From the IMG/VR virus record IMGVR_UViG_3300020202_000188, positions 1-30,136 of that record: 30,136 nucleotides of DNA, one strand, 5' to 3'. The stretch is from a virus. Below the pieces are notes generated by a model. It saw only the letters and a program-made list of their open reading frames with translations, ran no database searches and had not been told where the DNA came from. Both the position numbers and the translations under genes were made by a program. Positions 1-30,136 of this stretch are shown piece by piece; positions within the stretch are counted from its first letter, which is position 1, and the number at the start of each line of letters is the position of its first letter.

Positions 1-57
1 CCTCTGTTGCGGCGCGATCTGTGTCCAGTTCCGCCGGGTCCCCGGGGGTAAGTAAGG

Positions 58-522
58 ATGCGCGTGGTCGGCCAGGAACGCATCGCGGAGGCTTTCGGCG
101 TCGCGCCCAAGACCATCGTCGAGTGGCAGGAGGCCGGCTTTCCGATCGCCGTGCGCGGCTCCCGCGGCATCCCAAGCGAATACGACCTCCCGGCCTGCAT
201 CGACTGGCTCGTGAAGCGCGAGGTCGGCAAGGTCCAGGGCGAGTCCCAGCGCGATCGTGTGTTCCGCCTGCAGGGCGACGAGATCGCGATGCGCCTGGCC
301 GAGAAGCAGAAGCTTCTGATCCCGGCCGCCGAGGTCGAGCCGATGTGGACGGCGGCCTGCGTCGCCGCGCGCGAGCAGCTGCAGCGCTCGCGCCGCGCGC
401 TGGCTCGGAAGCTGGCGAAGGCGACCGACGTCAAGGCCCGCGAGCGCCTGATCGGCGAAGTGCACGACGAGTTCCTGCGCACGATGGCTGACTGGGCCCA
501 GGCCGACGAGGCCGCGCCGTGA
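58..522 (+). CDS. Terminase small subunit, lambda Nu1-like
   Basis: This 154-residue protein is the probable DNA-recognition subunit of the packaging motor; it would bind the packaging site and recruit the large subunit. Residues 5-30 read as a winged helix-turn-helix (GQERIAEAFGVAPKTIVEWQ), followed by a Tyr-Asp-Leu segment and an Arg/Glu-rich helical region, the layout of lambda Nu1 (181 residues there, so this is slightly shorter). The start is ATG 58, with AAGG directly abutting it and a GGGGGT further upstream; the first residues align well with the Nu1 N-terminus, so I keep it. It overlaps the large-subunit start by 4 bases (GTGA), the usual pairing of terminase genes. Identification rests on helix-turn-helix pattern, size and position; family assignment is fairly secure, the DNA target is unknown. 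Confidence 0.85.
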   Translation: MRVVGQERIAEAFGVAPKTIVEWQEAGFPIAVRGSRGIPSEYDLPACIDWLVKREVGKVQGESQRDRVFRLQGDEIAMRLAEKQKLLIPAAEVEPMWTAACVAAREQLQRSRRALARKLAKATDVKARERLIGEVHDEFLRTMADWAQADEAAP

Positions 523-2789
523 ACGCTCGCGTGCCGCAGGGCGTCCTCAGCACCGCCGAAGCCCAGGCGTCGATACGGGCCGCCCGCGGCCGCGCGTTGG
601 CGGCTCTGGCGCCGCGGCGCGAACTGTCGATCGTCGAATGGGCGGAGACGCGGCGGAAGATGTCGGAGGAGGAGACCGCGCGCCCAGGCGACTACAGCCT
701 CGAGGAGACCCCGGCCCTGCGCGGCATCCTCATGGCCGCCAGCGACCCGGACGTGCGCCGCATCATCGTGCAGAAGAGCGCGCAGGTCGGCTACACCGCC
801 GGCGTGGCGTGCAACGTCATCGGGTACCACATCCACTGGCGGCCGAGCACCATCGTCGCCATGTTCCCTCGCGAGAAATCGGCGAAGGACTTTGCGGCCG
901 AAAAGCTCGAGCCGATGATCCGCGCCACGCCGGCGCTGGCCGAGCGGGTGAACCTTAAGACCCGGGCGCCCGGCACCGGCACGACGAGGCGGAAGTTCCC
1001 GGGCGGCCTGCTGAAGCTGGTGGCCTCGAACAGCCCCAGCGACGTGAAGTCGACCTCGGGCCGCGTCGGCATCGTCGAGGAACCCGACGACACCAGCCGC
1101 AACGTGAAGGGGCAGGGCAACGCGATTGCGCTGCTGGGCGAGCGCACGAAGACCTACGCGCCCGATGACCTGCAGCTGATCGGCGGCACGCCGACGGCGA
1201 AGGAGACGTCGCTCATCGTCGCGGAGATGCGGTCGACAGACCGCCGCGTGTTCAAGGCGGCCTGCCAGGACTGCGGCGGCCTGCACACGCCGGATTGGGA
1301 TCACGTCACCATCCCGGGATTCCGCCTCAGCGAGGACGACCTCGCGCTGCCGCGCGCCGAGCTCGATGCGAAGTGGCCCGAGCGCGAGGTCTACGGACGC
1401 GCCAGGTGGGAGGACGCCTACTACGCCTGCCCGCACTGCGGCTCGATCTGGAGCGACGACGATCGCATCGAGAACATCCGCCGCGCCGCCCGGGTGCCGC
1501 CGCTCTACGGCTGGGAGCCGACGGCCGAGAGCAGCACGCCGGGCTTCTTCCTGTCGGAGCTCCTGAGCACCTTCGACGGCAGCCGCGTGCCCGAGCTCGC
1601 CCGCAAGTTCCTGGTGGCCCACCACGCGCTGGAGCAGGGGGACGCGACGCTGATGGTCGCGTTCTGGAACAGCACGCGCGGCCTCCCGTGGGAGTTCCGC
1701 GGCGACCTGCCGCAGGAGGACGAACTCCGCGAGCGCGCCGAGCCCTATGCCGAATGGACCTGCCCGGCCGCCGCCCTGGTGCCGGTGATGTTCGTCGACG
1801 TCCAGCACGACCGCCTGGCCATCACGGCGTGGGTCATCGGCCGCGGCGAAGAGGCGTGGCTCGCGCACTGGGGCGAGGTCTACGGCAAGACCGTGGTCGA
1901 GCATGCCGGCGCCTGGCTCGAGCTGGAGCAACTGATGGAGCGCGCCGTGCTGCACGCCAGCGGCGAGCCGCTTTCCATCGCTGCCATCGGCATCGACTCC
2001 GGCGACGGCCAGACCTCGGACGCCGTCTACGCCTTCGTCCGGAAGCACAACCGCGACGGCCGGCCGGTGAGGGCGACCAAGGGCGCATCCGATGGCGTCG
2101 GCCGCGTCGAGATCTGGACCCCGGCGCGCACATCGATCGACCCCGGAAAGAAGCCGACGAAGGCGGCGAAGTACGGCGTCCGCGTCCGCACCATCGGCGC
2201 CGCGAAGGCGAAGGACCTGATCCTCGGCTGGGCGCAGCACGGCGGCCGGGTGCGGCTGACCGGTACCGGCCCGGGCCGCATGCACTGGTATGAGGGTGTC
2301 CGCGACGACTTCTTCGAGCAACTGCTCGGCGAGATGAAGGTGCCCAGCAAGAAGAACCCGCGGGTCCGCGAATGGCAGGAGCGCACCGACCGGCGGAACG
2401 AGGCGTTGGATTGCACCGTCGGCTGCCTGTGGCTGAGCCGCGAGCTGAAGCTGCACCTGCGCACCGCCCGGCAGTGGGATGCCATCGAGAGCCGGATCCT
2501 GCAGCGCGCCGCGCTGCGCCGGGCCGCCTCGGACGCGACGGAAGCCGTCATCGTGGCGACGAAACGCGCCCCGTCGGCGCCGAAGCGCGCCACCGCCGCG
2601 CCGCCAGCCGCCCCAGCAGCGCCGTCCACCGCACAACCCGTGCAGGAGCCCGCGAAACCGGCCGGCCCAGCCGCGGACACCGCCGCTCCCGAAAAAACGC
2701 AGCCAGCGCTCGATGCGCCGGCCCCGCGGCCTATTGCCGCACGGAAGGGCCGCCGAGTGCGCGGCCGATTTGGAGGATGGACCCCATGA
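519..2789 (+). CDS. Terminase large subunit, GpA family
   Basis: Packaging ATPase and nuclease of 756 residues that would cut concatemeric DNA and pump it into the prohead. Visible motifs: a lambda-A-type deviant Walker A (KSAQVGYT, residues 86-93), a Walker B-like GIVEEPDD (184-191), a coupling-type GGTPT (222-226), two CxxC pairs (CQDCGG near 249-252 and ACPHCG near 302-305), and a nuclease domain with FVDVQHDRLAI (Asp426) and IGIDSGDGQ (489-497). These are hallmarks of the GpA family. Lambda A is 641 residues; the excess here is mostly an Ala/Pro-rich tail from about residue 680 ending in basic residues, the end that in lambda contacts the portal. The start is GTG 519, overlapping the small-subunit stop, with GAGG at 508-511. 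The stop overlaps the next start (ATGA). Confidence 0.95.
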   Translation: MNARVPQGVLSTAEAQASIRAARGRALAALAPRRELSIVEWAETRRKMSEEETARPGDYSLEETPALRGILMAASDPDVRRIIVQKSAQVGYTAGVACNVIGYHIHWRPSTIVAMFPREKSAKDFAAEKLEPMIRATPALAERVNLKTRAPGTGTTRRKFPGGLLKLVASNSPSDVKSTSGRVGIVEEPDDTSRNVKGQGNAIALLGERTKTYAPDDLQLIGGTPTAKETSLIVAEMRSTDRRVFKAACQDCGGLHTPDWDHVTIPGFRLSEDDLALPRAELDAKWPEREVYGRARWEDAYYACPHCGSIWSDDDRIENIRRAARVPPLYGWEPTAESSTPGFFLSELLSTFDGSRVPELARKFLVAHHALEQGDATLMVAFWNSTRGLPWEFRGDLPQEDELRERAEPYAEWTCPAAALVPVMFVDVQHDRLAITAWVIGRGEEAWLAHWGEVYGKTVVEHAGAWLELEQLMERAVLHASGEPLSIAAIGIDSGDGQTSDAVYAFVRKHNRDGRPVRATKGASDGVGRVEIWTPARTSIDPGKKPTKAAKYGVRVRTIGAAKAKDLILGWAQHGGRVRLTGTGPGRMHWYEGVRDDFFEQLLGEMKVPSKKNPRVREWQERTDRRNEALDCTVGCLWLSRELKLHLRTARQWDAIESRILQRAALRRAASDATEAVIVATKRAPSAPKRATAAPPAAPAAPSTAQPVQEPAKPAGPAADTAAPEKTQPALDAPAPRPIAARKGRRVRGRFGGWTP

Positions 2790-3217
2790 GCATCACACGC
2801 ACATCAACACTCCGCGTCGCCACGAACCGCGCCCAGCAGCGCCTACAGGAATCGATGGCCGAGTTCGAGGCCCTCCAGGAGAAGGCATCGGCGGCGCTGG
2901 ACCGCGCTTGGTCCATTGCTGGGCAGATCGAAGGCTTCGACCTCGTGGTCGAGATCGGTGATGCCGGCGCCTTGCGCGTGTGCGTCCTGGAGCACGTTGG
3001 CGGGCAGCCTGGGGATGCGCCCGACTTGCCGCCGTTTTCCGAGGGGCTGGAGTTCGGCACGGTCGCCGTCAAACTGGACAGCATCATCGACCTGTTCACT
3101 GAATTCAAGGGCGCCAAGATCAGCGAAAGCGGCTCGAGGCAGCAACTGCGCGCGTTCGGCGAAGAACTGCGTCGCGCGGCCGCCCGCGTGGACGCAATGC
3201 TTGACGCCAAGGGGTGA
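2786..3217 (+). CDS. Hypothetical phage protein, 143 aa, helical N-terminus
   Basis: I do not recognise this protein. It has 143 residues: a helical, possibly coiled N-terminal third (RAQQRLQESMAEFEALQEKA), a central beta-rich part, and a helical C-terminus rich in Arg, Glu and Ala. There are no membrane segments or signal peptide. I chose ATG 2786 because GGAGG at 2772-2776 lies nine bases upstream and the ATGA overlap with the terminase stop is typical translational coupling; an in-frame ATG at 2777 touches that GGAGG and is unlikely. It sits between terminase and the head-joining gene, where lambda has no equivalent, so it may be an accessory packaging or head-assembly factor. That role is inference from place alone. 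Confidence 0.7.
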   Translation: MSITRTSTLRVATNRAQQRLQESMAEFEALQEKASAALDRAWSIAGQIEGFDLVVEIGDAGALRVCVLEHVGGQPGDAPDLPPFSEGLEFGTVAVKLDSIIDLFTEFKGAKISESGSRQQLRAFGEELRRAAARVDAMLDAKG

Positions 3218-3220
3218 TGA

Positions 3221-3562
3221 GTGACCGAACCCATCATCACCATCAACGGCACCCTGATGGGCCAAGGCCACGCCATTGCCCTGCGAGCCGCGGTGTCCCG
3301 CATGCTGGAGGCGATGGAAGACCCCGATGCGCTCGGCGACGACGCGATGGGTCGGCGCCACAGGCAGAGCTACATCGACAGGCTGACCGAACTGCAGGTG
3401 CTGCTCCACACGGAACCGCCGCTGTGGCCGTCACCGGTCTACAAGGCACTGGACCCGAAGCTGCCGCCCGGCATCGTGCTGCTCATGCAGGACGGTCGCG
3501 AGGTGGGGCGGATCGTCAATGCGGCGGCCGAGCCAACTCGCGACAACAACGCCGGAGCCTGA
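3221..3562 (+). CDS. Hypothetical phage protein, 113 aa
   Basis: A soluble protein of 113 residues that I cannot assign. The N-terminus is beta-like (EPIITINGTLMGQGHAIALR) and followed by an amphipathic helix; residues 45-60 are charged (MGRRHRQSYIDRLTELQ), and the C-terminal half contains PGIVLLMQDGREVGRIV. The start is GTG 3221, three bases after the preceding stop, with a GGGGTGATGAG purine-rich stretch as ribosome binding site. An overlapping frame beginning ATGATGAG gives a His/Arg/Pro-rich product and looks like a shadow. The pattern of codon use and the acidic-hydrophobic composition favour this frame. It is co-transcribed with the terminase genes; function unknown. Confidence 0.65.
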   Translation: MTEPIITINGTLMGQGHAIALRAAVSRMLEAMEDPDALGDDAMGRRHRQSYIDRLTELQVLLHTEPPLWPSPVYKALDPKLPPGIVLLMQDGREVGRIVNAAAEPTRDNNAGA

Positions 3563-3564
3563 CC

Positions 3565-3766
3565 ATGCTCATCCCGACCAACATCAACCCCGCCGCCTTC
3601 AACGTGCGCTGGCGCCATCGAGCGCGGTGAACTGCAGGACTGGCATGTGCATCAGCTGCAGAACATGGTGATGGCGCTCGGCGGCCAGGCCGACGTGCGC
3701 TCGATGTCGCCGCCGATGCTCAGCCTCTACCTCAACGTGCTGTTGATCGAGAACCTGACGCGATGA
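3565..3766 (+). pseudogene. Small interrupted ORF, apparent +1 frame disruption
   Basis: From ATG 3565 the frame gives a 21-residue peptide (MLIPTNINPAAFNVRWRHRA plus Arg) and stops at 3628-3630. The +1 frame across the same bases continues as protein-like sequence (GAIERGELQDWHVHQLQNMV, then a hydrophobic end LSLYLNVLLIENLTR) to a TGA at 3764-3766. Joined by a +1 shift near 3610-3627 the two parts would make one protein of about 67 residues. A separate 39-codon ORF from GTG 3647, with CAGGA upstream, is the alternative. The junction could be a real mutation, a sequencing or assembly error, or a recoding site at CGG TGA; sequence alone cannot tell. Function unknown. Confidence 0.4.
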
Positions 3767-3801
3767 AAAAGGCCCCGCAGCGTTGACGCGCCGCGGGGCC
3801 T
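3766..3801 (-). terminator. Rho-independent terminator reading the minus strand
   Basis: A perfect 9-bp stem pairs AGGCCCCGC (3770-3778) with GCGGGGCCT (3793-3801) around a 14-nt loop that can form a short inner hairpin. A run of five A lies just left of the stem at 3766-3770, so on the minus strand the GC-rich hairpin ends in a T-run. On the plus strand the hairpin is followed by TGGGTGG with no T-run, so it is not a good forward terminator. No convincing minus-strand gene lies to its right. Confidence 0.5.
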
Positions 3802-3856
3802 GGGTGGTGGTGAATCGGAGAAGGGAGAGCCCGATTGGAAACCACCCGAGGTGCAA

Positions 3857-4222
3857 ATGGCAACCCTGAAGCGCGATTCGATCATCCGCCGCCTGGCCGA
3901 GCGCGCGTCCAGCCACGAAGGGCTGCAGACCGCGGTCTGGTCTGTCGTCCGCCAAGAGCTGCCCGGCATCCTCGAGGAGGTGCTGTCGGACATGGCGGAC
4001 GCCGGCGAATACCGGTTCCGGATCTATCCGCGGAAGCGGCCTGTTCGACAGCGCAGGCAGCGCGACGAACTGGTGCGCAAGCTGCTGGGCGATGGGGTCG
4101 CGCCGGCTGAAGTGGCCGACCGGGCGAAGTGCTCGCTGTCGCACGTCTACTCGATTCGGGCGCGTGACCAGACCGCGGCAGCCCAGCCAGATGTCGCGGT
4201 GGCGGCAGAAATAGAGGTCTGA
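3857..4222 (+). CDS. Mor-like helix-turn-helix transcription activator
   Basis: A basic protein of 121 residues resembling the Mor/C activator family of Mu-like phages. The N-terminal half is helical (RLAERASSHEGLQTAVWSVV) and would be the dimer part; then RFRIYPRKRP matches the short strand before the DNA-binding helices in Mor, and LLGDGVAPAEVADRAKCSLS with HVYSIRARDQ forms a plausible helix-turn-helix ending in the recognition helix. Mor is 129 residues, so the size fits. The start is ATG 3857 with GAGGTG at 3848-3853; a GTG at 3851 overlaps that site and is less likely. It follows a gene-poor stretch and is followed at its stop codon by the dyad repeat R1, which may be its target (inference). 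Similarity is judged by eye, so the family call is moderate. Confidence 0.55.
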   Translation: MATLKRDSIIRRLAERASSHEGLQTAVWSVVRQELPGILEEVLSDMADAGEYRFRIYPRKRPVRQRRQRDELVRKLLGDGVAPAEVADRAKCSLSHVYSIRARDQTAAAQPDVAVAAEIEV

Positions 4223-4285
4223 TCTCCAAATTTCGGGGCCCTAGTTTTGGAATGATCCCGCGCCGAAAGTGGCCGCCGTCATGCG
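4221..4285 (+). repeat. Repeat R1, left copy flanking the adhesion-type cassette
   Basis: This segment aligns with R2 (8448-8510): about 50 of 65 columns agree by eye with one 2-base gap, including CTAGTTTTGGAA at 4241-4252. Its inner dyad is degenerate (CTCCAAATTT against AGTTTTGGAA, 7 of 10 pairing). The similarity ends at ATGCG (4281-4285); in R1 this ATG is followed by CGA TGA, a two-codon dead frame, whereas in R2 the same ATGCG begins a real gene. R1 starts within the stop codon of the Mor-like gene. Confidence 0.7.
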
Positions 4286-4296
4286 ATGACGCGGCT

Positions 4297-4332
4297 GGGC
4301 TCCTTCGTGGTCCTGCGCGCCCGAAGGAGCCC
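4297..4332 (+). promoter_or_regulatory. Hairpin covering the ribosome binding site of the next gene
   Basis: GGGCTCCTTCG (4297-4307) and CGAAGGAGCCC (4322-4332) are a perfect 11-bp inverted repeat with a 14-nt loop. The right arm contains AAGGAG (4324-4329), the Shine-Dalgarno sequence eight bases before ATG 4338. In the mRNA this stem would hide the site. No T-run follows, so it is not a terminator. Translational control is inferred; the pairing is directly visible. Confidence 0.6.
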
Positions 4333-4337
4333 TCGAA

Positions 4338-4739
4338 ATGGCGAATGCAGTCCTCCCGGCCACCAAGAAGGCCGCGCTCGACGCCATCCTGGCGACGGGC
4401 ACGGCCAAGGCCTACCTGATCGACACCGCGGTCTACACCTACAGTTCCGCGCACGACTTCCTTGCTGACATCCCGAGCGGCGCCCGCATCGGCTCCGCGG
4501 TCACGCTGCAGAACGTCACGACCACCGACGGCGTTCTCGACGCCGACGATGTCAGCTTCACCGGCCTGGTGGCCGCCCCCACGATCGAGGCAGTCGCCAT
4601 CTGCGTTGACACCGGCGTGGAGGCGACTTCGCGCTTCCTCTGCTACATCGACACCGCTACGGGCTTGCCAGTGAGCGCAGGCGCCACGCAGGTTGACGTG
4701 GCCTGGAGCAACGGCGCCAACAAGATCTTCAAGCTCTAA
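4338..4739 (+). CDS. Conserved small phage virion-type protein, 133 aa
   Basis: This 133-residue protein matches a family common in tailed phages and usually left unnamed: an N-terminal KAYLIDTAVYTY segment, then DFLADIPSGARIG, a central DGVLDADDVSFTG, and the characteristic C-terminus ATGLPVSAG with WSNGANKIFKL. The composition is beta-rich and free of membrane segments. I infer a structural role, perhaps decorating the head or anchoring the following adhesion-type proteins. It is the first gene of the cassette between repeats R1 and R2. Its ribosome binding site AAGGAG (4324-4329) lies inside an 11-bp hairpin, so translation may be controlled. The stop is followed after 14 bases by the BNR-type gene. 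Confidence 0.8.
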   Translation: MANAVLPATKKAALDAILATGTAKAYLIDTAVYTYSSAHDFLADIPSGARIGSAVTLQNVTTTDGVLDADDVSFTGLVAAPTIEAVAICVDTGVEATSRFLCYIDTATGLPVSAGATQVDVAWSNGANKIFKL

Positions 4740-4753
4740 CGCCGGGGTTCCTC

Positions 4754-5980
4754 GTGCGAGCAATCCCGCAGCGCGCCAGGGCATACGGCTTCAGCAAGCC
4801 GGCGGTGGTCAATCCGCTCGCGCCCTTCCAGGTCATCGCAGACGGGAATGGAACGATCGGCTCCGGGCCCAGTGTGGTGTACAGGAACGGTGCCACGTAC
4901 TTCGGCTGGGTGAATTCCAGCGGCGATGTCGGCATCACCAAGTACGTCCACGCCACGCAGGCGCTGACCAGCTTCACGCTGGCGGCAGCTTTCGAGGTCA
5001 ACGGGCACGACAACGCAACCATCAGCATCCTGCCCGATGGCCGAATCATGTGCCTGTACTGCAAGCACAACGACACAGGCGAGATGCGCATGAGGATCAG
5101 CACCTCCGCCTACGACATCAGTGCATGGAGTCCGCAGACGACCGTCGATGTCTTGAACTCGGGCGGCGGGATGGCCTACAACCTGACGTTCCAGTTGAGC
5201 GTCACCGGCAAGACCTACATGCTCTATCGCGCTGGCAGCTGGGCGCAGCGCATGCGTGCCACCGTGGATGGCTCAACCTGGGACACGGACAGGGTGGTGA
5301 TCAGCAATGGCTCGCAGCGCCCGTACCCACAGGTGTATTCGGACGGGGTGTCACGTGTCGACTTCGTTTTCTCGACTGGAAATCCCGCCCAGGTCGCGAA
5401 CTCCCTGTACCACGGGTACATGATTTCAGACGCGGGCGGCACGGAAACCTACTACAAGTCAGACGGCACGCTGATTGGTGCCGCTCCGCTGACGCCAGCG
5501 AATGCCACGCTCGTCTATGACGGCACGTCGCAGGACGGCTGGGCCTGGGACATTGCGACCGGTCCGGATGGCCATCCTTGGGTGCTGTGGGTCAAGTACG
5601 TGACGCCTGGGACCGACCATAGGCATATGTTCAGCCGTTGGACTGGTTTAGCGTGGGTGCACACCGAGATCACACCCTCTGGCGGCAGCATCGACACGCA
5701 GACGTACAGCGATGGCCAGGCCTGCTTCGACGGCAACGACCCGACGAAGGCCTACCTCTCAAAGCGCGTTGGCTCATGGAATGAGATTCAGCTTTGGGAG
5801 ACCAGCGACAGTGGCGCGACCTGGAGCAAGACGGCTGACATCACGAGCGGTAGCAGCGTTCATGCATTCACGCCGCGCAGTCCCGAGGGGCATGCTGGTG
5901 ATCTTACGGTGAGCTGGTACTCCGGCACGCAAGTGGACTACCTCGATTACGACACGGCTATTCGCGCTGCAGGTGCCTGA
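4754..5980 (+). CDS. BNR/sialidase-fold beta-propeller protein
   Basis: A 408-residue protein with the repeat pattern of a sialidase-like propeller, close to the BNR_4-type family. Repeated blade units include SGPSVVYRNGATYFGWVN, HDNATISILPDGRIMCLY, DGHPWVLWVKYV and, near residue 350, a clear Asp-box SDSGATWSK. There is no signal peptide, so it should reach the outside as part of the virion. Members of this fold bind or cleave glycans; I see no proof of the sialidase catalytic Arg triad, so binding or another glycosidase activity is equally possible. The start is GTG 4754 with GGGG at 4743-4746; its C-terminus overlaps the next gene's leader by a few bases. The base composition is visibly less GC-rich than in the terminase or capsid genes, which suggests separate acquisition with the rest of the cassette. 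Confidence 0.7.
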   Translation: MRAIPQRARAYGFSKPAVVNPLAPFQVIADGNGTIGSGPSVVYRNGATYFGWVNSSGDVGITKYVHATQALTSFTLAAAFEVNGHDNATISILPDGRIMCLYCKHNDTGEMRMRISTSAYDISAWSPQTTVDVLNSGGGMAYNLTFQLSVTGKTYMLYRAGSWAQRMRATVDGSTWDTDRVVISNGSQRPYPQVYSDGVSRVDFVFSTGNPAQVANSLYHGYMISDAGGTETYYKSDGTLIGAAPLTPANATLVYDGTSQDGWAWDIATGPDGHPWVLWVKYVTPGTDHRHMFSRWTGLAWVHTEITPSGGSIDTQTYSDGQACFDGNDPTKAYLSKRVGSWNEIQLWETSDSGATWSKTADITSGSSVHAFTPRSPEGHAGDLTVSWYSGTQVDYLDYDTAIRAAGA

Positions 5981-5981
5981 G

Positions 5982-7247
5982 ATGGCGGAATTCGTCAACG
6001 AGCAGTTCGGCGGCACCTCCGGAACGGAGCTGTCGGCTTACAACGCCGCATGGTCAACGATCGGCGGGTTTGCGGCGGCCGGCCGCATCAGCAATGCGGG
6101 CAGACTGAGGCACAGCAGCACTGGGACTTTTGCCTACAAGAACTCAGGCGCGCCTGCGTCAGCGGACTATCACGTAGCAGCTGATGTCCACTATGTAGGC
6201 GCTGGCTCGACGGAGGCCGGCATTGCGGTGCGGATCAGCGGACCAGACGCGACCGCCTCATATTACTTCGTGCGATACGAGGCGACAGGGCAGGAGTTCG
6301 AGCTATACAAGGTAGTAAGCGGCACCCCGACGCTCTTGACGAACGCCGCGTATTCGCTATCGGTCGGTGGCAGCTTCCGCATGGCGCTACAGGCGATAGG
6401 GTCCACCATCAAGGTCTATGCGGCCGGCGCAGAGGTCATCAGCATCACCAACGCCGACATCACCGCAGCCGGGGTTGCGGGCGTGCGGTTCAGCGGCTCC
6501 GCGGCCGGTAGTGACACGGTTGGACTGCATCTCGACAACCTGGTCGCGGCCGACGGCGCCTTTCTCGATGCCACGGCGCCAATCCTCACGAGTGCAACGT
6601 CCAATGTGACGGGGCAGACCACGGCCACTCTTGGCGCAACCACCGACGAGGCCAACGGCACCATGTATGCGGTGGTCACGACCAGCGCAACCCAGCCGAG
6701 CGTGGCGCAGATCGTGGCCGGCCAGGACCACACCGGAAGCGCGGCGGTCTTCGCCGGCAACCAGGCCATCAGCAGCACCGGGGCCAAGACGTTCAACGCC
6801 ACAGGTCTGACGGCGGCGACCGCGTACTACGGGCATATGGTGCACCGCGATGCCGCGAACAACGACAGCAACCGGCTCAGCACCAGCCAATTCACTACGC
6901 TGCCCAACGCGCCGACGGCTCCAACGATTGGCGCAACGACCGGCATCACTAGCAGCGGCGCGACCATCAACTGGACGGACAACAGTTCGGACGAAACCGG
7001 TTTCCAGATCCAGGTCGAGACGCCGAGCGGCGCCGGCAACTGGACGAACGCCAACACCAGCCCCGCAGCGGCCAACGCGACGAGCCTTGCCATCGGCGGC
7101 CTGTCCAGCAGCACCGAGTACCGGCCGCGGGTGCGCGCCTCGAATGCAGGCGGTGACTCCGCGTGGTCTACGGGGACCGCTTTCAACACGGCCGCCGGTG
7201 GCGGTGGCTCCACCTTGCTGCCGAAGCTCATGCAGCTCATGAACTGA
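5982..7247 (+). CDS. Lectin-like plus fibronectin III domain virion protein
   Basis: A 421-residue modular protein. Residues about 1-190 look like a concanavalin-type beta-sandwich (DYHVAADVHYVGAGSTEAGI, VRISGPDATASYYFVRYEA, VGLHLDNLVAAD). Residues about 195-305 form one Ig/FN3-like unit (APILTSATSNVTGQTTATLG), and 307-402 a canonical fibronectin III domain (SGATINWTDNSSDETGFQIQ, LSSSTEYRPRVRASNAGGDS). A Gly linker and a short LLPKLMQLMN helix end the protein. FN3 and lectin-like domains on phage particles are known surface-adhesion modules, so host or environment binding is likely; no catalytic motif is seen. I use ATG 5982, six bases after AGGTG; an in-frame GTG at 5973 is possible. It lies in the cassette between the BNR gene and a beta-domain gene. 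Confidence 0.7.
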   Translation: MAEFVNEQFGGTSGTELSAYNAAWSTIGGFAAAGRISNAGRLRHSSTGTFAYKNSGAPASADYHVAADVHYVGAGSTEAGIAVRISGPDATASYYFVRYEATGQEFELYKVVSGTPTLLTNAAYSLSVGGSFRMALQAIGSTIKVYAAGAEVISITNADITAAGVAGVRFSGSAAGSDTVGLHLDNLVAADGAFLDATAPILTSATSNVTGQTTATLGATTDEANGTMYAVVTTSATQPSVAQIVAGQDHTGSAAVFAGNQAISSTGAKTFNATGLTAATAYYGHMVHRDAANNDSNRLSTSQFTTLPNAPTAPTIGATTGITSSGATINWTDNSSDETGFQIQVETPSGAGNWTNANTSPAAANATSLAIGGLSSSTEYRPRVRASNAGGDSAWSTGTAFNTAAGGGGSTLLPKLMQLMN

Positions 7248-7257
7248 AGGACCGACC

Positions 7258-7983
7258 ATGCTCCACCCCGCGATCAAGAAGGGCTCTACCGACCGCAGTG
7301 TGTATCTGCGCATCGTGGACTCGACCGACGGCACACCGGAGACTGGTGTGGTGTTCAACACGTCGGGGATTGACCTTTGGTATCGCCGGGATGGAGCGGC
7401 CAAGGTCAGTATCACGGAGGCCACGCTTTCCGCGTTGACCGATGCGCACAGCGACGGCGGCTTCCTGCACGTCGGCGACGGCTACTACCGCTTGGACCTG
7501 CCAGACGCTGCTTTGGCCGCCGGCTCCAACAGCGTGCTCGTCGGCGGGACCGTCACTGGAATGGTCGTGCTCGGCGCGCTTGTGCCGCTGGTCGACTATG
7601 ACCCGCAGGACACGGTGCGCCTGGGCCTTACCGCGCTTCCCAACGCAGCCGCGGCAGCCAGCGGCGGCTTGCCGACGGTCGACTCCGCCAACGACGTCGG
7701 CATTCAGACCGGGCTGAAGAAGAACCAGGCCTGGAACAACTTCACATTCCTGATGGTCGACAACACGACCGAGGTGCCCGCGACGGGCCTCACGGTCACC
7801 GCCACGCGCTCGATCGACGGCGGCGCCTTCGGCGCCGGCACGCTGGGCGCGGTGAGCGAGATCGGCAGCGGCTACTACAAGCTCAACATTCCGCAGGCCG
7901 ACCTGAACGGCGACACGGTGACGCTGGTCTTCAGTGCCACCGGCGCGAAGACCCACGGCGTCACGCTGCGGCTTGAGCCCTGA
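7258..7983 (+). CDS. Tandem beta-domain phage structural protein
   Basis: This 241-residue protein contains two related domains. Domain 1 (about 1-120) has DRSVYLRIVDSTDG and GDGYYRLDLPDAALAAGS; domain 2 (about 155-241) has WNNFTFLMVDNTTEVPATGL and GSGYYKLNIPQADLNGDT. The shared GxGYYxLxxPxADL block and similar spacing point to an internal duplication, each copy resembling small Ig-like folds common in phage fibres and base structures. No enzyme motif is visible. The start is ATG 7258 with AAGGA at 7247-7251, overlapping the stop of the FN3 gene. Its place in the cassette suggests it links or displays the neighbouring adhesion-type proteins; this is inference. Confidence 0.65.
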   Translation: MLHPAIKKGSTDRSVYLRIVDSTDGTPETGVVFNTSGIDLWYRRDGAAKVSITEATLSALTDAHSDGGFLHVGDGYYRLDLPDAALAAGSNSVLVGGTVTGMVVLGALVPLVDYDPQDTVRLGLTALPNAAAAASGGLPTVDSANDVGIQTGLKKNQAWNNFTFLMVDNTTEVPATGLTVTATRSIDGGAFGAGTLGAVSEIGSGYYKLNIPQADLNGDTVTLVFSATGAKTHGVTLRLEP

Positions 7984-7995
7984 TCGTCGGCGGCG

Positions 7996-8439
7996 ATGCA
8001 CATCTACCGCGCACGCGGCGCGATCATCGAATGGGAGCGGGCGTCCTCGTCGGCCCCGGTGGTTGCGGCCGCGCTGTGGGAACTGCTGTCTCGCCATGGC
8101 GGCCGCGTGCGTCATTGGTGGGCAGATGCAGCTGCCGGTGGCACGGCCACGGTGACGGATGCCGGCGGCATCGCGAGCGGTGAAGCATTCGGGACGGCCG
8201 CCGTCTCGTCGAGCACCCTGGCCAGCGTGACGGGTGCGGGCGGCATCGCCTCCGAAGAGGCATTCGGCACCGCCGCGGTCAGCTCGAACCTCACGAGCAG
8301 CGTCAGCGGCGCAGGAGGCATTGCCAGCAGCGAGGCGTTCGGCTCGCCAGCCTTCTCACCGACGTTCGAACTGGTCGGCGACCTGACCCGATCGCGGTGG
8401 CGCATAGGCCGAAAGATCATCCCGACCAGCGGGGTTTGA
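7996..8439 (+). CDS. Short protein with 25-residue GGIASxEAFG repeats
   Basis: A 147-residue protein. The first 50 residues are amphipathic with WERASSSAPVVAAALWELLS and a Trp-Trp pair; residues 55 to about 122 are two full and one partial copy of a 25-residue unit, G/DAGGIASxEAFGTAAVSS plus a variable tail. The remaining 25 residues end in a basic RSRWRIGRKII. Similar I-A-S-x-E-A-F-G repeats occur in phage fibre-type proteins, where they probably form stacked beta turns. No signal peptide or catalytic motif is seen. It is the last gene of the cassette, 12 bases after the preceding stop, and is followed by repeat R2. Its exact function is unknown; a fibre or spacer role is inferred. Confidence 0.6.
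   Translation: MHIYRARGAIIEWERASSSAPVVAAALWELLSRHGGRVRHWWADAAAGGTATVTDAGGIASGEAFGTAAVSSSTLASVTGAGGIASEEAFGTAAVSSNLTSSVSGAGGIASSEAFGSPAFSPTFELVGDLTRSRWRIGRKIIPTSGV
8158..8361 (+). repeat. 75-bp tandem repeat inside the preceding CDS
   Basis: Units start at 8158, 8233 and 8308; the first two are 75 bp, the third is partial. Each encodes the AGGIASxEAFG block. The codons differ between units (for example gcattc against gcgttc), so the copies are not recent perfect duplicates. Confidence 0.75.
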
Positions 8440-8447
8440 AGCGCTCC

Positions 8448-8510
8448 GAGTTCCAAAACTCGGGGCTCTAGTTTTGGAACGCCGCGGCGCTGACAGTGCG
8501 CCGCCATGCG
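8448..8510 (+). repeat. Repeat R2, right copy, with a perfect 10-bp dyad
   Basis: R2 carries TTCCAAAACT (8451-8460) and AGTTTTGGAA (8470-8479), a perfect inverted repeat around the 9-nt spacer CGGGGCTCT. Together with R1 it brackets the genes at 4338-8439. Such a dyad could be a regulator operator or an RNA hairpin; no T-run follows, so it is not an obvious terminator. It ends at the start codon of the next gene. Confidence 0.75.
8484..8504 (+). promoter_or_regulatory. Hairpin abutting the start codon of the W-position gene
   Basis: GCGGCGC (8484-8490) pairs perfectly with GCGCCGC (8498-8504) around a 7-nt loop, one base before ATG 8506. The gene has no recognisable Shine-Dalgarno sequence, so initiation may be weak, depend on coupling, or be controlled by this structure. 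Confidence 0.45.
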
Positions 8511-9066
8511 CAGCGTGCCGCGCCTCATTGCAGGCGACTCCCTCAGCTTCGAGACCACGGTCTCAGCCTATCCGGCCGATCAGGGCTGGACGCTGAAATA
8601 CCGGCTCGTGCCGCGCTTCACGTCGCCGGTGCAGGCGCCGATCACGCTAACCGCCACGACCTACCAGACCAGCGGTTATCAGGTCATGGTGGCGCCTGGC
8701 ACGACGGCACTGTGGACGGCCGGCATCTACGGCTGGTCCAGCTGGGTCGAGAAGACCGGCGAGCGGATCACGCTGGAGAGCGGCGAGATCACGGTCGCGC
8801 CTGACCCGGCCACCAGCGCGCAGGGCCTGGACACGCGCACCGATGCGGCGATCGCGCTGGCCAACGTGCGAGCAGTCATCCAGGGCGTCGCGAGCAAGAA
8901 CGTCCTGAAGTACGAGATCAACGGCCGGTCGCTGGAGCACTACTCCATCCCGGACCTGATCACGCTGGAGCAGAAGCTGTCGCGCGACGTTGCCCGCGAA
9001 GAGAACGCGGCCGGCATGGCCATGGGGCTGAAGAACCGGCGCCAGATCATGGTGAGGTGCCGGTGA
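8506..9066 (+). CDS. W-position phage protein with C-terminal head-joining-like region
   Basis: A 186-residue protein between terminase and portal, the position of lambda W. The N-terminal 105 residues are a beta-rich domain (RLIAGDSLSFETTVSAYPA, GWTLKYRLVPRF, WSSWVEKTGERITLESGEI). The C-terminal 78 residues are helical: TDAAIALANVRAVIQG, SKNVLKYEINGRSLEHYSI, and a basic end. This C-terminal pattern is typical of small phage proteins encoded before lambda-type portals. A role in sealing or stabilising DNA-filled heads, as for lambda W (68 residues), is inferred from location; the long N-terminal domain is extra. The N-terminus fits homologous proteins I recall, so ATG 8506 is kept despite having no Shine-Dalgarno. 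The stop overlaps the portal start (TGATG). Confidence 0.65.
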   Translation: MRSVPRLIAGDSLSFETTVSAYPADQGWTLKYRLVPRFTSPVQAPITLTATTYQTSGYQVMVAPGTTALWTAGIYGWSSWVEKTGERITLESGEITVAPDPATSAQGLDTRTDAAIALANVRAVIQGVASKNVLKYEINGRSLEHYSIPDLITLEQKLSRDVAREENAAGMAMGLKNRRQIMVRCR

Positions 9067-10700
9067 TGGCTGGGCCGCGCCTCTCGCTGCTGGGCCGCAT
9101 CGTCGACGCGTTCCGCGCGCCGGCGGAAGTGCGTCGACCGGACCCTGCACGCCGGGTCGGTGCCCGCATGTACGCCGCCGCCCGCGGCAGTCGGATGTCC
9201 GGCAGCTTCGGCAACGGGGGCGACTCCAGTGCCGACGCCGAACTGTCGATGAGTCTGTCGCGCCTGCGCGCCGGCTCGCGGCAGATGGTGCGCGACAGCT
9301 CGTACGCGAAGCGCGCAAAGGTCATCGTCAAGAACAACGTCATCGGCTCCGGCGTCGGCATGCAGGCCCAGGTCGGAACGAACCGCGCCGGTGCAAACAG
9401 CCGCATCAACGCCGACATCGAAGCGGTGTTCGGTGCTTGGTGCAAGGCCGACACCTGCCACACCGGCGGCGCCGTGCACTTCCATGACCTTGAGCGCATG
9501 GCCCTAGGCCAGGTGTTCGAGGCGGGCGAGGTCTTCATTCGCAAGCACCGGCGCGCCTTCGGCGCCAGCGCTGTGCCTCTGGCGCTGGAGGTGATCGAGT
9601 CGGAGCGGGTTCCGCTCGACATCGCGCTACCCAGCGCAGACGGCAAGACGACCGAGACCCGCATGGGGATTGAGCAGGACGAGTACGGCCGCGCCATCGC
9701 CTACTGGATCCGCAAGAAGCACCCCGGCGATCTGCGCTCGCCCGGCACGACCGCTGACCTCTACGAGCGCGTCGAGGCGGAATACATCCTGCACCTGCGC
9801 ATCATCGATCGATGGCCGCAGGCCCGCGGCGAGCCCTGGCTGCACACCGCGGTCCGCAAGCTCAACGACATGGACCAGTACAGCGGCTCGGAGGTCCAGG
9901 CCGCTCGCGCATCCGCTCGGGTCTTCGGGACCATCGAGACCCCCGAGGGCGATGCTCCGCTCGCAACCGATGAAGAGGATGACGGCACGCCGGTCTTCGA
10001 CATCGAGGACGGCACGATTCAGCAGCTGAATCCCGGCGAGAAGCTGGAATGGCACGCGCCGAACCGGCCGAACACCGCGCTCGACCCATTCATGCGCTAC
10101 ATGCTGCGCGAAGTCGCGGCCGGCGTGGGCGTCAGCTACGAGAGCCTGTCGCGCGACTACAGCCAGTCGAACTACAGCAGCTCGCGCCTTGCGCTGCTCG
10201 ATGACCGCGACCTCTGGCGCACGCTGCAGCAGTGGTGGATCCGGGCATTCCGCGATCCGCTGCATGCCGAATGGCTGCGCCAGGCCGTCTACGCGCGGGC
10301 CATCACCAGCATCTCGGTCGAGCAGTACGCGCTGAACCCGGCGAAGTTCGAAGCCGTCGTGTGGAAGCCGCGCGGCTGGTCGTGGGTGGACCCGACCAAG
10401 GAAGTCAAGGCTTACAAGGAAGCGATCCGCGCTGGCCTGACATCGGCAACGGACGTTATCGCTGCCACCGCCGACGGCCGCGACATCGAAGACGTCATCG
10501 GCGCACTGCAGCGCGAGCGCGAGCTTTTCGCGCAGGCCGGCATCACGGTCGACACCGACGTGGCCGCCGAGCAGGCCGCCGCCCAACCGAAGGCCGCGGC
10601 GGATCTTGAGGCAGATGACGACGAGGGCGCCCCTGCGCAGCCGGCGCGCCGCAGCGTGCCGCCGCTTCGCCCGGTTCCCGCAACAGGACTCATGCAATGA
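9066..10700 (+). CDS. Portal protein, lambda gpB family
   Basis: A 544-residue portal that forms the dodecameric ring at the packaging vertex and docks terminase, then the tail. Family signatures are clear: an N-terminal AARGSRMSGSFGNGGDSSAD and LRAGSRQMVRDSSYAKRAK, a stretch KNNVIGSGVGMQ, and the highly typical GVGVSYESLSRDYSQSNYSS followed by SRLALLDDRDLWR. The C-terminal 70 residues are acidic and Ala/Pro-rich. Lambda B is 533 residues, so the length is normal. ATG 9066 is used with GAGGTG at 9054-9059; an in-frame GTG at 9057 lies inside that site. In lambda the portal is trimmed by the head protease; the protease here is the N-terminal part of the next gene, which starts at 10697 overlapping this stop (ATGA). 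Confidence 0.95.
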   Translation: MAGPRLSLLGRIVDAFRAPAEVRRPDPARRVGARMYAAARGSRMSGSFGNGGDSSADAELSMSLSRLRAGSRQMVRDSSYAKRAKVIVKNNVIGSGVGMQAQVGTNRAGANSRINADIEAVFGAWCKADTCHTGGAVHFHDLERMALGQVFEAGEVFIRKHRRAFGASAVPLALEVIESERVPLDIALPSADGKTTETRMGIEQDEYGRAIAYWIRKKHPGDLRSPGTTADLYERVEAEYILHLRIIDRWPQARGEPWLHTAVRKLNDMDQYSGSEVQAARASARVFGTIETPEGDAPLATDEEDDGTPVFDIEDGTIQQLNPGEKLEWHAPNRPNTALDPFMRYMLREVAAGVGVSYESLSRDYSQSNYSSSRLALLDDRDLWRTLQQWWIRAFRDPLHAEWLRQAVYARAITSISVEQYALNPAKFEAVVWKPRGWSWVDPTKEVKAYKEAIRAGLTSATDVIAATADGRDIEDVIGALQRERELFAQAGITVDTDVAAEQAAAQPKAAADLEADDDEGAPAQPARRSVPPLRPVPATGLMQ

Positions 10701-12814
10701 CGACACGTTCATTCAAGCTGGACCGCGCCAAGGCGCGCCGCGAGAAGGATGGCGGCGACCTGGTGGTCGATATGGCATTCGCCAGCGAGGTGCCGTATGA
10801 GCGCTGGTGGGGGATCGAGATCCTCCGCTGCAACGAGAAGGCCGTCCGACTGGGCCGCCTGAACGACGGCGCGCCGCTGCTCTTCAATCACAACTGGCGC
10901 GACCTGCGCGGCACGCACGTGCCCGGCAGCGTGCGCTGCGATGACGACGGCGTGCTGCGCGGCAAGGTGCGCATCACCAGCGCCACGCAGGAAGGCCGAG
11001 ACGCGATCGGCCTGGTCGAGGGCGACATCCTCACGAAGGCAAGCGTCGGCTACGAGATCCACAAGGTCATCGAGCGCACCACCAGCAAGAGTGGCGGGCC
11101 GATCGAGCGAACCATCGACGGAGCCACGTTCCGCCGCGCACTCGAATCTCGTGGCGTCACCCGGGTTGGCGATCGAGGCGACGGCGACGTCCAGGCCTTC
11201 CGCCGCGACCTCGATGCCGCGGCCGGCCCGCTGGACCGCGCCGCCGACGACGTGCCCGTCTACGAGGTCGTCGACTGGGAGCCCTTCGAAGACTCCCTTG
11301 TGACCGTGCCTGCCGACAACACCGTCGGCGTCGGCCGCTCGCACGCGGCAGCCCCCGTCACAACCACCGTGCAGACGCCAGGCGGCTCCACGGTGCAGAT
11401 CACCGAAGGCGGCGCACAGCCGCCGGCGGCGACCGAGCAGGAGCGCGCAGCCAGCGCGCCGCCCGCCACAGCCGCAAGCGTCACCAAGGTCACCACCCCC
11501 GCCGTCCCGGCGACCCATCAGGAGAAAGCCACCATGGCAGAAGCCCAAGCCGCCGCGGGTGCCGCGGAAACCCGTCACGACCCGCTGGAGGTCGAGAAGA
11601 ACCGCAAGGCGGCGATCGGCAACATGTGCCGCGCCAGCAAGATCGACCCGCGCGTCGAGGACCAGTGGGTGCGCGATGGCGCCACGCTGGAAGAGGTCGC
11701 CGAGAAGATCCTGAAGGTGATGGAAGAGCGCGGCAAGGAGCGCCCCACCGCAGCCTCTGACCTGGGCTTGACGCGCGCCGAAACCCAGCGCTTCAGCCTG
11801 TTCCGCGCCATCCGCGCGATGCGCACGCCGACGCAGGAGAACATCAACCTCGCCGCCTACGAGTTGGAGTGCTCCCGCACGCTGGCTAAGCGGCTGCAGC
11901 GCGAAGACAGCAACAGCATCTTCATTCCCGGAGAAGTGCTGCAGCGCCCGCTGGGCGAGGCCGCGCAGCGCGCGATGTCGACCACGCCCGGCAGCAAGGG
12001 CGGCTTCATGGTCAACGTCGAGAACATGGGCTTCATCGACATCCTGCGCAACCGCAGCGTGACGATGCGCATGGGCGCCCGTCGCCTGCCGGGCCTGGTG
12101 GGCAACGTCACCATTCCCCGCCAGACCGGCAAGGGCACGGTGACCTGGCAGGGTGGCGAGGGCACCAGCGTCACGGCCACCGACCAGGCCCTGGGCCAGC
12201 TGTCGATGACGCCGAAGACCGCCATTGCGATCACGGACGCGTCGGAGCAGCTGCTGCGCCAAGCCACCCCGAGCGCCGAGGCCTTCATCATGGCTGACCT
12301 CGCCGCCGACATCGCGATCGATGGCGTCGATTACGTCGCCATCAACGGCACCGGCGGCGCGCAGCCGCTCGGCATCAAGAACACGACCGGCATCACGTCC
12401 GGCCAGGACGCCGCGTCCGCGACCTACGCGAAGCTGCTGGCCTTCGTCTCGACGGCCGGCGCATCGAACGCCATCCGCGGCAACCCCGGCTTCGTGACCA
12501 ACACGGCCGGCGCGGCGAAGCTGATGACCGTGCAGCGCTTCTCGGGCACCGACACCCCGGTGTGGGAAGGGAACATGCTCGACGGCACGCTGTGCGGCTT
12601 CAACGCCATGTCGTCCGAACAGCTGGCCTCCGGCAACCTGATTTTCGGCTCGTGGGACGAGGTCGTGATCGGCGAGTGGGGCGTGCTGGAGCTGGCCATG
12701 GACAACGGCGGCACGCGCTTCAACCAGGCGCAGGTCGGCATCCGCGCGATGTGGATGGTCGACGTGCTGGTGCGCTACCCGCAGGCCTTCGTCGTCTCGA
12801 CGAACCTGTCGTAA
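10697..12814 (+). CDS. Prohead protease - major capsid protein fusion
   Basis: A 705-residue polyprotein. Residues 1 to about 215 are a HK97-type (U35/S78) prohead serine protease: the catalytic His is probably H65 in LLFNHNW and the nucleophile S116 in LTKASVGYEI. Residues 215-279 are a Thr/Ala/Pro-rich linker. From 280 a helical, charged delta-type segment leads into a HK97-fold capsid domain from about 400 (STTPGSKGGFMVNVENMGF, VTIPRQTGKGTVTWQGGEGT, AINGTGGAQPLGIKNTTGI). Protease cleavage would separate the parts during head maturation. Fused protease-capsid ORFs are known in phages. ATG 11534 with AGGAG is an in-frame internal start that would yield capsid alone. It overlaps the portal by 4 bases. 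Confidence 0.9.
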   Translation: MTTRSFKLDRAKARREKDGGDLVVDMAFASEVPYERWWGIEILRCNEKAVRLGRLNDGAPLLFNHNWRDLRGTHVPGSVRCDDDGVLRGKVRITSATQEGRDAIGLVEGDILTKASVGYEIHKVIERTTSKSGGPIERTIDGATFRRALESRGVTRVGDRGDGDVQAFRRDLDAAAGPLDRAADDVPVYEVVDWEPFEDSLVTVPADNTVGVGRSHAAAPVTTTVQTPGGSTVQITEGGAQPPAATEQERAASAPPATAASVTKVTTPAVPATHQEKATMAEAQAAAGAAETRHDPLEVEKNRKAAIGNMCRASKIDPRVEDQWVRDGATLEEVAEKILKVMEERGKERPTAASDLGLTRAETQRFSLFRAIRAMRTPTQENINLAAYELECSRTLAKRLQREDSNSIFIPGEVLQRPLGEAAQRAMSTTPGSKGGFMVNVENMGFIDILRNRSVTMRMGARRLPGLVGNVTIPRQTGKGTVTWQGGEGTSVTATDQALGQLSMTPKTAIAITDASEQLLRQATPSAEAFIMADLAADIAIDGVDYVAINGTGGAQPLGIKNTTGITSGQDAASATYAKLLAFVSTAGASNAIRGNPGFVTNTAGAAKLMTVQRFSGTDTPVWEGNMLDGTLCGFNAMSSEQLASGNLIFGSWDEVVIGEWGVLELAMDNGGTRFNQAQVGIRAMWMVDVLVRYPQAFVVSTNLS
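11520..11536 (+). promoter_or_regulatory. Internal ribosome binding site and start inside the fusion ORF
   Basis: AGGAG at 11520-11524 precedes ATG 11534 by nine bases, in frame with the fusion (codon 280). It lies exactly at the end of the low-complexity linker, where the capsid part begins, and it matches the Shine-Dalgarno quality of true starts in this operon. Confidence 0.6.
11534..12814 (+). CDS. Nested in-frame capsid-only product
   Basis: Translation from ATG 11534 would give a 426-residue protein with delta-type helices (VEEVAEKILKVMEER-like region, 30-75 residues in) and the complete HK97-fold capsid domain, without the protease. This solves the stoichiometry problem of a protease-capsid fusion: few protease copies and many capsid subunits are needed per head. 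It parallels lambda C/Nu3, where scaffold is made from an internal in-frame start of the protease gene, though here the nested product is the capsid itself. The start signal is visible; its use in the cell is inferred. Confidence 0.5.
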   Translation: MAEAQAAAGAAETRHDPLEVEKNRKAAIGNMCRASKIDPRVEDQWVRDGATLEEVAEKILKVMEERGKERPTAASDLGLTRAETQRFSLFRAIRAMRTPTQENINLAAYELECSRTLAKRLQREDSNSIFIPGEVLQRPLGEAAQRAMSTTPGSKGGFMVNVENMGFIDILRNRSVTMRMGARRLPGLVGNVTIPRQTGKGTVTWQGGEGTSVTATDQALGQLSMTPKTAIAITDASEQLLRQATPSAEAFIMADLAADIAIDGVDYVAINGTGGAQPLGIKNTTGITSGQDAASATYAKLLAFVSTAGASNAIRGNPGFVTNTAGAAKLMTVQRFSGTDTPVWEGNMLDGTLCGFNAMSSEQLASGNLIFGSWDEVVIGEWGVLELAMDNGGTRFNQAQVGIRAMWMVDVLVRYPQAFVVSTNLS

Positions 12815-12825
12815 GGCGCGCCGCC

Positions 12826-13098
12826 ATGAGCAGCCTCTACCGCGCCCTGCGCGGGGTCTGCATCGGCCCCGAGCGGCACGTGACGCCGGACAGCGAGCCG
12901 TTCGCCCTGGACAAGGGCACGGCCACCTTCCTGACGTCCATCGGCGCCGTCGAGGAGGTACCGGCCACGCCGGCGCCCGCCGACCCCGCGCCCAGCCCTT
13001 CGCCTGCACCGGAGCCGCCGGCCGAAAAGCTCGCCCCCACGCCGGCGCCTGCCGACCCCGCACACGCGCCGGTGAAGGCCGGCAAGAAGGAGAAGTGA
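12826..13098 (+). CDS. Small head-region protein with Ala/Pro-rich tail
   Basis: A 90-residue protein. Residues 1-45 are a compact domain (YRALRGVCIGPERHVTPDSE, ATFLTSIGAVEEV) that resembles short proteins often encoded next to phage capsid genes. Residues 46-85 are a Pro/Ala linker containing a duplicated TPAPADPA unit, and the end is a lysine cluster KAGKKEK. It may attach to the capsid shell or the neck through the N-terminal part, but the role is unknown. The start is ATG 12826 with AAGG at 12813-12816 overlapping the capsid stop. It is co-transcribed with the capsid and followed with one base gap by the next gene. Confidence 0.65.
   Translation: MSSLYRALRGVCIGPERHVTPDSEPFALDKGTATFLTSIGAVEEVPATPAPADPAPSPSPAPEPPAEKLAPTPAPADPAHAPVKAGKKEK
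12967..13061 (+). repeat. 23-bp direct repeat encoding the duplicated TPAPADPA linker
   Basis: Copies at 12967-12989 and 13039-13061 differ at one base. They sit 72 bases apart (start to start) in the same reading frame, so the duplication lengthens the linker without shifting the frame. Confidence 0.7.
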
Positions 13099-13099
13099 C

Positions 13100-13492
13100 A
13101 TGCTGAACAGCCAAGCCTCCGCAGCGACCTCGACCGCGCTGCTCCATGCGGTGGACGCCGCCAACACCGCCGCCGCCACCAGCGGCACCGGCATGTGGCT
13201 CGACGTGCGCCCGTACGACGGCGAGATCCTGGTGACCATGAACGTCGGTGTCGTCACCGCGGGCACGATCACCGGCAAGCTGCAGTCGGCCACCGATGCC
13301 AACGGCACCGGCGCCGCCGACATCAGCGGCTACACGTTCACGCAGGTCACGACCTCCACCGACCTCAGCACGCAGACGGTCGTGGTCGATCCGAAGAAGG
13401 TGACCGGGGGCTTCCTCGGCTTCGTCGGCACGATCGCCACCGGCCCGGCTGCCGTGAGCGTCGTGGCTTCGGGCAAGAAGAAGTACGTCTGA
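13100..13492 (+). CDS. Beta-rich phage structural protein, 130 aa
   Basis: This 130-residue protein has the look of a virion component: Ala/Thr/Gly-rich beta strands such as LDVRPYDGEILVTMNVGVVT, AGTITGKLQSATDANGTGAA and GFLGFVGTIATGPAAVSVVA, ending in KKKYV. Similar short proteins are found between capsid and head-tail joining genes in many siphophages; decoration of the head is a fair guess because lambda D occupies a comparable region, but this protein shows no clear D signature. The start is ATG 13100, seven bases after AAGGAG at 13087-13092, which is one of the strongest ribosome binding sites in the window and suits an abundant product. Confidence 0.7.
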   Translation: MLNSQASAATSTALLHAVDAANTAAATSGTGMWLDVRPYDGEILVTMNVGVVTAGTITGKLQSATDANGTGAADISGYTFTQVTTSTDLSTQTVVVDPKKVTGGFLGFVGTIATGPAAVSVVASGKKKYV

Positions 13493-13516
13493 CGCTGGCG
13501 CGAAAGACGAGCGGCC

Positions 13517-13807
13517 ATGCCCATGACCGAGGACTTCACCGCGTTCTTCGACGCGGACGAGTTCGCCACCGAGGCGACGCTTGACGGCGTCTCGGTCGTG
13601 GGCAACTACGACGCGCCGTTCGTCGACCTCTCCGGCATCGCCTCACGCGACCCGCAGTTCACGCTGCCGCACAGCGCGGCGCCCAGCGTGGCGCGCAACA
13701 GCGTGCTCGTGATCGCGGCAGGCCCTGGCGCCGGCACCTGGCGCGTCCGCACGCCAGAGCCCGACGGCACTGGCCTGGTCGTGCTGCCGCTGGAGAAGCA
13801 GCCGTGA
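13517..13807 (+). CDS. Head-tail joining protein, gpFII-like
   Basis: A 96-residue protein matching the lambda FII type of head-tail attachment protein (117 residues in lambda). The pattern is an acidic N-terminus with a Phe-Phe-Asp motif (DFTAFFDADEFATEATLDGV), a central YDAPFVDLSGIASRDPQFTL, and a C-terminal strand pair (SVLVIAAGPGAGTWRVRTPE, GTGLVVLPLEKQ). Such proteins plug the connector after packaging and form the surface to which the tail docks. ATG 13517 and an in-frame ATG 13523 are both possible; neither has a strong ribosome binding site. The stop overlaps the following GTG start (GTGA). Position between head genes and tail genes supports the call. Confidence 0.8.
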   Translation: MPMTEDFTAFFDADEFATEATLDGVSVVGNYDAPFVDLSGIASRDPQFTLPHSAAPSVARNSVLVIAAGPGAGTWRVRTPEPDGTGLVVLPLEKQP

Positions 13808-14244
13808 ACCATCAGCGCCACGTCATCCGCGAGGCAGTGGTCGCAGCGCTGATCGCGGCGAACACGTCTGCCGGCAGCCGCGTGGACGAGGAGCCCTACG
13901 ACCTCGTCGAGGCCGCCGACTGCCCGCACCTCTCGGTCGACGACGACAGCGAGGCGCAGGAGCCGCTGACCGTGCACGGCGACCCGCTGCTGCAGCGCTC
14001 CTACCGCTTCATCGTCACGGCGCAGATCGTGCAGAACACCAACGCTTCGCGCGCCCGGGACCAGCTCTTGGCCGACGTCGAGGCCTGCCTCGCAGCCACT
14101 TCGCTGCCGGGCGTGCAGTCCATCCGTCCGCTCTCCTACCAGCCCGCGCAGCGGGACGAGGGGCAGCAGCGAATCCGAATCGGGCACCAGCTCTTCGAGG
14201 TGATCTACGTCACCTCGCAGGGCGATCCATCCACAGCGCTCTGA
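13804..14244 (+). CDS. Tail terminator / minor tail protein (gpU/gpZ position)
   Basis: A 146-residue protein lying exactly between the joining protein and the tail tube. It starts with a helix (HQRHVIREAVVAALIAANTS), then has a beta segment DCPHLSVDDDSEAQEPLTVH, YRFIVTAQIVQN with a following helix ARDQLLADVEACLA, and a final strand HQLFEVIYVTSQGD. This alpha/beta order and length fit the tail-terminator fold of lambda gpU (131 residues), which stops tube polymerisation and binds the head connector. Lambda has both Z and U here; only one gene is present, so it may do both jobs. Start is GTG 13804, overlapping the previous stop. Confidence 0.65.
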   Translation: MNHQRHVIREAVVAALIAANTSAGSRVDEEPYDLVEAADCPHLSVDDDSEAQEPLTVHGDPLLQRSYRFIVTAQIVQNTNASRARDQLLADVEACLAATSLPGVQSIRPLSYQPAQRDEGQQRIRIGHQLFEVIYVTSQGDPSTAL

Positions 14245-14265
14245 CGCGCCACTTAGGAGCCAGAC

Positions 14266-14913
14266 ATGGCAAACCCAATTTTCTGGAAGAACGTGGGCGT
14301 CGACATCCAGACGGCGCTCGCATCAGCAATCACCATCAGCGCGATCTCGAAGGCGAGCCCTGGTGTGGTCACCTACACCGGTACCGACCCGACCAACGGC
14401 GATTACGTGCTGATCACGGCCAGCGGCATGACCGAGGTCAATGACCGCGCTTTCCGCGTCGCCAACGTCAATGCCGCCGCAAACACGTTCGAGCTGGAAG
14501 GCGAGAACACGACCGACTACAACACCTTCACGTCCGGCTCTTTCCAGGTCGTCACCTTCGGCTCCTCGTTCGGCATTCTGCAAACGTTCGATGTGAGCGG
14601 CGGCGACCCGGAGTATGCCGACGTGACGACGATTCACGACTCGATCCGCAAGCGCGCTCCGACGGTTGTTTCGCCGATGTCGATCACCTCCAACGCGATC
14701 TTCGATCCGTCGGACGCCGGCTACATCGAGGCGAACCGCGCATACAAGGCGCAAGGCAAGCGCGTCTTCAAGCTGCGCTTCGGCACCACCGCAAAGATGT
14801 GCTTCAACGGATTCGTGTCCGCGCCCGGCACCGCCCGCGGCCAGGCGCAGGGCGTCGTACAGACCGCCCTGGCCATCGAGGTGCAGAACTTCCCCAGCTT
14901 CTGGTCGACCTGA
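14266..14913 (+). CDS. Major tail tube protein
   Basis: A 215-residue protein forming the hexameric rings of the tail tube. The segment TISAISKASPGVVTYTGTDP with NGDYVLITASGMTEVNDRAF and ANTFELEGENTTDYNTFTSG belongs to a tail tube family common in siphophages of high-GC proteobacteria; the C-terminal half (ADVTTIHDSIRKRAPTVVSP, SFWST end) completes the tube fold. In this family the inserted ASPGVVTYTG loop is a recognisable beta hairpin domain. The start is ATG 14266 with TAGGAG at 14254-14259, a strong site as expected for an abundant product. A structured 107-base gap with a 12-bp inverted repeat separates it from the chaperone genes. Confidence 0.85.
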   Translation: MANPIFWKNVGVDIQTALASAITISAISKASPGVVTYTGTDPTNGDYVLITASGMTEVNDRAFRVANVNAAANTFELEGENTTDYNTFTSGSFQVVTFGSSFGILQTFDVSGGDPEYADVTTIHDSIRKRAPTVVSPMSITSNAIFDPSDAGYIEANRAYKAQGKRVFKLRFGTTAKMCFNGFVSAPGTARGQAQGVVQTALAIEVQNFPSFWST

Positions 14914-14923
14914 CCAGCCGTTT

Positions 14924-14985
14924 GCGCGCGGCCGCGGCGGCGGAAACGCCGCGCGGTCTTCGCCCGAGCCAACGCGGCCGCGCGC
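14924..14985 (+). repeat. 12-bp perfect inverted repeat between tail tube and chaperone genes
   Basis: GCGCGCGGCCGC (14924-14935) and GCGGCCGCGCGC (14974-14985) pair perfectly around 38 nt, which contain a smaller GC hairpin with a GAAA loop near 14937-14948. The right arm is followed by the pyrimidine stretch TCCTCTCCT. It could form a long RNA stem that protects the tail tube message or reduces read-through. Part of each arm is itself palindromic. Confidence 0.55.
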
Positions 14986-15020
14986 TCCTCTCCTATCGGG
15001 CCATCTGATCGGGCACCCAC

Positions 15021-15383
15021 ATGAGCATTCGAATCGTCGTCTCCCCCCTCGTGCGCTTCAAGGTCGAGGGCAAAGAGACCGCCGAGGACGGCAGCGACGT
15101 GCCGTTCGATTTCTTCCTCACCGCCGAGCGGCTTGCGACCTCCGAAGAGGTGATCGCGCTGCGCCAGGACGTGCGCGACCGCGAGATCGCCGGTGACAAA
15201 ACGCCGATCGTGTCGGCGCTGCTCCCGAAGGTTCGCGACTGGGCCGGCCCGCTGGCCGAGGACGGCAAGCCGGCCGCCTTCACGCAGGACAACTGCCGTG
15301 ACCTCCTCAACCGCCCCGGCATGGCAGCGCTGGCCTTCCACGCCTACATCGCCGCCGTCGGGGTGAAGGAAAAAAACTCGTAG
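15021..15383 (+). CDS. Tail assembly chaperone, gpG-like
   Basis: A 120-residue protein in the position of lambda G (140 residues), directly before the tape measure gene. The N-terminal strand RIVVSPLVRFKVEGKE, then PFDFFLTAERL and helices EEVIALRQDVRD and NCRDLLNRPGMAALAFHAYI fit the small chaperone that coats the tape measure protein in the cell and is absent from the mature tail. Its last codons are GAA AAA AAC TCG TAG: the A AAA AAC heptamer lets a fraction of ribosomes slip back one base to make the longer GT form. ATG 15021 has only a weak purine stretch upstream. Confidence 0.85.
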   Translation: MSIRIVVSPLVRFKVEGKETAEDGSDVPFDFFLTAERLATSEEVIALRQDVRDREIAGDKTPIVSALLPKVRDWAGPLAEDGKPAAFTQDNCRDLLNRPGMAALAFHAYIAAVGVKEKNS

Positions 15384-15829
15384 CGCTCGCCGCTCGGTGG
15401 GCGCGCGAAGGACTGCGCGATGACGACGATGAGCCGCAGGTCGACCCCGATGCCCAGCCGGCCCAGCCTGCTGGCACGTCGGGCACATCCATGGCGCTGC
15501 TCATCGCGCGGGCCGCAGAGGCCTCTGGCGCCAACGTCGAGACGGTCGAGCAGCCGGACTGGCCAGCCTACCTGTGGCCCGAGTGCGTGCCGGCGTGGGA
15601 CGCGTTCCTGGGGTTGCAGGACCAGTGGCAGGAAAGCGTGCTTCCTCGCAGCGAGGTACTCGCGCATCTGCAGTTCGTGGTCGCCGACGAAGCTGAGCGC
15701 CGCTCCATCTATGACGGCGTCTGCGCCTGCGCGAAGTCGGCGCGGCACGTCATCCTGGCCGACCGCGCGGCCAAGCTCAAGAAGCGACGAGAGGAAGCCG
15801 AGGCCGCAGCTGCGCGCCGGCGGCACTGA
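15021..15829 (+). CDS. Tail assembly chaperone gpGT-like, -1 frameshift product
   Basis: Ribosomes slipping at A_AAA_AAC leave the G frame after residue 119 and continue in the -1 frame from 15377 (LVALAARWAREGLRDDD...) without a stop to 15829, giving about 269 residues; lambda GT is about 279. The T part has an acidic Pro/Ala linker, then a helical domain (MALLIARAAEASGANVETVE, QDQWQESVLPRSEVLAHLQF) and a very basic Lys/Arg/Glu/Ala end. The T extension recruits tail tube subunits to the tape measure in lambda. The T part has no good independent start; the first ATG in that frame is 15491, inside the domain. It ends three bases before the tape measure start. Confidence 0.85.
15371..15407 (+). 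promoter_or_regulatory. Programmed -1 frameshift site with downstream stem
   Basis: The heptamer A AAA AAC occupies 15371-15377 in the correct phase, with the zero-frame stop TAG at 15381. Six bases downstream, CGC-T-CGCC (15384-15391) can pair with GGCG-C-GCG (15400-15407) with one mismatch and an 8-nt loop, the normal spacing for a stimulatory hairpin. Confidence 0.85.
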
Positions 15830-15832
15830 CGC

Positions 15833-18800
15833 ATGACCGAAGACATCCGCTTCCGCGTCGGCATCGACGGCGTCCAGCAGGTCCAGCAGGGCGCGGCGCA
15901 GGTCGCGTCGAGCATGGACCGCATCGGGCAGTCCAGCACGGCGGCCGAGCAGCGCGCGTCCGGGACGTTCTCCAGCATCGCCGGCGCCGCCAAGGCGGTG
16001 GCCGGTCTTGCCATCGCGCAGGAGCTGGCCCAGGCCGCGACTGCCGCCGTGCGCACGGCCGATGCGGTCACCGTCCTCAACAACAAGCTCGCGCTGGCCA
16101 CCGGCAGCGCGTCAGCCGCCTCCACAGCCTACGAGGCCCTGTACGGCATCGCCCAACGCTCGCGGACCAACTTCACCGACCTGGGCGCCACGTACGCCTC
16201 AATCGCACGCGCGACGGACGGGCTCGGCGTCAGTCAGCAGCGGCTGCTGAAGGTCACCGAGGCCATCGGCAACGCGATGGCGATCAGCGGCGGCAGCGCC
16301 GAGGGCATGCAGGCCGCGCTGAACCAGCTTGGCCAAGGCCTCGCGAGCGGCACGCTGCGCGGGGACGAGTTGAACAGCGTGCTCGAGCAGACCCCGCGCC
16401 TCGCCCGCGCCATTGCCGACGGCATGGGTGTCACGGTGGGCAAGCTGCGCGAGCTCGGCAAGGAAGGTCAGCTCACCGCCGAAGCCATCCTGCAGGCCCT
16501 GGAGTCGCAGTCCGCGGTGCTGGCCAAGGAAGTCGGCAACAGCGTCGTCACCGTCGGCCAGGCGATGACGCAGCTGTCGAACGCGACCACCAAGGCCATC
16601 GGCGAGCTCGACAAGGCGGCCGGCGCCACCTCATCCATCGCGAGCGGCCTGCAGTCGCTGTCCGGCGTCATCGACGACGTGTCCGACCGCTTCTCTCGTG
16701 CGCGCGAGGCCGGGCTCGGCTTCTTCAGCTCGATCGCCGCCGCGCAGGTGATGGGCATCGCGGAGGCGCTGGGTCAGGTCGACACCGGCGCAGCCAACAT
16801 CGCCCGGCGCCTGGCGGAGGCTGAGAAGGAGCTCGCGGTTCTGCAGCAGCGGTTCTCCGAACGCGGCGGCGCCTATCTCGCAATGGAAGTGGCCAAGGCT
16901 GAGGAGTTGACCAAGCGGCTGCGTGAGGCGAAGCAGGCGCAGGACGACCTGAAGGCGGAGCGCGGCACCAGCCAGTCGCAGCAATTCGGCCAGGCCAGTT
17001 CCGCCATCGACGCCCTGGCCAAGAAGGGCTTGGAGGAGCAGGCCGCGGCGACGAAGCTGCTGGCCGACATCCGCAACAAGGCGCTTGGCATCGATGCGAA
17101 CTACCTGAAGCAGATCAACGAGCTGAACGCGGCGCGGCAGAAGGGCCACATCACCGAGAAGCAGTACGTCGAGACCGTCCAGCAGCTCACGGCGGCCACG
17201 TTCAAGAAGACCGCGGCGACCAAGAAGGACGCCGAGGCCATGGACGACGCCGTGAAGGCGTTCAACGACTTGTCCAAGGCCGGGCGCGAGTGGGCGCGCT
17301 CCATCGACCTGACGAACGCCGCACTGGAGAAGGAGCTCGAGTTGCGGCGGCCGCTCACCGAGTCGGAGCGCCAACTGCTGGAACTGGACGAGAAGCTCGC
17401 CAAGGGCCTGTTGGTGATGACTCCGGCCATCGAGGCCGCGTCGCGCGCCAGCGTGAAGCGAGGCGAGGCGCTGCGCGAGGAAGTGCGCTGGCAGCGCGAG
17501 GGTGCCGACGAGAACGCGCAGTCGCTGGCCCGCCTGCAGGATGCGACCGCTGCGCTGGAGGGTCGCGCTACCGCGGCGAAGCGCGACAACGACCAGACGC
17601 TGCTGTCTGCGTCAGCCTTGCGGGAGGTCGAGCGCGCCGAGCTGCAGGCCGCCGCCGCCGCGAAGGAGCGCCGCGCGGTCCTCTTCGACAACATCGACCC
17701 GCAGATAGCCGCCGAGTACCGGAAGCAGGCCGCCGCCCTCCGCGAATCCGCAGCCCAGGCCGGACGCGCCGCAGCCATCGAGGCCGGCAAGGAATCGATC
17801 CAGCAGTGGGAGCGCACCGCCGACACCATCACCGGCTTGATCACCAACGCCATCCAGATGGGCGGCGAAGAGGGCTGGGACTACGTGCAGGACTACATCA
17901 AGTCCAACGCGATCCAGGCCCTGGTGCAGTACGGGGTCAGCGGCGTCGGTCAGTGGCTCGGCATGGCCCAGGCGGCAGGCGGCGCTGGCGCAGTGGCTGG
18001 CGGCGGGAACAACTGGCTCAGCATGCTCGGCACGGCCGGCCAGATGGGCGGCGGCTGGGGCAACATCGCGAACACCATCGGCGGGTGGGTGGGGCTCGGG
18101 GGCGGCGCCGGGACCGTTGCGATGGGCGGAAGCGCAGCCGGCGCAGCCGGCATGACGGGGCCGGCGTACTACAACGCGGTCGCCGCGCAGCAGGGCATCG
18201 TGGCGTCCGAAGGCGCGGCCGCCGCCACCGCTGGCGGCGGAAGCAGCATCTCCGCGGCGATCCCCATCATCGGCTGGATCATCGCCGCCTACATGGCGTC
18301 GAGCTCGGCCTACAAGGCCGGGTACAACGACACGCTGATCGACGACAAGGCGAACCACGCGACGCCAGGCGGCACGATCTCGCTCACGCACATGAAGGCC
18401 TTCCAGGCGCTCGGCATGAGCGACAAGTGGGCCAACATCCTCTCGGCGCGGCCACTGGTCGCTCGCCTTCTGGGGCACAAGCCATCGGTCAGCGGGTTCG
18501 GCATCGGCTCCGTCGTCGACGGCGACTTCGTGCAGGGCACCCAGGCGCCTTTCGAGTTCGGTCGCAACATCATGGGCGGCGGCGCGGACGAGGGCCTGCA
18601 GGACCTGGCCAGCCGGCTCGCCGGCAGCGTGACCCTCTCGGCCAGCCTCTTCGGTGGCGGCCTCACGCAGGGCCTGCGCGTCGGGGCGCTCACCGACCGC
18701 GATCGCGAGAACGAGGTCGCCGCGCTGTTGGGCTTCTTCGGCGCTGACAACAAGCTGATCGCCGGCACGCAGACGGGCTCCGGTGCGTTCGGCGCCGGCG

Positions 18801-20533
18801 GGCCAGGCCGAGCAGCCAGCAAGATCGCCGCCGACGAGCTGGAGGGCTGGATCAGCGAGCAGATGCCGGTCCTCATCATCCAGGGCCTGCAGCAGTCCGA
18901 CCTGGACGCACGCTTCGAGGAGTATTTCGATTCCGTCAGCGCAGCCAAGCTCGACAGCGATGCCGCCGAGGCGATGCTGCAGACCGCCACGGCCGTCGCG
19001 CAGCTCACCGACGCTTTCGAGCCCCTGGGCGGCGTCTTCACCCAGTTCAGCGCCCTCAGCGTCGACACCTTCGAAAAGCTGGCCACAGCCGCCGGTGGCT
19101 TCGACGCCCTGGGCCAAAGCATCGGCACCTACTACCAAGAGTTCTACGACGAGGCCGAGCGCACCGAAGACGCCTGGGCGGGCATCACAAAGACCCTCAA
19201 CGACGTCGGTATCACCGCGATCCCGAAAACGAAGGGCGAGTTCCGGGCGCTGGTGGACTCCCTCGATGACCTCGGCAGCAAGGCCGATCGGGAGGCGTTC
19301 GCGGCACTGATGCGCGTCGCCGGCGCCTTCGATGCACTGATCGATGCCTCCGATGAGGCGACGCAGCAGCTTGAAGAGGAGGCTGCAGCGCGTGCTGAGG
19401 AGGCGGCCGCGCGGGCCAACCGGGCCACGCAGCTGATCGACCAGAACATCGGAAAGTTCGTGAGCCCGGCGCAACTGCGTGGCTACCAATACGGTCGCAT
19501 CGCGGAGGACCTACAGGCCGCGGGTCTCTCCGTGAGCGCGAAGCAGCTGGCCGATGCGACGAAGGAGGAGGTGCTGAAGTTCGTGCAGTCCTTCGTCAAC
19601 CTCGCCGACGGTGTTAGTGAGCTCGAGCTGGCCGTGCTCACCGCCGCGGGCGCGCTCGGCGACCTGGCCGAAAGCAGCGAGGAGGCGGCCAAGGCAGCCG
19701 GAAACGCGCGCATCCCGATGATGGGTCCGCTGACCCGAGCCGGCGTGTCCGCCGGCGATGCTGCCTATCGCGACTGGCTAGGCATGTCCGTGCGCAGCGA
19801 GCAGTTCAACGCCGATTTCGAAGGCGGCACGCTGCCGAAAAACCTGCAGGACTACGTCGACAACTTCTGGGGCGGCAAGGGCAACGTGCCCGGGCCGACA
19901 CGCGCGGGGCTCTTCAACCAGTACGCCATGCAAATGGAAGGCCCGCAGAACAGCGACGTCGTCTCGCCCGACCGGCTCCGGCGCGAGCAAGCCGAGGCGG
20001 CCGCCGCCGGCAGTGGCAGCGCGATGGACCAGGCGGCGGAAGAGGCGCGCCGACGCCAAGAGGACATGGCTCGCGACGAGCTGCGCGCGCTCGAAGAGCT
20101 GAACGCGACCATCGCGCGGCTCGACGGCAGCTTCAACAGCTTCATGGACTCGCTCCTGACCGGCGCCCTGTCGGCACTGTCGCCCGAGGATCGACTCGCC
20201 GAAGCGCGATCGCAGTTCGAGGAGACGCGCGACCTGGCGCTGGGCGGCGACCTCGGCGCCATGGAGCGCATCGACGATGCCGCGGCCACCTTCCTGAACC
20301 TCCAGAAGGAACTGACCGGGGCCGCGACCTACGCGCCCGTGTTCGATGAGGTGCTGGCCGAGCTGAAGCGCGTGCAGGCCGAGCTCTCGGCCATCAAGGG
20401 GAACACCAGGACGGCGGCCGAAGTCACCGCCGCGTCCGGCGTGGCACTCAGCGACGCGCTGGACACCGGCAACAAGATGACGGCCCAGCAGCTGGCGTAC
20501 GCCGCCGTGGCGAGGTCGCGCGATGTCCAGTAG
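15833..20533 (+). CDS. Tail tape measure protein
   Basis: The longest gene, 1566 residues. Tape measure proteins fill the tail tube, set its length and leave with the DNA at infection. Residues about 50-270 are the conserved tape-measure domain (VTVLNNKLALATGSASAAST, FTDLGATYASIARATDGLGV, GTLRGDELNSVLEQTPRLAR). Long Ala/Glu/Lys helices follow (330-660), a Gly/Ala-rich part (690-790), a hydrophobic segment near residue 806 (IPIIGWIIAAYMASS) that could insert into the host membrane, and more helical sequence to the end. By the usual ~1.5 angstrom per residue rule the tail would be roughly 230 nm; that is family knowledge applied to this length. ATG 15833 follows the GT stop by three bases. It overlaps the next gene by 11 bases. 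Confidence 0.95.
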   Translation: MTEDIRFRVGIDGVQQVQQGAAQVASSMDRIGQSSTAAEQRASGTFSSIAGAAKAVAGLAIAQELAQAATAAVRTADAVTVLNNKLALATGSASAASTAYEALYGIAQRSRTNFTDLGATYASIARATDGLGVSQQRLLKVTEAIGNAMAISGGSAEGMQAALNQLGQGLASGTLRGDELNSVLEQTPRLARAIADGMGVTVGKLRELGKEGQLTAEAILQALESQSAVLAKEVGNSVVTVGQAMTQLSNATTKAIGELDKAAGATSSIASGLQSLSGVIDDVSDRFSRAREAGLGFFSSIAAAQVMGIAEALGQVDTGAANIARRLAEAEKELAVLQQRFSERGGAYLAMEVAKAEELTKRLREAKQAQDDLKAERGTSQSQQFGQASSAIDALAKKGLEEQAAATKLLADIRNKALGIDANYLKQINELNAARQKGHITEKQYVETVQQLTAATFKKTAATKKDAEAMDDAVKAFNDLSKAGREWARSIDLTNAALEKELELRRPLTESERQLLELDEKLAKGLLVMTPAIEAASRASVKRGEALREEVRWQREGADENAQSLARLQDATAALEGRATAAKRDNDQTLLSASALREVERAELQAAAAAKERRAVLFDNIDPQIAAEYRKQAAALRESAAQAGRAAAIEAGKESIQQWERTADTITGLITNAIQMGGEEGWDYVQDYIKSNAIQALVQYGVSGVGQWLGMAQAAGGAGAVAGGGNNWLSMLGTAGQMGGGWGNIANTIGGWVGLGGGAGTVAMGGSAAGAAGMTGPAYYNAVAAQQGIVASEGAAAATAGGGSSISAAIPIIGWIIAAYMASSSAYKAGYNDTLIDDKANHATPGGTISLTHMKAFQALGMSDKWANILSARPLVARLLGHKPSVSGFGIGSVVDGDFVQGTQAPFEFGRNIMGGGADEGLQDLASRLAGSVTLSASLFGGGLTQGLRVGALTDRDRENEVAALLGFFGADNKLIAGTQTGSGAFGAGGPGRAASKIAADELEGWISEQMPVLIIQGLQQSDLDARFEEYFDSVSAAKLDSDAAEAMLQTATAVAQLTDAFEPLGGVFTQFSALSVDTFEKLATAAGGFDALGQSIGTYYQEFYDEAERTEDAWAGITKTLNDVGITAIPKTKGEFRALVDSLDDLGSKADREAFAALMRVAGAFDALIDASDEATQQLEEEAAARAEEAAARANRATQLIDQNIGKFVSPAQLRGYQYGRIAEDLQAAGLSVSAKQLADATKEEVLKFVQSFVNLADGVSELELAVLTAAGALGDLAESSEEAAKAAGNARIPMMGPLTRAGVSAGDAAYRDWLGMSVRSEQFNADFEGGTLPKNLQDYVDNFWGGKGNVPGPTRAGLFNQYAMQMEGPQNSDVVSPDRLRREQAEAAAAGSGSAMDQAAEEARRRQEDMARDELRALEELNATIARLDGSFNSFMDSLLTGALSALSPEDRLAEARSQFEETRDLALGGDLGAMERIDDAAATFLNLQKELTGAATYAPVFDEVLAELKRVQAELSAIKGNTRTAAEVTAASGVALSDALDTGNKMTAQQLAYAAVARSRDVQ

Positions 20534-22094
20534 CGCGCTGATCCTGCTGGAGATCGACGGCTACACCGACGTCTCCACCTACGTCACGCACCGCTACAGC
20601 ATGAAGGGGCGCGAGGGCTACCGCACGAAGAGCGCGGACTCCCCGGCGAACACCGTCTATCTGGATCGCTTGATCAGCGCGGGCACGATCAGCCGCAGCA
20701 TGTTCAGGGATGGCGTGGCCATCACCGCGCCGAACCCTCGCGCTGACGTCGGCGTCATCGTCGCGGAGCTCGCCAACATCGACGGCGCGCTTGATGCCGT
20801 GTTCGAGAACCCGGACACCATCAACTTCCGCGAGCGCCCTATGCGTCTGCTGCAGGTGCAGCCCGGGGCGGCGCTCTCGACGGCGGTGACCGTCATCAAG
20901 GCGACGATCAGCCAGCCGGAGCCGAAGCAGGGCAGCGTGGTCCTGCACGGCAAGGACCGCCTCTACGAGCTGAACACCCCGCACCTCACCGCGACCTACG
21001 GCGGCACCAACGTGCTGCCGGCCGGCGTGGACGGCGGCCCGGAACTGGCCGGCAAGATCATCCCGCGCCTCTACGGCAAGGCGTTCCAGATTCCGGCCCC
21101 GTGCGTCAACACCACGCGAGGCATCTACCAAGTCAGCGACGGCGCAATCCAGTCCGTGGACGCTGCCTACGACAAGGGCGCTCCGTACACCCAGGGCGCC
21201 GACTACACGTCGCAGTCCGACATGGAGACGAACGCGCCCAGCAGCGGCCAGTACCGCGTCTGGCCGGCGGGCGGCATGCTGCGCGTGGGCGGCGCGCTGC
21301 CTACGCTCTTCACCTGCGATGCGACGGCCGACACCACGGCCAACAGCAAGGCCGGGACGTTGCTGAAACGCCTGGCGCTTGCGCGAGGCATCGACGCAGC
21401 GGACATCAGCAGCAGCCACGTCACCGCGCTCGACACCGCCAACGGCGCTGTGCTCGGCATTTGGGTCGCCGACGGACGCAGCACGCTCGACATCATGGAC
21501 GCCGTCGCGCGCACCGTGGGCGCCGCATACGGGTTCAATCGCCTCGGCGTGCTCACCATGCAGCGGGTCGAGGAGCCCAGCGGCACCGCGGCGGCAGTGA
21601 TCGCGCCCTGGAACGAGGCCACGCTCGAAGGCGACACCAGCAGCGAGGATGTGCCGGCCACGAAGGTGCTGATCCGACATGCGCGGTACTACCGGCCGCT
21701 GGCCGGCCCTGAGGTGGACATCACCGTCTCGGCCGCCGACCGCGCCGACCTAGGCGAGGAATGGCGCGTGTCCGAGGGCACGACCACGCCGAGCCCGAAT
21801 CCGTACAAGCGCACCACCACGCTGGAGCTCGACACGCTGTTCGCCTTCAAGGCCGACGCCGACGCCGAGGCTGCGCGCCGCGCCGCGCTGTTGGGCGTGC
21901 CGCACCGCATGCACTGGGCCCGCGGCGTGCAACTCGATGACGCCACCCTCCTGGACGTCGACATCGGCAGCGTGGTCGAACTGCGCTGGGACCGCTACGG
22001 ATTCAGCCGCGAGGCCGGCACGCTGCGCCGCGTGTTCGCCTACACGAAGAACTTGGCCGCCGGCACGGCGGACCTTCTGCTCTGGGGGCAGTGA
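20523..22094 (+). CDS. Tail tip / baseplate hub-type protein
   Basis: A 523-residue protein directly after the tape measure gene, where distal tail and hub proteins are encoded. The N-terminal 180 residues are beta-rich (LILLEIDGYTDVSTYVTHRY, FENPDTINFRERPMRLLQVQ, GSVVLHGKDRLYELNTPHL); the middle carries PRLYGKAFQIPAPCVNTTRG; the rest has LDIMDAVARTVGAAYGFNRL and a C-terminal LLDVDIGSVVELRWDRYGFS, which read like the barrel and helical parts of hub proteins that bind the end of the tape measure. No peptidase or lysozyme motif is visible. ATG 20523 has GAGGT at 20512-20516. The exact homology is not certain; the tail-tip role rests on position and fold impression. Confidence 0.65.
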   Translation: MSSSALILLEIDGYTDVSTYVTHRYSMKGREGYRTKSADSPANTVYLDRLISAGTISRSMFRDGVAITAPNPRADVGVIVAELANIDGALDAVFENPDTINFRERPMRLLQVQPGAALSTAVTVIKATISQPEPKQGSVVLHGKDRLYELNTPHLTATYGGTNVLPAGVDGGPELAGKIIPRLYGKAFQIPAPCVNTTRGIYQVSDGAIQSVDAAYDKGAPYTQGADYTSQSDMETNAPSSGQYRVWPAGGMLRVGGALPTLFTCDATADTTANSKAGTLLKRLALARGIDAADISSSHVTALDTANGAVLGIWVADGRSTLDIMDAVARTVGAAYGFNRLGVLTMQRVEEPSGTAAAVIAPWNEATLEGDTSSEDVPATKVLIRHARYYRPLAGPEVDITVSAADRADLGEEWRVSEGTTTPSPNPYKRTTTLELDTLFAFKADADAEAARRAALLGVPHRMHWARGVQLDDATLLDVDIGSVVELRWDRYGFSREAGTLRRVFAYTKNLAAGTADLLLWGQ

Positions 22095-22097
22095 CAC

Positions 22098-24008
22098 ATG
22101 GGCAAGCTCCTCCTCTGCTACGACAACACCATCGACGAGTGCACGCTCAGCGGCGGCGCATGGACTGCCACTCTCCCGCTGCCGTACCTTCAGACCCGCC
22201 AACTTGACCAAAGAGCGCGCACCGCCGGAACCGATACGCGCAACACGTGGCATTACATCTCCGCGCCATCGGCGATCACGATGGCCGCCTTTGCGGCGCT
22301 GGGCGGCAACTTCAGCACATCCGCACAACTGCGTCTACGCGCCTGGACGAGCAGCCCAATCGCTGCCATCGACCTCGTATGCACTGGCGATTCGCCACCT
22401 TCCGGCATCACCACAGCGCGCACCGACACCGCCTACTACATCAACCGACAAGGCGTGCTCGCCAGCGCCGGATCTGGCGTCGCCCGCGTCGGCTGGGATC
22501 TGGATACCGGCCTGCCGCTGGGCCTGATATATGAACCCAGCGCGACGAACCTCGCCCTCCGCTCGCGCGACGGCAGCAATGCCACCTGGACCAAGTCGAG
22601 TGCGACGGCCGCACTGACTTCGACTGGGCTGGACGGCGTGGCTAACGCGGCGACGACGCTGACTGCTACGAGCTCCAACGGTCAAATGACGCAGTCGATC
22701 ACCGCGGCCTCTGCCGCGCGCCGACTGTCGATGTACGTCAGGCGCGTCGTCGGCTCGGGGACCGTCACCATTAGCGGCGACAACTTCGCCACGAGTACGG
22801 CCATCGTTCCGCCTTCGACCAAGTACAAGAGATTCGATATCGCCGTCAGCGGCACGAACCCGGTGATCGGGATTCGCCTCGCCACTAGCGGCGATGCCGT
22901 CGCTGTCGACTTTGTGCAGCTGGAGGGTGGCTCGGTGCCGACCACGCCGATACCAACGACAACGGCAACAGTCACGCGGCAACAGGACTCGCCTCGGTAT
23001 CTGAACGCCGAGTCCGCCGGGCTGTCCTTTGCGACAGGTACGGTTGTTGTCAAGGCGAAGCTCATGTCAATTCCCGCGAGTGTGACCGGAATCTGCACGC
23101 TATACGGAGCGGCAGCCGATCAAGCCGGAATCAGCCATGACGGAACGCGAATCTTCTTCAGCGTAGTGAGGCTGTCGGAGCAGGTAGGGGCGAACGGGCC
23201 CACCTTGGTGGCTGGCGATGTTGGCACCTTCGCAATGGCGTGGGCGACGAACAACGTGCGCTACTCGTCCAATGGCAGCGCCGCCGCACAGGACACAACG
23301 GCCGCGGTGCCTACCGGCAGTTCTTTCCACCTGAATCTCGGCTCTCGCGATGGCTCGGTTAACCACGTTGGATACATCGAGAGGGTGCGCGTCTATGCCG
23401 CTGCGATGACCAATGCGCAGCTTCAGGGTCTTTCAGGCAGCGAACTGGAGACTCCTGCTGACTTCGATAGCGGAACGTTTGATGCATGGCCTGCTGCGTA
23501 CGTGGCGGCGACTACCGAGCGAATGCGTCGCGGGGAGCAGACTCCGGCGTTGTACCGCCCAGGCGCGGCGCAAAGCTACCCGTATTGGCGTGTCGATATC
23601 AACGACACATCGAACGCGGATGGCTGGATCGAGTACGGCCGCCCGATGATGGCCTGGAATGCCTTCCAAAGTGAGCGTGACGTAGCCTGCGGCCTGGGCA
23701 TCTACTTCAAGCCGCGATCGACGACCGTCACGACGGCCAGCGGCGCGCGCTACTTCGACGAGTTGCCGGCGCCGAAGTGTCTCGACTTCACCTTCCACTA
23801 CCTCGCCGATGCCGAGGCCTGGGACACCATCTACGAGCTAATGCGCACGCAGGGGGCGACCGGCGAAGTTCTCGTGTCGCTCGACCCCGACGACGCGCGC
23901 AACCTGCCGCGGCACACGTTCCTTGCCACGGTGGCCGACATGGAGAAGCTGCGCGCCATGGCCAAGGGCTACTGGACCAAGGCATTCACCGCGGAGCAGC
24001 TGCTGTGA
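22098..24008 (+). CDS. Tail tip protein with inserted spike/LamG-like glycan module
   Basis: A 636-residue mosaic. Residues 1-87 (LLLCYDNTIDECTLSGGAWT, LPLPYLQTRQLDQRARTAGT) and 456-636 (YPYWRVDINDTSNADGWIEY, FDELPAPKCLDFTFHYLADA) belong together and resemble a ~270-residue conserved siphophage tail protein. Between them lies an insertion of ~365 residues: a spike-type module with ARTDTAYYINRQGVLAS and GLPLGLIYEPSATNLALRS, a beta-sandwich like carbohydrate-binding modules (170-280), then a LamG-type lectin fold (310-450) ending GYIERVRVYAAAMTNAQLQG. The inserted DNA is less GC-rich and has more rare codons (ATA, AGA, AGG) than the ends, a sign of transfer. Host glycan binding is inferred. ATG 22098 follows the preceding stop by three bases. 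Confidence 0.7.
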   Translation: MGKLLLCYDNTIDECTLSGGAWTATLPLPYLQTRQLDQRARTAGTDTRNTWHYISAPSAITMAAFAALGGNFSTSAQLRLRAWTSSPIAAIDLVCTGDSPPSGITTARTDTAYYINRQGVLASAGSGVARVGWDLDTGLPLGLIYEPSATNLALRSRDGSNATWTKSSATAALTSTGLDGVANAATTLTATSSNGQMTQSITAASAARRLSMYVRRVVGSGTVTISGDNFATSTAIVPPSTKYKRFDIAVSGTNPVIGIRLATSGDAVAVDFVQLEGGSVPTTPIPTTTATVTRQQDSPRYLNAESAGLSFATGTVVVKAKLMSIPASVTGICTLYGAAADQAGISHDGTRIFFSVVRLSEQVGANGPTLVAGDVGTFAMAWATNNVRYSSNGSAAAQDTTAAVPTGSSFHLNLGSRDGSVNHVGYIERVRVYAAAMTNAQLQGLSGSELETPADFDSGTFDAWPAAYVAATTERMRRGEQTPALYRPGAAQSYPYWRVDINDTSNADGWIEYGRPMMAWNAFQSERDVACGLGIYFKPRSTTVTTASGARYFDELPAPKCLDFTFHYLADAEAWDTIYELMRTQGATGEVLVSLDPDDARNLPRHTFLATVADMEKLRAMAKGYWTKAFTAEQLL

Positions 24009-24430
24009 CGGCTTTCGCTTACGACGCGCAGCGCTGGTACGACGGCGAAGTCGAGGACGACACGCCGCGCTCGACGCCGATCGCGCCGCCGGCGCACGCC
24101 GAGGAGCGCGTCGACGGCGAGCCGTGGCCACGCTGGCAGCGCACCGCGTGGGTGCTGGAGCCGTGGACTGCTCAGCCGCCGCCGGTCGTGCCGGACGAGG
24201 TCGAGATGTGGCGCGCCAGGTGCGTGCTGATCGCCGCCGGCAAGCATCAAGCGGTGCTCGACGCTATTGCTGCCATTCCAGACCCTGTGCAGCGCGCAAT
24301 CACGGCCGCGCAGTTCGAGTTCCGGCCGACGGTGCGGCGCCTGTCGCCGCTGACCGTCCTGCTGCAGCAGGCAGCCGGGATAACCGACGAAGAACGCGAC
24401 GCCATGTTCGTACAGGCGGCGGCGCTGTGA
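24005..24430 (+). CDS. Conserved tail-fibre-associated protein, 141 aa
   Basis: A 141-residue protein. The N-terminal half is an acidic, Pro/Trp-rich part (RWYDGEVEDDTPRSTPIAPP, EPWPRWQRTAWVLEPWTAQP) of the type that precedes helical caps in short fibre or fibre-chaperone proteins. The C-terminal half is helical: EVEMWRARCVLIAAGKHQAV, AIPDPVQRAITAAQFEFRPT and a hydrophobic repeat LTVLLQQAAGITDEERDAMF. The MWRAR...VLDAIAAIPDP...EFRPTVRRxSP pattern is widespread in proteins encoded at the end of phage tail operons; their function is not known to me with certainty. GTG 24005 overlaps the preceding stop (GTGA) and has GGAG at 23993-23996. It closes the tail block; the holin follows. Confidence 0.65.
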   Translation: MTAFAYDAQRWYDGEVEDDTPRSTPIAPPAHAEERVDGEPWPRWQRTAWVLEPWTAQPPPVVPDEVEMWRARCVLIAAGKHQAVLDAIAAIPDPVQRAITAAQFEFRPTVRRLSPLTVLLQQAAGITDEERDAMFVQAAAL

Positions 24431-24453
24431 ACCATCGAAACAAAGGAGCCAAG

Positions 24454-24867
24454 ATGCGCCGCCGCCTCACCACACTGATCCTCTCCATCGTCCCCCACGT
24501 CGTGCATGCCGCCGAGGCAGCGCGCGACGTGCTCAGCCTGCCGCTGAAGCAGTACGCGCTGGTGCTCGGCATGTCGCTGCTGGGCGGCTTCGCCGGCTGG
24601 TACGCGAAGGTCCGCCGCGGCGAGCTGTCATCGGCAAGCCTGTTCTCGCTGATCGGCGAAATGGCCACCAGCGCGCTGGCTGGGCTGGGCGCGTTCTTCC
24701 TGTGCGACCACGTGCAGGTCCCGCTGGGGGTCACGGCGGCGATCACCGGCATGGCCGGCTACATGGGCGGCCGAGCGGTCGACCTGGCCGAGCGGCTGCT
24801 GCAGGCGCGGATCCTGCGCAAGTTCGGCCCCACCGGGCCGGCGCCGCTGGATGGGGAAAAGCCGTGA
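24454..24867 (+). CDS. Holin, LydA / phage holin superfamily III-like
   Basis: A 137-residue membrane protein directly before the endolysin. Three hydrophobic segments are visible: residues 34-51 (YALVLGMSLLGGFAGWYA), 63-84 (LFSLIGEMATSALAGLGAFF) and 91-106 (LGVTAAITGMAGYMGG), with a charged Lys-Val-Arg-Arg-Gly-Glu turn after the first. This pattern, with RAVDLAERLL at the end, is that of LydA-like holins. The holin would accumulate in the inner membrane and open it at a set time to release the endolysin. ATG 24454 is chosen for its ribosome binding site AAAGGAG (24442-24448); an in-frame GTG at 24427 would add nine residues and could make a regulatory longer form, as in dual-start holins. 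It overlaps the endolysin start. Confidence 0.7.
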   Translation: MRRRLTTLILSIVPHVVHAAEAARDVLSLPLKQYALVLGMSLLGGFAGWYAKVRRGELSSASLFSLIGEMATSALAGLGAFFLCDHVQVPLGVTAAITGMAGYMGGRAVDLAERLLQARILRKFGPTGPAPLDGEKP

Positions 24868-25481
24868 TCACCGTCGCCGCCCTGATCGCCGCGGAGGTGG
24901 CGCCCTCGCAGGCGCGCACCTTCGCCGTCCCGCTGTCGATCGCGTGCGAGCGCTTCGACATCACCACGCGGGCCCGCGTGGCCGGGTTCCTGGCGCAATG
25001 CATCGTGGAGTCGGAGCACTTCGTGAGCCTGGAAGAGCGCCTCTACTACCGGAGGGCCGAACGCATCTGGGAGGTCTTCCACCGCCTGCGCCAACGCGGC
25101 ATGAACGAGGTGGCGAAGCTGGCGCGCAACCCGCGGGCGCTGGCCAACGCGGCCTATGCGCACGTGAACGGCAACGGCGACGAGGCCAGCGGCGACGGCT
25201 GGCGATACCGCGGGCGCGGGCTGAAGATGCTGACCGGCCGCGGCAACTACGCCGACGCTGCGGTGGCGTTGCGACGGCCCTACGTCAAGTCGCCGGAGCT
25301 GGTCGCGCTGCCGCCTGATGCCTGCCTTACCGCGGCGTGGTACTGGCACACGAACCGCTGCAACGCGCTGGCGGACTCGGCGCAATGGGACGCCATCACC
25401 AAGGCGGTGAACGGCCCTGGGATGCTGAAGCGAGCCGAGCGGCGCAGCATCACCGACGAGCTGCTGCAGGTGCTGCCATGA
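24864..25481 (+). CDS. Endolysin, GH19 chitinase-like
   Basis: A 205-residue glycoside hydrolase family 19 lysozyme-type enzyme that would cleave the peptidoglycan sugar backbone. Residues 40-53 (AGFLAQCIVESEHF) hold the likely acid catalyst E49 in the position of the classic HE(S/T) motif; here the His is replaced by Val, a common variation in phage members. RYRGRGLKMLTGRGNY (114-129) is the other family signature, and AWYWHTNRCNALADS with ITKAVNGP near the C-terminus completes the fold. No signal peptide or N-terminal membrane anchor is seen, so export depends on the holin. No separate cell-wall-binding domain is present. GTG 24864 overlaps the holin stop by 4 bases. Confidence 0.9.
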   Translation: MITVAALIAAEVAPSQARTFAVPLSIACERFDITTRARVAGFLAQCIVESEHFVSLEERLYYRRAERIWEVFHRLRQRGMNEVAKLARNPRALANAAYAHVNGNGDEASGDGWRYRGRGLKMLTGRGNYADAAVALRRPYVKSPELVALPPDACLTAAWYWHTNRCNALADSAQWDAITKAVNGPGMLKRAERRSITDELLQVLP

Positions 25482-25924
25482 CGGTCCACTACCGCGCCGG
25501 CTACCGCTTCCAGCTCGCCGAGCCCTTTCAGTGCGCGACGCCGATCACCGAGGCCTGCGCCGGCAGCAAGTTCGTGGGCCTGGCCGCCGACGGCACGCTG
25601 ACCATCGCCGCCGGCTACGCCTGGGACGGCGCGTCGGGCCCGATCGCGCAAGGCCCCGAGATCGTCCGCGGCAGCTTGGTGCACGACGCGCTCTACCAGC
25701 TGATGCGCGAGTGCGGGCTGTCGACGACCTGGCGGGAGGCGGCCGATGACCTCCTGCGTGTGATGTTCGTCGAGGACGGCATGCACCCGCTCATGGCCGG
25801 CATCGCGCACGGCGCTGTCCGGGCGTTCGGCGAGAGGTTCGTCAACCCCATCCACGCACGGCCGGTGCTCGTTGCGCCGGCGCCGGTCACCTATCCCTCC
25901 ACCGCTGAATGGATCGCGCCATGA
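25478..25924 (+). CDS. DUF1353 family protein
   Basis: A 148-residue protein with the hallmark of DUF1353: an N-terminal beta part (GYRFQLAEPFQ, LTIAAGYAWDGASGP) followed by RGSLVHDALYQLMRECG, where the conserved His-Asp pair and Tyr stand. DUF1353 genes are frequent next to phage endolysins, and the conserved His/Asp suggest a metal site or enzyme, but no activity is established to my knowledge. The C-terminal 40 residues are Pro/Val-rich. ATG 25478 overlaps the endolysin stop (ATGA) and its own stop overlaps the next start (ATGA), so it is translationally tied to the lysis genes. Confidence 0.85.
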   Translation: MTVHYRAGYRFQLAEPFQCATPITEACAGSKFVGLAADGTLTIAAGYAWDGASGPIAQGPEIVRGSLVHDALYQLMRECGLSTTWREAADDLLRVMFVEDGMHPLMAGIAHGAVRAFGERFVNPIHARPVLVAPAPVTYPSTAEWIAP

Positions 25925-26187
25925 AGACCATTTTTGCCCTGGCCGCCTGCGCGGCGCTCACCGCCTGCGGTACCAGCCCAGGCCAATTCGGCAACCTGCT
26001 GACGCTCAGCCTGAGCGGCGACCGCGCATTCGTCACCAGCCTGTACGGACCCATCGGCGTCACCGCCGAGCTGCGGACTGAGGACGTGCGCGAGCTGATG
26101 GCGATGCGCGAGAAAGCGCGGTTCGCCGAGCAGGTGCTGAGTGCGACGGCTCGCACGCCGGTCGGCCTGGAGCGGGTCAAGCCTTGA
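25921..26187 (+). CDS. Small phage lipoprotein of the lysis region
   Basis: An 88-residue protein with a clear lipoprotein signal: two charged residues, a hydrophobic core and the lipobox LTAC with the acylated Cys at 16 (MKTIFALAACAALTACG). The mature part is a short beta segment (AFVTSLYGPIGVTAELR) and an amphipathic helix (EDVRELMAMREKARFAEQV). Its place after the endolysin suggests an outer-membrane spanin part (Rz1 type), but Rz1 proteins are usually Pro-rich and nested in an Rz gene, and no Rz-type inner-membrane coiled-coil partner is seen here. It could instead be a superinfection or envelope-modifying lipoprotein. ATG 25921 overlaps the DUF1353 stop. Confidence 0.7.
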   Translation: MKTIFALAACAALTACGTSPGQFGNLLTLSLSGDRAFVTSLYGPIGVTAELRTEDVRELMAMREKARFAEQVLSATARTPVGLERVKP

Positions 26188-26236
26188 TCGCCACCCGGCC
26201 GCCCGCGACGGCCGCAACCCTGAAAGGACCATCACC

Positions 26237-26830
26237 ATGAGCGCCTTCCTGCGCAAGACCTTTGCGGTCCTCGCGGCCGTTCTGTCCGCGGCCGTCGCGA
26301 GCGCCGCCCCGCCGCCATCCGTCTGCAGCCCGCCCGCCGGCACGATCGGCATGTGGCAGGGCGAGGCGGTGACGTGCGTGGCCGACCGCACGCAGTTCAA
26401 CTCGTGCCACCGGCGCTTCGTGAGCCGCGAGGGCGTCTGGGCCGTGTGCCGCGACTGGGTGGCCGATGGTGGCGACCCCTACATGCCGGAGCCGCCGCCG
26501 GCCGTGCCATGCAGTGCGCGCAGCACCTACGAGCGCTGGGGCGGTGCGCAGGGCGACCTCTGCAGCAGCCAGCCGCCCGGCGTGTCGTCGGCGCCTGACC
26601 TGCACATCCTGCCTGCGGCGCCCCACGGCGCGCGCCGGCCGATCTACGACCTCTTCGGCAACAGCCTGGGCGTGCAAGACTGGCGGTGCGAGCAGGGCCG
26701 CTGGGTGTTGGCTGCGCAGACCTGCGGGGTCGTCAATGCCACCGATCCGGCGCCCGCGCCGACACCCAAGCCGAAGACGCGGGCCGGCGACGCGAAGGTC
26801 GGCGCCACCGCGCCGCGGCCGGGGAGCTAA
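26237..26830 (+). CDS. Secreted cysteine-rich protein of unknown function
   Basis: A 197-residue protein with a classical signal peptide (residues 1-24, cleavage likely after VASAA). The mature part has eight Cys, enough for four disulfides, spread over an N-terminal domain (MWQGEAVTCVADRTQFNSCH, GVWAVCRDWVADGGD) and a second one (IYDLFGNSLGVQDWRCEQGR ending in QTCG); the final 35 residues are a Pro/Lys/Ala tail. Oxidised Cys pairs point to the periplasm or cell surface, not to the virion interior. ATG 26237 has AAAGGA at 26223-26228. It lies between the lysis genes and the large modular protein. I do not recognise the family; a lysogenic-conversion or envelope role is speculative. Confidence 0.65.
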   Translation: MSAFLRKTFAVLAAVLSAAVASAAPPPSVCSPPAGTIGMWQGEAVTCVADRTQFNSCHRRFVSREGVWAVCRDWVADGGDPYMPEPPPAVPCSARSTYERWGGAQGDLCSSQPPGVSSAPDLHILPAAPHGARRPIYDLFGNSLGVQDWRCEQGRWVLAAQTCGVVNATDPAPAPTPKPKTRAGDAKVGATAPRPGS

Positions 26831-26834
26831 CGCC

Positions 26835-29800
26835 ATGGCCGCCGCTGACATCATCGCCGCGCAGCTGGAGCGCATGGCCCGGGCCCGCGCGGCGATCGAT
26901 GCCGCCCAGGCCACCACACAGGCGGCGCGCGCCGCGGCAGCCGCCCGAGCGGAGGAAGCGGCGCGCGCCGCCGCGGCTGCCGACCAAGCCGTGAAGGAGG
27001 TCGACGCGGCGGAGCAGGACGAGATCGCCATCATCGACGCGGCCCAGGCTGAGATCGCAGCGGCCGAGGAGGCGATCCGAGCGGCCAATGCGCCCGCGCC
27101 GGCGCCAGTTCCTGATCCTGTACCGGCCCCGCCGGCCCCAACCCCTGAACCGAGCCCGCCGCCGCCAACACCTAAGCCGAGCCCCGCTCCACCGCCGCCG
27201 CCTGCGCCCGATAGCGTGGTGCTGTCCTTCGCGCCGCACGGCGCGGCATCGCTGGCAGATGCCACGCTGCACCGGCAGCATGCACCTGGTCACGCCACCT
27301 ACCGCAAGCCGCTGACGGACCAGCTTGTCGCCTGGTTCGAGGTCCACGGCGAGGATGTGCTCGCCTGGGTCGAGAACGGCTACCTCCTGAAACCTGGCAA
27401 GGCCGCCGCCACGGGCCGGCTAGCACTGGTCATCGGCGGCGGCGAGCGCACGGCTCACGACATCACGCTGCAACCGCACTGCCGCGCGGCACTGTGGCCG
27501 CAGCGGATCAGCGGCGGGGAGGCTCCGCTAACGGTGCGCGATGTCGCGTGGCCGCTGGTGCCGCCGGTCAACGTGACAGTGAGCGAGGCGGTGCTCGCGC
27601 GCCTGCCTCAGCAGTACGTGCCGCTGATGCAAGCCGGCTACCCCAGCGCGATGGGCACCGCCGGCTACCACTCGTCCATCGGTCTGCTGCCCGAGTGGGA
27701 CATGGCATACCTCGCGTCGCGCGACCCACGTGCTCTGCGCGCAGTCGTGCTGCATGCATTGGCCGCGGGCCGGTACGGCATCCACTACCGCGACGAGACG
27801 ACCGGCGAGCAGCCAGCCTTCGCAACCTATCCGCATCTCTCCAGCGAGGCCAGCAGCAAGAACCAGCTGATCCGCGGTGGCGGGGCGGGGTGGCGCATCA
27901 GCCACCACCCCTCGGTCGGATACCTAGCGCACCTTCTCACAGGCTGGGAGTTCTTCGCTGACCATGTGCTGGCCGCGGCGACCTACAACCACTTCGCACA
28001 GGTCGATCACGTGCGCGGCTTCGCGCGTGGCCTGCTGTGGACGCACGTTGGCGCGAACACCACCCGTGGCGCCGGCTGGGCGCTGCGCACACTGATGCAG
28101 GCCGCACTCGTGAGCGGCCCTGATAGTCAGTACACCCAGGCACTGCGTGAGAACGTGGATGCCTATCACACACAGTACGTGGCCCAGCCGAACAACCCGC
28201 AGGGCTTCGTCCGACCCTACAGCGACTACACCGCCAGCGGCGACGGCGAGTACCACGAAGCGATCTGGATGCAGGACTTCGTGACTGCAGCCATGTGCTG
28301 GATGGCTGCCAATGCGCCGGGCGACCCAAAGCTGCGCGCGCTGGCCGTGTGGAAGTCCCGGTCCATCGTCGGCCGCTTCGGCGACCCGGCAGACCCGACG
28401 GCCTTCCCGTACATGGACGCCGCGCAGTACGAGATGACGGTGGCGCCCAGCGATTCGCCGAATTTCGTGACCGGGGCCGGCCCCTGGTACTCCACCTGGG
28501 GCGACCTGTGGGCGGCTGCTTCGCGCGGCCGCTGGACCCGCACGGACAGCGGACTGCGTGGCACGAGCGCTGCTGCGCCTACGGAGGCCACAGGCTACTG
28601 GGGCATCGCTTCGTGCGCGCTGGCCATGGCCCACCAGGCCGGCATGCCGGGCGCCGAAGCGGCTGTGCGGCGCTTCCGCGGCGCGGCGAACTTTGCGTCA
28701 CTGGCCGCCGCCTTCAGCGCTTACCCAGTGTGGGCCGTGACCAGCCCAGCCACGGCGCCAACGCCCACCCCTGCGCCTGCGCCGACACCCGTGCCAGTGC
28801 CCGCTCCACCCGCACCCGTGCCGGCACCAGCGCCAACGTCCGTGCCCGCCCCACCACCCCCCAGCGGGCTCCTGCCTGCGTGGCGCGTCCCTGCACGTCC
28901 TTTCGATGTGCTGGAACTGCCAGGCACGAAGCTGCGCACCTTGCCCATTTTCCAGGGCGGGGCCGGGTCGGTCGGCCTGGGCTTCTACGCCTACAGCGGC
29001 GGCGCCAAGAGCGAGGATGACGATCTCTACGCGGCCGGTGGGGGCCATAACGACGGCTGGGGCAACGACATCTACCGTCTCCGCTTGTGGGCCGACACGC
29101 CGGCGTGGGAGCGCATCGCCGATCGCACTCCGTTCGATCGGATTGGCTGGGGTCCGAGCGAAGTTGGTCGTTCGCATTACCTTGACGGCCGCCCGGCAAG
29201 CCGCCACACCTATTGGCACATCCAGTACATCGACCAGATTGGGCGGCTGATGTTCATGGGGGCAGCAGCAGTCTACGGCAATGGCAACTCCGGTTTCGGC
29301 ACGGTGGATGCCTTCGACCCGGCGGCCGGCCTCTACCTTCCCGCCGGCACCTACGCGAGCGGCATGAGCGGTTCGTTCGCGATTCCCACGGCCAAGGACG
29401 GGCGCGGCAACGTCTGGCAGCACACCACAAGCGGCACGATCCGCCGGTGGTCGCCGAGTCCCACGCCTGACGGTGCGCCGGGCGTTATCACGGACTTCGG
29501 CTACCGCGGGCAGCAGGCCATCTACGAGACGGCCTACGTGGTGGACACCCGTCGCAACCGCCTGGTGTGCATCGACAATGGCGTTGGAAGGTCGTGGACG
29601 TTCGACCTCAACGACAGCGCGAAGGCCTCGCCCCTGATCCTGCAGGGCGAGCCAGCCCACGTCGCTGCAATCAGGATGCGCAAGGAGGTGGTGTACGACT
29701 CGACCCTGGACTGCTTCTGGTGCCTGCTCCGCACGGCCACGCCCAGCCTCTACCGGGTGGATGCGGGGACGATGACCGTTCAGCCCCAGCCCATCACGGG

Positions 29801-29924
29801 CGCGATGACCGGCGGCACGGATGCCCGCCCAGGGGCGTACGGTCGGTTTGCACACTCCGCGCGCCTGGGGGGGTTGATTTGGGCCCACCAGGATGGGCCC
29901 GTCCGGTTCATCCGCACTGCATAG
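26835..29924 (+). CDS. Large modular protein: coiled coil, helical toroid-like domain, kelch-like propeller
   Basis: A 1029-residue protein. Residues 1-85 are an almost pure Ala/Glu/Arg coiled coil; 86-125 a Pro-rich linker; 126-225 a beta domain; 226-635 a helix-rich domain (VGYLAHLLTGWEFFADHVLA, EYHEAIWMQDFVTAAMCWMA) that looks like an alpha/alpha toroid of the kind found in polysaccharide lyases and glycosidases; 636-680 a second Pro-rich linker; and 681-1029 a kelch/galactose-oxidase-like propeller with the typical AAGGGHNDGWGNDIYRLRL. No signal peptide is visible, so a virion location such as a tail spike or fibre is more likely than secretion. Catalytic residues cannot be assigned by eye. 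ATG 26835 is five bases after the preceding stop with GGGGAG upstream at 26820-26825; the open frame runs further upstream but overlaps the secreted protein gene. Confidence 0.75.
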   Translation: MAAADIIAAQLERMARARAAIDAAQATTQAARAAAAARAEEAARAAAAADQAVKEVDAAEQDEIAIIDAAQAEIAAAEEAIRAANAPAPAPVPDPVPAPPAPTPEPSPPPPTPKPSPAPPPPPAPDSVVLSFAPHGAASLADATLHRQHAPGHATYRKPLTDQLVAWFEVHGEDVLAWVENGYLLKPGKAAATGRLALVIGGGERTAHDITLQPHCRAALWPQRISGGEAPLTVRDVAWPLVPPVNVTVSEAVLARLPQQYVPLMQAGYPSAMGTAGYHSSIGLLPEWDMAYLASRDPRALRAVVLHALAAGRYGIHYRDETTGEQPAFATYPHLSSEASSKNQLIRGGGAGWRISHHPSVGYLAHLLTGWEFFADHVLAAATYNHFAQVDHVRGFARGLLWTHVGANTTRGAGWALRTLMQAALVSGPDSQYTQALRENVDAYHTQYVAQPNNPQGFVRPYSDYTASGDGEYHEAIWMQDFVTAAMCWMAANAPGDPKLRALAVWKSRSIVGRFGDPADPTAFPYMDAAQYEMTVAPSDSPNFVTGAGPWYSTWGDLWAAASRGRWTRTDSGLRGTSAAAPTEATGYWGIASCALAMAHQAGMPGAEAAVRRFRGAANFASLAAAFSAYPVWAVTSPATAPTPTPAPAPTPVPVPAPPAPVPAPAPTSVPAPPPPSGLLPAWRVPARPFDVLELPGTKLRTLPIFQGGAGSVGLGFYAYSGGAKSEDDDLYAAGGGHNDGWGNDIYRLRLWADTPAWERIADRTPFDRIGWGPSEVGRSHYLDGRPASRHTYWHIQYIDQIGRLMFMGAAAVYGNGNSGFGTVDAFDPAAGLYLPAGTYASGMSGSFAIPTAKDGRGNVWQHTTSGTIRRWSPSPTPDGAPGVITDFGYRGQQAIYETAYVVDTRRNRLVCIDNGVGRSWTFDLNDSAKASPLILQGEPAHVAAIRMRKEVVYDSTLDCFWCLLRTATPSLYRVDAGTMTVQPQPITGAMTGGTDARPGAYGRFAHSARLGGLIWAHQDGPVRFIRTA
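29881..29900 (+). repeat. 7-bp inverted repeat near the end of the large modular gene
   Basis: GGGCCCA (29881-29887) pairs with TGGGCCC (29894-29900) around CCAGGA, 22 bases before the stop codon. No T-run follows, so termination is doubtful; it may only reflect codon content. Confidence 0.3.
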
Positions 29925-29986
29925 TGCGCAACGTTCTGCCCGCATCGGCCGTACACTGTCACAGTTCGCAACCTACAGTTACCGCC

Positions 29987-30136
29987 ATGAAGCGTGCAGT
30001 GGAGTTGAGCGGCCAGTGCATTGGCGGGGTCTTGCTCCTGGTTGTGCTGGTCTTCGCGGTCGCCGCCTCCGCCTTGACGTGCCTGGCGGCCGTGCTCGTG
30101 TCGGCCATCGATTTCGTCACGGGCAAGGATTCGCGG
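29987..30136 (+). CDS. Small membrane protein, cut by the window end
   Basis: From ATG 29987 an open frame runs to the window edge (50 codons). After a short basic-acidic N-terminus (MKRAVELSGQC) comes one long hydrophobic stretch, about residues 12-44 (GGVLLLVVLVFAVAASALTC and on to VSAIDFV), enough for one long or two short membrane helices, then the polar FVTGKDSR. The 62-base gap before it and the absence of a strong ribosome binding site make the start uncertain. It could be an envelope protein of the lysis or exclusion type, or a host gene at the phage boundary; the missing 3' part prevents a decision. Confidence 0.5.
   Translation, partial: MKRAVELSGQCIGGVLLLVVLVFAVAASALTCLAAVLVSAIDFVTGKDSR

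What the first reader, a model, noticed from the sequence alone, without database searches (positions are those of the whole stretch)
4221..8510. Adhesion-type gene cassette bracketed by two related dyad repeats, ending at the same start-codon context
R1 (4221-4285) and R2 (8448-8510) share about 50 of 65 columns by eye, including an identical CTAGTTTTGGAA, and both end at ATGCG. In R2 this ATG starts the W-position gene; in R1 it is followed by CGA TGA, a dead two-codon frame. That is what is expected if a five-gene block was inserted just upstream of the W-position gene and the intergenic leader was duplicated or shared. All five genes between the repeats encode beta-rich modules (conserved virion protein, BNR propeller, lectin/FN3, tandem beta domains, 25-residue repeats), and their DNA is less GC-rich than terminase or capsid. 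The repeats could let related phages swap the block by homologous recombination.
Basis: partly seen in the sequence, partly recalled or inferred. Interest (0 to 1): 0.7.

Follow-up and report, generated by a model that had tools for sequence, protein, structure and literature searches.

The report
Twin late promoters bracketing phage adhesion genes
The two matching repeats around this phage's block of surface-binding genes are best explained as two copies of the same on-switch (a late promoter read by the phage's own activator), a kind of switch found with different spelling in many related environmental phages; this explains the repeats without them being swap sites.

Summary
R1 and R2 are a real, unique pair of related dyads: 75% identical over 59 nt, self-alignment score 51 against 23 for the next best place, and the only two copies in the 57-kb sister contig. 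The block between them lies at a variable site: in relatives the TerL-to-W gap is either about 25-500 bp or 1.4-8 kb. The mechanism is probably not the one proposed. In over 25 related phages a dyad with a conserved centre, but different and mutually complementary arms, sits 36-38 nt before the W start codon and 30 nt (25 of 26) before a -10-like hexamer, with no Shine-Dalgarno (0 of 26). It co-occurs with a Mor/C-type activator gene just behind TerL. Seven genomes carry further copies; the six inspected lie before tail genes, four right after a terminator. Two other phages show the bracketed layout with their own sequence. R1 and R2 are therefore most likely two late promoters, one for the adhesion operon and one for W-portal-capsid, probably switched on by the Mor-like protein encoded next to R1. 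Swapping through the repeats is not excluded, but not needed. Activator binding and the transcription start are inferred, not shown.

The parts
519..2789 (+). TerL, lambda gpA-type; upstream anchor of the variable site
   Evidence: GpA_ATPase 4e-64 and GpA_nuclease 1e-74; relatives with 57-71% identity
3857..4222 (+). Mor/C-like activator gene (121 aa, C-terminal HTH); its stop codon abuts R1
   Evidence: phrog_836 late transcriptional activator, 0.01; 42% identity, 6e-19, to the homologue at the same place in L155; profile of the set matches Mu Mor 1rr7, 3e-5
4225..4251 (+). R1 dyad (imperfect), proposed activator operator; centre 4238
   Evidence: alignment to R2; unique in the contig
4265..4270 (+). 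R1 -10-like hexamer GAAAGT, 32 nt after the dyad centre
   Evidence: same spacing as R2
4281..4289 (+). ATGCGATGA, relic start-codon context of R1
   Evidence: sequence; alignment to the W start
4297..4332 (+). 11-bp hairpin whose 3' arm holds the AAGGAG site of the first cassette gene
   Evidence: sequence; RNA fold z = -2.4
4338..4739 (+). Cassette gene 1, conserved virion-type protein (phrog_644)
   Evidence: 1e-21; relative = gene 24 of Mycobacterium phage phiT46-1, behind the minor tail genes
4754..5980 (+). Cassette gene 2, BNR_4 propeller
   Evidence: Pfam 5e-23
5973..7247 (+). Cassette gene 3, fibronectin type III domain
   Evidence: Pfam 3e-10
7258..7983 (+). Cassette gene 4, no family found
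7996..8439 (+). Cassette gene 5, 25-residue repeats and a C-terminal RIG motif shared with the pre-W gene of relatives
   Evidence: 75-nt repeat in DNA; RIG motif
8450..8480 (+). R2 dyad (perfect 10-bp arms), proposed activator operator; centre 8465
   Evidence: same kind of dyad before W in relatives
8484..8504 (+). R2 core: -10-like hexamer GACAGT (8492-8497) inside a 7-bp palindrome
   Evidence: hexamer pattern in relatives
8506..9066 (+). W-position (head-tail joining) gene, no Shine-Dalgarno
   Evidence: phrog_5774 1.6e-36; sequence upstream

Best explanation
R1 and R2 are two copies of one late-promoter element. The dyad is the operator of a Mor/C-type activator, most likely the protein encoded at 3857-4222 directly before R1. 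It stands where a -35 box would be, about 37-40 nt upstream of the transcription start, with a -10 hexamer 32 nt after its centre (30 in relatives). R2 starts the W-portal-capsid operon with an mRNA that begins at or within a few nt of the W start codon (leaderless or nearly so). R1 starts the five-gene adhesion operon with a leader of about 55-60 nt whose hairpin contains the ribosome-binding site. R1 and R2 share their arms because one activator reads both; arms differ between phages because activator and operator diverge together. The shared ATGCG suggests the two leaders are true duplicates. Shown: the repeat, its fixed position, arm complementarity across phages, conserved centre, -10 pattern, lack of Shine-Dalgarno, association with Mor-like genes, further copies at other operon starts. 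Inferred: activator binding, transcription start, and the direction of the duplication.
For: Dyad centre 36-38 nt before the W ATG in 26 leaders, hexamer nAnnnT ending 30 nt after the centre in 25 of 26. nAnnnT in 18 of 18 distinct leaders against 2.5 +/- 1.4 in shuffles; no Shine-Dalgarno in 26 of 26 against 38 of 79 with one in other long ORFs of the same loci; all ATG; C at -1 in 25 of 26. Arms covary: 174 of 306 Watson-Crick cells against 127.8 +/- 7.5 when re-dealt, G-T not enriched among mismatches. Mor-like gene behind TerL in the same phages; motif in 28 of 45 loci with it and 1 of 54 without. Arms track the activator's HTH half, Mantel 0.74, partial 0.44. Seven genomes hold further copies; the six inspected lie before tail genes, four behind a terminator against 12 of 2400 random places. 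Same bracketed layout with other sequences in L155/L072 and L143 with L033. Mu Mor binds inverted repeats with a G/C-rich spacer centred at -43.5 in place of a -35 element (PMC4390567).
Against: No transcription data. The window's Mor-like protein is divergent: a profile without it and its nearest homologues does not pick it up, and its predicted fold gives no significant match to Mor. Arms here are about 19 bp apart centre to centre, against about 11 bp in Mu Pm, so the binding geometry must differ. A palindrome around the -10 hexamer is not explained by a plain promoter. The motif patterns were read from the same data, and related loci are not independent.
Confidence: 0.7

Rival explanations
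1. One reading: R1 and R2 are homology arms (a duplicated intergenic leader) through which related phages exchange the whole adhesion block.
For: The TerL-W gap is variable in content and length; three phages have repeats at both edges of the cassette; single-copy forms exist.
Against: The repeats differ between phages, so they offer little homology between partners; identical copies also stand before the tail operon; other cassette-bearing relatives have no element at all. The -10 and start-codon geometry is left unexplained.
Confidence: 0.12
2. RNA element: two hairpins in the mRNA just before the start codon control translation of W and of the cassette.
For: Fixed distance to the start codon, no Shine-Dalgarno, a second palindrome directly before the ATG (stem sum 121 against 91.7 +/- 4.6 in shuffles).
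Against: No excess of G-T pairs in the arms; the long dyad is not the best RNA fold in either copy, and R1 folds no better than shuffles; terminators directly before four tail-side copies mean transcription has to start after them.
Confidence: 0.13
3. The element is a promoter, but of another regulator (a phage or host factor), and the Mor-like gene is only a neighbour.
For: The window's Mor-like protein is divergent; arm spacing differs from Mu.
Against: Association with Mor-like genes; correlation of arms with the activator HTH; phage-specific operators fit a phage-encoded regulator.
Confidence: 0.2

Closest known systems
Phage Mu middle promoter Pm and late promoters with activators Mor and C
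   Same: A Mor/C-type activator; dyad with a GC-containing centre in place of the -35 box (Pm: 5-bp inverted repeats, G/C-rich 6-nt spacer, centred at -43.5; PMC4390567); a weak -10 only
   Different: Longer arms set further apart; arms specific to each phage; start at or next to the start codon; the activator gene sits behind a lambda-type TerL in non-Mu phages
P2/186 late promoters with Ogr/B (TGT-N12-ACA)
   Same: One dyad repeated before several head and tail operons, read by one phage activator (PMC3931495)
   Different: Ogr is a zinc-finger protein and its site is constant; here an HTH protein and variable arms
SAS/ESAS repeats of cluster K mycobacteriophages
   Same: Repeated element tied to start codons; ESAS adds 17-bp inverted repeats just upstream (PMC3203893)
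   Different: SAS: 11-19 copies per genome, contain AGGAG and have a proposed translation role; here 1-3 copies at operon starts and no Shine-Dalgarno

Membership tests
Mor/C activator family (PF08765 / phrog_836) | Sequence match of the window protein to the family models | tested here: inconclusive
   PF08765 not reported at E 0.1; phrog_836 at 0.01, 6e-4 in the single-record search
Mor/C activator family (PF08765 / phrog_836) | Homologues at the same place (behind TerL) belong to the family | tested here: met
   8 of 24 aligned members match PF08765, best 1e-13; 17 of 24 match phrog_836; set profile matches Mu Mor 1rr7 3e-5 and Mu C 0.0025
Mor/C activator family (PF08765 / phrog_836) | Mor-like fold (helical dimerisation domain, beta strand, HTH) | tested here: inconclusive
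   Model pLDDT 84, all helical with a confident C-terminal HTH; no significant PDB match
Mor/C-dependent promoter | Dyad with a GC-containing centre upstream of a -10 hexamer and no -35 | tested here: met
   no sigma-70 type promoter found in 3500-9200
Mor/C-dependent promoter | Activator binding and activator-dependent transcription | not testable with these tools
   Needs footprinting and transcript mapping
SAS/ESAS of cluster K mycobacteriophages | 13-bp GGGATAGGAGCCC in many copies at start codons | tested here: not met
   two copies, no AGGAG before the W ATG
Recombination-bracketed exchange cassette | The same repeats shared by phages carrying different genes between them | tested here: not met
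   Exact repeat found only in this phage's own contig; other bracketed phages use other sequences. Only one partial relative of the window-type repeat was found (L229)

The most novel reading that the evidence does not exclude
A widespread family of phage-specific, leaderless late promoters read by Mor/C-type activators behind lambda-type terminases, with a fixed core and rapidly changing operator arms. Because each copy is a complete operon start including the start codon, a promoter-plus-genes unit can be added before W, which may be how adhesion operons enter the head region.
Probability: 0.4. Interest if true: 0.68.

Novelty: new variant of a known kind. Interest (0 to 1): 0.55.

Why it matters
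It would give a simple rule for finding late operons and their activator in a large group of uncultured phages, a natural series of matched activator-operator pairs, and a case of virion genes whose mRNA starts at the start codon. It also explains how a tail-fibre-like gene block can be expressed from inside the head-gene region.

Tried and rejected
Exact-motif search of viral contigs: only this phage's own contig. Self-comparison of W leaders in relatives first showed no second copies, because the L072 locus stopped short of the cassette start; the full contig showed the pair. PF08765 missed most of the activator set; phrog_836 and a home-made profile found it. Mor protein search in viral contigs: only itself. 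Rfam: nothing. Integron attC or tyrosine-recombinase site: considered because of the dyad with a short spacer; disfavoured because the centre is conserved and the arms vary, and because of the -10 and start-codon geometry. Cultured relatives VP882 and Marinobacter phage PS3 have TerL and W/portal abutting, and no Mor-like gene was found in the stretches of VP882, PS3 or Pseudomonas phage KT1 that were read. Pfam and PHROGs gave no convincing family for the large cassette proteins of relatives. Fold comparison of the activator model with the PDB gave only HTH-level matches.

Full report
OBSERVATION. R1 and R2 are real and unusual. The ungapped match is 75% over 59 nt; R2 aligned to the rest of the window scores 51 at R1 and at most 23 elsewhere on that strand. 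The core occurs nowhere else in the window or in the 57,037-bp sister contig holding the same sequence. R2 is a perfect 10-bp dyad with an 11-nt centre; R1 is an imperfect version. In both, the distance from dyad centre to the last base of the hexamer GAAAGT/GACAGT is 32 nt.

GENE CONTEXT. The window starts with lambda-type TerS and TerL, then g3, g4, a small HTH gene (3857-4222), R1, five adhesion-type genes, R2, W, portal and a protease-capsid fusion. The phage is a mosaic: TerL is 57-71% identical to phages whose portal, where found, is only 24-28% identical to the window's, whereas portal, W and capsid match a second lineage whose TerL is mostly about 30% identical. In relatives the space between TerL and W is either small (about 25-500 bp) or holds 1.4-8 kb of genes. 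The cassette site is therefore real and variable. The last cassette gene, directly before W, ends in RIG motifs in most of these phages, including the window, so the cassette looks native to the W-portal-capsid lineage.

THE ELEMENT IN RELATIVES. In many phages of the TerL-related lineage a Mor/C-family gene lies directly behind TerL. Upstream of W there is a dyad whose centre (TTGCCTA and variants) is conserved but whose arms differ: GCGAAATT/AATTTCGC, GCGACATT/AATGTCGC, GGACATTTC/GAAATGTCC, TGCAATTTTT/AAAAATTGCA, GTCCGGTTT/AAACCGGAC, ATTCCAGTTTT/AAAACTGGAAT. The window's GTTCCAAAAC/GTTTTGGAAC is of this kind, and L229, whose W is 53% identical, has GGGGCTCTGGTTTTGGA...GGACAGTGCGGCCGC before its W. 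Across 34 elements the arms pair far above re-dealt arms (174 against 127.8 +/- 7.5), with no excess of G-T pairs, which favours a DNA dyad over an RNA stem. RNA folding agrees: in neither R1 nor R2 is the long dyad the best RNA fold.

PROMOTER SIGNS. In 26 leaders the dyad centre is 36-38 nt before the ATG, and a hexamer nAnnnT ends 30 nt after the centre in 25 of them, 31 in the other. The hexamer is present in 18 of 18 distinct leaders (2.5 +/- 1.4 in shuffles). The base before the ATG is C in 25 of 26, all start codons are ATG, and none has a Shine-Dalgarno, against 38 of 79 other long ORFs of the same loci (this set overlaps the 26 above but is not letter for letter the same). Where the centre is farther from the start codon (by inspection, L089 and L090) a GGAG-type site is present. 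This is what a promoter with its start at or next to the ATG would look like. The same element occurs twice in six of these genomes and three times in one; the six further copies inspected lie before tail-type genes, four of them right behind an intrinsic terminator, against 12 of 2400 random places.

ACTIVATOR. Among 99 distinct TerL-W loci the motif is in 28 of 45 with a Mor-like gene and 1 of 54 without (Fisher p = 7e-12; related sequences are not independent, and the patterns were read from the same data). Operator arms follow the HTH half of the activator (Mantel r = 0.74; 0.44 after removing the N-terminal half). Mu Mor replaces the -35 contact by binding inverted repeats with a G/C-rich spacer centred at -43.5 (PMC4390567). 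The family profile matches Mu Mor (3e-5) and Mu C (0.0025) over nearly its whole length. The window's own protein is a divergent member by position and by 42% identity to its homologue in L155; its model shows an HTH but no significant Mor fold match, and a profile built without it and its nearest homologues does not reach it. I therefore call it Mor/C-like and leave binding as an inference.

BRACKETED CASSETTES. The architecture recurs with other sequences. In the contig of the closest portal relative (L072/L155) CTGACAGGTTCCACCCTTAATTTGTCAGCGC occurs before the cassette and, identically, before W, about 10.15 kb apart, with the Mor homologue upstream. In L143 TAGTCCATTTTTGCCTTA occurs twice behind TerL and a Mor-like gene, and again before W in L033 of the same sample and in L025; that L143 and L033 are one phage is likely but not shown. 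The simplest reading is one promoter per late operon, with the cassette as an extra late operon. Other cassette-bearing relatives have neither element nor Mor-like gene and presumably transcribe the cassette with W from upstream.

VERDICT. R1 and R2 most likely start two co-regulated late operons. The family of phage-specific, probably leaderless late promoters is the more interesting result. I found no paper describing it in the library searched, which does not prove absence.

Noticed in passing
8416-8424 region of gene 7996-8439, and ORFs before W in L009, L019, L021, L027, L028, L035, L041, L072 and others: The gene directly before W ends in one to six copies of an R-(x)-I-G motif in about 22 of 25 portal-lineage phages, often overlapping the W start by ATGA; possibly a conserved virion-anchoring tail.
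   Followed up: partly
519-2789 against 8506-12814: Mosaic genome: the terminase belongs to one phage lineage, W-portal-capsid to another.
   Followed up: partly
8484-8504 and the same place in relatives: The -10-like hexamer lies inside a GC-rich palindrome with variable arms directly before the ATG (stem sum 121 against 91.7 +/- 4.6 in shuffles); its role is unexplained.
   Followed up: partly
3770-3801, minus strand: A strong intrinsic terminator-like hairpin with a T run on the minus strand, 13 pairs, between g4 and the Mor-like gene.
   Followed up: no
4338-4739; L023 5017-5415; L079 1412-1810; L090 11251-11652: The phrog_644 gene changes place among phages: behind TerL here, between portal and capsid in L023 and L079, behind the portal in L090, next to minor tail genes in Mycobacterium phage phiT46-1.
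   Followed up: partly
L104 12401-13117: By eye, a HicA/HicB-like toxin-antitoxin pair sits between the Mor-like gene and the W promoter, showing that this gap also takes up other genes.
   Followed up: no
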